Positions 1 to 64,000 of a stretch of 64,000 nt of DNA are shown in pieces. The notes beneath the pieces were generated by a model. That model ran no database searches, was not told where the DNA came from, and saw nothing but the letters and a program-made list of their open reading frames with translations. Positions within the stretch are counted from its first letter, which is position 1, and each line of letters opens with the position of its first letter. The position numbers and the translations under genes were made by a program. Source of the stretch: Thermoleophilia bacterium (GTDB lineage Bacteria; Actinomycetota; Thermoleophilia; Solirubrobacterales; 70-9); contig JAENWT010000013.1 of NCBI GenBank assembly GCA_016650125.1, forward strand, positions 1-64,000, read 5' to 3'.

Positions 1-1
1 G

Positions 2-151
2 ATCACCTTGCGCAAGGTGATCTATTGCAAGGCGGTTGACGTTCACACTTACAAGTTCGGCAAGATCCACGTCAAGGATTCGAGGCGCAAGCGCGTCAGC
101 CGCTTTGACTTCGGCACCTGTCCCGGCCCCGAATACGCCGATCGGAACTGA
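2..151 (+). CDS. 3' end of a gene cut by the window edge, function unknown
   Basis: The frame starting at base 2 is open to a TGA at 149-151. About four fifths of its codons end in G or C, as in neighbouring genes, so it looks like the last 49 codons of a real gene that begins outside the window. The tail is hydrophilic and basic (it contains KDSRRKRV) and ends PGPEYADRN. I recognise no family. The first 22 bases are a perfect palindrome within this coding stretch. Bases 152-310, up to the P450, hold no gene, hairpin or clear promoter that I can support. Confidence 0.5.
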   Translation: MTLRKVIYCKAVDVHTYKFGKIHVKDSRRKRVSRFDFGTCPGPEYADRN

Positions 152-310
152 AGCCTCAAGATTAATCCGGCGAAGTCGGCCAGGATTAGTCAGTATTGGG
201 TGCAGAGTGCACTCCGCGTCACACCGTCCACGAATTGAGGAGCCCAGCCTTGAGCGATTCAGCTGTTACTGCTGAAGTTTCCACCCCCACCCTCTACGTC
301 TGATGGGCAC

Positions 311-1621
311 ATGACATTGCCTCCCGGACCCACCGCGCCGCCTGCCGTACAGACCATGCGCTGGATCGTCCGGCCGATTTCGTTCATGCAGCAGGCGAGA
401 CGCGACTACGGAGAAGCCTTCAGTGTCAGGTTCTCCGGCTTCACAGCCCCGATGGTGATGGTCTCCGACCCCGAGCTGGTGAAGACCGTCTACTCGAACC
501 CGGCCAATTCACTTCCGGCCTCTCGCATCGCCCTGCTCGAGCCGGTCCTCGGCAGCAAGTCCGTGATCCTGCTCGACGGCAAGGAACACCTCGCTCGCCG
601 CAAGCTGATGCTGCCCGCTTTCCACGGCGAACGGATGCGCTCCTACCAGGAGGTCATGGAAGAAGCGATCGACCGCGAAATCGAATCCTGGCCGATCGGC
701 ACGGCGTTTCCGATCCACACCCGGATGCAGTCGGTGACCCTCGAGGTGATCCTGCGGGCGGTCTTCGGCGTGACCGACAGCGACCGGCTGGATCGCCTGC
801 GCGTTCTGCTCGGCAAGACTCTCGAAGGCTCGGCGAAGACCGGCTGGCAGGTGCTCACCCTGATCGCCCGGCGATTCGGAAGGCAGGCCGGGCCGCCCGG
901 TTCCGAAGAAACGATGCGCCAGGTTGATGAGGAGCTGGCCGGGCTGATCGCCGAACGCCGGCTGGATCCTCAGCTCGAGGAGCGCGAAGACATCCTCTCG
1001 ATGATGGCGGCGGCCGAGTTCGCGGATGGCGAGCGGATGGATGACAAGGAGCTTCGTGACCAGCTGATGACCCTGCTGGTCGCCGGACACGAGACCACGG
1101 CCACCGCCCTTGCCTGGACGTTCGACCTCCTGCTTCGCAGTCCGGTTGCCCTCGGGCGCCTCAAGGCCGAACTCGCCGAGGGCGGAGACGAATACCTGCG
1201 AGCGACGATCAGCGAGTCCCTCCGTCTGCGCCCCGTGATCCCGATCGCCGGACGCATCCTTGACGAGCCGATCGAGTTCGACGGCATCCGTCTCGAAGCC
1301 GGCGACAACGTGGCGCCGTCGATGTGGATGGCCCACACCCGCGCCGATTCGTTCCCCGATCCCCTCGCCTTCAAGCCGGAGCGTTTTCTCGAGGATCCGC
1401 CCGAGACCTACTCGTGGATTCCGTTTGGCGGCGGCGTCCGTCGTTGCCTCGGAGCGACCTTCGCCGAGTTCGAGATGCGCGTCGTCCTGACCGAGGTCCT
1501 GACCCGCTGCGACCTCCACTTGGCGGACCCCAGACCGCAACGGGTGGGCCGTCGGAACATCACGTTTTCACCGAAGGAAGGCACCCCGGTCGTGATGACC
1601 TCCCGGATTCCGCGTAGCTAG
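311..1621 (+). CDS. Cytochrome P450
   Basis: Haem-thiolate monooxygenase that would insert one oxygen atom into an organic substrate using electrons from a separate ferredoxin system; no redox partner gene is nearby. The 436-residue length is normal for a soluble bacterial P450. The I-helix oxygen-activation motif AGHETT is at residues 258-263, the K-helix ExxR (ESLR) at 302-305, and the haem loop FGGGVRRCLG at 372-381 with the iron ligand Cys379. The N-terminus starts with the proline-rich LPPGP common in class I P450s, which supports the ATG at 311 although no strong ribosome binding site is seen. It converges on the wax-ester synthase with 7 bases between stop codons. The substrate cannot be told from sequence; a fatty or terpenoid compound is only a guess from the lipid genes next door. 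Confidence 0.95.
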   Translation: MTLPPGPTAPPAVQTMRWIVRPISFMQQARRDYGEAFSVRFSGFTAPMVMVSDPELVKTVYSNPANSLPASRIALLEPVLGSKSVILLDGKEHLARRKLMLPAFHGERMRSYQEVMEEAIDREIESWPIGTAFPIHTRMQSVTLEVILRAVFGVTDSDRLDRLRVLLGKTLEGSAKTGWQVLTLIARRFGRQAGPPGSEETMRQVDEELAGLIAERRLDPQLEEREDILSMMAAAEFADGERMDDKELRDQLMTLLVAGHETTATALAWTFDLLLRSPVALGRLKAELAEGGDEYLRATISESLRLRPVIPIAGRILDEPIEFDGIRLEAGDNVAPSMWMAHTRADSFPDPLAFKPERFLEDPPETYSWIPFGGGVRRCLGATFAEFEMRVVLTEVLTRCDLHLADPRPQRVGRRNITFSPKEGTPVVMTSRIPRS

Positions 1622-1628
1622 CCCGGCG

Positions 1629-3110
1629 TCAGGCCTGACTGGTTTCGGCCGCGGCGGCAAGCAGCTCGGCGAGCTCGGCCTGCATCAATTCGACGACTCC
1701 CTGGACCTCCGGGCTCTGCTCGCGGTCGGCGGTGATTCCGATGTCGACCGAGTCGCGGTAACTCATGATCGTGACGTTGAGGCCCATGCCGTCCGAGATG
1801 ATCGACAGCGGGTAGAGCGCTTCGAGTTTCGCGCCGCAGCAGTAGAGGTCCACTGGCGGACCCGGCACATTCGAGATGATCGTGTTCCAGGGCGGCCGGG
1901 TGAAGCGCCCGGAGAGCTCGGCCGCCATCCGGGCCGCACGGGCGTGGAGGGCCGGTGGGATGAAGGTCGATATGTCGCGCATCGCCTCGGCCGGCAGGAC
2001 GCCGTGATTTTCCTTGCCGATGTTCATCGTCTCGCTGCTGAACATCAGGCGCTCGACCGGATCGTCGAGGTGCGTCGGCACCGGCACGATCATGCCTGAC
2101 ACCCGGTTGCCGAACGTGCCCATCTGCTCCTCGGTCCGCACCGAGATCGGCACGAGCGCGACCAGTGGCTCTTCGGGCAGCTCGCCCCGCCGCTCGAGGT
2201 CAGCGCGCAGGGCGGCAGCGACGAGAGTGACCACCACATCGTTCACCTTGACCCCGAAGGCATTTTTCACCGTCTTCACATCGGCCAGCGAGACCGATCC
2301 GATGCCAAAGATGCGGTGGGGGGAAACGAGACCTCCGTACGGGCCGCGAGGAGCCTTGATCGGCCGCCGTTCGATCACGGTCGCGTCGTCCTCACGGTTG
2401 ATCACCGACCTGACCTTCGACAGAGACCGGCTGATCCTCCCCGTGCCGGGGAGACCGACCGCCGACGGCACCAGGTCGACATGCGGCAGCAAACGGCCCA
2501 GTCGCGACGCCAGGTTGACCGGGTACCTCGGCAGCGACTTGATGCCTTCGGCCAGGAGATCCATGCCACCGGGGGTGCCCTGGTCCTCCCCCGCGTCTTC
2601 CGGGGGATCGACCTGCCTGGGTTCCACGGTCAGGTCATAAATCGCCGACATGATCTCGGCTCCGGACAGACCATCGACCGCCGCGTGATGGGTCTCGCTG
2701 AGCAGCGCGACTTTGCCGCCCTCAAGACCCTGGATCAGGTAGACCTCCCAGAGCGGCCTCGAGCGGTCGAGCCGCCGCGAATAGATCCGGCCGGCCTGCT
2801 CGAGCAACTGCTCTTGATTGCCCGGGGCCGGCAGCGCGATTTCACGGACGTGATATCCGATGTCGAAGTGCTCGTCCGTCACCCAGTAGGGCCAGTCGAG
2901 GTTGAAAGGGACCTCGGCCAGTCGCTGAGTGAAAGGCGGGACGAGGTGCAGCCTGCTGCCGACGACTTCGATCAGTCTCTCGAGCGTCAGCGTTCCGCCA
3001 GGCGCGGTCGACGGGTCGAGGATGGCAAGCCCGCCCACGTGGCCATAGTTCCGGTCGTTCTCGATCGCCAGGAAGTTCGCGTCCAGCCCCGAGAGTTGCT
3101 GGATGCTCAC
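1629..3110 (-). CDS. Wax ester synthase / acyl-CoA:diacylglycerol acyltransferase (WS/DGAT)
   Basis: Makes storage wax esters or triacylglycerols by moving an acyl group from acyl-CoA to a fatty alcohol or diacylglycerol, at the membrane/lipid-body surface. The catalytic HHxxxDG motif (HHAAVDG) is at residues 141-147, preceded by the PLW motif (RPLWEVY, about 118). The C-terminal half carries the family's NDVVVTLV, GNRVSGM and NVPGPP blocks. The open frame extends far upstream, but family similarity begins at SIQQLSGLD, so I place the start at the GTG at 3110, giving 493 residues. That GTG follows the upstream hydrolase stop by two bases, so the two genes are almost certainly co-transcribed and translationally coupled. 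Storage-lipid synthesis of this type is typical of actinobacteria. Whether the main product is wax or triacylglycerol cannot be decided here. Confidence 0.95.
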   Translation of the reverse strand: MSIQQLSGLDANFLAIENDRNYGHVGGLAILDPSTAPGGTLTLERLIEVVGSRLHLVPPFTQRLAEVPFNLDWPYWVTDEHFDIGYHVREIALPAPGNQEQLLEQAGRIYSRRLDRSRPLWEVYLIQGLEGGKVALLSETHHAAVDGLSGAEIMSAIYDLTVEPRQVDPPEDAGEDQGTPGGMDLLAEGIKSLPRYPVNLASRLGRLLPHVDLVPSAVGLPGTGRISRSLSKVRSVINREDDATVIERRPIKAPRGPYGGLVSPHRIFGIGSVSLADVKTVKNAFGVKVNDVVVTLVAAALRADLERRGELPEEPLVALVPISVRTEEQMGTFGNRVSGMIVPVPTHLDDPVERLMFSSETMNIGKENHGVLPAEAMRDISTFIPPALHARAARMAAELSGRFTRPPWNTIISNVPGPPVDLYCCGAKLEALYPLSIISDGMGLNVTIMSYRDSVDIGITADREQSPEVQGVVELMQAELAELLAAAAETSQA

Positions 3111-3112
3111 CG

Positions 3113-3850
3113 TTAACCCCGGCTTTGATCCAACTCGGCGGCGAGTATCCGCCAGAGCCGGACGTCTACCCCCATGCCGAGGTGGCTGCTGTCGATCTCG
3201 ATGTGCTCGGCGGCCCGGTCGAGGCAGGCCTCGTACTTGACCACCGTGTCGCTGCGTGAATAGAAGGAGATGAATCGCACGTCTTCGGGAAAGCGCCGGT
3301 AGAACTCGGTCCTCGCCTGCCGGCAGCAGTCGCCGTTCATGCACTCGCGGCTCAGCAGTCCCGGCACTCCGACCGTACCCAGGCCTCCGACGAGTCCGAT
3401 CGAGGGCCAGACCCTCGGGTGAACGTCAGTCTGGTTACGCAACGGCGAGCCGAGCGTGACCAGGGTCTCGACCAGGTCGGGCCGGCGAATCGCCAGAACC
3501 TTGCCGATCGCTCCGCCACGGCTTTGGCCGACGACCAGCGCCCGGCGGCCATCAGCCTCGACGGCTATCTCGAGGCGCCGCTCGACCGCGCTGACCGTCT
3601 TTTCCATGCAGTCGACATTCCAGCGGATGCCGCTGCGCACCAGTTCGTACTCACCGGACCTGAGCCACTTCGCCATGCGGGTCAAACTGGGGTCACCGGC
3701 CAGGAATCCCGGAATCAGGGTCACCGGCCTGCCGTCGCCGTCCGGCGGCTCGGGCCATGTGGCCTCATGCTGAGTCGAGCGCCATTCGTCGAACATGCGC
3801 ATGCCGGGAAGCTTCGCGAAACCGGATGTGGGCGAGATTCCGATGGCCAT
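3113..3850 (-). CDS. Alpha/beta hydrolase, lipase-like
   Basis: A 245-residue alpha/beta-hydrolase with a complete apparent catalytic triad: nucleophile Ser110 in GQSRGG, acid Asp201 in SRSDT, and base His223 in SSHLG. The early HG-type strand is IPGFLAGD (about 46-53). There is no signal peptide, so action in the cytoplasm or at lipid bodies is likely. It is the first gene of a two-gene unit with the WS/DGAT that starts two bases after its stop, which suggests a role in turning over or remodelling acylglycerols or wax esters. Such lipase-like neighbours of WS/DGAT genes are familiar in actinobacteria. The substrate is inferred from context only. Several cysteines around 170-176 (CMNGDCC) are unusual for a cytoplasmic hydrolase. 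Confidence 0.85.
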   Translation of the reverse strand: MAIGISPTSGFAKLPGMRMFDEWRSTQHEATWPEPPDGDGRPVTLIPGFLAGDPSLTRMAKWLRSGEYELVRSGIRWNVDCMEKTVSAVERRLEIAVEADGRRALVVGQSRGGAIGKVLAIRRPDLVETLVTLGSPLRNQTDVHPRVWPSIGLVGGLGTVGVPGLLSRECMNGDCCRQARTEFYRRFPEDVRFISFYSRSDTVVKYEACLDRAAEHIEIDSSHLGMGVDVRLWRILAAELDQSRG

Positions 3851-4028
3851 GATTTTTACCGCTTGATCCGGATGACCACACGGTCACCTGCTCCGGCCAC
3901 GCTACCACGGTCTCACGGCGGTTCAGGCTCTACGCGCCCTGAGACGGGCCATCACAACCTCTCGTACCGGACTGCTTCGGGCGATGGTCCGTAATATTCC
4001 GGCCCACTTGGCCCCACCAAGACACGAA

Positions 4029-4865
4029 ATGGATTCTCAACCCCTCACAGTCGACCTCATGCATCTGGGCTACCCCAAAGCGATGTCGGCGCACCTGATT
4101 GACGACGTGATCGTTGATCCGGGATCCGAAAAGACCATCGACCGGGTGATCGAGGCACTCGACGGGCGGACACCCAGGGCGATCCTCCTCACCCACATTC
4201 ACTTTGATCACGCCGGCGGCACCGGCCGACTGGTCGAGAAGTACCCGGAGGTCGAAGTCTGGGTCCATGAACGCGGCGCGCCGCACATGATCGATCCGGA
4301 GCGACTCGTCGCCAGCGCTCGCAAGGTCTTCGGCCAGCACTTCGATCTGCTCTGGGGTGAGGTGGTTCCGGTGCCGGAGGCCAACGTAAGGATCCTCGAA
4401 GGCGGCGAGAGTGAGGGCGACTGGGAGGTCGCCTATACCCCGGGCCACGCCCAGCACCACGTTTGTTACCTCCACCTCCCCACACGAACCGCCTTCACCG
4501 GCGATGTGACCGGAGTCCGGATCGACAGCGGTCCGGCCTTTCCTCCCACCCCGCCCCCGGACATCGATCCGCCGCTTTGGCACGAGTCCCTCGAAACGGT
4601 GTCTGCCTGGGATCCAGAGTGCATCGCTTTCATGCATTTCGGGCAGACGACAGACGCCCAGAATCAGATCTCGACGATGCACGAATCACTCGACGAGTTC
4701 TCGGAGATTTCACGGATCACCGACGCCGCAGAAATGACCGAATGGATCCGAGCCTGGGTGACCGAGCGTGCCGGAGCGGAAGCGGTCGACTACTACTGGC
4801 GGGCCGGTCCGTTCGAGGGAATGTGGTCGGGCTTCGATCGCTACTGGCAGCGAAAGGTCGCTTGA
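4029..4865 (+). CDS. Metallo-beta-lactamase-fold hydrolase
   Basis: A binuclear metal hydrolase of the MBL superfamily, 278 residues from the ATG at 4029. The signature HxHxDH is present as THIHFDHAGG (metal ligands about His56, His58, Asp60, His61), followed by a later histidine in PGHAQHH and the bridging aspartate in FTGDVTG. The C-terminal part (MHFGQTTDAQNQ onward) resembles stand-alone MBL hydrolases such as glyoxalase II-like or lactonase-like enzymes. An in-frame ATG exists at 3984, but similarity to the family starts only after 4029. No partner gene indicates a substrate; candidates are thioesters, lactones or small esters. It is divergent from the lipase/WS-DGAT pair and upstream of msrA with an 89-base gap. 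Confidence 0.85.
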   Translation: MDSQPLTVDLMHLGYPKAMSAHLIDDVIVDPGSEKTIDRVIEALDGRTPRAILLTHIHFDHAGGTGRLVEKYPEVEVWVHERGAPHMIDPERLVASARKVFGQHFDLLWGEVVPVPEANVRILEGGESEGDWEVAYTPGHAQHHVCYLHLPTRTAFTGDVTGVRIDSGPAFPPTPPPDIDPPLWHESLETVSAWDPECIAFMHFGQTTDAQNQISTMHESLDEFSEISRITDAAEMTEWIRAWVTERAGAEAVDYYWRAGPFEGMWSGFDRYWQRKVA

Positions 4866-4954
4866 TAGCCGAATTGATCTGACCGGGTTGACGGCTTCGT
4901 TAAGGTTTCTGTACCCCGCTGAAGGCACGGGCGGACAACAGAAGGAGCGGAAAA

Positions 4955-5476
4955 TTGACCGGAACGACTGAAACAGCAATTCTTGCCGGCGGCTGCTTTT
5001 GGGGCCTCCAGGACCTGGTCCGCAAGCGGGACGGTGTGATCTCCACGAGGGTCGGATACTCCGGCGGCGACGTGCCGAACGCGACCTACGGCAACCACGG
5101 CACCCACGCGGAGGCGATCGAGATCGTCTTCGACCCGGAACAGACGTCTTACCGGGACCAGCTCGAGTTCTTCTTCCAGGTGCACGACCCGTCCACAAAG
5201 GACCAACAGGGCAACGATCGCGGTGCCAGCTACCGGTCCGCGATCTACTACCTGGACGACCGGCAGAAGCAGGTCGCCGAAGACACGATCGCCGACGTCG
5301 ACGGGTCAGGCCTCTGGCCGGGCAAGGTCGTCACCGAAGTCGAACCGGCCGGCCCGTTCTGGGAGGCCGAGCCCGAACACCAGGACTATCTCGAGCACTA
5401 CCCCAATGGCTACACCTGCCATTTCGTCCGGCCGGACTGGAAGCTGCCGAGGCGGGCCGAACAGGTGAACAGCTAG
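4955..5476 (+). CDS. msrA: Peptide methionine-S-sulfoxide reductase MsrA
   Basis: Repairs oxidised proteins by reducing the S-form of methionine sulfoxide, using thioredoxin-type reductant in the cytoplasm. The catalytic motif GCFWG is at residues 13-17 with nucleophile Cys14, and the family blocks [17 protein letters not shown], and YRSAIYY follow in order. At 173 residues it has the usual length. The start is a TTG at 4955, seven bases after a good AAGGAG ribosome binding site (4942-4947); no in-frame ATG fits the family N-terminus. Possible sigma-70-like boxes TTGACG (4888-4893) and TGTACC (4910-4915) lie upstream at 16-base spacing. Only one visible cysteine near the N-terminus is certain to be catalytic; the resolving cysteine is probably the one in YTCHF near the C-terminus. 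Confidence 0.96.
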
Positions 5477-5545
5477 ACCGTCCCTTCGCCGGCTCAGCCT
5501 GAAACCAGGTTCAGCCATGCGTCTTCGACCTCTCGCTGCTGCTCC

Positions 5546-5749
5546 TTGTCACCCGGAGGTGAAACGACTCCCGAGCAGTTTTTCGTGTACTCCTCGGTCG
5601 GGAGGCCGGTCGAGGTCCAAGGCAACGACGTGCAGTCGATCCCCGGCGTCATCGTCGACTATTACCTTCTCTGGCTCCAGCAGCTCAAGGATCTCGGCGA
5701 GCTGGCCGGCACGGACATCGGCACTCCCCCGTTCTCCTCCCTGCCCTGA
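5546..5749 (+). other. Short open frame, possible small protein or gene remnant
   Basis: The 278-base gap between msrA and the amidase contains a 67-codon frame that continues the msrA frame after its stop. The last 35 residues (DYYLLWLQQLKDLGELAG and after) have protein-like composition and could form a helix. There is no ribosome binding site and the only start is a TTG. It may be a remnant or chance. I see no hairpin or other element in the gap. Confidence 0.2.
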
Positions 5750-5754
5750 GGTCG

Positions 5755-7005
5755 TCAGGCCACAACGGCTTCAACCGCACCGGCCACGCCGAGAAGCAAC
5801 GGCTCGGTTTCGGGCCGGCCAAGAATCTGGAGTCCGGCGGGCAACCCGTCGATCCGGCCGATCGGAACCGTGATCACCGGACTCTCCAGCTGGCTGAGTG
5901 AGGTCACGCAGGAGAGCAGCGCCGACCGCTGGGAGATTTCGTCGCCGTCGATCGTCACGGTGTCGGAAGCGAGCAAGGGCGCCGTGACCGGGGTTGCCGG
6001 TGCCAGGAGCACGTCGCAGTCCTTCATCGCCTCGGCGAAACCGGCGATCACTTTGATGCGGTCCTCTTGCGCAGCTTCGTATTCAGAGGCAGTGATCTTC
6101 CGGCCTTCCTCGAGGCGGTCCCGGACCGGTTCTTCGTAGTCGTCTTTCAACACTTCGAACCACCCGGAATGGACCTGGGCGACTTCGTACAGCTGGATGG
6201 TCCGGTGGATGTTGTCAACCGCCTGAATCTCCGGCACCCGGACCCGGGCGAGCGTCGCTCCGCGTCGTTCCAGTTCCGCGGTCGTCTGCGCGATCAAGGC
6301 GGCTACGTCCTCCCCGGCCCGTTCCAGCAGATCCTCAGCGATCGCAACACGAAGTTCCGCCGGATCAATCGGGGCGATCATCGGCTCCGGCGCATCACGA
6401 CCGAGCAGGGCCGACATCAGGATCGCCACGTCGCCGGCGGTCCGGCCGAGCGGGCCGACCACGTCGTAAGAGTGAGCCAGTGGGAAGACGCCATGCATCG
6501 GAATCAGGTTCAGGGTGGGCCGCATCCCGACCAGGCCGCAGAGCGAAGCCGGGACCCGGATCGAACCGCTGGTGTCGGTTCCGAGGCCGCCCAGCGCCAT
6601 GCCTGACGCGGTGGCCGCGGCCGGGCCCGAGCTGGAACCGCCGGAAAGGCGTGACGGGTCGTCCGGGTTGTGGCAATCGCCCCAGTGCGAGTTGCGGCCG
6701 TCGATGCCGAAGGCAAACTCGTTCGTATTGCCCTTGCCGACGACGATCGCTCCGGCCGCGCGCAGCCGCCCGACCGCATCGGCGTCCGTCACCGGCATTC
6801 GCGACCAGTTCGCCGACCCCGCCGTGGTCGGCATCCCGGCGACGTCGATCACGTCTTTCACGCAGATCGGGATGCCATAGAGCAGCGGCCGTCGTTTCCG
6901 GCGGTCAGCCGCCTTTGCCTGGGCCAGCGCGCCGTCACGCTCAAGGTGGATCCACGCGTTGACTTCCGGTTCAACCTCGTCGATCCGGGCCAGCACAGCT
7001 TCCAT
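5755..7005 (-). CDS. Amidase signature family enzyme (GatA-like amidase)
   Basis: Hydrolyses an amide with a Ser-cisSer-Lys triad. From the ATG at 7005 the protein has 416 residues with the lysine in CVKDVID, the glycine/serine-rich SGGSSSGPAAA block, and the nucleophile region DTSGSIRVPAS. It is not the tRNA amidotransferase subunit in any obvious way, since no gatB or gatC is nearby. Family members normally carry another 25 or so residues, and these can be read in frame upstream (TLPTIAEAQDGLRRGELSA) without an ATG, GTG or TTG. A CTG at 7086, four bases after the stop of the upstream dehydrogenase, is the best candidate for the true start (443 residues, coupled translation). Substrate unknown. 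It forms a two-gene unit with the dehydrogenase. Confidence 0.88.
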   Translation of the reverse strand: MEAVLARIDEVEPEVNAWIHLERDGALAQAKAADRRKRRPLLYGIPICVKDVIDVAGMPTTAGSANWSRMPVTDADAVGRLRAAGAIVVGKGNTNEFAFGIDGRNSHWGDCHNPDDPSRLSGGSSSGPAAATASGMALGGLGTDTSGSIRVPASLCGLVGMRPTLNLIPMHGVFPLAHSYDVVGPLGRTAGDVAILMSALLGRDAPEPMIAPIDPAELRVAIAEDLLERAGEDVAALIAQTTAELERRGATLARVRVPEIQAVDNIHRTIQLYEVAQVHSGWFEVLKDDYEEPVRDRLEEGRKITASEYEAAQEDRIKVIAGFAEAMKDCDVLLAPATPVTAPLLASDTVTIDGDEISQRSALLSCVTSLSQLESPVITVPIGRIDGLPAGLQILGRPETEPLLLGVAGAVEAVVA

Positions 7006-7090
7006 CAGCTCAGTCGCAGACAGCTCACCGCGGCGGAGGCCGTCCTGAGCCTCGGCGATGGTCGGAAGTGTGTTGCCGGGGAGCAGTTTG

Positions 7091-7951
7091 TTACGCGGGG
7101 TCGACTGAATTTACGAACAGGTCCACCCCGAGTTGGGCGCCTTCGCCGTCGGCGGCATACGAGCTGAAGTCGGTGACACCGGCGCCCTTGAGCACGTCTT
7201 CACAGAGCAACGCCTGGCCGGTGTATTCCCGGCTTTCCCGCGTGAGTACGAAATAAGCGGCATCAGCGTAGATCGCCGGAGTGCGGGCCATCTTCATGGC
7301 GGCGTCACCACCGAGCAGGTTCTGTACGGCCGCGGTCGCAACGAGGGTTCGCGGCCACAGTGCGTTCGAAGCCACCCCGTCTTCACGCAGTTCCTGGGCG
7401 AGACCCAGTGCGCCCAGCGTCATTCCGTACTTGGCGATCGTGTACGCAGTGTGAGGGGCGAGCCAGCGCGGCTCGAGGGTGATCGGCGGTGACAGGGTCA
7501 GGATGTGCCCATTGCCACTCCTCCTGAGGTGAGGCACGCAAGCCTTGCTGAGCGCGTAGGTGCCACGCACATTGATGTCCTGCATCAGGTCGTAGCTCTT
7601 CATCCTGAGGTCGTCGACACCCGAGAGGTCGATCGCGCTGGCGTTGTTGACGCAGATGTCGATCCCGCCAAACTTCTCGACGGTTTGGGCAACCACGTCG
7701 GCAATGCTTTCGTCACTTCTCACGTCGCCGACGATCGGCAGCGCGTTTCCTCCGGCCTCCTCGATCTCCCCGGCTGCCGTAAAGATCGTGCCTTCGAGCT
7801 TCGGGTGCGGCTCCGCGGTCTTGGCGAGGAGGGCGACGTTGGCACCGTCGGCCGCGGCCTTCAAGGCGATCGCCAGTCCGATTCCCCGGCTGCCGCCGGA
7901 AATGAGCATCGTCTGGCCGGACAGGTTTCGGGTCTCTTCGTTGTCGTTCAT
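7091..7951 (-). CDS. Short-chain dehydrogenase/reductase, HSDL2-like
   Basis: An NAD(P)-dependent oxidoreductase of the classical SDR type, 286 residues. The cofactor-binding glycine motif is SGGSRGIG (residues 18-25), the structural NNAS motif follows at about 107, and the catalytic YxxxK is in YTIAKYG with an upstream serine in LTLSPP. The long insertion KTAEPHPKLEGTIFTAAGEI after the second strand is characteristic of the hydroxysteroid dehydrogenase-like protein 2 (HSDL2) branch, whose members act on fatty-acyl or steroid-like substrates. It is followed by the amidase in the same direction and is divergent from the bicupin gene, with about 30 bases between the start codons. Confidence 0.9.
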   Translation of the reverse strand: MNDNEETRNLSGQTMLISGGSRGIGLAIALKAAADGANVALLAKTAEPHPKLEGTIFTAAGEIEEAGGNALPIVGDVRSDESIADVVAQTVEKFGGIDICVNNASAIDLSGVDDLRMKSYDLMQDINVRGTYALSKACVPHLRRSGNGHILTLSPPITLEPRWLAPHTAYTIAKYGMTLGALGLAQELREDGVASNALWPRTLVATAAVQNLLGGDAAMKMARTPAIYADAAYFVLTRESREYTGQALLCEDVLKGAGVTDFSSYAADGEGAQLGVDLFVNSVDPA

Positions 7952-7982
7952 CGCGGCGAAGCTTAAGCTCCCTCAGAACACC

Positions 7983-9023
7983 TTGGCCTCCTCGTCACGA
8001 CACGTCGCTTCCCTCACCGCCCGCTCTCCCCTCTTCGAGAGCGACCTCGGCTCGGTCACACAGCTGACCAGGGAGTCCTTTCCGATCCTGAAAAGACTGT
8101 CGATCAAGCGCCTCCTGCTGGCGCCGGGTGCAATCCGCGAGCCGCACTGGCACGCCAACGCATCCGAACTGACCTACTGCGTGTCCGGTTCCGCCCTAGT
8201 CACGATCTTCGGTGACGCAAACGCGGTGTCCACGTTCACCATCGACGCCGGCCAGATGTTCCACGCACCTTCCGGATCGATTCACCACATCGAGAGCGTC
8301 GGCAGTGACGAGGCCGAACTGATCGTCGGCTTCCGGCACGAACTTCCGGAGGACTTCTCGTTCCACGGCGCCCTCGGCGCGATGACCGATTCGGTGCTCG
8401 GAAACACCTACGACCTCCCGGCGTCCGCCTTCACCGCGATCCCCCGGGACACCGAGAGCCGGTACATCGTCGGCCGGGAGGCTGAGCCCCACATCCCGTC
8501 GGCCGCCGACGACGAGGATCCGCTCAAGTTCGACCTCGAGGCACAAGCCGCCCCGATCGATTCGCCTGCGGGATCGGCAAAGGTCGCTCGGAGTCAGGTC
8601 TGGCCGGTTCTCGGGGACATCTCGATGTATTCGCTCCGGGTCACCACGCAAGGAATGCGCGAGCCGCACTGGCACCCGGGGACCGCAGAGATGGGATACG
8701 TCCGCAGCGGCCGCGCCCGGATGACCGTTCAGGACCCGGACGGCAGCATCGACACCTACGATCTCGGACCCGGTGACGTCTATTTCATCCCCCGCGCGTA
8801 CTCCCACCACATCGAAAACACAGGCGAGGGCGAGTTCCATTTCCTGATCTTCTTCGACCAGTCCACGCCGGGCGACATCGGCTTCCGGGCTTCTGGTTCG
8901 GCGTTCTCCCCCGGGGTTCTGGCGGCAACCCTCGGTGTGCCGGTCGAAGAGTTGCCGGAGTTGCCGAACACGCCAGAGGACCCTCTTATCGTTGACCGGA
9001 TCAATCCGGTTGATCCGATCTGA
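7983..9023 (+). CDS. Bicupin, oxalate decarboxylase-like
   Basis: Two cupin barrels in tandem, each with the metal-binding set of the germin/oxalate-decarboxylase group. In the first, EPHWHANASE gives His55, His57 and Glu62 with His101 in SIHHIES. In the second, EPHWHPGTAE gives His229, His231 and Glu236 with a histidine in YSHHIEN. Such proteins bind Mn(II) and act on small carboxylates such as oxalate, but many bicupins have other substrates, so oxalate is a family-based guess. I see no secretion signal. The open frame runs back to 7644, but that part is antisense to the dehydrogenase; the first sensible start is the TTG at 7983 (346 residues). No good ribosome binding site is visible. Confidence 0.85.
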   Translation: MASSSRHVASLTARSPLFESDLGSVTQLTRESFPILKRLSIKRLLLAPGAIREPHWHANASELTYCVSGSALVTIFGDANAVSTFTIDAGQMFHAPSGSIHHIESVGSDEAELIVGFRHELPEDFSFHGALGAMTDSVLGNTYDLPASAFTAIPRDTESRYIVGREAEPHIPSAADDEDPLKFDLEAQAAPIDSPAGSAKVARSQVWPVLGDISMYSLRVTTQGMREPHWHPGTAEMGYVRSGRARMTVQDPDGSIDTYDLGPGDVYFIPRAYSHHIENTGEGEFHFLIFFDQSTPGDIGFRASGSAFSPGVLAATLGVPVEELPELPNTPEDPLIVDRINPVDPI

Positions 9024-9077
9024 CCTCCGGGTAGACTCGAACTAATTCCCCATCCCCCGTCTTTTGATTGGAGCCCC

Positions 9078-10448
9078 ATGAGCAGCTACGCAGTCGTAAA
9101 CCCGGCAACCGGTGAAAAGGTCAAGGAGTATCCGGAGATTTCCGACGGAGAGCTCAAGGACACCATCGGCAAGGTCGATGACGCGTATTGGGGCTGGTCG
9201 CAGAACTCCACGCTCGCCGAACGGGCCGCGCTGGTCAAGCGCGTCGGCGAACTCCACATCGAACGGCGCGACGCTCTCGCCGAGATCATCATCCGCGAGA
9301 TGGGCAAGCCGGTCGAGCAGGCTCTCGGCGAAATCGACTTCTGCGGCGACATCTACAGCTACTACGCCGACAACGCCGAAGAATTCCTGAAGGACGAGCC
9401 GATCGACCTGCTCGCGGGCGAAGGCACGGCGATCGTCCGCCGTACCTCGATCGGTCCGCTGGTCGGCATCATGCCCTGGAACTTTCCGTATTACCAGGTG
9501 GCCCGTTTCGCCGGCCCGAATCTCACGCTCGGTAACACGATCCTGCTCAAGCCGGCTCCCCAGTGCCCGGAGTCGGCCGAAGCCCTCCAGCAGATGTATC
9601 ACGACGCCGGATTCCCGGACGGCGCTTTCGTCACCATCCTGGCCACGAATGACCAGATCGCGGATGTCATCGCAGATCCGCGGATACGTGGCGTTTCCCT
9701 GACCGGATCGGAGCGGGCCGGCGCGGCCGTGGCCGAGGTCGCCGGGCGCAACCTGAAGAAGGTCGTGCTCGAGCTCGGCGGATCGGACCCGTTCATCCTG
9801 CTCGGGACCGACGACCTGGACGAAGCCATCGCCGCGGCTTCGGACGCCCGCCTCGACAACACCGGACAGTCATGCAATGCCGCCAAGCGTTTCATCGTCG
9901 CCGACGAACTCTACGACGACTTTCTGGCAGGTCTGACCGCGAAGATGGTCGAGGCCGAGACCGGCGACCCGACCTCCGGGGACACGGCGATGGGACCGCT
10001 TTCCTCCGAAGCCGCAGCCGACCGACTCAAGGATCAGCTCGATCGCGCCGTCGCAAGTGGAGCCCGCATAGTTGCCGGCGGAGAGCGGAACGGCAACTTC
10101 ATCGAGAGCACGGTTCTGGCCGACATCTCCAAGGACAACGATGCCTACCACGAAGAGTTCTTCGGGCCGGTGGCTTCGGTCTACAAAGTCAGCTCGGAAG
10201 AAGAAGCGATCGAACTCGCCAACGACACCCCGTTCGGCCTCGGCTCGTACGTCTTCTCGACCGACCCCGAGCAGGCTGCGCGCGTCGCGGACAGCATCGA
10301 CGCGGGAATGGTCTACGTCAACGGAACCCTGCTCGATGGCGCGGAGCTCCCGTTCGGAGGTGTCAAACGTTCCGGCTTCGGACGTGAGCTCGGCAGGTAC
10401 GGCATCGACGAATTCGTGAACAAAAAGCTGATCCGCGTCCTGAAGTAG
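9078..10448 (+). CDS. Aldehyde dehydrogenase, succinate-semialdehyde type (GabD-like)
   Basis: NAD(P)-dependent oxidation of an aldehyde to its acid. Residues 132-135 (MPWN) and 156-161 build the cofactor site, the general base Glu232 lies in LELGGSDPF, and the nucleophile Cys266 is in NTGQSCNAAKR. The short 456-residue length and the GQSCNAAKR and GVKRSGFGRELG blocks match the succinate-semialdehyde dehydrogenase branch used in gamma-aminobutyrate and related catabolism. A GGAG ribosome binding site stands just upstream of the ATG. It is a single-gene unit after the bicupin with a 54-base gap, and it converges on a universal stress protein gene. Confidence 0.93.
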   Translation: MSSYAVVNPATGEKVKEYPEISDGELKDTIGKVDDAYWGWSQNSTLAERAALVKRVGELHIERRDALAEIIIREMGKPVEQALGEIDFCGDIYSYYADNAEEFLKDEPIDLLAGEGTAIVRRTSIGPLVGIMPWNFPYYQVARFAGPNLTLGNTILLKPAPQCPESAEALQQMYHDAGFPDGAFVTILATNDQIADVIADPRIRGVSLTGSERAGAAVAEVAGRNLKKVVLELGGSDPFILLGTDDLDEAIAAASDARLDNTGQSCNAAKRFIVADELYDDFLAGLTAKMVEAETGDPTSGDTAMGPLSSEAAADRLKDQLDRAVASGARIVAGGERNGNFIESTVLADISKDNDAYHEEFFGPVASVYKVSSEEEAIELANDTPFGLGSYVFSTDPEQAARVADSIDAGMVYVNGTLLDGAELPFGGVKRSGFGRELGRYGIDEFVNKKLIRVLK

Positions 10449-10461
10449 GGCGAATTCGCCC
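10448..10461. terminator. Short perfect palindrome between convergent genes
   Basis: GGGCGAATTCGCCC begins in the stop codon of the aldehyde dehydrogenase and ends before the stress-protein stop. As RNA it could form a small hairpin on either strand. It lacks a T-run, so a terminator role is uncertain. Confidence 0.3.
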
Positions 10462-10465
10462 GGGG

Positions 10466-11314
10466 CTATTCGCCAGGCCTCGGGACAACTGCGACCGGAC
10501 AGCCAGAAGAACGCATCACCCTGACGGCGGTTCCGCCGAGCAGGACCCGCCGGACCGGTCCGTAGCCCCTGGATCCCAGCACCAGGAGATCAAGCTCGAT
10601 CGACATCCTTACGAGTTCGTCGGCGGGGTTGCCGGTCTTGACCAGAGCCTCGACGTCGTCCAACTGGGTGCGGGCGGTGGCTTCGTCGAGCAGCTTCTGC
10701 ATGTCGCTCTCCAGCACCTGCTGGTATCCCCTATCCGTGTGCGCAATTCTGCCCGGCGTTCTCACGGCCGGAATCACCCCGGCCAACTGCACCGAAGCCT
10801 TGAGTGTCCGGGCAAGCGACGATCCGTAGGCCAGCGCGGCATCCGATTCGGGCGTCGCATCGAAAGCGATTCCGATCTTTCGGATCGCCGGTGGTTCATC
10901 CGGATGCCAGCCACGGGGCGTGACGATGACCACACAAGGTGCACCGGCAGCGAGCCTCGCGCCGGCGTCGCCCATGAAGACCCGCCCGATCGGTCCCCGG
11001 TGGCTCGAGCCGATGACCATGGCATCCGCGCCCACTTGCTCAGCGACCCCGGTCAGCCCGGCCGGCACAGAAGCCTCGATTGCCCGATGGAACTCGAACC
11101 CCCCGTTTAGCTCGCCATCTGCTACCTCGAGCATCTGCTCGAAATAGTTCTCGCGGGCGGCCTTCATTTCTTCGACCCCCTCGTAGAAAATCGAGTCCGA
11201 GTACACGCTTACGACGTGAAGTTGTACGCCCTCGGCCTGGCTCAGCAACCGAGCGAACTGAAGGGCGCTGATCGATTCCTGGGTGCTCTCGACTCCGACA
11301 ACAAGGTGGTCCAT
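10466..11314 (-). CDS. Universal stress protein, two tandem UspA domains
   Basis: A 282-residue cytoplasmic protein made of two UspA folds. Domain one (about 1-135) ends with the nucleotide-binding loop GSSHRGPIGRVFMGD, and domain two (about 146-282) with GSRGYGPVRRVLLGG followed by CPVAVVP; both match the G-2x-G-9x-G(S/T) pattern of ATP-binding members. Such tandem proteins accumulate in stress and stationary phase in actinobacteria. It starts 32 bases from the divergent ZIP transporter gene, so the two may share a control region. Confidence 0.92.
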   Translation of the reverse strand: MDHLVVGVESTQESISALQFARLLSQAEGVQLHVVSVYSDSIFYEGVEEMKAARENYFEQMLEVADGELNGGFEFHRAIEASVPAGLTGVAEQVGADAMVIGSSHRGPIGRVFMGDAGARLAAGAPCVVIVTPRGWHPDEPPAIRKIGIAFDATPESDAALAYGSSLARTLKASVQLAGVIPAVRTPGRIAHTDRGYQQVLESDMQKLLDEATARTQLDDVEALVKTGNPADELVRMSIELDLLVLGSRGYGPVRRVLLGGTAVRVMRSSGCPVAVVPRPGE

Positions 11315-11346
11315 GTGTTCAGGCTACTGCGCAATACCATGCCCTG

Positions 11347-12099
11347 GTGCTGATCGGAATAGAACTTGGTCCGATGGTCGAATTGGTATTAGCCGCTACA
11401 GCGACGATGCTCGCAACCGGCATCGGGGCAATTCCGGTGATTCTCATGGGGGCCCGGGCCGCAACCCTTCGGCCACTGCTCCTCGGCATTGCTGCTGGTG
11501 TGATGATCGTGGCTTCGCTGCTCGGACTGATCAGACCGGCGCTGGAGCGAGGTTCGACGATTCAGGTGGTCGCTGGCCTGGTCCTCGGCGCGGTTTTCCT
11601 CTTTGCCTCGCGCATTCTCATCGCGAAGTCTGGTCGCCGGCCTCGCCTTATGGCCACCGGCAATACTTCATTGCTGGTCTTCCTCGTGTTATTCGTCCAC
11701 AGCCTGCCGGAAGGTTTCGCCGTCGGAACCGCCTACGCAGAGGATCCCGCGACGATCGGACTCTTCATTGTCCTCGCCATCTCGATCCAGAACATCCCGG
11801 AAGGTACGGCAGTGGCGATCCCCCTGGCCGCAGAGGGCGCCAGCCCCCGGCGGCAGGTGTCCGCCGCCATCCTGAGCAGCGCCCCGCAACCTCTTGGTGC
11901 GGTGATCGCGTACTTCCTCGTGGAAACAGTGACCGGACTGCTTCCGCTCTCGTTCGGATTCGCCGCCGGAGCAATGCTCACGCTGGCAATAGTCGAACTG
12001 ATCCCCCAGGCGATACATGGCCGCGCAAGGCTGGCGGTGACCGGCCTCGCGACGGGTGTGGCCGTGATGGTTTTCCTGGACTCCCTGCTACAGCTTTGA
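11347..12099 (+). CDS. ZIP family divalent metal transporter
   Basis: An integral membrane protein of 250 residues with about eight hydrophobic helices. The two metal-site helices carry the ZIP signatures HSLPEG (residues 118-123) and QNIPEG (148-153), and a later helix has VELIPQAIHG. ZIP proteins take up Zn(II), Fe(II) or Mn(II) down the gradient. The loop between helices three and four is short and lacks the histidine-rich stretch of many ZIPs. The frame opens at a GTG (11347); an ATG at 11374 is an alternative start. It is divergent from the universal stress protein and ends 22 bases before the converging aldehyde dehydrogenase stop. Confidence 0.9.
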   Translation: MLIGIELGPMVELVLAATATMLATGIGAIPVILMGARAATLRPLLLGIAAGVMIVASLLGLIRPALERGSTIQVVAGLVLGAVFLFASRILIAKSGRRPRLMATGNTSLLVFLVLFVHSLPEGFAVGTAYAEDPATIGLFIVLAISIQNIPEGTAVAIPLAAEGASPRRQVSAAILSSAPQPLGAVIAYFLVETVTGLLPLSFGFAAGAMLTLAIVELIPQAIHGRARLAVTGLATGVAVMVFLDSLLQL

Positions 12100-12121
12100 G
12101 GTCGGGTGGACCTTCAGTCGG

Positions 12122-13555
12122 CTAGAGCTGCATCGACTTCAGCGTCAGGTAGTCCTCGATCCCGTAGGGACCGAGCTCTCTGCCGTGTCCGGACATCTTG
12201 CGGCCGCCGAACGGTGCCAGCGGGTTGAATACGCCGCCGTTGATCTCGACCTGACCGGTGTCCATGCGGCGGGCAAAACGCTTCGCCCGCTCCTCGTCGG
12301 CTGACCAGACCCCTCCGGCGAGTCCGTACCGGGTGGCATTGGCGAGGTTGACCGCGTCCTCTTCGTCTTCGTAAGCCATGATCACCAGGACCGGGCCGAA
12401 GACCTCCTCCTGGGCGATGGTCATTCCGGGGGTGACGTCGCTGAAGACCGTGGGCTCGACGAAGTAGCCGTGGTCGAGGCCATCCGGAGCGTCGGCGCCA
12501 CCACAGACAAGCCTCGCGCCTTCTTCGATCCCGGCGTTGATCAATGCACGAACGCGCTCGCGCTGGATGTCAGAGACCAACGGGCCGAGCGTCGTCTCCG
12601 GATCCGCCGGATCGCCGATCTTGACCTCGGCGATCGCCGCCAGGACGATCGCTTCGACCGTCGGCAGCGCCTCGCGCGGTACCAGCATGCGGGTCAGGGC
12701 CGAGCAAGTCTGTCCGGAGTTGATGAAGCATTTCTGGATACCGTCGACCACGGCGGTCTCGAGGTCGGCGTCGTCGAGGATCACGTTGGCCGACTTGCCG
12801 CCGAGCTCCAGGGTCACGGGCTTGACCGAAGCGGCGGCCAGCTCGCTGACCCGGCGGCCGGCGGCGGTCGAACCGGTGAAGGACACGACGTCGATGCCGG
12901 CGTGGGTGACGATCGCCTCGCCGACCACGGGGCCGGTGCCGGTAACCAGGTTGAAGACGCCCGGCGGCACCCCGATCTCTTCCATGATCTCGGCCAGGAT
13001 GAAGGCGCTGAGCGGTGCGACTTCGCTCGGCTTGACCACGATGGTGCAGCCGGCGGTCATCGCCGGAGCGGCTTTGGCTGCGATCTGGTGGAGCGGGAAG
13101 TTCCAGGGCGTGATCGCCCCGACCGTGCCGACCGGCTCGCGCACGATCAGCGAGTTGCCGAGGGTCTGTTCCCACGGCAGGTGCTCGACCAGGTGCTCCA
13201 TCGACATGAAGGTGATCGCCGGCAGGCCGGCCTGGATCATCAGCGACTGCTGGAGCGGGCTGCCCAGCTCCTGCGAGATCAGCCCGGCGATCTCTTCGGC
13301 CCGGTCCTGGAGCCGGGTCCCGATGCCGGTGCAGATCGCAGCCCGGTCGTTCGGCGTCAGCTCCCGCCACGGTCCGGCAGCGGCCTTGGCCGCGCCGACC
13401 GCCGCGTCGACGTCAGCCGCGGTTCCGGCGGGCACGGATCCCATGACCTCTTCGGTGGTGGCGTTGATCACCTCGATCGTCTCGTCCGATGATGGATCGG
13501 TCCAGGCGCCGCCGATGTAGTGCTGTGAAGTCTTCTCGATCGTGGCGGGGTTCAT
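12122..13555 (-). CDS. Aldehyde dehydrogenase, NAD-dependent, broad type
   Basis: A 477-residue member of the main aldehyde dehydrogenase superfamily. The base Glu250 is in TLELGGKSAN and the nucleophile Cys284 is in NSGQTCSALTR; the cofactor-site block ITPWNFP is at about 148-154 and the C-terminal FGGRKMSGHGRELG motif is intact. Its ATG overlaps the stop of the upstream GMC oxidoreductase by four bases, so the two are translated together. The pairing suggests consecutive oxidation of an alcohol (GMC enzyme) to an aldehyde and then to an acid (this enzyme). Given the wax-ester synthase in the window, long-chain alcohols are an attractive but unproved substrate. Confidence 0.94.
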   Translation of the reverse strand: MNPATIEKTSQHYIGGAWTDPSSDETIEVINATTEEVMGSVPAGTAADVDAAVGAAKAAAGPWRELTPNDRAAICTGIGTRLQDRAEEIAGLISQELGSPLQQSLMIQAGLPAITFMSMEHLVEHLPWEQTLGNSLIVREPVGTVGAITPWNFPLHQIAAKAAPAMTAGCTIVVKPSEVAPLSAFILAEIMEEIGVPPGVFNLVTGTGPVVGEAIVTHAGIDVVSFTGSTAAGRRVSELAAASVKPVTLELGGKSANVILDDADLETAVVDGIQKCFINSGQTCSALTRMLVPREALPTVEAIVLAAIAEVKIGDPADPETTLGPLVSDIQRERVRALINAGIEEGARLVCGGADAPDGLDHGYFVEPTVFSDVTPGMTIAQEEVFGPVLVIMAYEDEEDAVNLANATRYGLAGGVWSADEERAKRFARRMDTGQVEINGGVFNPLAPFGGRKMSGHGRELGPYGIEDYLTLKSMQL

Positions 13556-15507
13556 GCGACGGTCTCCCGGTCGGTGGTGGTTAACGCCTGCCCCGATGCC
13601 GCGACGATCTGTTCCGCCGTGCGGGACGCAAGCGACATGATCGTGATCATCGGGTTGGTGCCCGAGGAAGTCGGGAAGGCGGAGCCGTCCCCGATCCAGA
13701 CTCCGGGGGTGTCATGAAGTTCGCCGCGCGGATCGGCAACGCTGGTCTGTGGATCCTCTCCCATGCGGCAGGTACCCATCTGGTGGGCCGAGAACATGCG
13801 GGCTCCACCAGCCCGGAGCGGAATTCGCGAGCTTCGGGCGACGAAGGCCTCGACGTCATCCCCGATCCGCCAGGCAGGCAGGCCTTCGGCGAGGATCTGG
13901 AGGGCACGGGCACCACCCGCGATGTGCACCCGGATCTGGGCTTCGAGCGCGCGCCGCGTCGTGGCGATGTCGCGGGGGTCGGTCATCGAGTAGAGCGGCT
14001 GGGCCTGTCCCTTCGCGTCGAGCACCACCTGGCCGCGGCCGTGGTCGCGGATCAGGCCGATGGTCGGAGCCGCGTTCTTGAAATCAGTCAGCGCTTGCTT
14101 GTGCTCTTCGGCGGTGGTGAAGGGAATCGCCGAGGCCGAAAGGCCGGTGGTGTATTGGACGCCCTCGAGCAGGAAGCCGTAGCCGTCGCCATCGAGGCCG
14201 GTTGCGAATTCGTCGACGATGCCGGCCTGAGGTGGACCCCACCAGGCGCGCTGGTCGGTGCCATAGTCGGCAAATACGCTGGTGCAGGGATGGAGCCGCA
14301 GGTACTGACCCGCCGCCGGGCCACCTAGGCCTGAGCGCAGCAGCAAGGCTGGTGATTCCAGGGAACCGGCAGCAACCACGACGCGCGGCGCGCGCACCGT
14401 GATCTCCGCGTCACTGATGTGAGCGACCACGCCGGCAGCCCGTCCGTCCTCGACGACGATGCGATCGGCGAAGCAGCCGACGACAACGTCCGCTCCATCG
14501 TCGACGGCGTCTTGCAGGTAGGTCTTCAACGTGGACTGTTTGGCCCCGGACTGATCGCCCCAGCCCATGAAGCCGGCCATCTGGGGGTCGTGGAGGTCCT
14601 TGTCCCAGTTCCGGTCCACCGTCTCCCAGGACCAGCCGAGCGATTCGGCGCCGCGCCGCCAGGATTCGTGGGCGGGGTTCAGGTCGGAACAGTCACCATT
14701 GGCCGAGATGCGCTGCCAGACCGAATCGAGGTGATCGTCGAAAGATGGGGTCGCGACGTCCGTCAGTCCGTGTGCAGCCCATTCCTCGCGGACCCACGGC
14801 TTGGTGCGCAGACAGTTCGTCCAGTTGATGACTGTGCCGCCGCCCAGGCAGGAACCGGCCTGGAGGCTCACGTTGAAATCGGCGGTCGGGGTCGGTCCGC
14901 CGCGCCAGTAGAAACGTGAATAGCCGCCCAGCTCGGTCTGGTCGAAGTCGGCCTCGTTGAAGTAGCCACCGGCTTCGAGCACGATCACCTTGAGTCCGGC
15001 CGCAGCCAGCCGGGCCGCGATGACCCCGCCTCCCGCTCCGGATCCGACGATCACCGCGTCGGCCTCGAGCACGTCGCCGTCGGCGGGCGTCAGCGGGGTG
15101 ATCGGCTTTTCCACCTGCGGCGGCGCAGAGACCGGTCCGGGAAAACCGAACTCGGGCCAGGCCGGGTTCGGCGGCAGGTTGTAAGCGAAGAACAGGGTCA
15201 ATCCGGTCAGGGCGCCGATTCCGAAGGCGGCGTCACGGGAAGCCAGCGACATGGTCGTGAACGTCTGCTCGCGGGAGGCCTGGGAGAGTTTCGAGAAACC
15301 CTGGAACTCGAGCACGTCGAGCAGTTCGGCCAGGCCCGTCTGCGACTCCGGGTCCATTTCCTCGATTGCCTGCACGACGGCCTTGTCGGCACCAATATCG
15401 GTTGCACTTCGCGCCCACACCCCGTGTTCGTCGTCCTCCCGGTCGATCGACGGCACCACCGTGTCACAGACGGCAGTCAGGGTGGCGAGCTGGTTCTCGG
15501 TCAGCAC
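13552..15507 (-). CDS. GMC-family FAD oxidoreductase, long-chain alcohol oxidase-like
   Basis: A flavoprotein of 651 residues. After an N-terminal helical region of about 120 residues resembling the small subunit 3 of gluconate dehydrogenase and the front part of plant/yeast fatty alcohol oxidases, the FAD-binding GSGAGGG motif appears at 155-161 with the acidic end LEAG at 177-180. The GMC signature region SCLGGGTVINW follows, and the C-terminal half contains the active-site block HQMGTCRMG and the SGTNPMITIMSLA ending. This architecture fits the FAO1-like long-chain alcohol oxidase/dehydrogenase branch. A hydrophobic stretch (GIGALTGLTLFFAY, about 96-109) may bind the membrane. It is the first gene of a two-gene operon with the aldehyde dehydrogenase. 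Confidence 0.9.
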   Translation of the reverse strand: MLTENQLATLTAVCDTVVPSIDREDDEHGVWARSATDIGADKAVVQAIEEMDPESQTGLAELLDVLEFQGFSKLSQASREQTFTTMSLASRDAAFGIGALTGLTLFFAYNLPPNPAWPEFGFPGPVSAPPQVEKPITPLTPADGDVLEADAVIVGSGAGGGVIAARLAAAGLKVIVLEAGGYFNEADFDQTELGGYSRFYWRGGPTPTADFNVSLQAGSCLGGGTVINWTNCLRTKPWVREEWAAHGLTDVATPSFDDHLDSVWQRISANGDCSDLNPAHESWRRGAESLGWSWETVDRNWDKDLHDPQMAGFMGWGDQSGAKQSTLKTYLQDAVDDGADVVVGCFADRIVVEDGRAAGVVAHISDAEITVRAPRVVVAAGSLESPALLLRSGLGGPAAGQYLRLHPCTSVFADYGTDQRAWWGPPQAGIVDEFATGLDGDGYGFLLEGVQYTTGLSASAIPFTTAEEHKQALTDFKNAAPTIGLIRDHGRGQVVLDAKGQAQPLYSMTDPRDIATTRRALEAQIRVHIAGGARALQILAEGLPAWRIGDDVEAFVARSSRIPLRAGGARMFSAHQMGTCRMGEDPQTSVADPRGELHDTPGVWIGDGSAFPTSSGTNPMITIMSLASRTAEQIVAASGQALTTTDRETVA

Positions 15508-15592
15508 AGAGAGACTCCTTCGTAGGCAGCTTGGCTGGCTCCGAGTCTAGCCCGTCGTGACGGGAAGTCGCCTTCGCACCATAAGGTGCCGC

Positions 15593-17536
15593 GTGGCCGA
15601 GATTCAGGATCCGTCCGACTCACCATCCCGGCTGGAACGCCTGCTTCCGGCTGGCGTGGCAGCACTCGCGCTTGGTGCGCTTGGAGTCGTCTTCGGTGAC
15701 ATCGGCACCAGCCCCCTTTACGCGATGCACACCGTGTTCTCGGCCGGCAACGATGAGATCGAACCGACGAAGGCGACGGTCTACGGCGTCATCTCGATGG
15801 TCTTCTGGTCGATCACCGTCGTCGTTTCGGTCAAATACATCACCCTCGTGATGCGCGCTGACAACGATGGTGAAGGCGGCATCATGGCGCTCATCGCCCT
15901 GATCCAGCGCCTGGGAAGCCAGTCGGGGGTTGCCGCCCGCGCCGGGCTGGTCGCCCTCGGCGTGTTCGGCGCGTCGCTTTTCTTCGGCGACGCGATGATC
16001 ACCCCGGCAATCTCCGTGCTTTCGGCGGTCGAGGGCCTGACCGTCATCAGCCCGAGTCTCGAGGACCTGGTCATCCCGATTTCACTGACCCTGCTGATCC
16101 TGCTGTTCGCGATTCAGCGTTTCGGGACCGCCACCGTAGGCAAACTCTTCGGACCGGTTTGCGGGCTCTGGTTCGCCGCCCTGGCCGCCGGTGGACTTGC
16201 GCAAATCGTCAAGCATCCCGAGATCTTCGCGACCCTGTCACCGACTTACGCGATCGCTTTCGCGACCCAGCACTTTGGCCTGTTCTTCCTGGCGCTGTCC
16301 GGTGTCGTGCTGGTCATCACCGGAGTTGAAGCTCTCTACGCGGACATGGGACATTTCAGCCGCCGGGCCATCCGCCTGTCGTGGTTCCTGGTCGTGTTCC
16401 CCGCGCTGACCCTCAACTACATGGGCCAGGGTGCACTCATCCTGCACTCGCCGACAACCGCGACCGAGAATCCGTTCTTCCTGCTGTACCCCGACTGGGC
16501 GCTGATCCCCATGGTGATCCTGGCGACCGCGGCCACCGTCATCGCCAGTCAAGCCGTTATCTCGGGAGCGTTTTCGGTTTCGCGTCAGGCGGTGCAGCTC
16601 GGCTTCCTGCCGCGCCTGACGATCCGCCATACCTCCGAGGCCGAGGTCGGTCAGGTCTACGTGCCGGCCATCAACTGGGGTGTGCTCGCCGCCGTGGTCG
16701 CCCTGGTGATCGGTTTCCAGACTTCGGCGAACCTGGCCGCCGCCTACGGCATCGCGGTCACCGGCACGCTGGCGATCGACACGATCCTGTTTTTTACGGT
16801 CGTGCGAACCCGCTTCCGCACACCGGTCTGGATGGTGGCATTGGGCGGCGCGATCTTCCTGACAATCGACCTCGTGTTTTTCTCGGCGAATCTCTCGAAG
16901 ATTCTCCACGGCGGCTGGTTCCCGCTGCTGATCGGGATCGGGCTCTTCCTCGTATTCATGACCTGGTACAAGGGGCGAACCCTGGTCGACGCCGCGCGGA
17001 CCGCGGAAGGCGGGCCGCTCCGCCTCTTCGTCGAGGAAATACGGCGAATGGACCCTCCCGTAAACCGGGTTGCCGGCACCGCCATCTTCCTCAGTGGCAG
17101 CCCGGAAACCACTCCCTTGTCTTTGCGGGCGAACGTCGAGCACAACCACGTGCTCCACGAAAGCGTGGTCATCGCGTCGATCGACGTCTCCACCGTGCCC
17201 CACGTGAGCGAAACGGAGCGGGTAAAGATCGACGATCTCGGATACATCGACGACGGGATCGCCCACGTCACCATCCGGTACGGCTTTCAGGACGACATCG
17301 ACGTACCCCGGTCGCTTGGTCTCGCCGCTGATCGCGGCCTGGAGGTAGAGCTCGATCTGGAAGCCGCGAGCTATTTCCTCAGCCGGGTCGTACTCAGGCG
17401 TGGTCCCGACCGGCAGATGGCCAGGTGGCGCAAGGTGCTGTTCCTGGCCCTTGCCCGGCAGTCCGCCAACCCCGTCGAATACTTCAACCTGCCGATCGAC
17501 CGCACCGTGGTGCTCGGTGGGCACATAACCATCTGA
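15593..17536 (+). CDS. kup: Potassium uptake protein, Kup/KUP family
   Basis: A proton-coupled K+ transporter of the inner membrane. The family's opening signature LALGALGVVFGDIGTSPLYA is followed by about twelve hydrophobic helices up to residue 465 or so and a soluble C-terminal domain of about 175 residues ending VVLGGHITI. The residues of the first K+-site helix (GDIGTSPLY) are unchanged. I place the start at the GTG at 15593, which has an AAGGTG upstream and gives 647 residues; a longer form from the GTG at 15557 is possible. It is transcribed away from the GMC oxidase, with the start regions about 85 bases apart. No c-di-AMP riboswitch of the kind that controls some kup genes is visible here. 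Confidence 0.94.
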   Translation: MAEIQDPSDSPSRLERLLPAGVAALALGALGVVFGDIGTSPLYAMHTVFSAGNDEIEPTKATVYGVISMVFWSITVVVSVKYITLVMRADNDGEGGIMALIALIQRLGSQSGVAARAGLVALGVFGASLFFGDAMITPAISVLSAVEGLTVISPSLEDLVIPISLTLLILLFAIQRFGTATVGKLFGPVCGLWFAALAAGGLAQIVKHPEIFATLSPTYAIAFATQHFGLFFLALSGVVLVITGVEALYADMGHFSRRAIRLSWFLVVFPALTLNYMGQGALILHSPTTATENPFFLLYPDWALIPMVILATAATVIASQAVISGAFSVSRQAVQLGFLPRLTIRHTSEAEVGQVYVPAINWGVLAAVVALVIGFQTSANLAAAYGIAVTGTLAIDTILFFTVVRTRFRTPVWMVALGGAIFLTIDLVFFSANLSKILHGGWFPLLIGIGLFLVFMTWYKGRTLVDAARTAEGGPLRLFVEEIRRMDPPVNRVAGTAIFLSGSPETTPLSLRANVEHNHVLHESVVIASIDVSTVPHVSETERVKIDDLGYIDDGIAHVTIRYGFQDDIDVPRSLGLAADRGLEVELDLEAASYFLSRVVLRRGPDRQMARWRKVLFLALARQSANPVEYFNLPIDRTVVLGGHITI

Positions 17537-17563
17537 GCGGGTCGCCGTTCGCTGCTTCGAGCC

Positions 17564-17581
17564 CGAGGTAACGACACCTCG
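17564..17581. terminator. Short hairpin between convergent kup and stress-protein genes
   Basis: Arms CGAGGT (17564-17569) and ACCTCG (17576-17581) are perfect with a six-base loop. There is no T-run, so it is a weak terminator candidate for either strand. Confidence 0.3.
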
Positions 17582-17599
17582 ACCCAGGTGGAGGCGAGA

Positions 17600-18388
17600 T
17601 CAGCCGAAGGCCATTGTCCGGTCCGGAGTCTTTTCGGGAGTGATCAGGACCGGGCACCGGGAGTGTTCCATCAGGTAGGCGGAGACGCTGCGGTGAAGCG
17701 GCCGGCCGAGACGTCCGTGAGCCTGCGACCCGACCACCATGAGGTCGAATCCTTCGGAGTACTCGCCGAGCTTCTCGGCCGGGTCACCGACCAGGCCTTC
17801 GAGCTCGACCTTGACGTCACCCGGAACCCGGTTGGCCGCCTCCTCGAGGATTCTGGTGGCGTGATTGGCGCGAGCCTGGTTACGCACGGACTTGATCTTG
17901 CGGCGCGAAGTGGGAGCGGACGCGAGAACACTGACGATCCTGAGTCCGACTCCGAGGAAGCGGGCCATGGATGAAGCTTCGTCGATGGCCCTGAACGAGC
18001 CTCCGTGCCCGTCAACCGCCACGCAGATCGCCGAAAGCCCCTTGACTGGTCGAGCCTCGGGCGGTGCCACCGCGATCGGACAGTTGCCTCCCTTGAGAAT
18101 CCGCTTGCCGCCGCAGCCGGCCTGGCTGCGGCCGAAATTCTCGGAAGGCGCGCAACCCACGACCACGGCCATCGGCCGAACCTGGTCGGCCAGCATCCGC
18201 AGCCCGCGGGTCGGCGACTTGTGACCGGTGTTCTTGAAGTACCCCTTTGCCATCTCGGGCACCTGCACGCCGCCGCGATAGGCGATCACCGGCTTGGCGT
18301 CGAAGGCGCGGCAGATGAGGTTGCCCAAGGTGAGCGCCCGCTTGCCGTCGGGACTTCCGTCATACGCGATGATCACCCTCTGCTTCAT
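17600..18388 (-). CDS. Universal stress protein, tandem UspA domains (first one degenerate)
   Basis: A 262-residue protein with two UspA-like halves. It opens with the typical strand VIIAYDGSPDGKRAL. The first half ends in a poorly conserved loop (GCAPSENFGRSQAGCGGKRIL), so it has probably lost nucleotide binding; the second half keeps a good loop, VGSQAHGRLGRPLHRSVSAYLMEHSRCPVLI in family terms GxxxxGRxGRxxxxS. It is the third and fourth UspA fold in the window and lies next to a sensor kinase, from which it is divergent with a 166-base AT-rich gap. A role in stress signalling is inferred from family and context. Confidence 0.85.
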   Translation of the reverse strand: MKQRVIIAYDGSPDGKRALTLGNLICRAFDAKPVIAYRGGVQVPEMAKGYFKNTGHKSPTRGLRMLADQVRPMAVVVGCAPSENFGRSQAGCGGKRILKGGNCPIAVAPPEARPVKGLSAICVAVDGHGGSFRAIDEASSMARFLGVGLRIVSVLASAPTSRRKIKSVRNQARANHATRILEEAANRVPGDVKVELEGLVGDPAEKLGEYSEGFDLMVVGSQAHGRLGRPLHRSVSAYLMEHSRCPVLITPEKTPDRTMAFG

Positions 18389-18486
18389 GTCTGCTCCTAC
18401 TCGACGACTGTCAGCAAAGCTTCATGCACCACCCCTCCTGCTACATCCGTATAGACAGGGTGCTCTTCTACGCAGTATCACCGGAT

Positions 18487-18498
18487 AATTCATGAATT
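18487..18498. promoter_or_regulatory. Palindrome in the AT-rich divergent promoter region
   Basis: The 166-base gap between the divergent stress-protein and histidine kinase genes is the most AT-rich stretch nearby and holds the perfect 12-base palindrome AATTCATGAATT. A TATAAA lies about 14 bases further on. It could be an operator or promoter part for either gene; this is inference only. Confidence 0.3.
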
Positions 18499-18554
18499 GC
18501 AAGTAATCTTATAAAGTAAGCGACCGTCGGGGTAGTGGCCTGTCTGAGGAGGAA

Positions 18555-20126
18555 ATGGCCTACGAAACACTCACTGAATCGCAGCTCAGACGCGTCCTGG
18601 AGGCGGGCCGTAGCCTGGTGTCCGAGCCGGATCTCGAGAAATTGCTCGAGCAGGTTCTCAGTATCGCCATGGAGTTGACGGGGGCCGGGCACGCGGCACT
18701 CGGGGTCTTTGACCAGGAAGAAGTCGGTCTCGAGCGTTTTCATCCCCGTACCTCCGGTTTTCCCCCTGAAGCACCCAATACGGATCCAGTCGTCCGGGTG
18801 CCGATCGAGATCCGGGGTGAGACGTTCGGCAGCATCTACCTCACGGACCGGGCCGACGGTGATGAATTCGACGACCGTGACAAAGCGATCCTCGGGGTAC
18901 TGGCCGAGTGGGCGGCGCTGGCGATCGACAACGCCCGCGGCTACGAGGAGACCGAGCGCCGGCGCGCCGAGTTCGAGCGCGCCGTCCAGACCCTTGAAGC
19001 GACCGTCTCGCTCTCCCGTACGGGCGCGGCCGAGACGGATCTTCCCTCCTTGCTCGACCTGATCTCGAAGCGTGGCCGGACCCTGGTCCAGTCAAGGTCG
19101 CTATTGGTCCTCTTCGCCGATCCGGACGTCGGGCTGATGGTTGCCGCGGTGGACGGTGAGTTTTCAACTTCGCTGGAACAGGAGGTCCCAGGCGGCAATG
19201 TGCTCCTCGAGAAGGCCCGCCTCGACGGGCTCGTCCACCACACAGAAGGCAGAATCCTCGACCTCCCAGATGGCGACATAGTCAGGGCCGGATCGGCGAT
19301 GCTGGTTCACCTCAGTCACGCGGGCCGGAGCCAGGGCTTTCTGCTCGCGCTTGAACGAACCGGTCAGGATCGCTTCACCCCCGACGATGAATTGGTCTTC
19401 CAGTCGTTCGCAAGCAGCGCGGCGAACTCGTTGGCCATCGCGAAAGACGAACAGCGCGAGCGTCTGAGGGCGACGATCGAGGCATCGGAGCGGGAACGCA
19501 GGCGCTGGGCGATCGAGCTTCACGACCAGACCCTTCAGGATCTCGGGGCACTCAAGGTGATGCATGAAGGCGCGTTGAGCCGTGGCGATCCGCAGACCAT
19601 GCGGCGATCGCTCGTCCTGGCCTCATCTCAGATCGACGACTCAATTGCTTCACTCGAGTCACTGATCCAGGAGCTGAGACCCCCCACGCTGGACCTGCTC
19701 GGGGTGGCGGCAGCGGTCGAGACCCTGGTCGAGCGGATGGACAATCGCACTGAGATGGCCCTGACCTCATTCATCGACCTTGGTTACGAACGCGGGGACC
19801 GCCCGACGCGGCTCGCTGCCCAGCTTGAAGCAACCATCTACCGGGCTGTACAGGAAGCCCTGAACAATTCTGTCAAGCATGCCGAAGCGACGAAGGTTTC
19901 GGTCTCGATCGTCGAGAGAGACGATCAGGTCACGATTTTCGTTGAGGATGACGGCAAGGGCTTCTCACCGGCCGGCGGGACCGGCGAGCGATTCGGACTC
20001 CACGGCATGCGCGAGCGTGTCGAAATGGTCGGAGGCGAACTCGAGATCGACTCGGCACCAGGGAGCGGCACCCGGGTGGAAGTTCGCCTCCCTGTCCAGC
20101 TTCAATCAGTCGCAGGAGCCGGCTGA
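18555..20126 (+). CDS. Sensor histidine kinase, GAF-GAF-HisKA_3, NarL/DevS type
   Basis: A cytoplasmic two-component sensor of 523 residues. Two GAF-like ligand or redox sensing domains (about 10-130 and 140-300) are followed by the HisKA_3 dimerisation block with phospho-acceptor His323 in ELHDQTLQDL and a C-terminal HATPase domain containing the N box (QEALNNSVKHAEA), the G1 box DDGKGF and the G2 box GERFGLHGMRERV. The layout resembles DevS/DosT-like and LiaS-type kinases. There are no membrane helices, so the signal is intracellular. The start is secure: a strong GAGGAGG stands six bases before the ATG. Its natural partner is the convergent NarL-type regulator, with which its last 25 bases overlap. 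Confidence 0.94.
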   Translation: MAYETLTESQLRRVLEAGRSLVSEPDLEKLLEQVLSIAMELTGAGHAALGVFDQEEVGLERFHPRTSGFPPEAPNTDPVVRVPIEIRGETFGSIYLTDRADGDEFDDRDKAILGVLAEWAALAIDNARGYEETERRRAEFERAVQTLEATVSLSRTGAAETDLPSLLDLISKRGRTLVQSRSLLVLFADPDVGLMVAAVDGEFSTSLEQEVPGGNVLLEKARLDGLVHHTEGRILDLPDGDIVRAGSAMLVHLSHAGRSQGFLLALERTGQDRFTPDDELVFQSFASSAANSLAIAKDEQRERLRATIEASERERRRWAIELHDQTLQDLGALKVMHEGALSRGDPQTMRRSLVLASSQIDDSIASLESLIQELRPPTLDLLGVAAAVETLVERMDNRTEMALTSFIDLGYERGDRPTRLAAQLEATIYRAVQEALNNSVKHAEATKVSVSIVERDDQVTIFVEDDGKGFSPAGGTGERFGLHGMRERVEMVGGELEIDSAPGSGTRVEVRLPVQLQSVAGAG

Positions 20127-20782
20127 GTCAGGATCTCGAGGTCGTTTTCCTTGGCATACGTGATCAACTCGGCCCGCGTGCTGATCCCGGTCTTTCGCTG
20201 GATGTTGGCCCGGTGCGTCTCCACCGTTCTGACGCTGAGAACGAGCTCCTCGGCGACTTCTGGATTCGTAAGGCCGCGGGCCAGCTGACCGAGTACTTCG
20301 ATCTCCCTCGGGGTGAGCTCGTCGGGCGGGCCACTGGCGGCAGGCGCGGCGGCCAGCTTTGCGCCCAGGGTCGGATTGAGGTAAGTGTCACCGGCCAGGG
20401 AGGCCCGGATGGCGTCAACCAGTTCACTTGCCGCCGAATGCTTCACCACATAGCCGGAGGCACCCGCCTGAAGCGCAGACCGCACGAAAACCAGTTCGCT
20501 CTGCATGGTCAGCACGATGACCTTGGTCTCCGGTGAGCTTTCCAGCACCGATGGAATCACCTCGAGGATCGGGCGGCCGGGCATGTTCAGGTCGAGGATG
20601 AGGACAGAGGGCCGATGCCCCAGGACATAACGGACCGCGTCGTCCGCGTTGCCGGCTTCTGCCACTACGCGAATGTCCTCTTCGGCCTCAAGGACCATGC
20701 GAACACCATCGCGGACGATCACGTGATCGTCCGCGAGGACGACCGTGACTTCATCGCTGCTTTCCAGTGGCTGCTCGACCAT
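20102..20782 (-). CDS. Response regulator, NarL/LuxR family
   Basis: A 226-residue two-component regulator. The receiver domain has the acidic pocket ADDH (17-20), phospho-acceptor Asp64 in LILDLNMPG, and the conserved lysine in VVKHSA. The C-terminal LuxR helix-turn-helix (LTPREIEVLGQLARGLTNPEVAEELVLSVRTVETHRANI region, about 150-190) binds DNA. It would be phosphorylated by the HisKA_3 kinase encoded opposite. The two genes are convergent and share 25 bases at their ends, an unusual arrangement for a cognate pair, which are normally in one operon. Targets cannot be read from sequence. Confidence 0.94.
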   Translation of the reverse strand: MVEQPLESSDEVTVVLADDHVIVRDGVRMVLEAEEDIRVVAEAGNADDAVRYVLGHRPSVLILDLNMPGRPILEVIPSVLESSPETKVIVLTMQSELVFVRSALQAGASGYVVKHSAASELVDAIRASLAGDTYLNPTLGAKLAAAPAASGPPDELTPREIEVLGQLARGLTNPEVAEELVLSVRTVETHRANIQRKTGISTRAELITYAKENDLEILTQPAPATD

Positions 20783-21019
20783 ATTCGAAGTATCGCGGCA
20801 ATAGTCGGCGAACTCCTCGGTACCACCCCCGCGCCAAGATCAGTAACCACTACCGATAGCGAAGGTCATGTGTGCCGATCGGACGTCCCTGAATTTCAGG
20901 TGTCCGGAGCCACTTCCAGTCCCTTGAAACTCTCCCGCCCGATAGTGGGGCCTTGACTCGAGAACGATCTGCCTGGCCCCATCTACTCCAAGTCTCACTC
21001 GTCGGTGCGGACCTAAAGT

Positions 21020-21045
21020 CCTTGACATAACTATCAGAGTCAAGG
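21020..21045. promoter_or_regulatory. Inverted repeat upstream of the peroxiredoxin remnant
   Basis: Arms CCTTGAC (21020-21026) and GTCAAGG (21039-21045) are perfect with a 12-base spacer. The shape resembles a repressor operator, loosely like the HspR-type CTTGAG inverted repeat but with a longer spacer. Apart from this, bases 20783-21051 contain no gene or other element that I can support. Confidence 0.3.
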
Positions 21046-21051
21046 CCCAGG

Positions 21052-21219
21052 GTCAAGCGTGAGCTGAATCTGCCGACCTTCGAGACCGCGGGCCTGGCGC
21101 TCTACCGCCGGCTGACCATGGTTATGAGCGGCGGAGTGATCGAGAAGACGTTCTACCCGGTGTTCCCGCCGGACCGGAACGCTCCCGAAGTGCTCGAATG
21201 GCTCGAATCCCGGAACTGA
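21052..21219 (+). pseudogene. 5'-truncated peroxiredoxin (AhpC/TSA family) remnant
   Basis: The frame from 21052 to the TGA at 21217-21219 encodes about 55 residues that read as the C-terminus of a thioredoxin-fold peroxiredoxin: LPTFE, LYRRLTMVM, then VIEKTFYPVFPPDRN and a final VLEWLESRN. Upstream the frame meets a stop at 21028-21030, and no sequence resembling the peroxidatic cysteine region is present before it. The gene therefore seems to have lost its 5' two thirds. It ends six bases before the converging crotonase stop. Confidence 0.65.
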
Positions 21220-21225
21220 CCGCGC

Positions 21226-22140
21226 TCAGCCCTTGAAAGTCGAAGGACCCTGATCGCCGAAGGGCTCGTCCCGCTCGCTGACCGCTTCGCGGAATCCCTT
21301 CTCTGCCGCCCGCTGCTGGAAGGCGAATCCTTCCTCTGTATGCCTCGCGATGCCGTCGAAGACGGTGCCGAGGATCTGCGTCTGGTGAAGTCCCTGAGCC
21401 TGTAGCGACTGGTTCACGAGCAGCTTCATCATCTGGAGCTGGTTGAGCGGATTTCGCGCGATGCGCTCGACCAGGATCTCCGTGCGTTCGTCCAGGTGCT
21501 CCACCGTGGGTGCTTCGATTGCCAGCCCCCACTCCACGGCCTCCGCCCCCGACAGGCTGTCGCCGGTGAAGAGCAGGCGTTTCGCTCGCTGCGGCCCCAG
21601 GCGGTAGGTCCACATCGAAGTCGTCGGCGTTCCCCAGACCCGAGCGGGCGGGTAACCGATTTTGGCGTCATCGGCGATCACCAGCAAGTCGCTGCAGAGG
21701 GCCATGTCGGTGCCGCCGGCCACACAGAACCCGTGAACCTTGCAGACCACCGGCTTCGAGCAGTTGAAAAGCGACATGAAGCCGCGCACGTTGCGGCTCA
21801 TCATCGAATAGTCGACCATCGGATCCCAGGTGCCCCCCGGGTCGTGATTGGCACCCATGACCGCGGGGTCGAGCGGTGACCCGGGCGGCGCGGCGGCGTC
21901 CTCTCCCAGGCGACCTTCGCCCTCGGCCGATTCGACCAGGTCGTAACCGCCGCAGAAGCCTTTGCCGTTGCCGGCCAGCAGGATGACGTGAACCTCGGGA
22001 TCCAGGTCGGCCCGCTCAACGCAGCGTTCGAGCTCGTTGACCAGGACCCGGGTGATCCCGTTGCCGCGATCGGGCCGGTTGAGGGTGATCCGGGCGACCC
22101 GGCCGCCTGTTTTGTAGGTCATGGTCGTCGGTTCGGTCAT
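21226..22140 (-). CDS. Enoyl-CoA hydratase/isomerase (crotonase) family protein
   Basis: Acts on an acyl-CoA, most likely hydration or isomerisation of a double bond. The oxyanion-hole stretches NGKGFCGGYDL and CKVHGFCVAGGTDMALCSDL are clear in this 304-residue protein. A loop of about 50 residues after the first (SAEGEGRLGEDAAAPPGS and following) is longer than in common hydratases and marks a particular subfamily. The usual catalytic glutamate positions are not obvious: GTDMALCSD and YPPARVWG replace the classic glutamates, so hydratase chemistry is unproved. The ATG at 22140 overlaps the stop of the upstream amidase by four bases. It is the last gene of a run SulP, VOC protein, crotonase, amidase, crotonase on the minus strand. 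Confidence 0.9.
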   Translation of the reverse strand: MTEPTTMTYKTGGRVARITLNRPDRGNGITRVLVNELERCVERADLDPEVHVILLAGNGKGFCGGYDLVESAEGEGRLGEDAAAPPGSPLDPAVMGANHDPGGTWDPMVDYSMMSRNVRGFMSLFNCSKPVVCKVHGFCVAGGTDMALCSDLLVIADDAKIGYPPARVWGTPTTSMWTYRLGPQRAKRLLFTGDSLSGAEAVEWGLAIEAPTVEHLDERTEILVERIARNPLNQLQMMKLLVNQSLQAQGLHQTQILGTVFDGIARHTEEGFAFQQRAAEKGFREAVSERDEPFGDQGPSTFKG

Positions 22141-23567
22141 GCAGCCTCTTTCGTCGAGGCCATTTCCGCCATGTGCCAGCCACCGAAGACCCTTTCGAGC
22201 TCGGCGGCGACCGCCAGGACCAGCTCGTCCGCGCCTTCCCTCGCCACGACCTGAACCGCCAGCGGCAACCCGTTCTCCGTCCAGCGCACGGGAACGATCG
22301 CCGCTGGCATTCCAACCGCGTTGAACGGGGTTGTGTACGGGATCTGGGTCAGGGGCCGATAGGTGGCTCCGTGTCGGGACGGTCTGGTCAGGAACAGAGG
22401 GCAAAGCAGGACACCTTCGCCGATCGCCTCGAGGATCGTGCCCTTGTGCCTCTCCAACCGCTCGAAGCTGCCTTCGCCGATCAACGGCCCGAGCCGTCCG
22501 CCGATCCTGATGAAGCTCTCGACGACCAGCGCTTCGCGGGAGATCCTCGCCTTGCCCGTGATGCCTCGGAGCAGTTCAGGGATCGTGCGGTAGTCCGAAC
22601 CGCCGCCGAGGTCCTGCCGGATGCCGGCCAGCGCATGATTGCGCAGCAACGCCGTCCAGATGAAGCCCAGGCGATCGAGCGGCAGGGAATCGTTCCGCGT
22701 CACCTTCATGCCGCCGGCCCCGAGGGCTCCGGCCGCCATCAGCACCGTCTCGGCGACCTCCTTCCGGACCGGGATCGGGCCGTTGCGAAGATTGGCCACG
22801 CAGGGGACCTCCGTGATCGAAGGTGGGTCTGCCAGGGGCTCGCCGGACAGCACCGAGAGCGCAAGTGCGAGATCTTCGACGCGACGCGCGAGTGGTCCAC
22901 CGGCGTTGAATACCCGCACCGCTTCATCGACCACCGGCACGTGGCCGTCCGTCGGCACACGGCCGGTCGTGGGCTTGAGGCTCACGCAACCATTGTTCGC
23001 CGCCGGATTACGGAGGCTTCCTCCGATGTCGCTTCCGAATCCCAATGGCGAGCCGCCCGCCGCGATGATCGCCGCCTCACCGCCGCTGCTGCCACCGGCC
23101 GAGTGTTTGAGGGACCGCGGATTTCTGGTGCGGCCGAATATCGGATTGACCGTCTCGATACCCCAGGACATGTCGGGCAGATTGGTCTTGCCGAGGATGA
23201 TCGCCCCGGCCTCACGCAACCGCTTGACAATTTCGGCATCGGCATCGGCGACGTCATCGCGATGAAACCAGGAGCCGGCGGTGAACCGCACACCCTCCAC
23301 GGGCCAGCAGTCCTTGACTGTTATCGGGACTCCAAAGAGCGGCGGGAGGTCATCGGTCCCGTCAGCTTCGATCCGTTCGTCGGCAGCTTTCGCCTGTTTG
23401 CGCGCCGTGTCGAACATCGGCGTGATCACAGCATTGAGGGCGGGATTTACTTCTTCGATGCGCGAGATATGCGCATCCACGATTCCCGTGACCGTCACCT
23501 CCCGTAGCTTGATCGCCCGAGCCAGTCCGGCCGCGCTGGTCGTGAGTGGATCAATCTGGAAGCTCAC
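22137..23567 (-). CDS. Amidase signature family enzyme
   Basis: A 476-residue amidase with lysine in VPITVKDCW, the serine/glycine stretch AGGSSGGEAA and the nucleophile region GSDIGGSLRNPA. The order matches fatty-acid amide hydrolase-like and general acylamidase members of the signature family. It starts with GTG at 23567 and is sandwiched between two crotonases, overlapping the downstream one by four bases. That context suggests that it releases an acid from an amide, which is then activated and degraded through CoA thioesters, though no CoA ligase is seen nearby. It is a different subfamily from the amidase at 5.8-7.0 kb. Confidence 0.92.
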   Translation of the reverse strand: MSFQIDPLTTSAAGLARAIKLREVTVTGIVDAHISRIEEVNPALNAVITPMFDTARKQAKAADERIEADGTDDLPPLFGVPITVKDCWPVEGVRFTAGSWFHRDDVADADAEIVKRLREAGAIILGKTNLPDMSWGIETVNPIFGRTRNPRSLKHSAGGSSGGEAAIIAAGGSPLGFGSDIGGSLRNPAANNGCVSLKPTTGRVPTDGHVPVVDEAVRVFNAGGPLARRVEDLALALSVLSGEPLADPPSITEVPCVANLRNGPIPVRKEVAETVLMAAGALGAGGMKVTRNDSLPLDRLGFIWTALLRNHALAGIRQDLGGGSDYRTIPELLRGITGKARISREALVVESFIRIGGRLGPLIGEGSFERLERHKGTILEAIGEGVLLCPLFLTRPSRHGATYRPLTQIPYTTPFNAVGMPAAIVPVRWTENGLPLAVQVVAREGADELVLAVAAELERVFGGWHMAEMASTKEAA

Positions 23568-23618
23568 CGCCGGGATGGTAGACGGCTACGGCCCCAGGGA
23601 CAAGCCGAAATTGATGCC

Positions 23619-24302
23619 TCAGGCGTCGAGCTCCGTCTTGATCGCCTCACGGACCGCGGTGATCGCGTCGGCTCGGACCCTGAGCTTCGTCGCGGCATGG
23701 GCGGCGGCGTTGAGGCCTTTCATCTCTTCAATCGACGCCGCAATCGCTGAGTCGAACTCTTCGGCCGTGGCCGTGCGGTCCAGGAAGCCCGCTGCCACCG
23801 CCTGGCTCGGTGAATAGCTCCGGGCGGTGATCGTGGCCCGGCTGAGCTCGGCCGGGGTCAGGCGCTGACGGGCGATCTCCTGGACGAAGAGCGGCATCGT
23901 CAGGCCGATCTTCACTTCGTTCAGGCCGTACTTGAAGTCTCCGTCAAGGCCGATCCGGTGGTCCGCACACAGCGGGATGAAAGTTCCGGCGGCCAGGGCG
24001 TGGCCCGTGGACGCGGTGATCACCGGCGTGGGAAAGGCCAAGACCTTCTCGCAGAGGGTCGCACCGAGGCCGATCATCTCACCGAGTTTCCCGGGTGATT
24101 CGGCGAAGACCTTAAGGTCGAAGCCCGCCGAGAAATACTTCTCGCGCCCGGTGAGCACGACCACGGCCTCATCCTCCGCCGCTTGATCGAATGCCGAGTG
24201 GAGTTCGTTCAGCATGGCGATCGACAGGACGTTGACCTTGCCGTCGTCCATGGTGATCGTCGCCACCCGCTCGTTCAGCCGGTAAGAGACCAACTCAGGC
24301 AT
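23619..24302 (-). CDS. Crotonase/enoyl-CoA hydratase family protein
   Basis: A short crotonase of 227 residues. The first oxyanion stretch is YFSAGFDLKVF and the second is STGHALAAGTFIPLCADHRIG. The position that holds a catalytic glutamate in true hydratases (after the second stretch) reads LNEVKIGLTMP, so one glutamate is kept. The C-terminus is shorter than usual, ending in a helix. It lies 11 bases downstream of the VOC protein gene and 51 bases upstream of the amidase, so it is probably in the same transcript. Acyl-CoA substrate likely, specific reaction unknown. Confidence 0.9.
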   Translation of the reverse strand: MPELVSYRLNERVATITMDDGKVNVLSIAMLNELHSAFDQAAEDEAVVVLTGREKYFSAGFDLKVFAESPGKLGEMIGLGATLCEKVLAFPTPVITASTGHALAAGTFIPLCADHRIGLDGDFKYGLNEVKIGLTMPLFVQEIARQRLTPAELSRATITARSYSPSQAVAAGFLDRTATAEEFDSAIAASIEEMKGLNAAAHAATKLRVRADAITAVREAIKTELDA

Positions 24303-24313
24303 GTTCGCCGTCC

Positions 24314-24679
24314 TCAGTCCGCGTAGCGGCTGTGCAGCATCAAGGCGTTGCCGTCCGGGTCACTGAAGATGGCCATGTGACAGACCCCGGAATCGATCGT
24401 GTCGGCAACGAAGGTGACGCCTTTCGATTCGAGCTCTCCCCGGGCCTCGGCAACGTCATCGACGTGGAGTGCGATCGGAAAATTGTGCGGCGCAAAAACC
24501 TGGCCGAAGGCATCGGGCTGCATCAGGGCGATCGTCAGGCTGCCGGTCTCGTACTCCTGCGCGGGCATGTCGCCCCATTGCTTCGACTTCTCGAGTCCGA
24601 GCACTTCCCCATAGAACTCCTTCGATTTCTCGAAGTCCTGGATCGGCACGATCGTGAAGTCGACTCCGGTGACGTTCAT
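24314..24679 (-). CDS. VOC family protein (glyoxalase/bleomycin-resistance fold)
   Basis: A small metal-binding enzyme or binding protein of 121 residues with paired beta-alpha-beta-beta-beta units: VDFTIVPIQDFEKSKEFYGEVLG at the start and HMAIFSDPDGNALMLHSRY at the end. The start is the ATG at 24679, with GGAGG seven bases upstream, although the open frame is longer. Family members include dioxygenases, isomerases and drug-binding proteins; nothing here decides between them. It leads the crotonase-amidase run and follows the SulP gene by 44 bases. Confidence 0.88.
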   Translation of the reverse strand: MNVTGVDFTIVPIQDFEKSKEFYGEVLGLEKSKQWGDMPAQEYETGSLTIALMQPDAFGQVFAPHNFPIALHVDDVAEARGELESKGVTFVADTIDSGVCHMAIFSDPDGNALMLHSRYAD

Positions 24680-24723
24680 CTTCTTTCCTCCATCTTGTTC
24701 TCGGGCGGACTGGTCCGCCGAGC

Positions 24724-26415
24724 TTATCCGAGGGTGGAAGCCGTGAGGGCATTTACCGCTTCGTGCACGCCGGGGTAGACCTTCCATCCATACCCTGAAC
24801 CGCCGCGCTCGATTTCGTCCCGGACCGCACCGATGTTCCGGGCCATGACCAGGGACTTGCCTTCACCGGAGAACTCGGCCGCCAGCTCGTTCAGGGCATT
24901 CATCGCGCTGATGTCGATGAAAGGCACGGTCTCGGCGTCGATGATCACCGCCCTGATCCCCTCCTGGCCTCCACGCTTGCGGATCTCGGCCGTCACCGCG
25001 TCGGCGTTGGCGAAGAAGATTCCGCCTTCGACCCGCAGCACGGAGATGCCGGGCACCGGCCGGTTGTCCGGGTGGCGCTCGAGGTCGTTGAACTGGCCGT
25101 CCTCGCCGGGAGCCTTGCCAAGCACGGCGATGTTCGGCCTCGAGGTCCGGTAGACCAGCAGGAGGATCGAGACGACGATGCCAATGATCAGCCCCGGCAG
25201 CGTGTCGAAGATCAACACCCCCAGCATTGCCGCCAGAGAGGCGATGAAGTCCGGCCGGCCCGCAACGCCCAGGCGGGCCCGGTCGGAGCGGCCCGGTGCC
25301 TTGAAGAACCGGGCCATTGACGGGAAGTCGACCAGCTCAATCACGGCGGCGATCACGATCGCGGCCAGCGTCGCTTCTGGCAGGTCTTCGAATAGCCCCG
25401 TAAGGAACAGGATGGTCAGGATCGTCAGCGCGGCGACAAACAGGCCCGAAAGCTGCGACTTGGCACCTGAGTCGGCGTTCACCGCCGACTTGGAAAGGCT
25501 GCCATTGACTGACATGCCACCGGACAGACCGGCTCCAAGGCTGGCGGCGCCCAGGCCGATCAGTTCCTTGTTGGCATCAACCTGCTGGTGCTCCTTCGCC
25601 GCGAAGGTCTTGGCCGCACCGAGGCCCTCGGCAAAGGCGATCAGCAACATCGCGAAACCACCTACCATGAGATCACCCCAGTTGCCGGAAGGTACATCGG
25701 GTACGCCGAAGTCCGGCAAACCGGTCTTGATTGTGCCGACGATTGCCACACCGTCATCCTGGAGGTTGAGCGTCGCGACCAGGACGATTGCCAGCAGGGC
25801 GACGATCAGCGACCCGGGCGCCGTTCTCGAGACCTTTTTGACCGCGAAGATGAAGGCCAGCGATCCGATCCCGATCAGCGCGGTCAGGCCGTCCGCGGAC
25901 GAGAGGTTCGTAAGTACGGCCCATAGCTTGTCGAAGAACTCGCCCGCCCCGCCCTCCATTCCGAGCAGGCCGGGGACCTGACCGATGATGATTGTCAGGG
26001 CGAGGCCGAGGATGAAGCCTTTCATCACGGGCTCCGAGATGAAACTCGCGAGGAAGCCGAGCCGCAGGAGCCCGGCCAGCAGGGCGATCATGCCGGTTGT
26101 GATCGCCAGGGTTGTGGTCAGGGCGAGGAAGACACCGCTTCCCGGCGCGACCATGTCGCCGATGGTCGCCGCCGAAAGAGCGGCGGTCGCCGACCCCGGA
26201 CCGACGACAAGCTGGCGCGAGCTTCCGAAGGCGGCGTAAAAGATCAGGGCGGCCGGCGCCGCGTAGAGCCCGACCACCGGTGACACCCCGGCAATCGAGG
26301 CGTAAGCCAGCGCTTCCGGCACCAGCACGGCCCAAACAGTGAGTCCGGCGATCAGATCACTGCGTAGCCAGCCCTTCCGGTAACCACGAAGTGATGGAAA
26401 GATGACGGTCCCCAT
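24724..26415 (-). CDS. SulP family anion transporter with STAS domain
   Basis: An inner-membrane anion transporter or channel (sulfate, bicarbonate or dicarboxylate type). Residues 1-410 contain about twelve hydrophobic helices with the SulP signature (PEALAYASIAGVSPVVGLYAA region) and the NGSLSKSAVN stretch; residues 440-550 form a STAS domain with FIDISAMNALNEL. The open frame extends to 27180 but only the part from the ATG at 26415 resembles the family, giving 563 residues. That ATG is only 12 bases from the divergent ATG of the ABC transporter gene. No carbonic anhydrase is adjacent, so the substrate cannot be narrowed. Confidence 0.94.
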   Translation of the reverse strand: MGTVIFPSLRGYRKGWLRSDLIAGLTVWAVLVPEALAYASIAGVSPVVGLYAAPAALIFYAAFGSSRQLVVGPGSATAALSAATIGDMVAPGSGVFLALTTTLAITTGMIALLAGLLRLGFLASFISEPVMKGFILGLALTIIIGQVPGLLGMEGGAGEFFDKLWAVLTNLSSADGLTALIGIGSLAFIFAVKKVSRTAPGSLIVALLAIVLVATLNLQDDGVAIVGTIKTGLPDFGVPDVPSGNWGDLMVGGFAMLLIAFAEGLGAAKTFAAKEHQQVDANKELIGLGAASLGAGLSGGMSVNGSLSKSAVNADSGAKSQLSGLFVAALTILTILFLTGLFEDLPEATLAAIVIAAVIELVDFPSMARFFKAPGRSDRARLGVAGRPDFIASLAAMLGVLIFDTLPGLIIGIVVSILLLVYRTSRPNIAVLGKAPGEDGQFNDLERHPDNRPVPGISVLRVEGGIFFANADAVTAEIRKRGGQEGIRAVIIDAETVPFIDISAMNALNELAAEFSGEGKSLVMARNIGAVRDEIERGGSGYGWKVYPGVHEAVNALTASTLG

Positions 26416-26427
26416 TACCCTGACTCT

Positions 26428-27339
26428 ATGTCGCAGGACCCTCCCTCGGAATGCCCGATCAGATTGAGCAACGTCGTCAAGACTTTCGGATCGATCACGG
26501 CCGTGGACGGACTCGACCTCGACGTTCCGGCCGGGATCTGCCTCGGCCTGCTCGGCCCGAACGGCGCCGGCAAGTCGACCACGATGCGGCTGCTGACCGG
26601 TCAGGCGATCGCCGACTCCGGACATCTGAGGGTCCTCGGCTTCGACCTGCCCGGGCAGAGCAAGGCTGCGCGGGCCCACATGGGCGTCGTGCCCCAGCTC
26701 GACAACCTCGACGTCGACGTCACGGTCGAAGAGAATCTTAAGGTGTCGGCCCGGCTGTACCGAGTCAAGGACGTTCCCGCCGCGGTCGACCGTGCGCTGG
26801 AGCTGGCTAAACTCACGGACCGTCGCAAGGACGCCGTGGACGAGCTCTCCGGCGGGATGCGCCGTCGCATGCTCCTGGCCCGCGGACTGATCCACGACCC
26901 CGACCTGATCCTGCTCGACGAGCCGACGGTCGGTCTCGATCCGCAGATCCGGACCCAGATGTGGACTTTGATCGACGACTTGCGCAGCCGCGGCAAGACC
27001 GTGCTCATGTCGACCCACTACATCGAGGAAGCTGAGCGCCTGGCCGATGACATCGCGGTCATGGCGCACGGAAAGATCATCGCACGCGGCAAGCCGAGCG
27101 ACATGGTCACCAAGCATGCCGGTGTGCTCACCGCCGAGGTTTACGGCCCGCCGGACCGCCTGACTGAAGTACGCGCCCAAGCCGATGCCGAGGGCCTGCG
27201 CTCACGGCCGGCCGGTCCCGCTGTGGCGATCGTCGGCGCCGACCGGGACCGGCATTCGTTCATTCCCGCTGAGGCCGTCTGGCGAACCGCGTCGCTCGAG
27301 GACGTCTTCGTGATGCTGACCGGCGAGGAGGCCGAATGA
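26428..27339 (+). CDS. ABC transporter ATP-binding protein, DrrA/NodI type
   Basis: Energises export of a drug, lipid or polysaccharide through the adjoining ABC-2 permease. The Walker A GPNGAGKST is at about 45-53, the signature LSGGMRRR at about 146, the Walker B LILLDEPTVGLDP directly after, and the switch histidine in MSTHYIEEAE. The C-terminal extension of about 80 residues after the core is typical of NodI/DrrA-like proteins. It overlaps the permease start by four bases (ATGA). The start codon is separated from the divergent SulP start by only 12 bases, leaving no room for two normal ribosome binding sites; leaderless mRNA is a possibility. Confidence 0.94.
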   Translation: MSQDPPSECPIRLSNVVKTFGSITAVDGLDLDVPAGICLGLLGPNGAGKSTTMRLLTGQAIADSGHLRVLGFDLPGQSKAARAHMGVVPQLDNLDVDVTVEENLKVSARLYRVKDVPAAVDRALELAKLTDRRKDAVDELSGGMRRRMLLARGLIHDPDLILLDEPTVGLDPQIRTQMWTLIDDLRSRGKTVLMSTHYIEEAERLADDIAVMAHGKIIARGKPSDMVTKHAGVLTAEVYGPPDRLTEVRAQADAEGLRSRPAGPAVAIVGADRDRHSFIPAEAVWRTASLEDVFVMLTGEEAE

Positions 27340-28124
27340 GCAAGGATCCGGACCGCATGCGCCGGCTCGAGCCGGCGGCCATCATCGGAGTGATGAGCCG
27401 CGAGGTCGCCAACTTCCGCACGTTCTGGAAGGCCACCACCTTTTCCAGCCTGCTCGAGCCGACCATCTATCTGCTGGCCTTCGGCCTGGGGCTCGGCACA
27501 ACCATCGTCACCAACGTCGAAGGCGTCGACTACATCGAGTTCGTCGGCACCGGCATGGTCGCGACCGCGGTGATCTTCGCCAGCGCCCTGCCGGCAATGT
27601 TCGGCACCTTCGTGAAGCACCGCTTCCAGCGGACCTACGATGCGATCCTGGCCGCACCGGTCGATGTCGAGGAACTGGTCACGGCGGAGATGCTCTGGCT
27701 TGCGTTGCGCGCCGGTTTCTTCGGCTGCTTTCCGCTACTCGTTTGTTTCGCCTTCGGTCTGAGTCCGACGTGGGGCATGCTGCTGGTGCCGTTCTTCGCC
27801 TTCGTCACCGCCTGCGGCTTCGCCGCCTTCGGCATCGCGGTTGCCGGAACGGTCTCCAAAATCGACCAGTTCAACTACGTGACGACCGTGGTCATCACGC
27901 CCCTCTTCCTCGTCGCCGGAACTTTCTTTCCAATCAATCAGCTGCCCGAGGGCTTCCAGATCGCGGCCCAGTTCAATCCGCTCTACCAGCTGGTCGAGCT
28001 GGTGCGCGGGGCAGCCTTCGGTTTCGAATCGGTCGACATCCTGCGGTTGCTCGGACTGATCGTCTTCGCACTGATCATGTGGCGGATCGGCGTGCGCCAG
28101 TTGAGCAAGCGCCTGATCGACTGA
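27336..28124 (+). CDS. ABC-2 type permease, NodJ-like
   Basis: Membrane half of the exporter, 262 residues with six hydrophobic helices (for example LLEPTIYLLAFGLGLG and VVITPLFLVAGTFFPINQLP). The ABC-2 signature region (FFPINQLPEGFQ...NPLYQLVELVRG) near the C-terminus is clear. It is translationally coupled to the ATPase gene and ends seven bases from the converging PhoD stop codon. The substrate is unknown. Confidence 0.92.
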   Translation: MSKDPDRMRRLEPAAIIGVMSREVANFRTFWKATTFSSLLEPTIYLLAFGLGLGTTIVTNVEGVDYIEFVGTGMVATAVIFASALPAMFGTFVKHRFQRTYDAILAAPVDVEELVTAEMLWLALRAGFFGCFPLLVCFAFGLSPTWGMLLVPFFAFVTACGFAAFGIAVAGTVSKIDQFNYVTTVVITPLFLVAGTFFPINQLPEGFQIAAQFNPLYQLVELVRGAAFGFESVDILRLLGLIVFALIMWRIGVRQLSKRLID

Positions 28125-28131
28125 CCATCCG

Positions 28132-29778
28132 TCAGCGGGTGACCTGGTGGTCCAGGCTGAGCGTGAAACCAGGCCGCTGCCAGTCGTCGGGGTCGGTCCG
28201 TTCAATCGTGATCCTCGACTTCGGTCCCTTCGTGTACACCATGCCGACCTGGTTGTCGAAGGTCGGATCGTCGACGAACCGCCAGCTAAAGGCCGGCGGT
28301 GAGACCCCGGCTGACCGCGAGAGCAGCCGGGCAAACGCGGCACCGGGTTTACTCAGCGCCGCCTTCATGATTTGGCGTTCCTTCGTGTCCAGCGGATTCC
28401 TCATCGGGGAGCAGACGGCCTGGACGATCGACGAAGTCACGCCGCTGCCATCGGGGAACTGCGCCTCGGCCACATAGGCGTGATGGACGTCTCCGGAGAG
28501 CATGATGATCGAAGCTGGAGCCTTGCCGTGCTCGCCGGCTCCTACCTCACGCAGCCGTCCGGTCAGGTCCCGGAAGGACTGCTGGAATGCCGCCCAGTGT
28601 TCGAGGTCGACCATGCGCCGGAGGCTCTCCGAGGGACGGATGGCCCATTTGCCCCATGCGCCGGCGCAAAGGGCTTCGTTCCACGCCTGAAGGTGGTGAA
28701 GTCCCGGTGACAACAGTACCGGCAGCGAGCTGGCGATCAGCAAGTGCTCGACATCACCGGTGATCTGGCCTTCGGCCCACTCCCACTGCTTCTGGGAAAG
28801 CATGCGCCGGTCGGCGTCGTCCTCGACCAGTCGTCCCGCCCTCGTATCCAGCACCACCAGTCGGGTCCGGCCGAAGTCCCGGGTGTAGCTCCATCTCGTC
28901 CCCTCAACCTTGTCCGCCGCTTGTCCCGCGAACTCGCGCAGAATTTTCCCGGCGTCTCCGTCGCATTCCCGAACCTTGCGCAAGACATCGTCTTCCCGCA
29001 GTTCGTCGGGCGAAAGGTTGCCGAGGTGCTGGTAGAGCCAGTACGACATGTAGGCGCCGAGCAGGCGCTCCCGCCACCAATCCTTTTTGCGCTGCTGGCG
29101 GATCCAGCTGCCTGAGGTGTTCCAGTCGTCGGTCACATCGTGGTCGTCGAAGATCATCGCGGTCGGCAACGACGAGAGCAGCCAGCGGATCGCCGGATCC
29201 GACCAGGATTCGTGGTAGAGCCAGGTGTATTCCTCGAAGTCGGCGATCTCTTCGCCCGAACCCTCGTCGGTCGGCCGTCGCTCCGCGATTCGTTCAGCAA
29301 CCCCGGGTGAGACCTCGTCGGCGTAGACCTGGTCGCCGATCAGCATGAGGGCGTCCGGCCAGTCGTCCTCGGGTGTGTCTTCCATGCGGATCGAAAGCGC
29401 CGCCAGGGAATCGACCTCGCGGCCTTCCGGATCTTCCTCCTTGGGAAGCGTGTAAGGCGGTACGTGCGGCAGGGCCACCCGGCAGGTGCCGAATGCGAGG
29501 TCGAGATCGTCCTCCTTGTCCGGCGTGCGGATCAGACCCTGCCGGGTCCCTCGCTCGGGCCAGACGAGACGGCCGTCGAGGGCGACGCTGTACGGGTATT
29601 GACTGCCCGGTTCCAGTCCTTCGAGGATGAGGATCGCGTAGTGGTGACCGGCCACGCAGAAGGTCTGCGTCGTCTGCTCCAGCACCTCGACCTCGCAGGC
29701 CTCGTCGGTCTCGACCCACACTGTGGCTTCGTTCGGGTCGGCGTAACGCAGCATCGGGCCGAGAATCAGGGCAGGCAT
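28132..29778 (-). CDS. phoD: Alkaline phosphatase D (PhoD-like) family phosphodiesterase
   Basis: A metallophosphoesterase of 548 residues in the PhoD-like fold. Metal-site motifs appear in order: GDQVYADE (about 145-152), FDDHDVTDDWN (about 202-212) and SGDVHHAYVA near residue 425. An N-terminal beta domain (residues 1-95) of the PhoD type precedes. Unlike secreted PhoD it has no twin-arginine signal peptide from the ATG at 29778, so it is probably cytoplasmic; the longer open frame upstream shows no signal sequence that I can recognise. It is divergent from prfC with 103 bases between starts. Phosphate regulation is not indicated by any clear Pho box. Confidence 0.9.
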   Translation of the reverse strand: MPALILGPMLRYADPNEATVWVETDEACEVEVLEQTTQTFCVAGHHYAILILEGLEPGSQYPYSVALDGRLVWPERGTRQGLIRTPDKEDDLDLAFGTCRVALPHVPPYTLPKEEDPEGREVDSLAALSIRMEDTPEDDWPDALMLIGDQVYADEVSPGVAERIAERRPTDEGSGEEIADFEEYTWLYHESWSDPAIRWLLSSLPTAMIFDDHDVTDDWNTSGSWIRQQRKKDWWRERLLGAYMSYWLYQHLGNLSPDELREDDVLRKVRECDGDAGKILREFAGQAADKVEGTRWSYTRDFGRTRLVVLDTRAGRLVEDDADRRMLSQKQWEWAEGQITGDVEHLLIASSLPVLLSPGLHHLQAWNEALCAGAWGKWAIRPSESLRRMVDLEHWAAFQQSFRDLTGRLREVGAGEHGKAPASIIMLSGDVHHAYVAEAQFPDGSGVTSSIVQAVCSPMRNPLDTKERQIMKAALSKPGAAFARLLSRSAGVSPPAFSWRFVDDPTFDNQVGMVYTKGPKSRITIERTDPDDWQRPGFTLSLDHQVTR

Positions 29779-29881
29779 CAGTCGAATGTACCCGTCGGCC
29801 GCATACCGCCTGTGTAGCCGCCAGTCGCGTCCGGTAAACCGCCGAGGCTCAGATCGATCTGACCCTCTACCCTGAAGGGTC

Positions 29882-31492
29882 GTGACCGCTTCCGGCCCTC
29901 CGACCCAGATCGACCCCGCCAACAAAGGCAATCCTCTGCTCGAGGAGGCCGGGCGACGCCGTACGTTCGCGATCATCTCCCACCCGGACGCCGGCAAGAC
30001 CACGCTCACCGAGAAACTTCTCCTTTATGGCCAGGCGCTGAACGAAGCCGGCTCGGTCCAGGGCCGCCAGAAGCGCAAGGCGACCACCTCCGACTGGATG
30101 GACCTCGAGCAGCGCCGCGGGATCTCGGTCTCTTCGACCGTGCTGCGCTTCGAGCACGCGGGAACCGTCATCAACCTGCTCGACACCCCGGGCCACAGCG
30201 ACTTCAGCGAAGACACGCTGCGGGTCATGTCGGCCGTCGACAGCGCGGTGATCCTGATCGACGCAGCGAAGGGCATCGAGAGCCAGACTCTTCGCCTCTT
30301 CGAAGTCGCGCGCAGCCGGGGCATCCCGCTGATCACTTTCATCAACAAGTGCGACCGTCCCGGCATCGATCCGCTGGAGCTGCTCGACCACATCGAATCG
30401 ACCCTCGACCTGCTGCCCACCGCCCTCACGTGGCCGGTCGGCGAGCCCGGCGACCTCAAGGGGATCGTCGACCTGCGGGAGCAGAACTTCCACGGATTCC
30501 AGCGGGCGGCTCCCGGCGGGTTGGCGGCCGCGTCAGAGACGATCATCGACCTGAAATCAGCACCGGACGGCGAAGCCGCATGGAACACGGCCACCGAAGA
30601 GCTGAGCCTTCTCGAGGCCGCCGGCCACGAGTTCGATCCCGGCGCCGTCGCGGAAGGCATCTCCACCCCGGTCCTCTTCGGCTCGGCGCTCACCAATTTC
30701 GGCGTCGAGCTGCTGCTCGACACGATCATCGAATTGGCGCCGCCGCCGAGCCCGCGAATCGACCTGAGTGGGACGCCCCGGCCGATCGAGGACGACTTCT
30801 CCGGGCTGGTGTTCAAAGTTCAGGCGAACATGGATCCGCGTCACCGCGACCGGAACGCATTCATCCGCATCTGTTCCGGCAAGTTCACTCGCGGGATGAA
30901 GGTGGTCAACGCCCGGACCGGCCGTCCACTGGCCCTCAATTACGCCTCGGGCACCTTCGGCCGCCAGCGCGAGACGATCGAAGAGGCGTTCCCCGGCGAC
31001 ATCGTCGGCGTGGTCGGCGCGGCCGGCCTCCAGGTCGGCGACACCGTCTTCCAGGGTCAGGAACTCCGATACCCGCCGCTGCCGACGCTCGCGCCCGAGC
31101 AGTTCATCCGGGTGCGGAACGCCGATGCGCGCAAGCACAAGCAGTTCACGCGCGCGCTCGACCAGCTCGCCGAAGAAGGCGTGATCCACGTGCTGACTCA
31201 GGATGGTGGCCGGGATCCGATGCCGATCCTCGGCGGGGTCGGCCGGCTTCAGTTCGAAGTCGCGACCGAGCGTATGGAGACCGAGTTCAACGTGCAGGTG
31301 AACGTCGATGAGACCGACTGGAAGCTCGCCCGCCGAACGGACGAAGAAAGCGCGCAGGAGATGCGCGAGGGACGGCTGGCCGAACTCCGGACCCGCAGCG
31401 ACGGGGTGCTATTCGCCCTGTTCACCAGCCAGTTCCAGCACGACCGTCTGGTGCGCGACAAGCCACACCTGACGCTCGACCACATGGTCTAG
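29882..31492 (+). CDS. prfC: Peptide chain release factor 3 (RF3)
   Basis: A translational GTPase that removes RF1/RF2 from the ribosome after termination. The 536 residues carry G1 HPDAGKTT (34-41), G3 DTPGHSDF (101-108) and G4 NKCD (155-158), followed by the RF3 beta-barrel (KVQANMDPRHRDRNAFIRI region) and C-terminal domain (VGRLQFEVATERM). The start is a GTG at 29882. The RF3 barrel sequence and FEV block separate it clearly from EF-G. It is a single-gene unit, divergent from the PhoD gene and convergent with the GAP-family gene 35 bases on. Confidence 0.96.
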   Translation: MTASGPPTQIDPANKGNPLLEEAGRRRTFAIISHPDAGKTTLTEKLLLYGQALNEAGSVQGRQKRKATTSDWMDLEQRRGISVSSTVLRFEHAGTVINLLDTPGHSDFSEDTLRVMSAVDSAVILIDAAKGIESQTLRLFEVARSRGIPLITFINKCDRPGIDPLELLDHIESTLDLLPTALTWPVGEPGDLKGIVDLREQNFHGFQRAAPGGLAAASETIIDLKSAPDGEAAWNTATEELSLLEAAGHEFDPGAVAEGISTPVLFGSALTNFGVELLLDTIIELAPPPSPRIDLSGTPRPIEDDFSGLVFKVQANMDPRHRDRNAFIRICSGKFTRGMKVVNARTGRPLALNYASGTFGRQRETIEEAFPGDIVGVVGAAGLQVGDTVFQGQELRYPPLPTLAPEQFIRVRNADARKHKQFTRALDQLAEEGVIHVLTQDGGRDPMPILGGVGRLQFEVATERMETEFNVQVNVDETDWKLARRTDEESAQEMREGRLAELRTRSDGVLFALFTSQFQHDRLVRDKPHLTLDHMV

Positions 31493-31527
31493 GCGCTGTC
31501 CACCCTCTCTGGTGCCTTCGCCACGGC

Positions 31528-32205
31528 TCAGGCTGAGAGGCCGCTGATCGCGTCACCGATCAGCTTGGCGCCGATGATCAGGCAGATGATGCCGATGATG
31601 GTGGCGTTCTCCCGGGTCATCCAGGTTCTCAGTCCGCCGAGCAGTGCTTCGGCGCGATCCCGCATCAGGAAGAAGATCCCGAGCGGTATTGCGACGCCGA
31701 GTGAGCCGAGCACCACGAACACGGCCAGGGCGACCGCTTCTCCTCCGGTTGAGGCGCCGGTCTGGGAGATCGCCATCGCGGCTCCGGCCGTGAGAACCAG
31801 GTTCTTGGGGTTGATCCCGGAAAGCAGCGCCGCGAGTCCGGTCGCCTTGACCGCGTTGAATCCGTCCAGGGTCTTCAGCCAGCCGGGCAGTTCCTGATCG
31901 CCGCCACCGGCAGCCCGTGCGCGGAAGCGCCGGACGGCAACGCCGAGCAGCACGATCCCGAGGGCGAGCTTGATATAGCTCGACCGGGTTGACGGGTCGC
32001 CGCCGTCGCCCATGTCCATGCTGCCCGAGACCAGCAGCAACACCGTGCCGGTGATCGCGAGGCCGAGCATCCAGCCGATGAGGAACGCGGGTCCGTTGAC
32101 CTTCCCCCTCGGCGTGGCCAGCATGATGACGATGGCGACGACCGCGATCGGGCTGAGTGCGACGCCGACCGCGAAAGACAGAACCTGTCCTACAGCTTCT
32201 CCCAT
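31528..32205 (-). CDS. GAP family (LysE-superfamily) membrane protein
   Basis: A 225-residue membrane protein with about six hydrophobic helices. The opening VGVALSPIAVVAIVIMLATPRGKVNGPAFLIGW and the central LLSGINPKNLVLTAGAA are hallmarks of the GAP/Sap group (sulfolipid-1-addressing protein family) within the LysE transporter superfamily. Mycobacterial members are linked to glycolipid export; this one may move a lipid or small solute, but no substrate evidence exists here. A GGAGG lies almost touching the ATG. It is divergent from the methyltransferase with 34 bases between start codons. Confidence 0.85.
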   Translation of the reverse strand: MGEAVGQVLSFAVGVALSPIAVVAIVIMLATPRGKVNGPAFLIGWMLGLAITGTVLLLVSGSMDMGDGGDPSTRSSYIKLALGIVLLGVAVRRFRARAAGGGDQELPGWLKTLDGFNAVKATGLAALLSGINPKNLVLTAGAAMAISQTGASTGGEAVALAVFVVLGSLGVAIPLGIFFLMRDRAEALLGGLRTWMTRENATIIGIICLIIGAKLIGDAISGLSA

Positions 32206-32239
32206 ACCTCCATATTAGTGCAGGCCGTAGGATCCCCTG

Positions 32240-32881
32240 ATGGCACCCGATGTTAACCATCCGCTCTTTGCCCGCTTCTTCACCTGGTTCAGCACGGTTA
32301 TGGAGCCGGAACTCGGTCCCTACCGGGCCGAGCTGGTCGACGGCCTTTCGGGGCGAGTGCTCGAGGTCGGTGCGGGCAACGGCATGAACTTCTCTCACTA
32401 CGGCGCCGGCGTCGAGGAAGTCGTGGCCCTCGAGCCCGAGCCCTACCTGCGCGAAAAAGCCGCAGAAGCCGCCGGGAAGGTCGCACCGCCGATCACGATC
32501 GTCGACGGCAGCGCCACTTCTCTGCCGTTCGAAGATGATTCATTCGACCACGTCGTCGACTGCATGGTGCTCTGTTCGATCGACGACCCCGGCGCCTCGC
32601 TGCGTGAGGCTCGTCGGGTGCTCAAGCCCGGCGGGCAGCTCCATTTCTTCGAGCACGTAGGGTCGTCGAAGCCAGTCAAGTCCCGCGTGCAGGCCTTCCT
32701 CGACGACTCCGGAATCTGGCCCGGCATGGCCGGCGGCTGCCACTGCAGCCGCGATACGGTCGGCTCGATCGCCGCCGCCGGCTTCGAGATCACAGAGATG
32801 AGGGGAATGCCGATCGGCCTGCGGGCGGTTCATACGAACCCTCATGTGATCGGATGTGCGTCTCCTCACACTTCCACCTGA
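32240..32881 (+). CDS. Class I SAM-dependent methyltransferase
   Basis: A 213-residue methyltransferase with SAM-binding motif I VLEVGAGNG (about 40-48), the acidic end of strand two in ALEPEP, and the motif IV/post-I region VDCMVLCSIDDP. The C-terminal LKPGGQLHFFEHVGS and the CHCSRDT stretch resemble the METTL7/UbiE-like group that methylates small lipophilic or thiol compounds. No partner gene indicates its substrate. It precedes the c-di-AMP riboswitch unit in the same direction but the 256-base gap with its own leader makes them separate transcripts. Confidence 0.9.
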   Translation: MAPDVNHPLFARFFTWFSTVMEPELGPYRAELVDGLSGRVLEVGAGNGMNFSHYGAGVEEVVALEPEPYLREKAAEAAGKVAPPITIVDGSATSLPFEDDSFDHVVDCMVLCSIDDPGASLREARRVLKPGGQLHFFEHVGSSKPVKSRVQAFLDDSGIWPGMAGGCHCSRDTVGSIAAAGFEITEMRGMPIGLRAVHTNPHVIGCASPHTST

Positions 32882-32997
32882 TCTGCGGGTCATATAGCCA
32901 AATCATTGCTTCCGGATCGACCGCAACTTAGCCGATTCCGCAGGTTTATGAGCAATGTATTAGTAAATGACCTACAGTTCATGAAGTCAGTCAACCG

Positions 32998-33125
32998 TTA
33001 CGCCGAGTTCTCGCCGCCGCCAGGCACGAGAAACGGGGGAACCACGTTTTTGGGGCTAACTCGCCGATTCAGGTGAGAGCGCGCACTCCTGCGGCGCTAG
33101 TCCGTCAGCTAACCCCGTAGGCCAC
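32998..33125 (+). promoter_or_regulatory. ydaO/yuaA riboswitch (c-di-AMP sensor)
   Basis: The leader of the NlpC/P60 gene carries the conserved blocks of the c-di-AMP riboswitch: a CGCCGA start (about 33001), ACGGGGGAACCAC (33033-33045), TTGGGGCTAA (33050-33059), and the distal CCGTCAGCTAACCCCGTAGGC (33102-33122 region). The strong AAAGGAG ribosome binding site follows at once at 33126-33132. This class binds c-di-AMP and in actinobacteria commonly sits before resuscitation-promoting factors and NlpC/P60 wall hydrolases, normally switching expression off at high ligand. The upstream bases 32882-32997 are relatively AT-rich and probably contain the promoter. Confidence 0.93.
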
Positions 33126-33137
33126 AAAGGAGTCGGT

Positions 33138-33722
33138 ATCAATACGTTCAAGCAGAACCATCATCGTTCGAAAGCAACCTATGGCCTTTTCCTCACCCTC
33201 AGCCTCGGGCTCGCCCTGCTGCTGAGCGGTCTGGTCGGCCTCGGCACCGCCGGCGCAAGCTGCGCCAATACTTCCGGTGGGCTCTCGATGGAGAGCGCCG
33301 ATTGCAAGCCGGTCACGAAGGCCAAGCTGGTCAACGGCAAGGCGATCGCCCCCGAATCAGCCCCGACCCGCGTCAAGCGCGTCATCAAGTACGCCAACCG
33401 CATCCGCAACACGCCTTATGTGTACGGCGGCGGCCACGGCAGCTTCCACTCCCGGGGCTACGACTGCTCAGGCGCCGTGAGTTATGCCCTCCGTGGCGGC
33501 AAGTTCGTCTCGAGTCCGCTCGCTTCCACCAGTTACATGAACTGGGAGCACCGCGGCAAGGGCAAGTGGATCACCGTGTACTCGAACCCCGGTCACATGT
33601 ACCTGGTCGTTGCCGGCCTGCGGTTTGACACCGCGAACACGGTCGGAAACGGTCCCCGCTGGAGCAAAAGCCTGACTTCGACTTCGGGCAGCTTCTCCGC
33701 GCGTCACCCCGGCAAGTACTAG
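33138..33722 (+). CDS. Secreted NlpC/P60-type peptidoglycan hydrolase under riboswitch control
   Basis: A 194-residue exported cell-wall hydrolase. Residues 1-41 form a signal peptide (basic start with HHRSK, a hydrophobic core, and a TAGAS cleavage region). The catalytic domain has the nucleophile Cys110 in YDCSGAVSYAL and the histidine in NPGHMYLVV, as in NlpC/P60 endopeptidases that cut stem peptides. The frame has no ATG, GTG or TTG before the ATG at 33288, which would remove the signal peptide. An AAAGGAG ends five bases before an ATC at 33138, so ATC is the apparent start. The c-di-AMP riboswitch in the leader implies control by turgor/wall-stress signalling. A strong terminator follows. 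Confidence 0.85.
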   Translation: MNTFKQNHHRSKATYGLFLTLSLGLALLLSGLVGLGTAGASCANTSGGLSMESADCKPVTKAKLVNGKAIAPESAPTRVKRVIKYANRIRNTPYVYGGGHGSFHSRGYDCSGAVSYALRGGKFVSSPLASTSYMNWEHRGKGKWITVYSNPGHMYLVVAGLRFDTANTVGNGPRWSKSLTSTSGSFSARHPGKY

Positions 33723-33745
33723 ACCTGCCACAGAAGTCCCTCCCC

Positions 33746-33780
33746 GACAACAGCCCCGGTTTCCGGGGCTGTTGTCTTTA
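33746..33780 (+). terminator. Rho-independent terminator after the NlpC/P60 gene
   Basis: A perfect 14-base stem (33746-33759 pairing with 33763-33776) with a TTT loop is followed by TTTA. It lies 24 bases after the stop codon and 38 bases before the converging TetR stop, so it may also work for the opposite strand. Confidence 0.9.
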
Positions 33781-33817
33781 AGGGGTGCGTGCCCCGGCGA
33801 AAGCCGGGCTCTCGCTT

Positions 33818-34465
33818 TCAAGCGGCCGAGCTGCGGGCCTCGCGCATCGCCGACACGCCGCCGGTCACGAAAGTGAGTGCCTGTTCGAGGATGCGCAGCT
33901 GATCATCGCGTGAGGGAATCTCGGCCTTCGCCGAGTCGTGCTCGTCGCCGAGCAGGTCGAATACCGCTACTGCGGCCGCGGCGGCCATCCGGGGTTCGAG
34001 GTCACCGGGTTCCATGCCGAGATCGACCGCCAGCCCTTCGGCCATCAGCACTTCGAATTCGCGCAGCTGCGCCCGTTCGTGAGCGATCAGACCTTCGTCG
34101 CGGTCGATCACCTGGCGCTGGCAGCTCAGCTGCTCTTCGTTTTCGTTCCAGATTTCACGCTCATCCAGCACCCAGTCGCTAAGGGCGTCCATCGTGTCCT
34201 GATCAGCCGGCCGGGAACGGATGCGGTCGGCCAGGCGCTGCTTCGATTCGAAGCTGATGTCGAAGACGATCGCTTCCTTGGCCGGGAAGTATGTGGAAAC
34301 GGTGCGTGGTGAAACGTCGGCCGCCTCGGCGATCTTGGCGATCGTGGTCTGCTGGTAGCCGTTCTCAACGAAAAGGCGAAGCGCGACCTCGACGATCGCC
34401 GCCCGCGTCTTCTGCTTCTTGCGCTCCCTGAGGCCTATCGATTGCGCTATTGATTCACCGGCCAT
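33818..34465 (-). CDS. TetR family transcriptional regulator, probable repressor of the MMPL exporter
   Basis: A 215-residue regulator. The N-terminal helix-turn-helix is typical: RAAIVEVALRLFVENGYQ, then TTIAKIAEAADVSPRTVSTYFPAKE. The C-terminal ligand domain is rich in acidic residues and has an MftR/TetR-like C-terminal shape. I use the ATG at 34465 because the residues before it in the longer frame do not resemble the family. It is divergent from the MMPL gene with 128 bases between starts. Regulators in this position usually repress the exporter and release DNA when a substrate binds. Confidence 0.9.
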   Translation of the reverse strand: MAGESIAQSIGLRERKKQKTRAAIVEVALRLFVENGYQQTTIAKIAEAADVSPRTVSTYFPAKEAIVFDISFESKQRLADRIRSRPADQDTMDALSDWVLDEREIWNENEEQLSCQRQVIDRDEGLIAHERAQLREFEVLMAEGLAVDLGMEPGDLEPRMAAAAAVAVFDLLGDEHDSAKAEIPSRDDQLRILEQALTFVTGGVSAMREARSSAA

Positions 34466-34494
34466 TTGCCTTATCTTAGCAAAGTCTGCATCTA

Positions 34495-34508
34495 CTGCAC
34501 TATTGCAG
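34495..34508. promoter_or_regulatory. Possible TetR operator between tetR and mmpL
   Basis: Arms CTGCA and TGCAG with a four-base spacer form a palindrome in the AT-richer 128-base divergent region. A second, weaker pair TTTGC/GCAAA is at 34465-34483, touching the tetR start. Either could be the operator; both are inference from position and symmetry. Confidence 0.35.
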
Positions 34509-34593
34509 CACTGGCAATTACGCAATGAATGCGAACCTGCAGCGAATGTGCTAATTTCCCCGACTCACTTTCTCCCTTCCCCTCTGGAGCTGA

Positions 34594-36795
34594 ATGTCTG
34601 ACTTACTTGCCCGTCTCGCCCGTTCGATCACCGGACACTGGAAGCGCGCGCTGATCGTCTGCGTCGTCGCGCTAGCCGCCCTCTTCCTCCTGGCGAGCAC
34701 CGCCCAGGATCCGCCGCCGGATGACTTCAACATCCCGGGCACCGAGAGCCAGAAGGCGATCGACCTGTTCGACGCCCACGAGCCTGCCCTGGCCGGCGTT
34801 GACGCAACCGTGGTATTCAGCACCGACGAAGGAAAGCTGTCTGAACCGGCGCGCAAAGCCGCGATCGAGAAATCGCTCGCCGAGATCGCGAAGCAGCCCG
34901 ACGTCGAATCGGTCGGTGACCCGTTCGATCCCGAGGCACCCGGTCTTTCGCCCAGCGGCAAGGTGGCCCAGGCCGAAGTCCGCTGGGACCTCGACTTCGG
35001 GGACGTGACCAAGAAGCAGGGCGAAGATCTCGAAGACGCGGTCAAATCGGCAGAGACCGACGGCGTCAACGTGTCGATGCGCGGCATCGTGGTCGACCTC
35101 GCTTCCGAGCAGGACGCCCCGGTCGGCGAGCTGATCGGCATCGCGATCGCGATCGTCCTGCTTTCCTTCCTTTTCCGCTCCGGCGCTGCCATGGGCGCCA
35201 CGATCATCGGCGCCCTGATCGGCGTGATGGTCGGCCAAATCCTGCTTGTCGCCCTCGCAGCTCCGCTCGGCCTGCCTGAATTCGCGGCTACGATCGCGAT
35301 GATGCTGGGCCTTGGTGCGGGCATCGACTACTCCCTGCTCTTAATGGGCAGATTCCGGGAACAGCTTGCGGCCGGAGACTCGGTGCGCGATGCCTCGGCC
35401 AAATCCGCGGCGACAGCGGGCTCAGCCGTGGTCGCCGCCGGACTGATCGTCATGGTGGCGATCGCCGGACTGCTGGTCATCGGCATCCCGCTGATCGGCA
35501 AGATGGGGATCGGGGCAGCGATCGGCGTCGCCGCCGTGGTGGTCTCCGCCCTCACCGTGCTGCCGACCATGATGGGCGCCTTCCAGAAGTGGCTTCGCCC
35601 GAAGAAGATCGCGCACGTCAAGCCGTCAAAGGGCTTCGCCAACTGGGGTACTCGCATCACCAGGCGGCCCTGGCTCTCGATCGCCTTCGGTGTGGTCGTC
35701 TTGCTGATCTTCGCTTTCCCGATGACTCACCTCCGCCTCGGCCAGCCGGATGACGGCAACCAGCCCGAAGGCAAGACGCAGCGGGTCGCTTATGACCTGC
35801 TGAGCGAAGGCTTCGGAGCCGGCTCGAACGGGCCCTTCCTGCTCGCGGTCGACATCCCCAAGTCTGATCCGGAAACGGCTCCGCAGCTGAAGCAGATCGA
35901 AGACGCGCTCAGGGACACCCCTGGCGTCGAAACCGTCCTGCCCGCCCGGAAGAGCACCGACGGCGAAATGGCCACGATAACCATGATCCCGACCACGGCT
36001 CCGCAGGACGCTGCCACCAGCGATCTGCTGGAGGACCTGCGCAACAACGTCCTGCCGGATGCAACAAGTGAATCGGGTCTCAACGTCTACGTCGGCGGCA
36101 ACACCGCGGGTTTCGAGGACTTCTCGGACAAGGTTTCCGAACGGTTGCCGTTGTTCATCCTCGTCGTCATCGGACTCTCGGTCCTGCTGCTGATGATGGC
36201 CTTCAGGTCACTCTGGATCCCACTCGTATCGGCGATCTTCAACCTGCTTTCGGTCGGAGCCGCCTACGGCGTGGTCGTCGCCGTCTTCCAGGACGGACTC
36301 GGGTCGAGTCTGATCGGGGTGGACAGCGGGGTGCCGATCATGTCGTTCATCCCGGTCATGATCTTCGCGATCCTGTTCGGGCTGAGCATGGACTACAACG
36401 TCTTCCTGCTCTCCCGGATCCACGAGGCCTACAACGGCGGTGACGCCCCGCGCAAGAGCGTGATCGTCGGGCTCTCGCGGATCGGCAAGGTCGTGTTGTT
36501 CGCCGGCCTGATCATGTCGTCGGTCTTTCTCGCCTTCGTGACGCAGCCGGACGTGGTCGCCAAGATGATCGGCCTCGGCCTCGGTCTGGCGATCCTGATC
36601 GACGTGCTGTTCGTGCGCCTGGTGATCGCCCCCGCCGTGGTCACTTTGCTCGGCGACAAGGCCTGGTGGCTGCCGGGCTGGCTCGACCGTATCCTCCCCG
36701 ACGTGTCACTCGAAGGGCACACCGTCGAGAACAAGGACCCCAAGGGCGAACCCTTGGATCCAGAGCTAGCTCACGATCTAGGTATAGAAGCCTAG
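34594..36795 (+). CDS. MMPL/RND family membrane transporter
   Basis: A large inner-membrane exporter of 733 residues with twelve predicted helices in two halves, each with one helix followed by a soluble loop of about 130-160 residues and five more helices. The proton-relay motif GxxxDY occurs in each half: GAGIDYSLLL at about 243 and GLSMDYNVFLLSR at about 595. MMPL proteins export lipids, siderophores or drugs using the proton gradient and are characteristic of mycolata and other actinobacteria. It lacks a large cytoplasmic C-terminal domain. Divergent TetR regulation is likely. Its stop codon is two bases from the stop of the converging P450. Confidence 0.94.
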   Translation: MSDLLARLARSITGHWKRALIVCVVALAALFLLASTAQDPPPDDFNIPGTESQKAIDLFDAHEPALAGVDATVVFSTDEGKLSEPARKAAIEKSLAEIAKQPDVESVGDPFDPEAPGLSPSGKVAQAEVRWDLDFGDVTKKQGEDLEDAVKSAETDGVNVSMRGIVVDLASEQDAPVGELIGIAIAIVLLSFLFRSGAAMGATIIGALIGVMVGQILLVALAAPLGLPEFAATIAMMLGLGAGIDYSLLLMGRFREQLAAGDSVRDASAKSAATAGSAVVAAGLIVMVAIAGLLVIGIPLIGKMGIGAAIGVAAVVVSALTVLPTMMGAFQKWLRPKKIAHVKPSKGFANWGTRITRRPWLSIAFGVVVLLIFAFPMTHLRLGQPDDGNQPEGKTQRVAYDLLSEGFGAGSNGPFLLAVDIPKSDPETAPQLKQIEDALRDTPGVETVLPARKSTDGEMATITMIPTTAPQDAATSDLLEDLRNNVLPDATSESGLNVYVGGNTAGFEDFSDKVSERLPLFILVVIGLSVLLLMMAFRSLWIPLVSAIFNLLSVGAAYGVVVAVFQDGLGSSLIGVDSGVPIMSFIPVMIFAILFGLSMDYNVFLLSRIHEAYNGGDAPRKSVIVGLSRIGKVVLFAGLIMSSVFLAFVTQPDVVAKMIGLGLGLAILIDVLFVRLVIAPAVVTLLGDKAWWLPGWLDRILPDVSLEGHTVENKDPKGEPLDPELAHDLGIEA

Positions 36796-36797
36796 GT

Positions 36798-38285
36798 TCA
36801 GTGAGGTACCGGGCAGCCGGCTTCGGCCGGCTGTACCGGCGTTGCCAGCGGTTCCAGGTGTACATCGGCTGAGCCGGTCCCGGCGACCGTGCGGCGGTGG
36901 ACCGTCATTGGCAGGCCGTTCTTCGGCCGCATCGTGATCGCCGCCTCGGGCTCGATCTTCGCCCCGCGCGGCACGTCAAAGGTGAGCTTGCGGCTGATCA
37001 TTGCGGCGAGCAGGGTTGCTTCGACGATCGCAAAAGTGGAGCCGACGCACATGCGGCGGCCGGCGCCGAACGGCAGATAAGCGTGGCGCGGTCGCGACTT
37101 GACGTTTTCCGGCAGGAACCGGCTCGGGTCGTAACCCTCCGGGTTGGGCCAGATCGCCGGATCGCGGTGGATCATCGTGATCAGGACCATCACGCCGGAG
37201 CCGGCGGGCACGTCGTAGCCACCGATCACGTCGTCGGCGAGAGCCTTGCGGCCGACCGTCCAGACGGGCGGCGTGATCCGCATCGCTTCTTCGATCGCGG
37301 CCCGGGTCCAGGGCAAAAGCTCCATGTCGTCCATGGTCGGCACGCGGTCGCCGATGTTGGTGTCGACTTCCTCGAGGAGGCGGTCCCGGGCGCCGGGATT
37401 CATCGAGAGCCAGCGCCAGGTCCAGGAAAGTGCGTTCGAGGTGGTTTCGTGACCGGCCAGCATGAAGGTCATCAACTCGTCGCCGATCTGCTGGCGCGAC
37501 ATGCGCTCGCCGGTTTCGTCGTCGGTGGCCCGCAACATCAGGCCGACCAGGTCGTCGCCCGCGTCCACCTGTGAATCACGCTCAGTCAGGACCTCGTCGA
37601 TCACCAGGCGCAGCTCGGCCAGCGCACGCTGGAAGCGCCGGCCCTCCGGGTTCAGCGCGATCGACCGCTCGAGGTTCATGCCCGGCAGCAGCGACATCAC
37701 GTAGGTCGGCAGGCGGCGGACCATCCGGGTGCCGAGGCTGAGCACGTCGTTCATCGCCGGGCCGACGCGGCGGGCGGTGTCGCCGCTGAGATCGGCGCCG
37801 AAGAGCGCCCGGCCGACCACGTCGAGGGTGAGGGCCATCATCGCCTCGGAGACATCGACGATGTCGCCATCGACAACGTTGCCGAACATCTCGCCGTCAA
37901 GCGCGTCGGCGGTGGCGCCGGTCATCTGCTCGGTGAAGACGTTCAGGTGGCGCTTGGCGAACATCGGCTGGACCAGTCGGCGCTGCTTCTTCCAGAGCTG
38001 GCCCTGGCTGGTGAGCAGGCCTTCGCCGAGGATGATCCGCAGCAGTTCGTATTCCGGCCCCTTGCCGTAGTTGTCCTGGTTTGTGATGAGCACATGTTTC
38101 GCGGCCTCGTGACCGCTGACGATCACCAGGTTGCGCCCGCGGGAGTAGGTGCTGGCGACATCGCCGTAGTCGAGGGCCATCTGGCACATCGGCTTCATGA
38201 AATCGCTCGCCGCATCGAAGATGAACTTCTTGTTGGCCAGGCCGGTCGGGCCGGGTGGCAGGTTCAGTTCCGCGGTCTGGGTCAC
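36798..38285 (-). CDS. Cytochrome P450
   Basis: A second P450, 495 residues from a GTG at 38285. The I-helix AGHETT is at 277-282, ExxR (EAMR) at 333-336, and the haem loop FGAGRRMCVG at 406-415 with Cys413 as iron ligand. The N-terminal LPPGP block and the LLTSQGQLWKKQRRL C-helix region resemble CYP102/CYP4-like fatty acid hydroxylase families more than camphor-type enzymes, so a fatty-acyl substrate is plausible. A longer frame begins at 38348 but is inside the tetR gene. The GTG overlaps the TetR stop by four bases (GTGA), so both are one operon and the TetR may control this P450. No reductase or ferredoxin gene is adjacent. Confidence 0.95.
   Translation of the reverse strand: MTQTAELNLPPGPTGLANKKFIFDAASDFMKPMCQMALDYGDVASTYSRGRNLVIVSGHEAAKHVLITNQDNYGKGPEYELLRIILGEGLLTSQGQLWKKQRRLVQPMFAKRHLNVFTEQMTGATADALDGEMFGNVVDGDIVDVSEAMMALTLDVVGRALFGADLSGDTARRVGPAMNDVLSLGTRMVRRLPTYVMSLLPGMNLERSIALNPEGRRFQRALAELRLVIDEVLTERDSQVDAGDDLVGLMLRATDDETGERMSRQQIGDELMTFMLAGHETTSNALSWTWRWLSMNPGARDRLLEEVDTNIGDRVPTMDDMELLPWTRAAIEEAMRITPPVWTVGRKALADDVIGGYDVPAGSGVMVLITMIHRDPAIWPNPEGYDPSRFLPENVKSRPRHAYLPFGAGRRMCVGSTFAIVEATLLAAMISRKLTFDVPRGAKIEPEAAITMRPKNGLPMTVHRRTVAGTGSADVHLEPLATPVQPAEAGCPVPH
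36814..36833. terminator. UUCG-loop hairpin at the convergent mmpL/P450 boundary
   Basis: Arms CAGCCGGC (36814-36821) and GCCGGCTG (36826-36833) enclose a TTCG tetraloop. It lies within the last 12 codons of the P450 gene and 19 bases past the mmpL stop. It lacks a T-run but is very stable as RNA on the plus strand and may end or protect mmpL mRNA. Confidence 0.4.
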
Positions 38286-38896
38286 GGTGCCTCTTGCGGA
38301 TCGAGCCTGCGGGCGATCTCGAGCAGCTGGCCGCGGACCAGGCTCCACTGTTCCTCGACCTCGAGGATCGGATCCATGGTCGTGATCGCAAGGCCGCGGA
38401 CGGCGGAGACCGACGTCTGGAGCAACGCCGCGAAGCCGGGCAGATCGGCGATCTCCGGCAGAAGTGCGGTGGCGCTGTTTACGATGATCTCCTCGACGTC
38501 GTCGTGGAGGTCCCGGACGGGCTGCTGCAACTCATCGTCAGTCCGGGAAGCGAGCTGGATCTCGACGGCGGCGGCGAAGGTCGGCCCGCGGAAGACGACG
38601 AGGAGACGGTCGAGGATCGCGCCGAACCGGCCGATCGCATCGTCGGACCCGGGGGCGGCGGCGACAAACTCCTCGGCGAGCCGCTGCGTGACGTACCGCA
38701 TCGCTTCGACGCTGAGCTCGGCCTTGGTGCGGAAGTGGTGCTGGAGGGCTCCGAGCGAGACTCCGGCCCGTTCGGCCGCGAGCCGGGTCGAGGTGCCGGC
38801 GTATCCCCGTTCGATCAGCAGCTCGACGGTTGCATCAAGCACGGCCGTGCGTGTAGCGGCGGTGCGATCACTCTGCTGGCGGCGCGGGAGGCTCAT
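38282..38896 (-). CDS. TetR family transcriptional regulator
   Basis: A 204-residue regulator from the ATG at 38896; nine further residues are readable upstream but lack family similarity. The DNA-binding part is RTAVLDATVELLIERGY then TSTRLAAERAGVSLGALQHHFRTKAE. The effector domain (to residue 204) is of the TetR_C type with no recognisable ligand motif. Its stop overlaps the P450 GTG start. A likely operator lies 18 bases upstream of the ATG, which fits autoregulation together with the P450. Confidence 0.92.
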   Translation of the reverse strand: MSLPRRQQSDRTAATRTAVLDATVELLIERGYAGTSTRLAAERAGVSLGALQHHFRTKAELSVEAMRYVTQRLAEEFVAAAPGSDDAIGRFGAILDRLLVVFRGPTFAAAVEIQLASRTDDELQQPVRDLHDDVEEIIVNSATALLPEIADLPGFAALLQTSVSAVRGLAITTMDPILEVEEQWSLVRGQLLEIARRLDPQEAP

Positions 38897-38913
38897 CTGC
38901 GCCGCAATATACC

Positions 38914-38929
38914 AGTCAGTCAACCGACT
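38914..38929. promoter_or_regulatory. Probable TetR operator
   Basis: AGTCAGTCAACCGACT is an imperfect palindrome (12 of 16 positions symmetrical) just before the tetR-P450 operon. Its size, symmetry and place fit a TetR-family binding site. Confidence 0.45.
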
Positions 38930-38949
38930 TGTAACTTAACCCGAAGGGG

Positions 38950-39013
38950 ACTGGGTCGGTTTCGATCTGCTGTTCGCAGCGAAACCGACCCAGAATGGAA
39001 TTTGGCCCTGGAT
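38950..39013. repeat. Hairpin repeat, copy 1
   Basis: A 64-base unit: stem arms CTGGGTCGGTTTCG (38951-38964) and its complement (38980-38993), a 15-base loop with a small inner stem, then a tail ending GGCCCTGGAT. Copy 2 follows after 12 bases. The arms and tail are identical between copies while the loop differs. The unit lies between the divergent tetR and phosphodiesterase genes. The rest of 38930-39248 shows no gene; open frames across it are made by the repeats. Confidence 0.85.
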
Positions 39014-39025
39014 GCCGAAAATCGA

Positions 39026-39089
39026 ACTGGGTCGGTTTGGGGCAATAGTTCGCTGCGAAACCGACCCAGAATGGAATTTGGCCCTGGAT
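39026..39089. repeat. Hairpin repeat, copy 2
   Basis: Same 64-base unit as copy 1 with a 76-base period. Stem arms CTGGGTCGGTTT (39027-39038) and AAACCGACCCAG (39058-39069), a different loop, and the same tail to 39089. No third copy was noticed in the window. Confidence 0.85.
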
Positions 39090-39248
39090 CAGGGATCGGG
39101 CCGGGTGCGCGTTGGCTCGGTCGTCGGAGCCGGTCCAGCCGTTGACGCCCACGATCAAGTTCATTGCTGCTCCCTTTGTTCCCAGTCGGTCAAGCCGTCC
39201 TCCCTACGAGGACCCACACGCGATACCGCCTTTTGTGGAAGTCTCTCG

Positions 39249-41384
39249 GTGGTGGCCGATCAATCACTCCCGGGGATAACGCGGAAGCCGTCCCGCCTTC
39301 TCGCGCACGGCTTCGTCGTCGTCCTGATCGACGCGGGCGCCCTACTGCTCCTGAACTGGATCCTGCCGGGCTTCCTGATCGACGGAATCTGGGCGGCGAT
39401 CCTCACCGCGCTCACGATCGGCCTGCTCAACGCCTTCGTCTGGCCGGTCCTCGCGCGCTTGACGTTGCGCCTCACCGTCCTCACCCTCGGCTTCTTCGGA
39501 CTGATCCTCAACGCGCTGATCGTCGGAGCGGCGATGCTGTCGATGCCCTGGCTCCACATCAACGGATTGTTCGAAGCGGTCGTGATCACCGTGTCGATCG
39601 CTGTGATCACTTCGCTCGTCTCGGCACTTCTGGCGATCGACGAAGACAGCAGCTGGTACCTGAACGTGGTCCGCGGCCAGCTCCGGGCACGCGGTGAAGT
39701 CGAGAAGTCGGAAGTGCCGGGCGTGGTCTACCTGGAGATCGATGGACTGGCCCACGACGTCCTGCGCCGTGCGTTTGCCAACGGCAACGCGCCGACCCTG
39801 GCCGGGTGGGTCCGCGACGGCAGCTACGACCTCAACCGCTGGGAGACCGACTGGTCTTCGCAAACCGGCGCCTGTCAGGCGGGCATCCTCCACGGCAACA
39901 ACCACGACATGCCGGCATTCCGCTGGTGGGAGAAGGACCTGAACAAGGCGATCGTCACCAACCACCCGCGTGACGCAGCCGAAATCGAGCGGCGGCAATC
40001 GGACGGCAACGGCCTGCTCGCGAACAACGGCACCAGCCGCGCCAACATCCTTTCCGGAGACGCCACCAGCTCGATGCTCACGATGAGCACGGTGCTCGAG
40101 CGCCGCGGCACGATCGGTCACGACTACGCCGCCTACTTCGCCAAGCCCTACGCGGTCCTCAAGACCGCGGCCTTCACGGTCATCGAGATTTTCAAAGAGC
40201 GCCGCGCCGCCTCGCGGCAAGTCGGCAACAACGTCGAACCTCGGATCCACCGCTCGCGCACTTACGCGATCATGCGCGCATGGGCGACCGTGATCCAGCT
40301 CGACCTCCAAGTCGCCGCGGTGGTCGGCGACATGCTTGCCGGACGGCCGGCGATCTACACGACCTTCCTCGCCTACGACGAGGTGGCCCACCACTCCGGG
40401 ATCGAGCGCCCCGACGCGATGACGACGCTGCAGCTGGTCGATCGCCAGATCGCACGGATCGTCAAGGCGGGTCAGGCCGCCCCGCGGCCCTACCGGTTCA
40501 TCGTGCTCTCCGACCACGGCCAGTCGCAGGGCATGACTTTCCTCGACCGTTACGGGATCACGCTCGAGGACCTGGTCTCCTCGCTCAGCCGCGGCGACGA
40601 CGTCCAGGCCCAGGTCGGCGGCGAAGACGATGCCCAGGCGTACCTCAATGCCTCGGTGACCGAGGTCGCCAACGACAAGACATTCTTCGGAAGGCTGGTC
40701 GGACGCTTCAGCCGCGGCAAGGTGAAGGACGGCGATCTCGGCCCGGACTCGAGCGGCCGGGACGAGGACACCGGCGACGCGGACGGCGATCCGATCCCCG
40801 AGCTCTCGGTCATGGCCTCCGGCTGCCTCGGCCTGATCAACTTCCCGCGCGAACCGGGCCGGATGGCCCTTGAGCGGCTTGACGACCTCCACCCCGCGCT
40901 GATCGAAGGCCTCGCGGCCCACCCCGGAGTCGGCTTCGTCCTGATCGACTCGGAGAAGCACGGCGCGATGGCGGTTGGCGCGGAGGGCGTCCATTTTCTC
41001 GAGATCGACCTGGTTGAGGGCGAGGATCCGCTCGTGCCTTTCGGCCCGAACACCAAGGACCACTTACTGCGTACCCACGCCTTCCCCCATTGCCCGGACA
41101 TCATGGTCAACAGTACCTACTGGCACGAGACGGACGAGGTCGCCGCCTTCGAGGAGCTGGTCGGGTCACACGGCGGACTCGGCGGATCGCAGTCGTATCC
41201 GTTCGTCCTTCATCCGGCCGATCTTCAGTGGCCCGATGAAGGAATCATCGGCGCCGAGAACATCTACCACCTGTTCAAGGGCTGGACCAGACTCCTTACG
41301 CGTAATGCCGTTCAGTCCAGCGGTGTCGATTCGCCGGGCTCGAGCACCCTCACCTCGACCGCCGGCGACGACTCGGCCACCTGA
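39249..41384 (+). CDS. Membrane-anchored phosphodiesterase: phage_holin_4_2-like domain fused to alkaline-phosphatase-superfamily domain
   Basis: A 711-residue protein from the GTG at 39249 (a GGAA stands eight bases upstream; GTG 39252 is an alternative). Residues 18-130 form four hydrophobic helices of the phage_holin_4_2 (PF04020-like) type; the name reflects a fold seen in many bacteria and does not imply a prophage. From residue 150 to the end is a type I phosphodiesterase/nucleotide-pyrophosphatase-like domain with metal sites in EIDGLAHD, YDEVAHHSG and LSDHGQSQG; the nucleophile is probably the threonine in SSQTGACQ. It probably acts on a phosphodiester at the membrane, for example a lipid head group. 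The last 73 bases overlap the converging metallo-hydrolase gene. Confidence 0.88.
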   Translation: MVADQSLPGITRKPSRLLAHGFVVVLIDAGALLLLNWILPGFLIDGIWAAILTALTIGLLNAFVWPVLARLTLRLTVLTLGFFGLILNALIVGAAMLSMPWLHINGLFEAVVITVSIAVITSLVSALLAIDEDSSWYLNVVRGQLRARGEVEKSEVPGVVYLEIDGLAHDVLRRAFANGNAPTLAGWVRDGSYDLNRWETDWSSQTGACQAGILHGNNHDMPAFRWWEKDLNKAIVTNHPRDAAEIERRQSDGNGLLANNGTSRANILSGDATSSMLTMSTVLERRGTIGHDYAAYFAKPYAVLKTAAFTVIEIFKERRAASRQVGNNVEPRIHRSRTYAIMRAWATVIQLDLQVAAVVGDMLAGRPAIYTTFLAYDEVAHHSGIERPDAMTTLQLVDRQIARIVKAGQAAPRPYRFIVLSDHGQSQGMTFLDRYGITLEDLVSSLSRGDDVQAQVGGEDDAQAYLNASVTEVANDKTFFGRLVGRFSRGKVKDGDLGPDSSGRDEDTGDADGDPIPELSVMASGCLGLINFPREPGRMALERLDDLHPALIEGLAAHPGVGFVLIDSEKHGAMAVGAEGVHFLEIDLVEGEDPLVPFGPNTKDHLLRTHAFPHCPDIMVNSTYWHETDEVAAFEELVGSHGGLGGSQSYPFVLHPADLQWPDEGIIGAENIYHLFKGWTRLLTRNAVQSSGVDSPGSSTLTSTAGDDSAT

Positions 41385-42061
41385 TCGGCGAACCGCCTCG
41401 GCGGGCGGCTGAGGTGGTGCCGGCCCCACCGCCCGAGGATCATCGGGAAGAAAGTGCCCCAGTGGATCGGAATCGCGATCCGCGGATTGATCAAGCCGAT
41501 CGCCCGCGCCGCGACAGCCGGATCCATGTGACCCTCGCCGAGGGTGTGGCCCCATCCCCAGACCGGGATCAGGGCCGTGTCGATCATCGGTGAGATCAGA
41601 TCCATGTCCGGGTACAGGTCGGTGTCACCCGCGAAATAGACCTGCTGCGACCCGCCGACCAGGAACCCGACTGCCTCTCCCGCCTCGGTGAACGGGCGGC
41701 GGCGCCCGTCGTGGTCGGCCGGCACCGCGGTGACCGTCACCGCGCCGACCGCGGCCGCCTCCCCCACGGCCAGTTCCTCGACGTTCCCGAAACCGTTCTT
41801 TTCGAGCAGTGGGCGGCTGCCCGGACCGGAGATGATGCGGCACTCCGGGCCGAAACCGCGCAGGCTCGGCAGGTCCAGGTGGTCGAAGTGCTGGTGGGAG
41901 AGCAGGATCGCGTCGGGCTCCTTCGCGAACGGCTCATGAGGCAGCGGCACCTGCCGCCGCAGGTGGGCGATCCGCCTGCGCAGGACGGGATCGGTCAGCA
42001 AACGCACGCCGTCCATTTCGATTTCGACCGTGGCGTGGCCGACGTAGGTGAGCGCGTTCAT
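41312..42061 (-). CDS. MBL-fold metal-dependent hydrolase, UlaG/NAPE-PLD-like
   Basis: A 249-residue metallo-hydrolase from the ATG at 42061. It opens with YVGHATVEIEMDG as in UlaG and NAPE-PLD-like proteins and carries the motif LSHQHFDHLD, a middle PADHDGRR and the metal aspartate in FAGDTDLY, then IPIHWGTFFP near the end. This subgroup hydrolyses lactones or phosphodiesters such as N-acylphosphatidylethanolamine; the substrate here is unknown. Its 3' end overlaps the convergent membrane phosphodiesterase by 73 bases. Antisense overlap of coding ends of this length is uncommon in the window. Confidence 0.88.
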   Translation of the reverse strand: MNALTYVGHATVEIEMDGVRLLTDPVLRRRIAHLRRQVPLPHEPFAKEPDAILLSHQHFDHLDLPSLRGFGPECRIISGPGSRPLLEKNGFGNVEELAVGEAAAVGAVTVTAVPADHDGRRRPFTEAGEAVGFLVGGSQQVYFAGDTDLYPDMDLISPMIDTALIPVWGWGHTLGEGHMDPAVAARAIGLINPRIAIPIHWGTFFPMILGRWGRHHLSRPPRRFADQVAESSPAVEVRVLEPGESTPLD

Positions 42062-42101
42062 CGGCAAAAGGTATCTCCCGCGGTTAGGGTCTCGCCTGAG
42101 T

Positions 42102-42581
42102 ATGCGCCCCAAGCCATTCGAAACCAACTACGCCGGTGCGATCTACGGAACCATTCTGTCCATGGCCGTGATCTCCACCGCGAGCAAGGACCCGACGCTG
42201 GGGCCCATTGAAATCGCCGCATGGGCGGCGGCGACGGCACTGGTCTTCTGGATCGCCCATGTCTACGCCTCATTCGTAGCGGCCGGATTCGCCCGGCCTT
42301 CCGAGGCGGGCCAGCTCCTGGTCCAGACGATGAAAAGGGAGTGGCCACTCGTACAGGGATCCCTGATCCCCGCCGCCGCGATGTTGCTTGCGCCGCTGGG
42401 GCTGGTCTCGACCGAAGCCGCGACCTACGTCGCGGTTGGCGTCGGAGTGGTGCTCCTGTTCGCCGCCGGACTGGCCATGGGCACCCGCGAGGCGCTCAGT
42501 TGGGGCCGCCGGCTCACGATCGGCACAATCAACGCCTCAATCGGCGTCCTGATCGTGCTGCTCAAGATCTTCGTCCACTGA
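42102..42581 (+). CDS. Small membrane protein, unknown function
   Basis: A 159-residue protein with four hydrophobic helices (for example IYGTILSMAVIST, WAAATALVFWIAHVYASFV, GSLIPAAAMLLAPLGL, and VAVGVGVVLLFAAGLAMG). The HVYASFV segment resembles a conserved actinobacterial integral-membrane family without a known role. The ATG at 42102 is used because the longer frame overlaps the divergent hydrolase start. It ends 15 bases before the converging small membrane protein. Confidence 0.75.
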   Translation: MRPKPFETNYAGAIYGTILSMAVISTASKDPTLGPIEIAAWAAATALVFWIAHVYASFVAAGFARPSEAGQLLVQTMKREWPLVQGSLIPAAAMLLAPLGLVSTEAATYVAVGVGVVLLFAAGLAMGTREALSWGRRLTIGTINASIGVLIVLLKIFVH

Positions 42582-42596
42582 CCGCGGACGGAAAGA

Positions 42597-42881
42597 CTAG
42601 GCGTGCTGCTGCTGCCTTGTTTGCGAGCCGCGGGCGTAGGACATGATGTCGACGGCGAAGGCGAAGATCACGATCAGCCACTCGAAACCGTTGACACCTG
42701 GTGACCCGACCTGCCACATGCAGATGTAGGCCAGCGTGGTCCAGGGCAGCAGGAAGAAGCCGAGGACCGGAACGATCCAGCCATCAAAAGCCTTGCCGAC
42801 CCAGCCGTCGGAGAACAGCAGGATCGCGAAGAGCGCCAGCCGCGGCGAGATGAAGGCGAAAAGCACTACGAAGCAACCCAT
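42597..42881 (-). CDS. Small membrane protein, unknown function
   Basis: A 94-residue protein with about three hydrophobic helices (FVVLFAFISPRLALFAILLF, WIVPVLGFFLLPWTTLAYICMW and FEWLIVIFAFAVDIMSY) and a short charged tail ending QQQHA. The composition and the PRLALF and LPWTTLAY segments resemble small uncharacterised actinobacterial membrane proteins. It starts 14 bases after the stop of the upstream YihY-family gene and is probably in the same transcript. Confidence 0.75.
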   Translation of the reverse strand: MGCFVVLFAFISPRLALFAILLFSDGWVGKAFDGWIVPVLGFFLLPWTTLAYICMWQVGSPGVNGFEWLIVIFAFAVDIMSYARGSQTRQQQHA

Positions 42882-42895
42882 GGCCAGAACCTACA

Positions 42896-43711
42896 TCAAT
42901 CTCCGGACCCCGGAAGGAACCCCGGGCGCCAAGGCTTGATCCTGAAGGTGGCGGCGATGTGGGCACCGTAGACAACGCCCATCGACGCGAGGTTGAGGAA
43001 GATCAGCAGCCCGAGGAATCCGGTCAGCACGCCGTAGACGGCACTTCCTCCCCCGGATATGTCGAACCACAGGCGCAACCCGTAGGACACGGCCCCGACC
43101 AGGAAGGCGGCGACCGCGGCTCCGATCAGCGTGCTCGCCCACGGGGTGCGGCCCGGGTTCAGCACCCAGAACATCCAGGTGAAGAAGAGGACCCCGAAAG
43201 CCCCGATGCCCAATGGCCCGCCGAATGTGCCGGCGAGGCCAGAGAGGAACGTGTCGTCGTCGATCAGCGAGTCGAGCGGCCGGGACACGATCAGGCCGAG
43301 GAAAACCAGGGCCAGCGGCAGTGTCACGGCGGTGATCATGATGTCGAGCCCTTTGTTCTTCGGGAACGAAGGACCGTCGGCGGCGTTTTCGTTGGCGGTT
43401 TCCACCGCGTGGCGCATCGCCCCGATCGCGGCGCTGGCCGAGTAGAGCAAAACACCCGCAGTCAGTACCCCCAGGCTGCCGGCGCCGTTGGTCAGCCCGT
43501 TCAGCAGTTTGGTGATCTCCTGCCGGCCCTCGACTTCGTCGACCGGAAGGTTGTCGATGATGGTCTTGATCAGGTCCTCCCGGACATCGGGAGAATCGAA
43601 GATGTTGCTGAGCACCCAGACCGCGAGCAGAAGCAGTGCCGGGAACGTCATCAGGACGAAGAAACTGAGCTGGGCCGCCTGCCTGGCCCCGGCCGCCCTG
43701 TCGAATGACAT
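42896..43711 (-). CDS. YihY/BrkB family inner membrane protein
   Basis: A 271-residue membrane protein with six hydrophobic helices. The family pattern starts with AAQLSFFVLMTFPALLLL and continues with LYSASAAIGAMRHAVETAN and the long last helices (VYGVLTGFLGLLIFLNLASMGVVYGAHI), which match the YihY/virulence-factor BrkB family. The function of the family is unsettled, although it was once called RNase BN by mistake. The ATG at 43711 is the only canonical start. In-frame sequence upstream (LLKRIWAVIW) looks like the missing first residues of the family but has only CTG codons as possible starts. Confidence 0.85.
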   Translation of the reverse strand: MSFDRAAGARQAAQLSFFVLMTFPALLLLAVWVLSNIFDSPDVREDLIKTIIDNLPVDEVEGRQEITKLLNGLTNGAGSLGVLTAGVLLYSASAAIGAMRHAVETANENAADGPSFPKNKGLDIMITAVTLPLALVFLGLIVSRPLDSLIDDDTFLSGLAGTFGGPLGIGAFGVLFFTWMFWVLNPGRTPWASTLIGAAVAAFLVGAVSYGLRLWFDISGGGSAVYGVLTGFLGLLIFLNLASMGVVYGAHIAATFRIKPWRPGFLPGSGD

Positions 43712-43781
43712 GGCGGCTGTCCAGATGACGGCCCAGATCCGTTTCAGTAACGCCAGGGGCTTTTCGAGAAGCCCGGTCGCG

Positions 43782-44210
43782 TCAGTCCCCCATGCCGATC
43801 TTCGCTTCGTCCCAGCGCACAGTCACCGCGTAGAGAATCACGATGTTCAACGCGATGAAGACGACTCCCAGGAAAGGCTGGGTGGTCAGGGTCACCATGT
43901 CGACCACGGCGTGGAAGAAGCAGAGCACGATGGTCAGGAGACGGGCCCAGGTGCGTCCCTGGATCAGGGCGTAGCCGGCCCAGACCTTGACCACGCCGAC
44001 GACCAGCCAGATGATGCCGACCGCCTGCACGCTGAGCAGGTAGATGTCGCCACCAGCCGTACCGCCGGTGAAGTAACTGTCGTCAAAGGCGGCGGCGAGT
44101 CCGGCGATCACACTGAACACGCCGACCAGCATCATCATGACGCCGGCGAAGGCCACCCATGACGCCCATGCGGCCGAACCGCCGGGGGGTTTCGAACCAC
44201 TCGTCTCCAT
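43782..44210 (-). CDS. DUF7144-type four-helix membrane protein
   Basis: A 142-residue membrane protein with four hydrophobic helices, including WVAFAGVMMMLVGVFSVIAGL, GIIWLVVGVVKVWAGYALIQGR, and FIALNIVILYAVTVRW. The order and the GRTWAR motif between helices match a widespread actinobacterial family of unknown function that I take to be DUF7144. The ATG at 44210 has GGAGG six bases upstream; the 15 residues before it in the open frame are not part of the family. It precedes the YihY-family gene in the same direction with a 70-base gap. Confidence 0.8.
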   Translation of the reverse strand: METSGSKPPGGSAAWASWVAFAGVMMMLVGVFSVIAGLAAAFDDSYFTGGTAGGDIYLLSVQAVGIIWLVVGVVKVWAGYALIQGRTWARLLTIVLCFFHAVVDMVTLTTQPFLGVVFIALNIVILYAVTVRWDEAKIGMGD

Positions 44211-44299
44211 TTGATTCCTCCACTCGTTGCAGCTTGGATAAAACCTGGCGGCCACTCGACCGGCAGTTCACCCTATCCGGCCAGTAAGCGGTCCCGGCC

Positions 44300-45253
44300 T
44301 CAGGCCACGCAGCGGAATGAGATGTGGCAGGTCGCGCTCTCGACACTCTCCGGGATGCGCGAAGCGGGCCGGTAACGGCTGCAGTAGTTCTCGGCACAGA
44401 GGAACGAGCCGCCCTTGATCACTTTGCGAGGGATGCCGCTGGCCGGGTCCCGGCTCGCGTCAACACTGGGACCGCGAGGATTGCTCGGCGCGCAGCACCT
44501 CGAAGCCGGCTCGTCATGCTTCTCGGAGAACCAGGTCTGGGTCCATTCCCAGGCGTTTCCGGTCACCTCGTAGAGCCCGAACGGATTCGGCTCGTAACTC
44601 TTCACGGCCACCGTGCCCGGCTTGCGCGGACCGCCGGGCCGCGGTCTGAACTTCCACGGGAACTCGCCGATCCAGCGGTTCATCCGCTCTTCACCTTCAG
44701 GGGCGATCTCGTCCCCCCAGGCGAACTCGGCGCCTTCCAGACCACCTCGGCCGGCACGCTCCCATTGTGCTTCGGTCGGCAATTTCTTGCCGGCCCAGCG
44801 GGCGTAGGCGTCAGCGTCTTCGAAGCTGATCTGGGTGACGGGGTGCTGCTCCCGGCCGGCCAGCTCGCTCCTCGGCCCCAGCGGGTGGCGCCAGCTCGCG
44901 CCCGGAGTCCAGGACCACCACGCCATCGGGTTGCTCATTTCGACCGGTGCCCGGGGCTGGTTGAAGGTGATCGACCCCGGGACGAGCATCGCCGGGTCGG
45001 CTCCGGGATACATCGCCGGATCGGGGGCCTTCTCGGCCACGGTCACGTAGCCGGTCGCTTCGACGAACTCCTGGTACTGCTCGTTGGTCACCGCGGTCTC
45101 GTCCATCCAGAAGCCGTCCACACTGACCGGACCGATCGGCTTCTCCTCCGGGTAATGGCTTTCACTGCCCATGCCGAAGGTTCCGCCAGGAATCCACTTC
45201 ATCCCTGGAGCGGGAGCCTCGGACGGATCGGGGATGCTCTCTTCGCCGGACAT
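44300..45253 (-). CDS. Formylglycine-generating enzyme (sulfatase-activating FGE)
   Basis: Converts a cysteine in CxPxR-type motifs of sulfatases to formylglycine using oxygen and copper. The 317-residue protein has the FGE fold blocks WIPGGTFGMGS, VTNEQYQEFV, LPTEAQWERAG, and GNAWEWTQTW. Both active-site cysteines of true FGE are present in GGSFLCAENYCSRYR (Cys286 and Cys291, counted from the ATG at 45253), which sets it apart from other SUMF1-domain proteins. A GTG two codons earlier (45259) is an alternative start. No type I sulfatase with a CxPxR motif is in the window. It is the third gene of the cyclophilin-hydrolase-FGE operon, with a five-base gap. Confidence 0.92.
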   Translation of the reverse strand: MSGEESIPDPSEAPAPGMKWIPGGTFGMGSESHYPEEKPIGPVSVDGFWMDETAVTNEQYQEFVEATGYVTVAEKAPDPAMYPGADPAMLVPGSITFNQPRAPVEMSNPMAWWSWTPGASWRHPLGPRSELAGREQHPVTQISFEDADAYARWAGKKLPTEAQWERAGRGGLEGAEFAWGDEIAPEGEERMNRWIGEFPWKFRPRPGGPRKPGTVAVKSYEPNPFGLYEVTGNAWEWTQTWFSEKHDEPASRCCAPSNPRGPSVDASRDPASGIPRKVIKGGSFLCAENYCSRYRPASRIPESVESATCHISFRCVA

Positions 45254-45264
45254 GGCCACAAAGG

Positions 45265-46110
45265 CTACCGTCCGGCGAGGCCGTGCCCGGACAGAAACTG
45301 CAAGATTTCCCGGGAGAGGCGGCCACCTTGCCAGGACAGTGGTGATTCGCCTTTCTCCTCGCTGATCATCTCCGCCTGGGGAAACGCTTCGGTGTACGCC
45401 TCAGCCACCGCATAGGGATGCCCGTCGTCCGCTTCGTCGTGGCTGCCGACGACCAGCACCGGCACCTCGAGGGCCGACAACTCGGCGAGGGAGCCAAAGG
45501 GGCGTGAACGCGGGATCTGCCGGAGGGCCTCGGCGACCGCTTCCGGGTGACGGTGCAGGGCGGCCCGCCGCTCGGCCAGCCGGACGATCGTCTCCTTGAT
45601 CCCCGGCGCGGCCGTTACCCGCTCGCCGATCACCCGGGCGAATTCGGCGGGCCCGCCGTTTTCGAGCGCATCGGCCCGCTCGTCCCAGCGATCGAGCTCG
45701 GGGTCGGTCTCCTGTCCGGTGTAGACCGGGCCGGCCAGGATCAGTGCGGCAACCCGCTCCGGATCGGCCAGCGCGAAAGCGACCGCCGTGTGACAGCCCA
45801 TCGAATGGCCGCCAAGGATCACCGGGCCCGGTGAGCCGCGGTCGCCAACGATCAGGCCGAGGTCGGTGGTCAGCCCCTCGTAGTCATAGGCCGCGGCCGG
45901 ATCGGACTCGCCGTGACCCCGGGCGTCATACGTGTGAAGCCGGTAGCCGGCCCGCGGCAATACCTTCGAGCCGTGGACCACGTACTTCCGGGCGGCGCTC
46001 AGGCCGTGGGCCAGGAAGATGCCCAAGCCCTCCCCCTGGCTCTCGCCCCGGATCATGCGACCCGAGTCGCTGACCTCGAACGGGACCGGCTCGAATGGAG
46101 CGGAACTCAC
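45265..46110 (-). CDS. Alpha/beta hydrolase fold protein, catalytic histidine not seen
   Basis: A 281-residue alpha/beta hydrolase with nucleophile Ser103 in GHSMG, the oxyanion strand LAHGLSA and the acid in GSHDEAD. In relatives the catalytic histidine lies in a GxGHSP-type turn before the last helix; here that turn reads KGESPLSWQ, so glutamate stands at the histidine position. Either another residue serves, or the enzyme is inactive or unusual. It is the middle gene of the cyclophilin-hydrolase-FGE operon, starting four bases after the cyclophilin stop. Confidence 0.8.
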   Translation of the reverse strand: MSSAPFEPVPFEVSDSGRMIRGESQGEGLGIFLAHGLSAARKYVVHGSKVLPRAGYRLHTYDARGHGESDPAAAYDYEGLTTDLGLIVGDRGSPGPVILGGHSMGCHTAVAFALADPERVAALILAGPVYTGQETDPELDRWDERADALENGGPAEFARVIGERVTAAPGIKETIVRLAERRAALHRHPEAVAEALRQIPRSRPFGSLAELSALEVPVLVVGSHDEADDGHPYAVAEAYTEAFPQAEMISEEKGESPLSWQGGRLSREILQFLSGHGLAGR

Positions 46111-46114
46111 CCGG

Positions 46115-46756
46115 TCAGCCCTTTTCGAGCGTGGCCTTCTCGATCACGACGTCCTTCGTCGGTTTCTGGTCCGCCCCGCCGAGCTGCCCGATCTTCTGGA
46201 CGACGTCCATGCCTTCGCTGACCTTGCCGACCAGGGCGTATTCCGGCTTCAGGCTCTGCGCGCCGGAACCGGTAACGACGTAGAACTGGCTGCCGGAAGT
46301 GCCCGGCGCCTCGTCGGCTGACTTGGCCATGGCCACGACCCCGACGTCGTACTTCAGGTCCTTGGGCGGCGCCTCGGTGACCTTGTAGCCGGGGTCACCG
46401 GTCCCGTCGCCGAGCGGGTCGCCACCCTGGATCACGAAGTCCGGCACGATCCGGTGGAAGCCGAGACCGTCATAAAAGCCCTCTTCGGTCAGGTAGGCGA
46501 AGTTGTTGGCGGTGATCGGCGCCCGCTCGGTGTCGAGCGCGATCGTGAAGGTGCCTTCCGAAGTTTCCATGGTCACGGACGCCGTCTCACCTTTTTCGAC
46601 GACCTGGGTCGGCTTGTCGAGTTTGTCGGTCTTGGTCTCGATCGTGGCTGATCCGGAGTCCGAATCACTACCGCGAGCGACCAGGATAACGACGACAACG
46701 ACCGCGAGCAGAACGCCTGCCACGGCCAGGAAGATTGCTTTTTCTCGATCCTTCAT
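46115..46756 (-). CDS. Membrane-anchored peptidyl-prolyl isomerase, cyclophilin type
   Basis: Helps extracytoplasmic proteins fold by proline isomerisation. Residues 7-27 are a single membrane anchor (AIFLAVAGVLLAVVVVVILVA) followed by a Ser/Asp-rich linker, then a cyclophilin domain of about 150 residues: FYDGLGFHRIVPDFVIQGGDP, with the conserved arginine and QGGDP, and SQFYVVTG. The domain is of the bacterial short type. It is the first gene of an operon with an alpha/beta hydrolase and a formylglycine-generating enzyme; a shared role in maturing secreted proteins such as sulfatases is an inference. Confidence 0.93.
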   Translation of the reverse strand: MKDREKAIFLAVAGVLLAVVVVVILVARGSDSDSGSATIETKTDKLDKPTQVVEKGETASVTMETSEGTFTIALDTERAPITANNFAYLTEEGFYDGLGFHRIVPDFVIQGGDPLGDGTGDPGYKVTEAPPKDLKYDVGVVAMAKSADEAPGTSGSQFYVVTGSGAQSLKPEYALVGKVSEGMDVVQKIGQLGGADQKPTKDVVIEKATLEKG

Positions 46757-46865
46757 GGACGCAGAGAGTAGATCGTCCGCCGCTTCGAGGTCGTCTTCCG
46801 GGCCGAGTTGCCATGATCAGGTCGTGTCCCCCAGTCCATCTCCGCCCGATCGCCGAACTGTGACC

Positions 46866-47480
46866 ATGGGCAAGGCGATCAGCCGGCTGGTCGCCCGCGC
46901 TCCCTGGGCCTGGCCGGTGATCAGCCGGCCCGTGAAGAGCTTCTTCGATTCCAGGGCCAAGGGCTGGGACAGCAACACCGGCGCCGGCTCGGCCGAACAC
47001 CTGGCCCCGCTCGCCGCCGGGGTACTCCGCGCCGGCAAGGACCCGGAGCGGGTGCTCGACATCGGCTGCGGAACCGGCGCCGCGACCTTTTTCCTGGCCC
47101 GTGAATACCCGCGAGCCCGGATCCGAGGGGTCGACCTGTCCCCCGTGATGATTGACCAGGCCAATTCACGGATCGGGCTCGATCCCGAAGCGCGGGTCGC
47201 CTTCCGGGTGGGAGACGCCGGCAAGCTGCCTTACCCGGACGAGCACTTCGACCTCGTGACCCAGACCAATATGCCCGTCTTCTTCGCCGAGATCGACCGG
47301 GTGCTGCGCTCCGGCGGCTCGGTGGTCATCGCTTCGAGCAGCGGCCAGAACACGCCGTTCTCGACCCCCGACGACCTGTTGGGCAAGAAGTTCGGCAAGC
47401 TCGGTTTTAGTGGGGTCGAGACCGGCACGGCCGCCCGCGGGACATACTTCGCCGCGCGGAAGAAAGGTTTGCCGGAATGA
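46866..47480 (+). CDS. Class I SAM-dependent methyltransferase
   Basis: A 204-residue methyltransferase with motif I VLDIGCGTG (about 62-70), the acidic residue in GVDLSPVM, and YPDEHFDLVTQ as the post-I region. The first 35 residues hold a helix unlike common UbiE proteins. I use the ATG at 46866; a GTG two codons earlier (46860) is equally placed. It opens a five-gene operon and overlaps the lipid kinase start by four bases (ATGA). A substrate in lipid or wall-precursor metabolism is inferred from neighbours. Confidence 0.88.
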   Translation: MGKAISRLVARAPWAWPVISRPVKSFFDSRAKGWDSNTGAGSAEHLAPLAAGVLRAGKDPERVLDIGCGTGAATFFLAREYPRARIRGVDLSPVMIDQANSRIGLDPEARVAFRVGDAGKLPYPDEHFDLVTQTNMPVFFAEIDRVLRSGGSVVIASSSGQNTPFSTPDDLLGKKFGKLGFSGVETGTAARGTYFAARKKGLPE

Positions 47481-48373
47481 CTCTGCCCGTCGAAAAGCAC
47501 TATGCCCTGATCATCAACCCGAGCGCCGGCGGCGGTCGGGCCCTGAAGCTGCTGCCCGAAGTCGAACGGCAGCTCGATGCCCGGCGCATGATCTTCCGTG
47601 TCGAGAGAACACGATCGGTCGAGCACGGGGTCGACCTCGCCCTGGACGCGATCGAAGGCCGCGAGATCCCGGTGGTGATGAGCGGCGACGGGCTGATCGG
47701 AGCGGTCGGCGGCGCCATGGCGGGAGTCGACTGGCCCCTCGGGTTGATCCCGGCCGGCCGTGGAAACGACCTCGCCCGTGGGCTGGGAATCCCGACCGAT
47801 CCAGCCGAGGCCGTGCACTGCCTCGACCACGGGTTCGAGCGGCTGATCGACATCGGTGACGCCAACGGCGAGCGATTTCTCGGAATTGCCTCGGTCGGCT
47901 TCGATTCGGAGGCGAACCGCATCGCCAACGATGCGAAGGTCCTCAAGGGGACGCTGGTCTACGCCTACGCCGCCCTGCGGGCGCTGATCAGCTGGAAGCC
48001 GGAACGCTTCGCCCTGGTCGAAGGCGGCATCCAGAGCCGCTACACGGGCTACACGGTCGCCGTGGCCAACAACGGCTATTACGGCGGCGGCATGAACCTC
48101 GCGCCGGACGCCGAGCTTTCCGACGGTCGCCTCGACGTCGTCGTGATCGGCGACGCGCCGAAGTTCCGCTTCCTCATGGATCTGCCGAAGGTCTTCAGAG
48201 GAACCCACATCAAGAATGAAGAAGTCGAGTACTGGCAGACCTCATCGATCGAGATCCGGGCGAGCAAGCCGCTGGTCGTCTACGCCGACGGCGATCCCCT
48301 GACCAAACTTCCGGCGACGATTCGGGTCCTGCCCTCGGCACTCTCGATGATCGTGCCCGAGGGCGGCCCTTGA
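47477..48373 (+). CDS. Diacylglycerol kinase-like lipid kinase (DagK/YegS family)
   Basis: A 298-residue kinase that would phosphorylate diacylglycerol or a related lipid. The nucleotide site starts with INPSAGGGRA (14-23) and the catalytic motif is MSGDGLIG, a variant of the usual GGDGT; the IPAGRGNDLARGLG block (about 90-104) and the C-terminal YADGDP are intact. It overlaps both neighbours by four bases, with the methyltransferase (ATGA) and with murT (TTGA), so translation of the operon is coupled. Recycling of lipid carriers for wall synthesis is a plausible role given murT and gatD. Confidence 0.9.
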   Translation: MTLPVEKHYALIINPSAGGGRALKLLPEVERQLDARRMIFRVERTRSVEHGVDLALDAIEGREIPVVMSGDGLIGAVGGAMAGVDWPLGLIPAGRGNDLARGLGIPTDPAEAVHCLDHGFERLIDIGDANGERFLGIASVGFDSEANRIANDAKVLKGTLVYAYAALRALISWKPERFALVEGGIQSRYTGYTVAVANNGYYGGGMNLAPDAELSDGRLDVVVIGDAPKFRFLMDLPKVFRGTHIKNEEVEYWQTSSIEIRASKPLVVYADGDPLTKLPATIRVLPSALSMIVPEGGP

Positions 48374-49722
48374 TCAGGCTCAAAGCCGGCCTCGCCCGCA
48401 TGATCGGCCGGCTGAGCCGCCTGACCGGCCGCGGCGGCGGCACCACCCTGCCGGGCCGCGTCCTGCTCAAGCTCGATCCGGAGGCGATCAGCAAGCTCGG
48501 CTCAAGGCTCGAGCACGGGTCCACCCTGATCAGCGCGACCAACGGCAAGACCACCACCGCGGCGATGCTGGCCTCGATCCTGACCGCAAACGGGCGCCAT
48601 CCGGTCCACAACCGGGCCGGCTCGAACATGACCTGGGGCGTGGCGACGGCACTGCTCGAGCAACGCGGCGACGAAGGCCTCTTCGAGGTCGACGAAGCCT
48701 GGCTGCCCGAGACCGCTGCCCGGCTCGGGCCGCGGGCGATCCTGCTCGGCAACCTCTTCCGCGATCAGCTGGACCGCTACGGCGAGACCGCGGCGCTGGC
48801 CGACGCCTGGGTCAAGCTGGCGGAGTCAAGGGCGGGCCTCACCGAATTCATCCTCAATGCCGACGACCCCCTGGTCGCCGACATCGGGCGTTACTCCGGC
48901 GATCGCACCACCTACTTCGGCATCGAGGACGAGAGCCAGGCCCTGGCCGAGCTTCAGCATGCCCACGACGCCAAAAACTGCCGGGTCTGCGGCCACGCGC
49001 TCGACTACCAGCGTGCATTCGTCGGACACCTCGGCCACTATTGTTGCCCGAACTGCGGCATGAAACGCCCGTCACCCGAAGTCTTCGCGAAGGAGATCGA
49101 ACTGAAAGGCATGAGCGGTCTCGAAGCGACCGTCGTCAGCCCGGAGGGCACGGCGCGGCTGACGCTGCCACTGCCCGGCCTCTACAACCTCTACAACGCA
49201 CTTGGAGCGATCGCGACCGCCCGGGCGCTGGAGATCCCGATTGACGCCTCGGTCGCCGCGCTGAAGGGCATGCAGGCGGTCTTCGGGCGGGTGGAGCGAA
49301 TACAGATCAAGGAGACGGAACTCTCGATCCTGCTGATCAAGAACCCGGCCGGGGCCAACGAGGTGATCCGCACGCTGGCGCTCGGACCCGGCAAGCTGGA
49401 CCTCTGGATCGCGCTCAACGATGGCATCGCCGACGGCCGGGACGTGTCCTGGATCTGGGACGCCGACTTCGAGATGCTGGCCGGTCACGTCAACTCGATC
49501 ATCTGCACCGGCACCCGCGGACCGGAAATGGCCCTGCGGCTCAAGTACGGGGGTTGGGACACGGAGAGGATCACCGTCGTCGACGGGATCGGCAAGGGAC
49601 TCGATGAGGCTCTCGGCCGAAAGCCCGGAAAGCTCTTCGCCATGCCGACCTACACGGCCCTGCTGGAGCTGCGTCAACTGCTTGCCGACCAGGGAGACGC
49701 CGAGAGGTACTGGGAAGGTTGA
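48370..49722 (+). CDS. murT: MurT, lipid II isoglutaminyl synthase ligase subunit
   Basis: Mur-ligase-like subunit that, with GatD, converts the D-glutamate of lipid II to D-isoglutamine using ATP and glutamine. The ATP loop ATNGKTTT is at 56-63. The four-cysteine zinc ribbon typical of MurT is present (Cys204, Cys207, Cys226, Cys229), and the C-terminal domain has the conserved NDGIADGRDVSWIWD (350-364), which includes the aspartate that completes the triad with GatD. It starts with TTG at 48370, overlapping the lipid kinase stop (TTGA), and gives 450 residues. Its own stop overlaps the TTG start of a methyltransferase, which separates it from gatD. Confidence 0.96.
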   Translation: MIRLKAGLARMIGRLSRLTGRGGGTTLPGRVLLKLDPEAISKLGSRLEHGSTLISATNGKTTTAAMLASILTANGRHPVHNRAGSNMTWGVATALLEQRGDEGLFEVDEAWLPETAARLGPRAILLGNLFRDQLDRYGETAALADAWVKLAESRAGLTEFILNADDPLVADIGRYSGDRTTYFGIEDESQALAELQHAHDAKNCRVCGHALDYQRAFVGHLGHYCCPNCGMKRPSPEVFAKEIELKGMSGLEATVVSPEGTARLTLPLPGLYNLYNALGAIATARALEIPIDASVAALKGMQAVFGRVERIQIKETELSILLIKNPAGANEVIRTLALGPGKLDLWIALNDGIADGRDVSWIWDADFEMLAGHVNSIICTGTRGPEMALRLKYGGWDTERITVVDGIGKGLDEALGRKPGKLFAMPTYTALLELRQLLADQGDAERYWEG

Positions 49723-50474
49723 TCCTCGCCGATCAGGCCTCCGACAAAGCTTCGATCTGGCAGCTGGTCGAATCCTGCTCCTACGAGGCAGACCTCGCGA
49801 TCTGGTCGCAGATAACCGCCGGCTCGGCTTCCGTTCTCGATCTCGGGTGTGGCATCGGCCGGGTCGCCCGGTACCTCGCCGCTGAAGGCAAGACCGTCCT
49901 CGGAGTCGATCGTGACCCGGAGATGGTCGCCGACCTGAACCGCCTCGCGACCGAGGACCATGTCGCCGCGATCACCGGTGACGTGACCGAAGTCGCAACG
50001 CTGGACCTGGGCCAGGACCTGTTCGAAACGATCATCGCGCCGCAGCAGCTGCTCCATATCCTCGGCGGAGTACCCAAGAGGCGTCGGTTGCTGGCCGGCG
50101 TGAAGCAACGTCTCGAGCCGGACGGGGTTGCCGCGTTCGCGATCTCCGAGTTGATTCGTCAGGAGAGCCAGACGGTCGACATCCTCCCGGACCTGCGTGA
50201 GGTGGGCGAATCGGTGTACGCGAGCCGACCGGTGGCGGTCGACGCTGACGCCGGAACGCTCACGGTAATCCGGCTGCGACAGGTGGTCGGGTCTGACGGA
50301 TCGCTGGAGGAATCCCACGACAGCATCACTCTCGACCTGATGGACCGCGACTCGCTGACCGCGGAGCTGGCAGCCGTTGGGCTGCAGGCCTCGCGAACGA
50401 TCGAAGTCCCGGAGACCGACCGGCACATCGCCTCGGTCATCGTCGTCGCCCGTCACGATGCCACGGGCTCCTGA
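49719..50474 (+). CDS. SAM-dependent methyltransferase inserted between murT and gatD
   Basis: A 251-residue class I methyltransferase: motif I SVLDLGCGIGRVARYLA (about 38-54), the acidic residue in LGVDRDPEMV, then APQQLLHILGG in the substrate region. The N-terminal WQLVESCSYEADLAIW stretch and the C-terminal beta-rich half (VIRLRQVV, HIASVIVVAR) belong to the same fold as many small-molecule methyltransferases. It begins with TTG overlapping the murT stop (TTGA) and ends 17 bases before gatD. murT and gatD are normally adjacent, so this gene is a real insertion in the operon. Substrate unknown; a wall precursor or lipid is an inference. Confidence 0.85.
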   Translation: MILADQASDKASIWQLVESCSYEADLAIWSQITAGSASVLDLGCGIGRVARYLAAEGKTVLGVDRDPEMVADLNRLATEDHVAAITGDVTEVATLDLGQDLFETIIAPQQLLHILGGVPKRRRLLAGVKQRLEPDGVAAFAISELIRQESQTVDILPDLREVGESVYASRPVAVDADAGTLTVIRLRQVVGSDGSLEESHDSITLDLMDRDSLTAELAAVGLQASRTIEVPETDRHIASVIVVARHDATGS

Positions 50475-50491
50475 TCCCTAGGCTTTGCGCG

Positions 50492-51226
50492 ATGAAACTC
50501 CGCCTGCTCAGCCTCTACCCGGACCAGATGAACATCTATGCCGACCGCGGCAACATCATCTTCTTCGAGAACCGCTGCCGCTGGCGGGGAATTGACTTCG
50601 AGGTGACCCGCTGCGGCACCGGAGAGACCTTCGACCCGGCTGGATTCGACCTGATCTACATGGGCGGCGGCCAGGATCGTGACCAGCGGCTGGTCGCCTC
50701 CGACCTGGTCGCGACGAAGCGGGACAGCCTGGTCCGGGCCAAGGAGGACGGCACCGTCATCCTCGCGGTCTGCGGCGGCTACCAGCTGCTCGGCAGCTCC
50801 TACCAGCTGGCCGACGAAGTGATCGAAGGACTTGGCCTGGTCGAGTTAAAGACCGTGCGTGAGCCCGGCCCGCGTCTGATCGGCCCGGTCGCGATCACGG
50901 TGAACCTCGACGGCACCGACCGCACGGTCGCCGGTTTCGAGAACCACGGTGGCCGCACCTACCTCGGCCCGGCCGCGACCCCCTTCGGCAAGGTCGAGTC
51001 GGGTCACGGCAATAACGGCGGCGACGGCTTCGAGGGCGTGCGGGAAGACAACCTGATCGGGACCTACCTGCACGGCCCGCTCCTGCCGAAGAACTCGTGG
51101 CTGGCCGACCACTTGATCAAGCTCGCGCTCGAGCACCACCACGGCGCCGGGGTCGAACTGGAGCCGCTCGACGACACCTTCGAGTCTGCCGCGCACGAGA
51201 CCGCCCGCCGGGCGGCCCTCGGCTGA
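50492..51226 (+). CDS. gatD: GatD, glutamine amidotransferase subunit of lipid II isoglutaminyl synthase
   Basis: Glutaminase partner of MurT. The CobB/CobQ-like amidotransferase fold has the nucleophile Cys94 in AVCGGYQLLG and the base His194 in TYLHGPLLP, with GGGQDRDQ as the oxyanion/substrate loop. In 244 residues it has the usual length. It releases ammonia, which MurT uses to amidate the D-Glu alpha-carboxyl of lipid II; this amidation is needed for efficient cross-linking in many Gram-positive bacteria. It ends the operon and stops nine bases before the converging dut stop. Confidence 0.95.
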   Translation: MKLRLLSLYPDQMNIYADRGNIIFFENRCRWRGIDFEVTRCGTGETFDPAGFDLIYMGGGQDRDQRLVASDLVATKRDSLVRAKEDGTVILAVCGGYQLLGSSYQLADEVIEGLGLVELKTVREPGPRLIGPVAITVNLDGTDRTVAGFENHGGRTYLGPAATPFGKVESGHGNNGGDGFEGVREDNLIGTYLHGPLLPKNSWLADHLIKLALEHHHGAGVELEPLDDTFESAAHETARRAALG

Positions 51227-51234
51227 CCGGGGAG

Positions 51235-51666
51235 TCAGCGGCCGGTTGAACCGAATCCGCCCTCGCCGCGCTCGCTGGCGGAGAGCGATTCGGCCTCGGC
51301 CGGTTCGGCCAGGGCAACGGGCACCACTACCAGCTGGGCGATTCGGTCACCGGGCTCGATCCGGAAGACCTCGGCCGGGTCGTTGTTCAGCAACAGAACC
51401 TTCAGCTCACCGCGGTATCCGGAATCGATCAGGCCAGGAGCGTTGACCACCGAGATGCCGTGCTTCCGGGCCAGGCCGGAACGCGGCAGCACCAGTCCGG
51501 CGTGCCCGTCCGGGATTTCGACTGCGATCCCGGTCCCGACCTGCCAGCGCTCCCCCGGTCCGATGTGGGCGGGTTCGGAAGCGTAGAGATCGAGGCCGGC
51601 GTCGCCTTCGTGGGCCCGGGTCGGGAGGGTCGCACCGTCAGCCAGGATCTGGAAGTTGAGCCTCAT
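51235..51666 (-). CDS. dut: Deoxyuridine 5'-triphosphate nucleotidohydrolase (dUTPase)
   Basis: Cleaves dUTP to dUMP and pyrophosphate, keeping uracil out of DNA and supplying thymidylate synthesis. All five trimeric dUTPase motifs are visible in 143 residues: EGDAGLDLYA (I), PRSGLARKHG (II), GLIDSGYRGELKV (III), GDRIAQLVV (IV) and the C-terminal GEGGFGSTGR (V). The ATG at 51666 is the natural start. It lies 41 bases downstream of hflX's stop in the same direction. Confidence 0.97.
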   Translation of the reverse strand: MRLNFQILADGATLPTRAHEGDAGLDLYASEPAHIGPGERWQVGTGIAVEIPDGHAGLVLPRSGLARKHGISVVNAPGLIDSGYRGELKVLLLNNDPAEVFRIEPGDRIAQLVVVPVALAEPAEAESLSASERGEGGFGSTGR

Positions 51667-51707
51667 TGCCGCTCACTCTACCCGAGGCCGGTAGGCGATC
51701 CGGCGGG

Positions 51708-53003
51708 CTAGCCGGTGGCCAGATCGGCGAAACGATGCATCTCGCCCATCGGCAGGCGGGTCTTGACCAGGACGCCGTCGGGGCCGTCCTCGCGGTCGAC
51801 TTTGCCGGCGACTTCATGCAGGTCGTGGAGCCGGGCGCCTTCGCTGTACGGCACCAGGAGCTCGACCGGCATCATCGTCGACTCGAACACCTTTTCGGTC
51901 GCCGCCTTCAGGTCATCGAGGCCTTCGCCGGTGACCGCTGACACCGCGACGGCATCGGGGTGGCTGATCCGTACCTCGTCCCGTTCTTCCGGCGTCAGCA
52001 GGTCGATCTTGTTGAGGACCAGCAAGCGCGGCTTGCTGTCCACGCCGATCTCCCCGAGCACGCTGTCGGCCGCTTGCATCTCCATCTGGAGCCGTTCCTC
52101 GGGCGAGGAGGCGTCAACGACATGCAGGATCAGGTCGGAGAGAACGGTCTCCTCGAGCGTTGCCTTGAAGGCTTCGACCAGTTGATGCGGCAGCTTGTCG
52201 ATGAATCCGACCGTGTCGGTGACCAGGTACCGCCGGCTTTCGTACTCGTAGGCCCGGGTGGTCGGGTCCAGCGTGTGGAACAGCCGGTCGCCGATGCTCA
52301 CGTCGGCTCCGGTCATCGCGTTCAGCAGGGTCGACTTGCCGGCGTTGGTGTAACCGGCCAGGGCGACCTGGGGCAGAGCTGAATCCTGCCGTCGGCTGCG
52401 CATCACGCCGCGGTTCTGCTCGACGCCCCGCAGGCGCCGCCTGAGCATCGCGATCCGGTCACGGGCCAGTCGGCGGTCGGTCTCGATCTGGGACTCGCCG
52501 GGGCCACGGGTGCCGATTCCGGCGCCGAGGCGCTCGAGGTGGGTCCAGAGTCCCCGCATGCGGGCCAGGTTGTACTCGAGCTGGGCCAGTTCGACCTGAA
52601 GCTTTCCTTCGGCTGAGTGGGCGTGGTCGGCGAAGATGTCGAGGATGACCGCCGTGCGGTCGATCACCGGGACGCCGAGGGCCGCTTCGAGGTTCCTCTC
52701 CTGGCGCGGCGCGAGCTCGTCGTCGCAGGCGACGAGATTGGCGCCCGTGCGTTCGATCTCCTCCTTGGCCTCGGTCAGTTTGCCCTGTCCGAAGTACCGG
52801 TCCGGATCCGGCTCGCTCCGCCGCTGGATCATCTCCCCGGCCGTGACCACCCCGGCCGTGCGCAGCAACTCGCCCAGCTCGTCAAGTGTGCCGTCGCCCG
52901 TCGTGTCGACGGCGATCATCAAGGCACGCTGGCGCGCGCGCCGGGCGAGCGCGTCGTCGATCTTCGATCCGGCTTTCTGCGCCTTTGGCAGTTCGGCGTC
53001 CAC
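51708..53003 (-). CDS. hflX: GTPase HflX
   Basis: Ribosome-associated GTPase that splits stalled or hibernating 70S ribosomes, for example under heat or antibiotic stress. The 431-residue protein has an N-terminal HflX domain, the glycine-rich linker RGPGESQIETDRR (about 166-178), then the G domain with GYTNAGKST (217-225), DTVGF and NKID. The start is the GTG at 53003; 10 bases upstream begins a long inverted repeat that would form a strong hairpin in its leader. In many actinobacteria hflX follows miaA and dapF; here the IS30 element, a lipoprotein gene and the epimerase lie between. Confidence 0.95.
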   Translation of the reverse strand: MDAELPKAQKAGSKIDDALARRARQRALMIAVDTTGDGTLDELGELLRTAGVVTAGEMIQRRSEPDPDRYFGQGKLTEAKEEIERTGANLVACDDELAPRQERNLEAALGVPVIDRTAVILDIFADHAHSAEGKLQVELAQLEYNLARMRGLWTHLERLGAGIGTRGPGESQIETDRRLARDRIAMLRRRLRGVEQNRGVMRSRRQDSALPQVALAGYTNAGKSTLLNAMTGADVSIGDRLFHTLDPTTRAYEYESRRYLVTDTVGFIDKLPHQLVEAFKATLEETVLSDLILHVVDASSPEERLQMEMQAADSVLGEIGVDSKPRLLVLNKIDLLTPEERDEVRISHPDAVAVSAVTGEGLDDLKAATEKVFESTMMPVELLVPYSEGARLHDLHEVAGKVDREDGPDGVLVKTRLPMGEMHRFADLATG

Positions 53004-53012
53004 ACCTTCATC

Positions 53013-53068
53013 CTAGAGGCCTGGTGAGGGTTATCCGCACGCACGTCTAACCCACACCAGGCCTCTGG
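53013..53068. promoter_or_regulatory. Long inverted repeat between divergent hflX and epimerase genes
   Basis: Two 19-base arms (53015-53033 and 53048-53066) are complementary except for one position, and pairing can extend by a G-U and a C-G pair. The loop is 14 bases. The repeat begins 10 bases before the hflX GTG and ends 23 bases before the epimerase ATG. It could be a hairpin in either leader RNA, a large operator, or a mobile-element footprint. Confidence 0.8.
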
Positions 53069-53091
53069 CATTCGGAGTAGCCTGCCTTCCC

Positions 53092-54081
53092 ATGAAGATC
53101 TTCATGACCGGCGCGACCGGATTCATCGGAACATCCACGGCCAGGCACCTGGCCGAACAGGGGCACCACCTGACCTGTCTGGTCCGGGACCGCTCCCGGG
53201 CCACCGACCTCAGCGAGCTCGGCTGCGAGCTGGTCGACGGTGACCTCTCCGACCAGGACCGGCTGGCCGTTCAGATGCAGGGGAGCGACGCCGTGGTCCA
53301 CAACGCGGCGCTCTACGAGGTCGGCATCCCGGCCTCACGCCACCAGGCGCTCAAGGAGGCGAACATCGACGGCACCTCGAACGTGCTCAACGCCTGCCTC
53401 ATGTCCAACATTCCGCGCGTCCTTTACGTCTCCACCTGTGCCGTGTTCGGCAACACCAACCACGAGATCGTCGACGAATCCTTCGAGCGCCCCAATCTGG
53501 ACTTCACGTCGTACTACGAAGAGACCAAGTACGAAGCGCACCAGATCGCCAAGGACCTGATCAAGAACCAGAACCTGCCCTGCGTGATCGCCCAGCCCGC
53601 CGGGGTCTACGGTCCCGGCGACCACTCGGCCCTCGCCGGCACGATCAACCAGTTCCTCGACGGCAAGCTGCCGATGATGCCGTTCCCGGACTTCGGCACT
53701 GGCCTGGCCTACGTCGACGACGTCGCTTCTGGCCTGACGCTGATCCTCGACAAAGGCAAGATCGGCGAAAGCTACATCCTGACTTCGGACAACGTCACCA
53801 TGCGCGAGATCCTCGAGACCTCGGCCAGGGTCGCCGGCAAGAAGGCCCCGTCCCGGACGATGCCGACCGGACTGCTCAAGCTGCTGCGGCCGATCGGCCC
53901 GCTGGTCGGCAAGATCATGGGCCAGCCGCCGAACCTCGCGGAGCTGATCAAGTCGACCGACGGCGTCACCTTCTGGGCGAATCCCGAGAAAGCGAAGAAG
54001 GAGCTCGGCTTCCGTCCGCGCGACCTCGAGACAGGTTTGCGCGACACCTTCACGGCTGAAGGAAAGCTCGACGCCGCTTGA
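53092..54081 (+). CDS. NAD-dependent epimerase/dehydratase (extended SDR)
   Basis: A 329-residue extended short-chain dehydrogenase. The cofactor motif GATGFIG is at residues 7-13, the active-site serine/tyrosine/lysine set is STCAVFG then YYEETK, and the YGPGD motif follows. Relatives act on nucleotide sugars, hydroxysteroid-like or dihydroflavonol-like substrates; the loop QAALYEVG and the C-terminal GFRPRDLETGL fit the broad actinobacterial group annotated as NAD-dependent epimerase/dehydratase. It is transcribed away from hflX across the long inverted repeat. The lipoprotein gene follows after a 62-base gap. Confidence 0.9.
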   Translation: MKIFMTGATGFIGTSTARHLAEQGHHLTCLVRDRSRATDLSELGCELVDGDLSDQDRLAVQMQGSDAVVHNAALYEVGIPASRHQALKEANIDGTSNVLNACLMSNIPRVLYVSTCAVFGNTNHEIVDESFERPNLDFTSYYEETKYEAHQIAKDLIKNQNLPCVIAQPAGVYGPGDHSALAGTINQFLDGKLPMMPFPDFGTGLAYVDDVASGLTLILDKGKIGESYILTSDNVTMREILETSARVAGKKAPSRTMPTGLLKLLRPIGPLVGKIMGQPPNLAELIKSTDGVTFWANPEKAKKELGFRPRDLETGLRDTFTAEGKLDAA

Positions 54082-54143
54082 TCGGGGACCGGTACTTCGG
54101 ATAGCTTCTAGCTGTCCCGTCCAACCTGAATCAAGGAGTCTCC

Positions 54144-54995
54144 GTGAAGCCAACGAGTGGTCCGCTCTTCCGTGGTGCCCTGTTCGTCATCCTTGCCCTG
54201 CTCATCCCGGCCGGTCTCACGGCCTGCGGAGGCAGCGACGATTCCGACGATCCCCAGACCCTCTCGTTCACGGCCTCCTCGGAGGATGCAGGCGTAAAGG
54301 TAAGTGGACCCTCGACCGCCGAGTCGGGTCCCACCGAGATCTCGCTTCAGAACGATGCCAAGGATGAAGGCGACCTTCAATTGGTCAAGGTCGCCGACGA
54401 CCAGACGATCGAAGAGACCATCAAGGGCATCGACAACTGGTTCAAGGGTCAGCCGCTGCCGGACTGGATCAGCTTTCCGGGAGGGGTCGGAACCACCCCT
54501 GCCGGCGAAAGCCAGACTGTGACTCAGGTGCTGGAACCGGGCACGTACTACGGCTTCGGCACGGAAGGCGATCCGACCGCCGAACTCGCAGCGACCTTCA
54601 AGGTGACCGGTGACTCCTCGGATGATTCTGTCGAAGCCGATGAGTCCGTTTCCGCCTTCGACTACGGATTCAAGACCGAAGGACTGAAGACCGGCGAGAA
54701 CGAGGTCCTGTTCGAGAACACGGGCCAGCAGCCGCACCACATGATCTACGCCCCGATCGTCGGTGACGCCACGCTGGACGACGTCAAGACGGCACTGAAG
54801 GAGGAAGAGGGCCCGCCGCCGGTGGACGAGAAGCAGACCAAATCAACGGCCGTGCTCGAGGGAGGCGACAGCCAGGTGGTCAAGCTCGACTTCGCAAAGC
54901 CGGGCCGCTACGCGCTCATCTGCTTCATCAGCGACCGCGACGGAGGCCCACCCCATGCTTTGAAGGGAATGGTCGCCGAGGTGGACGTGAAGTAA
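54144..54995 (+). CDS. Lipoprotein with two cupredoxin-like domains, C-terminal type 1 copper site
   Basis: A 283-residue exported lipoprotein. The signal peptide ends at the lipobox LTAC with lipidated Cys28. Two beta-sandwich repeats follow (about 38-155 and 165-283). The C-terminal one has the ligand set of a blue copper protein: His198 (in QQPHHM), Cys260 (in YALICFIS), His271 and Met276 (HALKGM). The first repeat keeps the fold pattern (LEPGTYYGFG) but not the ligands. The start is a GTG with AAGGAG five bases upstream. An electron carrier or copper-binding role on the cell surface is likely. It is 108 bases from the IS30 element. Confidence 0.85.
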   Translation: MKPTSGPLFRGALFVILALLIPAGLTACGGSDDSDDPQTLSFTASSEDAGVKVSGPSTAESGPTEISLQNDAKDEGDLQLVKVADDQTIEETIKGIDNWFKGQPLPDWISFPGGVGTTPAGESQTVTQVLEPGTYYGFGTEGDPTAELAATFKVTGDSSDDSVEADESVSAFDYGFKTEGLKTGENEVLFENTGQQPHHMIYAPIVGDATLDDVKTALKEEEGPPPVDEKQTKSTAVLEGGDSQVVKLDFAKPGRYALICFISDRDGGPPHALKGMVAEVDVK

Positions 54996-55103
54996 GCGGC
55001 AGAGCACCGAAAGCCCGAAGTAGCCGCGGCTCCAACCGTGTGATGTCGCTGTGGGTCCCCACTGCAGCAAACGCCGTGATTTCCCAGTTAGGAAATCCGG
55101 CCT

Positions 55104-55129
55104 TGACCTCAACCCCTCATCGCAACACT
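55104..55129 (+). repeat. Left terminal inverted repeat of the IS30 element
   Basis: The 26 bases match the reverse complement of 56303-56328 at 21 positions; the inner 17 (55113-55129) match at 14 positions. Confidence 0.75.
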
Positions 55130-55163
55130 CTGGATAGAGAGAGTTCGAAAAGGAGGAGTTGAG

Positions 55164-56315
55164 ATGGTCAGGCAAAGACGAAGGCGCTACACCCAAGCCG
55201 AGAGGAAGGATCTCTGGGAAAGATGGAAACGAGGTGAGTCGGCGGCAGCGATCGCCCGCGCCCTCGACCGAAAGCACGGCTCGGTCCACATCGAGCTCAA
55301 AAAGAACGGTGGCATCCCGCCGAGGGAGCGCCACCGGAGCCGGCTGGCGCTGACCCTCGATGAGCGCGAGGAGATCTCGCGGGGGATCGCCAGTGGTGAA
55401 TCGATCCGGGGTCTCGCCCGACAGCTCGGGCGGGCCCCCTCGACCGTTTCCCGGGAGATCAGCCGGAACCTTGGCCGGGTCAGCTACCGGGCAGGCGCCG
55501 CCGATCAGAGGGCTTCGGCGAGAGCCCGGAGACCGCAAGACTGCAAGCTTCGGCTGAACTCGAAACTCCGGAGGCTGGTTGCCGGAAAGCTCGAAAAAGA
55601 CTGGTCGTCGGAGCAGATCGCGGGCTTTCTCAAAGATTCCTTTCCGAACGATCAAACTATGCAGGTGTCTCACGAGACGATCTACCTGACGCTCTTCATC
55701 CAGACCCGGGGTGCACTCAAGCGGGAGCTGATCTCACATCTGAGAAGAGCCCGGGCGATGAGACGGCCGAAGGGAACCAAGAAAACCAACACCGGCCAGG
55801 GGCAGATCGTCGGAGCGGTTTCGATATCCGAGCGCCCGGCAGAAGCAGAAGACCGGGCGGTGCCCGGCCACTGGGAAGGAGACCTCCTGGCCGGCAAGGC
55901 CAACACCCACATCGCCACCCTGGTTGAGCGACACTCGAGGTTCGTGATGCTGGTGAAGCTCGACGGCAAGGACACCGAGACGGTGATCGAGGCCTTGGCC
56001 AGCCAAATGGTTGAGCTCCCCGGCGAGCTCAAGGAGTCGCTCACCTGGGACCGCGGAAGTGAGATGGCCGGCCATGCCTCGTTCACGGTGGCCACCGACC
56101 TGAAGGTCTACATCTGCGACCCGCAGAGCCCCTGGCAGCGCGGCTCGAATGAGAATACCAACGGCCTTCTTCGCCAATATTTCCCGAAAGGAACAGACCT
56201 ATCGAAGTTCACCCAAACCGAACTCGACCGGGTAGCACTCAAGTTGAACACCCGCCCGAGGAAGACCCTCGGCTTCAAGACGCCGGCCTATACGCTGGAG
56301 CGAGCGTTGCGTTGA
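55164..56315 (+). CDS. IS30-family transposase
   Basis: A 383-residue transposase. The N-terminal third has two helix-turn-helix units (RAYTQAERKDLW-like start and GLARQLGRAPSTVSREISRN). The DDE catalytic core is intact: the first Asp in GHWEGDLL, the second in LTWDRGSEMAGH, and the Glu in SNENTNGLLRQYFPKGTDLS, which is the IS30 signature. Length and motif order are normal and there is no frameshift, so it could still be active. A GGAGG ribosome binding site precedes the ATG. The stop codon lies in the right inverted repeat. Confidence 0.97.
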   Translation: MVRQRRRRYTQAERKDLWERWKRGESAAAIARALDRKHGSVHIELKKNGGIPPRERHRSRLALTLDEREEISRGIASGESIRGLARQLGRAPSTVSREISRNLGRVSYRAGAADQRASARARRPQDCKLRLNSKLRRLVAGKLEKDWSSEQIAGFLKDSFPNDQTMQVSHETIYLTLFIQTRGALKRELISHLRRARAMRRPKGTKKTNTGQGQIVGAVSISERPAEAEDRAVPGHWEGDLLAGKANTHIATLVERHSRFVMLVKLDGKDTETVIEALASQMVELPGELKESLTWDRGSEMAGHASFTVATDLKVYICDPQSPWQRGSNENTNGLLRQYFPKGTDLSKFTQTELDRVALKLNTRPRKTLGFKTPAYTLERALR

Positions 56316-56328
56316 CGGGCTGAGATCA
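56303..56328 (-). repeat. Right terminal inverted repeat of the IS30 element
   Basis: Partner of 55104-55129. The transposase TGA (56313-56315) lies inside it. Confidence 0.75.
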
Positions 56329-56362
56329 CCACGCCTTATGCAAAGCGTTGATAGCTCCGAGA

Positions 56363-56404
56363 GGGCAAAAACCAGGAGCTTGTTCTCCTGGTTAGGTTTT
56401 GCCC
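56363..56404. terminator. Bulged hairpin between IS30 and dapL
   Basis: GGGCAAAA-ACCAGGAG (56363-56378) pairs with CTCCTGGT-TTTTGCCC (56385-56404) except for a four-base bulge on the right arm. It lies 36 bases beyond the dapL stop on the minus strand and may terminate that transcript, though no clear T-run follows. Confidence 0.5.
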
Positions 56405-56439
56405 GCCCCTCGCGGTAGTCCGCCACCCGCGGTAGCCCG

Positions 56440-57609
56440 CTAAGCCAGATGCTCCTTCATCCGCTCAAGGGCTTCAGTAAGCCGATCATCCGGCGTAGTA
56501 AGCGAGATTCGGAAATAGCCCTCGCCGCTTCGGCCGTACATCGAGCCTGGTGAGATGACCACGGCCGCCTCTTCGAGCACCATCTCGCAGAAGCTGGTCG
56601 AGGTGTGGCCTTCCGGCACCGGCGCCCAGACGTAGATCGTGCCTTTGGGACTGGCGACATCGACGCCGATCGCGCGAAGCGTGTCGACCACCAGGTCACG
56701 GCGTCGGGCGTAGATCGCGTTCATCTCCTCAAGCGAGTCCTGGGGACCTTCAAGCGCGGCCACGGCGGCCAGCTGGACCGATTCGAAGAGGCCGGAGTCG
56801 ACGTTGGTCTTGAGGCGCCAGTAGGTCTGGATCGCTTCGGCGTTGCCGAGGATCGCCCCGACCCGCCAGCCGGTCATGTTGTAGCCCTTCGAGAGCGAGA
56901 AGACCTCGACGCCGACCTCTTTGGCTCCCGGCGTGGCCAGGAAGCTGGGCGCTACGTAACCGTCATAGGTCGTTTCCGAATACGCGTTGTCATGTACGAC
57001 AAGGATCTCGTTCTTCCGCGCGAATTCGACGACCTGCTCGAAGAATCCGTCGGGCACGATCGCCCCGCTCGGGTTGTTCGGGTAGTTCAGGAACAGGAGG
57101 CGGGCGCGCTTGGCGGTCAGCTGGTCGATCGCGCCGAGATCCGGGGCGAAGCCGAGCTCTTCCTTCAGCGGCAGCAGCACCGCTTCGGCTCCGGCCAGGA
57201 TCGGCCCGCCGGTGTACACCGGGTAGCCCGGGTCGGAGGCCAGGGCAACGTCGCCGGGGTCGAGGAAAGCAAAGCAGAGGTTGTAGATGCACTCCTTGGC
57301 ACCGATCGCCGGGATCACTTCCGAATCGGGATCGATCGTCACGCCAAACCGGTCACGGTAGAAGTCGGAAAAAGCCTGACGGAATTCCTCGCGTCCCCGG
57401 TTGCTCGGGTACTTCTGGTTCGAGTTCTCGGCCACGGCCGCCTGCATCGCCTTGACCACGTGCGGGTAGGTCGGCATGTCGGGATCGCCGATGCCGAGGC
57501 TGATCACGTCGATGCCGGCGGCCCGCTTGTCGGAGATCTGGCGTTCCAGTTCCGCGAACTTGTAAGGGGGCATCGCTTCGAGGCGCTTGGAGGGATCGGT
57601 GAGGGCCAA
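56440..57609 (-). CDS. dapL: LL-diaminopimelate aminotransferase (DapL-type)
   Basis: PLP aminotransferase that makes LL-diaminopimelate directly from tetrahydrodipicolinate and glutamate, bypassing the succinyl or acetyl branch of lysine/peptidoglycan synthesis. The 389 residues start PPYKFAELERQI and ISLGIGDPDMP, characteristic of the DapL2-like branch, with NYPNNPSGA, the aspartate in VVHDNAYSE, the PLP lysine Lys241 in SLSKGYNMTGWR and the carboxylate arginine near the C-terminus (YFRISLTTP). Position next to dapF, in the same direction with a 16-base gap, supports this over other class I aminotransferases. Confidence 0.9.
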   Translation of the reverse strand: MALTDPSKRLEAMPPYKFAELERQISDKRAAGIDVISLGIGDPDMPTYPHVVKAMQAAVAENSNQKYPSNRGREEFRQAFSDFYRDRFGVTIDPDSEVIPAIGAKECIYNLCFAFLDPGDVALASDPGYPVYTGGPILAGAEAVLLPLKEELGFAPDLGAIDQLTAKRARLLFLNYPNNPSGAIVPDGFFEQVVEFARKNEILVVHDNAYSETTYDGYVAPSFLATPGAKEVGVEVFSLSKGYNMTGWRVGAILGNAEAIQTYWRLKTNVDSGLFESVQLAAVAALEGPQDSLEEMNAIYARRRDLVVDTLRAIGVDVASPKGTIYVWAPVPEGHTSTSFCEMVLEEAAVVISPGSMYGRSGEGYFRISLTTPDDRLTEALERMKEHLA

Positions 57610-57625
57610 GGGTTCCTTTCGATTG

Positions 57626-58471
57626 TCAGGCGGTCAGGTCGGCCATTGCTTCGACCAGCTCCGGCGCGAGCTCGCCCGCGAGGATCGGTTCGGCCCAGCC
57701 CGTGAGCGTCACTTCGAGGTCAGGGGTTATCTCCACGAGCAGCTCTCCGCCGTCGAGCTCGACCGTGATCGGGCTCGGCGCACCGCCCAGGTATGCGGCC
57801 ACCGCCGCGCCACTGGCGCCGGTGCCGGAGGAAAGGGTCTCGCCCACGCCGCGCTCGAAGATCCGGGCCCGGACCCGTGAGCCCAATACGCGGAAGAAGG
57901 AGACGTTGGTGCGGTTCGGGAAGAGTCCGCTGTTTTCGATGTCCGGCCCGACCTTCGGCAGGTCGAGGCCTTCAATGTCGCCGCCGACTTCGATCGCGCA
58001 CTGCGGGTTGCCGACCGATACGTGCCGGAAGTCCCAGTCGCGCCCGGCCGATGACACGGTGCCGAGTCCGTCGGCGCCACCGCTCGGAAAGTCACTTGAA
58101 GTGGTCGAAGCACGACCCATGCGCACCGAGCAGGTGCGCTCGGACGTGATCTGCGGGGTGACCGGCCCCGACTCGGTCAGGATCGTGAACTCGTCGTCCT
58201 TGGTCCAGCCGTGGCGCCGCATGTAGAGCACGGCTTCCCGGGCCCCGTTACCGGACAGCTCGGCCTCGGATCCGTCGGGGTTGAAGATGCGCAGTTTGGC
58301 CACGTACGCCGGGTTATCACTACGGGAGATCAGCAGCACGCCGTCCGAGCCGACGCCGAAATGCGGATCGCAGATGCGCTGGATCCGTTGCTGGTTGAGG
58401 TCCCAGGGAAGGGCCTCTTCTTCGAGGATCACATAGTCGTTCCCAAGGGCTTGCCATTTCTCGAACTTCAT
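57626..58471 (-). CDS. dapF: Diaminopimelate epimerase homologue (DapF) with both catalytic cysteines replaced by serine
   Basis: A 281-residue protein of the DAP epimerase fold, from the ATG at 58471. Substrate-binding residues of DapF are all seen: Asn11 (GNDYVI), Asn64 in FNPDGSEAE, Asn156-type in GNPQC, Asn in NRTNVSFF and the ERGVGET block. But the first acid/base cysteine (CGNG) is Ser73 in LSGNGARE, and the second (ACGTGAC) is Ser215 in SSGTGASGAA. In characterised enzymes these two cysteines swap the proton at the LL-DAP alpha carbon. The DNA encodes TCC serine codons at both sites. Context (dapL next to it, miaA upstream) fits DapF. Either serine works here, or the protein does something else. 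Confidence 0.9.
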   Translation of the reverse strand: MKFEKWQALGNDYVILEEEALPWDLNQQRIQRICDPHFGVGSDGVLLISRSDNPAYVAKLRIFNPDGSEAELSGNGAREAVLYMRRHGWTKDDEFTILTESGPVTPQITSERTCSVRMGRASTTSSDFPSGGADGLGTVSSAGRDWDFRHVSVGNPQCAIEVGGDIEGLDLPKVGPDIENSGLFPNRTNVSFFRVLGSRVRARIFERGVGETLSSGTGASGAAVAAYLGGAPSPITVELDGGELLVEITPDLEVTLTGWAEPILAGELAPELVEAMADLTA

Positions 58472-58484
58472 GCGGCCCCGCAAG

Positions 58485-59456
58485 CTATCCGTAAGAGCGG
58501 CCCGCTGCATTTCGACCGGAATCCAAGTCGATCCGGTCGAGAATGGCCTGCGCGACTGCCTCGTCGGATCGGCCTTCCCGTTCGACGACCTCCACCCCGG
58601 CCATCCGGCGCATCCAGGTCATCTGCCGCCGGCCATAGCGCCGGTGAAGCAGCTTGACCCGGTCAAGGTCGCCTTCGAGGAACTCGGAAAACCCGATCGC
58701 CGCCCGGGCGGTACGCGACGCGTTCCCGGCGATCGCCCGTTTAACCTCGCCGGCCGCATCGCAAGCCGCCATCGCCTCAACCCTCCGGTCGATCCGCTCG
58801 ACCAGGGCATCGTCGTCGTCGACCAGGCCGAACAACAGGGTCGGTTGGCGCAGGTCGGCCGTCCAGAGCTCGCCCCCGCCCTTGTGGTCCGGCGCCGGCG
58901 CCTGGCCGTCGCGGATCAGCTCGATCGTCCGGGCGATCCGCTTGCGATCGTTCGGATGGATCGAATCCCGGAATTCCGGTGGCAGGGTCGCGTGCATTGC
59001 CTCCGGGCCGCGCTCTTCGAGTTCGCTTTCGACCTCTTTCCGCAGCGCATCAGGCACGGATGGGCGAAAATCGAGGTCGGTCAGCGCGGCGCGCAGGTAC
59101 AGGCCGGTCCCACCGACCACAATCGGTTGCCGGCCTTCGGCGAGACACCGGTCGATCTCCTGGTGGGCCCGTTCCCCGTAGCGGCCGGCGCTGAATTCCT
59201 CGTCAACCGGCACGAAACCGGTCAGCCGGTGCTCGAGGCGCGCATTCTCTTCCGCACTCGCCACCCCGCTCAGGACCTCCAGGCCGGAATAGACCTGGAT
59301 CGCGTCGCAATTGACGGCGACCGGCCGGGAGCCACGGGCGCGCAGCAGTTCGGCCAGTTCGATGACTACACCGGTCTTGCCGATCCCGGTCGGGCCGAAA
59401 ATCGCGATCACGGGCCGGGGCGATGAACCGGCGACGTCTGCCTCAGGGGCACTCAC
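58485..59456 (-). CDS. miaA: tRNA dimethylallyltransferase MiaA
   Basis: Adds a dimethylallyl group to A37 of tRNAs reading UNN codons. The 323-residue protein has the P-loop GPTGIGKT (about 21-28), the catalytic-site CDAIQVYSGLEV, and VGGTGLYLRAAL. The C-terminal GFSEFLEGD and RYGRRQMTWMRR motifs contact tRNA. The GTG start at 59456 overlaps the miaB stop by four bases (GTGA), so MiaA and MiaB, which act in sequence on the same base, are translated together. It ends 13 bases before the dapF start. Confidence 0.96.
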   Translation of the reverse strand: MSAPEADVAGSSPRPVIAIFGPTGIGKTGVVIELAELLRARGSRPVAVNCDAIQVYSGLEVLSGVASAEENARLEHRLTGFVPVDEEFSAGRYGERAHQEIDRCLAEGRQPIVVGGTGLYLRAALTDLDFRPSVPDALRKEVESELEERGPEAMHATLPPEFRDSIHPNDRKRIARTIELIRDGQAPAPDHKGGGELWTADLRQPTLLFGLVDDDDALVERIDRRVEAMAACDAAGEVKRAIAGNASRTARAAIGFSEFLEGDLDRVKLLHRRYGRRQMTWMRRMAGVEVVEREGRSDEAVAQAILDRIDLDSGRNAAGRSYG

Positions 59457-60775
59457 ACCGCGATCCTGCTGAGCAGCCTCTCTGTGCCGGTCAGGGACAG
59501 CGATGTGGCTTCGGTGATGTCGACCTCGACCAGCTGGCCGGGCAGCGCGGTTCCTTCGAAGTTCACGGCCTTGTTGTGCCGGCTGCGCCCCCGGATCCGG
59601 GTCGGATCGTTGCGGCTAGGGCCTTCGACCAGCACTTCCAGCGAGCGGCCGACGAAACGCTGGGCCTCCTCTTTGGCACGGCGCTGGACCACTTCGAGCA
59701 GGGCGGCCATGCGCTCCTTCTTGACTGGATGGGACACCTGGCCGTCCATCTCCGCAGCGAGGGTTCCCCGGCGCGGCGAATAGATGAAAGTGAAGGCGCC
59801 GTCGTAGCCGACTTCCTCCACCACCTCGAGCGTCTGGACGAAGTCTTCGTCGGTCTCGCCGGGAAAGCCGACGATGATGTCGGTGGTGATGCCGCAGTCG
59901 GGCAGCCGTTCGTGGATCATCGCGACCCGGTCCATGTAGCGCTCGCGCGTATAGGTGCGGCGCATCTTCTTGAGGATCGGGCTCGAACCGGACTGGAGCG
60001 GCAGGTGGATGTGCTCGCACAGTCCGGGCAGCTCCGCGTGGGCTTCGATCACGTCCTCGCGCATGTCCTTGGGGTGCGGACTGGTGTATCGGATGCGCTC
60101 GATGCCGTCGACCTGGTCGACCCGTCGAAGCAGGTCGGAGAATCGGATCCGGGTCTCTTTCGGCAGGTCACGCCCGTAGCTGTTGACGTTCTGTCCGAGC
60201 AGGGTCAGTTCCATGACGCCGTCGGCGGCCTGGCGCTCGGCCTCGGCGATCAGCAGGTCGGGGTCGCGGCTCTCTTCACGCCCCCGGGTGGTCGGCACGA
60301 TGCAGTAGGAGCAGGCACAGTTGCAGCCCTGTGAGATCTGGAGCCAGCCCTGGAACTGACGCTCCCGGTGTGACGGCAGGTCACCCGAGAATTCCTCGAA
60401 TTCGAAAAACCCCTGGGCGGTCAATGAGTCCGAGTTCAGGAATTCAGCCAGACGATGGATCTGCCCCGGGCCGAATGCGACGTCGACGAACGGAAACCGG
60501 CGGAACACCTCGTCCTTGACCGACTGGGCCCAGCAGCCGCCGACCCCGATGATGCGCCCGGGATCCTCGGACTTGAGCCGCTTGGCTTCACCGAGGTGGG
60601 AAATGAAACGGTTGTCCGCGTTCTCCCGGATCGAACAGGTGTTGAAGAGGATCAGGTCGGCGGCCTCACGCGTTTCGACCTCCGAGTAGCCGAGCGAGGT
60701 CAGCATGCCTTTCATGCGCTCGGAATCGTGGGCGTTCATCTGGCACCCGAAGGTGGTGACGTGGAACTTCTTCAT
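59453..60775 (-). CDS. miaB: tRNA-2-methylthio-N6-dimethylallyladenosine synthase MiaB
   Basis: Radical-SAM methylthiotransferase that adds a methylthio group to i6A37 made by MiaA. From the ATG at 60775 the 440 residues contain the MTTase domain with three cysteines (TFGCQMN, NTCSIRENA, GCWAQ), the radical-SAM cluster CNCACSYC, and a C-terminal TRAM domain (VEGPSRNDPTRIRGR region). The open frame extends upstream across the next gene but without family similarity. The stop overlaps the miaA start by four bases. Confidence 0.97.
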   Translation of the reverse strand: MKKFHVTTFGCQMNAHDSERMKGMLTSLGYSEVETREAADLILFNTCSIRENADNRFISHLGEAKRLKSEDPGRIIGVGGCWAQSVKDEVFRRFPFVDVAFGPGQIHRLAEFLNSDSLTAQGFFEFEEFSGDLPSHRERQFQGWLQISQGCNCACSYCIVPTTRGREESRDPDLLIAEAERQAADGVMELTLLGQNVNSYGRDLPKETRIRFSDLLRRVDQVDGIERIRYTSPHPKDMREDVIEAHAELPGLCEHIHLPLQSGSSPILKKMRRTYTRERYMDRVAMIHERLPDCGITTDIIVGFPGETDEDFVQTLEVVEEVGYDGAFTFIYSPRRGTLAAEMDGQVSHPVKKERMAALLEVVQRRAKEEAQRFVGRSLEVLVEGPSRNDPTRIRGRSRHNKAVNFEGTALPGQLVEVDITEATSLSLTGTERLLSRIAV

Positions 60776-60824
60776 CGGTGACGAGGTTACCGGCACCGCT
60801 GACAACGGAAGGTCGCTTCGTCGA

Positions 60825-61091
60825 TCAGAAGCGGGCGGGAACCACGACCGGAGTGACCGAAGCCTCTTCGCCGGTGGCAAGCTCGCCTTCTTCACGCTGG
60901 TGCTGCTCCTCGACGGAAAGCTTGACCGCATAGGTCGCGGTGCCGGCCACCAGCAGGACCCCGAGGACCAGCAATCCGACCATCGTGTTCCGGTTCGGAA
61001 AGTCCTTGGAGCGCAGGCCGACGAGGCAGGTGAGGACGGCCAGGGCGGCGAGGCAGAGTCCGAAGACGATAAAGGTGGTCTGGAGATCCAT
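60825..61091 (-). CDS. Small membrane protein, unknown function
   Basis: An 88-residue protein with two hydrophobic helices (TFIVFGLCLAALAVLTCLVGL and MVGLLVLGVLLVAGTATYAV) and a charged, glutamate-rich tail. It lies between rny and miaB in the same direction, 68 bases after rny and 49 bases before miaB. I do not recognise a family. The position next to a RNase Y without its usual membrane helix is suggestive but no more. Confidence 0.75.
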   Translation of the reverse strand: MDLQTTFIVFGLCLAALAVLTCLVGLRSKDFPNRNTMVGLLVLGVLLVAGTATYAVKLSVEEQHQREEGELATGEEASVTPVVVPARF

Positions 61092-61159
61092 CGAGGCAAT
61101 CTTATCTGCTGGGCGAGGCGGTTTGCCCTCCGGCGAGGGCCGACCGCCGGATTGGCTCC

Positions 61160-62629
61160 CTAACGGGCGATCTTGGTCGCCCGGAGCTCGCGGATCACCG
61201 TGATCTTGATCTGCCCGGGATACTCCATCTCCCGTTCGATCGCGGTGGCGATCTCGTGGGAGATGACCGCCACGGCACGGTCGTCAACCTGACCCGGATC
61301 GACGATGACCCGGATCTCGCGACCGGCCTGCATCGCGTAGACCTTGCGCACACCGGTCTGGCGCAGCGCGATCTCCTCGAGGTCGCCGAGCCGGGTCACG
61401 TACTGCTCGAGCGAGTCGCCCCGGGCGCCCGGCCGGGCGCCGGAAAGGGCGTCGGCCGCCTGCACGATCACCGCTTCCACGGTCACCGGTTCGATCTCGT
61501 TGTGATGGGCCTCGATCGCGTGGGTGATCGAGTCGATCTCGTCGTAGCGGCGAGCCAGACGGGCTCCGACTGAAGCGTGGGTTCCTTCCACCTCATGGCT
61601 GACCGCCTTGCCGATGTCGTGGAGCAGCGCGGCGCGGCGGGCGACTTCGACCGAAGCGCCGAGCTCGGCCGCCATCATCGCCGCCAGCTGCGAGGACTCG
61701 ACCAGGTGGGCCAGCACGTTCTGGCTGTAGCTCGTCCGGAAGCGGAGCCGGCCCAGCAAACGGACCAGTTCCGGGTGAACCCCGGTGACCCGGGCATCGA
61801 GCAGCGCCGATTCGGCCGCCTCGATCATGAAGTCGTCGAGCTCGGACTCCGATTCGGTGAACGCGGCCTCACAGGAAGCCGGGTGGATGCGCCCGTCGGC
61901 AATCAGCTTCTCCAGGGTCAGCCGCGCGACTTCGCGCCGCACTCCGTCGAAGCTCGAGAGCACGACGGTCTCCGGGGTCTCGTCGATGATGATGTCGACC
62001 CCGGTCAGGTTTTCGAGCGCCCGGATGTTCCGCCCGTCCTTGCCGATGATGCGGCCCTTCATGTCCTCGGACGGCAGATGGATCGAACGGGTGTTGCCTT
62101 CGATCGACTGGTTCGAGGCGAGCCGCTGCATCGCGACCGCGAGGATGCCCCGGGCCCGTCGCTCGGATTCGAGCTTGGCTTCGTCCTCGACCCGCTTGAT
62201 GGTCAGGCCGGCCTGGTGGCTCGCATCCGCCTCCACCTCTTTGAGCAGCAGTTTCCGGGCCTGTGCCTGTGAGAGTCCGGCGACCCGCTCGAGCTCCTCC
62301 AGCTGTCGCTCACGGGCCTCAGCAACGATGCCTTCGCCTTCGATCACCTTCTCCTCGCGCACCTCCAGCAGGTCGTTCCGCCGATCGGCCTCCCGCAGCT
62401 TGGTCTGCGCCGATTCGAGTTCGCGCAGGGCGCGCTCTTCCATCCGGATGATCTCCTCACGGCGGGCCCGCAGCTCGGCCTGGGCCGAAAGCGCGCCGGG
62501 TTCGCCCCCGGGCATCGCCGATGGATCGAGCCGCTGACCGTTGACCCGGCCGGCGTCATTTTCACCGAGGTCTTCCGGTTCAGCCGTTCCGGACCGGAGC
62601 CATGCAGGGATGAAAGAACGCAGTTCCAT
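61160..62629 (-). CDS. rny: Ribonuclease Y, without the usual N-terminal membrane helix
   Basis: Endoribonuclease that starts mRNA decay. The 489 residues comprise a coiled-coil (about 50-160), a KH domain (GRIIGKDGRNI at 192-202) and an HD phosphodiesterase domain with HD at 337-338 (LLHDIGKA) and the second motif EAHHNEIEP. Canonical RNase Y begins with a single transmembrane helix; here the first 50 residues (MELRSFIPAWLRSG then an acidic, Pro/Gly-rich stretch) have no such helix and no in-frame extension exists before recX. The protein would be cytoplasmic or only weakly attached. A 47-base gap separates it from recX. Confidence 0.94.
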   Translation of the reverse strand: MELRSFIPAWLRSGTAEPEDLGENDAGRVNGQRLDPSAMPGGEPGALSAQAELRARREEIIRMEERALRELESAQTKLREADRRNDLLEVREEKVIEGEGIVAEARERQLEELERVAGLSQAQARKLLLKEVEADASHQAGLTIKRVEDEAKLESERRARGILAVAMQRLASNQSIEGNTRSIHLPSEDMKGRIIGKDGRNIRALENLTGVDIIIDETPETVVLSSFDGVRREVARLTLEKLIADGRIHPASCEAAFTESESELDDFMIEAAESALLDARVTGVHPELVRLLGRLRFRTSYSQNVLAHLVESSQLAAMMAAELGASVEVARRAALLHDIGKAVSHEVEGTHASVGARLARRYDEIDSITHAIEAHHNEIEPVTVEAVIVQAADALSGARPGARGDSLEQYVTRLGDLEEIALRQTGVRKVYAMQAGREIRVIVDPGQVDDRAVAVISHEIATAIEREMEYPGQIKITVIRELRATKIAR

Positions 62630-62676
62630 GAAGGTCAGTTAAAGGTAGCTGACCGCCTCGCCCTGCCCTCCAGGAT

Positions 62677-63126
62677 TCAGGCAGCGGAATCTTTTCTTCG
62701 AATTGCGGCGTAGGCCTCCTCGACGGAGTACCCGCGCCGCGAGAGCAGTCCGAGGGCCCGGCTCTTGCCACGGTCGTCGCTCAGATCGACACCGCGCTCC
62801 TCCAGCGTGCGTGCCGCCCGGTCCACTTCGCTCTCCCCCGTGTCCTGCGCCAGTGCCTCCTGGATCAGGCCCTCGGGCATGCCACGTTTGCGCAACGTCT
62901 CACGGATCCGGGTTTGGCCCCAGCCGGAGATCTCACGTTTGTCCGAGGTGTATTCGATCGCGAACTTGCGGTCGTTCAGCGCCTCGTTCTCGATCAGGAA
63001 GTTGACGACCCGCTGGATCTCGTCCGGCTCGACCTCCCGTTCACCCAGCCAGGCCCGCATTTCGGTGACCGTGCGCTCCTTGCGCCCGATCGCCCCCAGC
63101 GCCTTGGCCAGGACTTCGTCAGCCAT
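62677..63126 (-). CDS. recX: Regulatory protein RecX
   Basis: Binds RecA filaments and limits their growth. The 149 residues are three-helix repeats of the RecX fold: the opening DEVLAKALGAIGRKERTVTEMRAWL, the middle NFLIENEALNDRKFAIEY, and RETLRKRGMPEGLIQEAL, followed by a third repeat. It lies 31 bases after recA in the same direction, the usual arrangement. The length is short but within the family range. Confidence 0.95.
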   Translation of the reverse strand: MADEVLAKALGAIGRKERTVTEMRAWLGEREVEPDEIQRVVNFLIENEALNDRKFAIEYTSDKREISGWGQTRIRETLRKRGMPEGLIQEALAQDTGESEVDRAARTLEERGVDLSDDRGKSRALGLLSRRGYSVEEAYAAIRRKDSAA

Positions 63127-63157
63127 TTTTTAGGTGAGCGGCCTGTCCCTGACGGGG

Positions 63158-64000
63158 TCAGGCCGCCTGCTTCTCCTCCGCCAGAGCGTCTTCGACAATC
63201 GCCACCGGAGCCTCGGCTTCCTTCTTGTCCACCGGGGCCGCAGCTTCCTTCTTATCCTTCGTGTCCTTCACTTCTTCCGTCTCTGCGGCCTCGATCGACG
63301 AGCCGTCCCGGGTGATGCCCAGGGACTCGAGGATCCGGGTCTCGATCTCCAGGGAGATATCCGGGTTCTCGGCCAGGAACTGCTTCGAGTTGCTGCGGCC
63401 CTGTCCGAGCCGGGTGTCGCCGTAGGAGAAGAAGGACCCGGACTTCTGGACCAGGTCGTGGTCGATGCCCAGATCGATCAGGCTGCCCTCACGGGAGATA
63501 CCCGTTCCGTATTCGATGTCGAATTCGGCCTGCTTGAACGGAGCGGCGACCTTGTTCTTCACGACCTTGACCCGGACCCGGTTGGCCACCGCCTCGGTGC
63601 CGTCCTTGAGGGTCTCGATGCGGCGGATGTCGAGCCGCTGCGAGGAATAGAACTTGAGCGCACGGCCGCCGGGCTGCGTTTCCGGCGAGCCGAACGACAC
63701 GCCGATCTTCTCGCGGATCTGGTTGGTGAACAGGCAGACCGTGTTCGCCCGGTTCAGATTGCCGGCCAGTTTACGCAGGGCCTGTGACATCAGCCGGGCC
63801 TGGAGGCCGACCGTGACGTCACCCATCTGCCCTTCGAGCTCGGCCCGCGGCGTCAGCGCGGCGACCGAGTCGATCGCGACCACGTCGACCGCGCCGGAGC
63901 GGGTCAGGACGTCGACGATTTCCAGCGCCTGCTCGCCGTAATCCGGCTGGGAGATCAGCAGTTCGTCCGTGTTGACGCCGATCCGCCGGGCGTAGACCGG
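63158..64000 (-). CDS. recA: Recombinase RecA (5' end beyond the window)
   Basis: DNA strand-exchange and SOS co-protease. The visible 280 codons cover the core after the P-loop: [20 protein letters not shown], the Walker B region [51 protein letters not shown], and the [12 protein letters not shown] loop, then a C-terminal tail very rich in Glu, Lys and Ala. That tail is longer and more charged than in many RecA proteins. The Walker A motif and the N-terminus lie outside the window. Confidence 0.97.

What the first reader, a model, noticed from the sequence alone, without database searches (positions are those of the whole stretch)
57626..58471. DapF homologue with both catalytic cysteines changed to serine
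The sequence encodes Ser at the CGNG position (Ser73) and at the ACGTGA position (Ser215), while the substrate-binding residues and the ERGVGET block are kept. In characterised DAP epimerases these two cysteines are the acid/base pair and serine mutants lose racemase activity. The gene is next to dapL, which yields LL-DAP. Three readings are open: serine-based epimerisation, a lost epimerase with LL-DAP used in the wall, or another reaction on LL-DAP.
Basis: partly seen in the sequence, partly recalled or inferred. Interest (0 to 1): 0.8.

Follow-up and report, generated by a model that had tools for sequence, protein, structure and literature searches.

The report
DAP epimerase with serine-serine active site
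A whole order of soil bacteria, and separately many Acidobacteriota, make a cell-wall and lysine enzyme (DAP epimerase) whose two supposedly indispensable catalytic cysteines are both serine, yet cultured members of the order have the enzyme's product in their walls, so this enzyme can probably work without thiol chemistry.

Summary
The gene is on the minus strand (58471..57626, 281 aa) and encodes Ser73 and Ser215 where DapF has its acid/base cysteines. A third residue reported as essential, the His of the NPH motif, is Gln157. Glu206 and all substrate ligands are kept. It is not an error or a lone oddity: Ser/Ser is present in 62/62 distinct Solirubrobacterales DapFs, and 73 and 215 are the only 2 of 22 serine positions that are invariant there. 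Across 239 DapFs these sites are only ever Cys or Ser (129 SS, 93 CC, 14 SC, 2 CS). The changes recur on the tree, including in Acidobacteriota; 50/50 Bacillota controls are Cys/Cys. The genome has one dapF, a lysA, no meso-DAP dehydrogenase, and a MurI that keeps both cysteines. Literature reports meso-DAP in the walls of the order. The gene sits in the normal miaA-dapF-dapL slot under purifying selection. Best reading: an orthologous, working LL-DAP to meso-DAP epimerase with a Ser/Ser pair. An unknown second epimerase is not excluded. Single-Ser precedent exists in the proline racemase superfamily (PMC4113996); I found no report of a natural Ser/Ser DapF. Activity was not tested.

The parts
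57626..58471 (-). Ser-type dapF, 281 aa, ATG start at 58471; only dapF in the genome
   Evidence: TIGR00652 192.6 bits vs cut-off 114.65; single hit in own genome; AlphaFold2 model pLDDT 92.8 with a DapF fold
58253..58255 (-). Ser73 codon TCC, at the position of catalytic Cys73 (NPDGSEAELSGNGAR)
   Evidence: sequence; invariant in 62/62 Solirubrobacterales
57827..57829 (-). Ser215 codon TCC, at the position of catalytic Cys217 of H. influenzae DapF (ERGVGETLSSGTGAS)
   Evidence: sequence; invariant in 62/62 Solirubrobacterales
58001..58003 (-). Gln157 (CAG) replacing the catalytic His of the NPH motif
   Evidence: H in 93/93 CC, 14/14 SC, 2/2 CS; Q in 62/62 Solirubrobacterales; Q/N/V in 14/44 Acidobacteriota SS; His described as essential in PMC5885031
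57854..57856 (-). Glu206, the catalytic/substrate Glu of ERG, kept
   Evidence: E in 129/129 SS sequences and 92/93 CC
56440..57609 (-). dapL, LL-diaminopimelate aminotransferase, 16 bp downstream; makes LL-DAP
   Evidence: NF006756 544 bits vs cut-off 507; downstream of dapF in 50 of 62 Solirubrobacterales loci
58485..59456 (-). miaA, 13 bp upstream of dapF; conserved neighbour
   Evidence: TIGR00174 144.6 bits, just under its cut-off of 148.65; upstream of dapF in 62/62 Solirubrobacterales loci
59453..60780 (-). miaB-like gene (start approximate), upstream of miaA
   Evidence: ORF with TFGCQMNAHDSERM and CxxxCxxC motifs

Best explanation
The gene is the true orthologue of dapF and most likely encodes a working LL-DAP to meso-DAP epimerase. 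DapL next door makes LL-DAP, this enzyme inverts one alpha-carbon, and the product feeds MurE (wall) and LysA (lysine). Loss of the thiols went with loss of the supporting His (now Gln157), while Glu206 and the substrate-binding cage were kept. A plausible benefit is resistance to oxidants, since Cys/Cys DapF is switched off by a disulfide; the cost is presumably speed. Shown here: sequence, conservation, single copy, pathway context, recurrence. Inferred: that the protein is active, that the serines do the proton transfer, and the oxidant benefit.
For: Conservation: 62/62 Solirubrobacterales are Ser/Ser with mixed TCN/AGC codons; only Ser73 and Ser215 of 22 serines are invariant, and dN/dS is 0.07-0.3 against close relatives. 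In 239 DapFs only Cys or Ser ever occurs at these sites. Single copy: one DapF per genome in 40 of 41 relatives (the other has only an extra short fragment on a separate contig), in the own genome, and in the complete genome of P. antarcticus. Need for meso-DAP: lysA in 60/61 genomes of the order, own genome included; Ddh in 0/61 above cut-off; [quoted passage not shown] Other racemases in the own genome: one MurI, with both cysteines kept, and one Alr. Ligands N11, N64, N155, N189, E206, R207 are kept. Same genomic slot as Cys/Cys orthologues. Recurrence: at least 6 changes at 73 and 7 at 215 on a tree without these columns; one clade of Solirubrobacterales with Bryobacterales-type SS rejected, p-AU 6e-5. 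Precedent: natural Ser/Cys 4-hydroxyproline epimerase and Ser-base dehydratase in the same fold (PMC4113996). Oxidant sensitivity of Cys/Cys DapF (PMC5296763).
Against: No activity was measured. Engineered C-to-S in related enzymes leaves under 0.1% activity (PddB, and cited for Mt-DapF; PMC8225329), and the NPH His, reported as essential, is also gone here. No new conserved basic residue appears in all Ser/Ser groups that could lower the serine pKa. The wall data come from cultured relatives, not from this uncultured family. An unknown, non-homologous DAP epimerase cannot be seen by these searches.
Confidence: 0.64

Rival explanations
1. An unrecognised, non-homologous epimerase makes meso-DAP, and the Ser/Ser DapF is catalytically dead or nearly so, kept for structure, regulation or moonlighting.
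For: Engineered C-to-S enzymes are nearly dead (PMC8225329); three of four catalytic residues are replaced in this lineage. E. coli DapF also has a second role, a direct interaction with RppH that regulates it (PMC4227774 abstract).
Against: Ser is strictly kept at both sites while other serines drift, and all substrate ligands are kept. A dead enzyme should also show Ala, Gly or Thr, and none is seen in 239. No second DapF, no Ddh, one MurI and one Alr.
Confidence: 0.18
2. The enzyme is no longer an epimerase and LL-DAP is used in the wall.
For: DapL yields LL-DAP; some Actinomycetota have LL-DAP walls (general knowledge).
Against: [quoted passage not shown] lysA, which needs meso-DAP, is in the own genome and in 60/61 of the order.
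Confidence: 0.05
3. It acts on LL-DAP or another amino acid by a different reaction, for example elimination or racemisation of another diamino acid.
For: In the proline racemase superfamily Ser replacements accompany dehydratase activity in some clusters (PMC4113996); DapF-fold racemases vary in substrate (HisR, PddB).
Against: All DAP ligands at both ends of the substrate are kept; dapL adjacency; no other source of meso-DAP found.
Confidence: 0.07
4. It is an epimerase but needs a helper that makes serine sufficient, such as PLP (reported for Chlamydia DapF glutamate racemisation), or uses one base plus water.
For: Chlamydia DapF racemase activity is reported as PLP-dependent (PMC5885031); Ser82 is the second base in PLP serine racemase (PMC8142540). 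Lys5 is invariant in the order.
Against: Lys5 is equally common in Cys/Cys DapF (84/93) and missing in 8 of 21 Ser/Ser proteins of another family, so no new PLP lysine is evident.
Confidence: 0.06

Closest known systems
Diaminopimelate epimerase DapF (TIGR00652/PF01678; H. influenzae, E. coli, Anabaena, C. glutamicum structures)
   Same: Full-length homology over the curated cut-off, DapF fold (TM about 0.85 to 8qzy, 9mro, 4ijz), same substrate ligands, same genomic slot, helix N-cap placement of residues 73 and 215
   Different: Both acid/base cysteines are serine and the NPH His is Gln; the PROSITE signature, which requires the first Cys, is not met
[quoted passage not shown]
   Same: Same two-domain fold and 1,1-proton transfer logic; natural Ser in place of the first Cys with activity shown (PMC4113996)
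   Different: Different substrate and family; only one face is Ser with a Cys opposite, or Ser with a non-catalytic Thr; no Ser/Ser epimerase
PddB, HisR and CntK, DapF-like racemases
   Same: Same fold, cofactor-independent
   Different: Use two cysteines; single C-to-S mutants are almost inactive (PddB under 0.1%)
Glutamate racemase MurI of the same genome
   Same: Cofactor-independent wall racemase with a Cys pair
   Different: Unrelated fold class; keeps both cysteines here (ACNS / GCTH), so the genome does not avoid thiol racemases in general

Membership tests
DapF, diaminopimelate epimerase | Sequence homology over the curated family cut-off | tested here: met
   TIGR00652 192.6 bits vs 114.65
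DapF, diaminopimelate epimerase | Two-domain DapF fold with active-site residues capping two facing helices | tested here: met
   AlphaFold2 pLDDT 92.8, helices 74-86 and 216-228; top PDB matches all DapF
DapF, diaminopimelate epimerase | Catalytic Cys pair (Cys73/Cys217) | tested here: not met
   Ser/Ser
DapF, diaminopimelate epimerase | Catalytic His and Glu (H159/E208 type; H147/E197 in Chlamydia) | tested here: not met
   His is Gln157; Glu206 kept
DapF, diaminopimelate epimerase | DAP ligands: Asn x4, Glu, Arg | tested here: met
   N11, N64, N155, N189, E206, R207 invariant in the order
DapF, diaminopimelate epimerase | Pathway context: dapL or other LL-DAP source, lysA, no Ddh | tested here: met
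DapF, diaminopimelate epimerase | LL-DAP/meso-DAP epimerase activity | not testable with these tools
   needs an enzyme assay or complementation
Ser-type members of the proline racemase superfamily | Ser as general base in a DapF-like fold | tested here: inconclusive
   Ser occupies the position, but catalysis by it is inferred; the protein is not a member of that superfamily by sequence
Bifunctional DapF/glutamate racemase (NF038284) | Score over the curated cut-off | tested here: not met
   44.9 bits vs 350

The most novel reading that the evidence does not exclude
A natural cofactor-independent amino-acid epimerase that runs on a Ser/Ser pair with no catalytic thiol and no catalytic His, evolved several times from Cys/Cys ancestors through Ser/Cys or Cys/Ser steps, and giving an essential wall enzyme that cannot be inactivated by oxidation or thiol reagents.
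Probability: 0.5. Interest if true: 0.85.

Novelty: new variant of a known kind. Interest (0 to 1): 0.72.

Why it matters
The Cys thiolate/thiol pair is the textbook basis of DAP epimerases and the target of covalent inhibitors. If a whole order of meso-DAP bacteria and many Acidobacteriota do the same step with two serines, the thiol pair is not required for deprotonating an unactivated amino-acid alpha-carbon. The question of how weak bases manage this reaction then gets natural test enzymes, complete with Ser/Cys and Cys/Ser intermediates. It also means annotation by catalytic residue would wrongly call these enzymes dead.

Tried and rejected
Sequencing error or pseudogene: rejected (62/62 conserved, dN/dS low). 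A second Cys-type DapF elsewhere: none in the own genome, relatives or a complete genome. General cysteine avoidance: rejected, MurI of the same genome keeps both Cys. Transfer between Solirubrobacterales and the Bryobacterales-type Acidobacteriota: one clade rejected (p-AU 6e-5). A single origin of Ser/Ser in Solirubrobacterales plus the other Thermoleophilia family f7 could not be rejected (p-AU 0.44), so those two are not claimed as independent. A replacement Cys or new basic residue taking over: none common to all Ser/Ser groups; Cys34 is absent in about half of f7. Shared Ser191 between Solirubrobacterales and L055-L060 is not used as evidence, because those loci were fetched with the peptide pattern NRTNVSFF. 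A method artefact producing Ser: rejected by 50/50 Bacillota, low scorers included, all Cys/Cys/His. A paper search for natural Ser DapF found none in the open-access library, which lacks most subscription papers. The wall type of Ser/Ser Acidobacteriota was not established.

Full report
OBSERVATION. The ORF at 57626-58471 runs on the minus strand, starts at ATG 58471 and encodes 281 aa. It scores 192.6 bits against the NCBI DapF model TIGR00652 (cut-off 114.65) and matches Pfam DAP_epimerase. Read from the DNA, residue 73 is Ser (TCC) in NPDGSEAELSGNGAR and residue 215 is Ser (TCC) in ERGVGETLSSGTGAS. Alignment to solved DapFs places these on the two catalytic cysteines. The finding missed a third change: the NPH motif reads NPQ. 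PMC5885031 calls this His (H147 in Chlamydia), together with a Glu, essential for epimerase activity. The Glu is kept as E206. So three of four catalytic residues are replaced, while the substrate ligands N11, N64, N155, N189, E206 and R207 are all present.

CONSERVATION. The genome belongs with Solirubrobacterales MAGs (close hits up to 83% identity). Every DapF examined in the order is Ser/Ser: 62 distinct sequences from four families, including Paraconexibacter antarcticus NZ_CP098502. Their serine codons are a mix of TCG, TCC, TCA, TCT and AGC at both positions. Of the 22 serines in this protein only 73 and 215 are invariant across the 62 sequences, and dN/dS against close relatives is about 0.07-0.3. 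That pattern is purifying selection for serine at exactly these two places, not drift of a dead enzyme.

DISTRIBUTION. In 239 distinct DapFs from Thermoleophilia, other Actinomycetota and Acidobacteriota the two sites are only ever Cys or Ser: 129 Ser/Ser, 93 Cys/Cys, 14 Ser/Cys, 2 Cys/Ser, 1 unread. Ser/Ser fills Solirubrobacterales, one other Thermoleophilia family (code f7), 44 of 56 Acidobacteriota sequences and two further Actinomycetota. Ser/Cys occurs in another Thermoleophilia family (f9) and in several Actinomycetota families. As a control, 50 of 50 Bacillota DapFs, low-scoring ones included, are Cys/Cys with His. On a tree of 84 sequences built without the two columns, the fewest changes are 6 at position 73 and 7 at position 215. 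This was a quick search with many weak deep branches, and parsimony does not give direction. Holding Solirubrobacterales and the Bryobacterales-type Acidobacteriota (L055-L060) as one clade is rejected (p-AU 6e-5). Holding Solirubrobacterales and f7 together is not (p-AU 0.44).

SECOND SHELL. His157 is present in 93/93 Cys/Cys, 14/14 Ser/Cys and 2/2 Cys/Ser proteins. It is Gln in 62/62 Solirubrobacterales and Gln/Asn/Val in 14 of 44 Acidobacteriota Ser/Ser proteins, with at least five changes on a 55-row tree, and every non-His sequence is Ser/Ser. Ala221 to Gly behaves alike (62/62 and 10/44). So the His can go only once both thiols are gone, while the serines themselves never vary. I read this as the His serving the thiolate and the serines carrying function. 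Ser191 looks similar but is biased by how L055-L060 were fetched (pattern NRTNVSFF) and is left out.

PATHWAY AND CONTEXT. Gene order is miaB-miaA-dapF-dapL with 13 and 16 bp gaps between miaA, dapF and dapL. miaA lies upstream in all 62 Solirubrobacterales loci and dapL downstream in 50 of them; Cys/Cys relatives have dapF in the same slot, so the Ser/Ser genes are the orthologues, not imports. The genome holds one dapF, one lysA (C3:22730-23953), no Ddh (0/61 in the order above cut-off), one Asp/Glu racemase family member, which is a MurI with both catalytic Cys, and one Alr. Since the assembly is 95.4% complete, absence in it alone would be weak, but 40 of 41 relatives also show one DapF (the other has only an extra short fragment on a separate contig), and so does a complete P. 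antarcticus chromosome. In Acidobacteriota only 1 of 119 genomes has Ddh over cut-off, and that one (G394) has a Cys/Cys DapF (L220).

WALL CHEMISTRY. [quoted passage not shown] LysA needs meso-DAP (established knowledge). Thus meso-DAP is made in the order, and the Ser/Ser DapF is the only candidate found.

MECHANISM. The AlphaFold2 model (pLDDT 92.8) puts Ser73 and Ser215 just before helices 74-86 and 216-228, the helix N-caps that lower the Cys pKa in Cys/Cys DapF (PMC12039745). Foldseek's best matches are DapF structures, TM about 0.85. [quoted passage not shown] Against it, engineered single C-to-S enzymes keep under 0.1% activity (PddB, and cited for Mt-DapF, PMC8225329). For it, natural enzymes of the same fold already use a Ser: Ser93/Cys in a 4-hydroxyproline epimerase and Ser90 as base in a dehydratase (PMC4113996). 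A possible benefit is that Cys/Cys DapF of C. glutamicum loses activity in H2O2 through a disulfide between the two cysteines (PMC5296763), which Ser/Ser cannot form. That benefit is a hypothesis, untested.

VERDICT. A real, conserved, recurrent Ser-type variant of DapF that probably works like DapF. I do not call it a canonical member, because two defining catalytic features (Cys pair, His) were tested and not met. No report of natural Ser/Ser DapF turned up in the open-access literature searched. Activity remains the decisive untested step.

Noticed in passing
L264 (G028:C1:4409300-4411200): One Solirubrobacterales MurI reads GSTHYP instead of GCTHYP, so the second catalytic Cys of glutamate racemase is Ser there, while the first (ACNS) is kept.
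   Followed up: no
Genomes G026, G027, G029, G033, G036 (families f3, f4 of the order): No Asp/Glu racemase family member was found at E <= 0.001, so the source of D-Glu there is unclear (perhaps a D-amino-acid transaminase, a divergent MurI or a broad DapF).
   Followed up: no
L077, L080, L081, L083, L086 (f9) and L159, L165, L187-L189, L191, L192, L194, L195: DapFs with Ser at 73 and Cys at 215, natural half-way forms; Cys/Ser forms are L203 and L229.
   Followed up: partly
L112, L114-L116, L120, L123, L127-L129, L149 (f7 loci): A set of short, divergent Ser/Ser DapFs (about 220-230 aa matched) with SG[TS]S[AS] in place of CGTGA; dapL matches lie on the opposite strand in many f7 loci.
   Followed up: partly
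window 55164-56315 (+): IS30-type transposase (HTH_38 plus rve) just downstream of the dapF-dapL pair and in the opposite direction.
   Followed up: partly
L207 (G309:C150): The Selenomonadaceae DapF match has one in-frame TGA.
   Followed up: no
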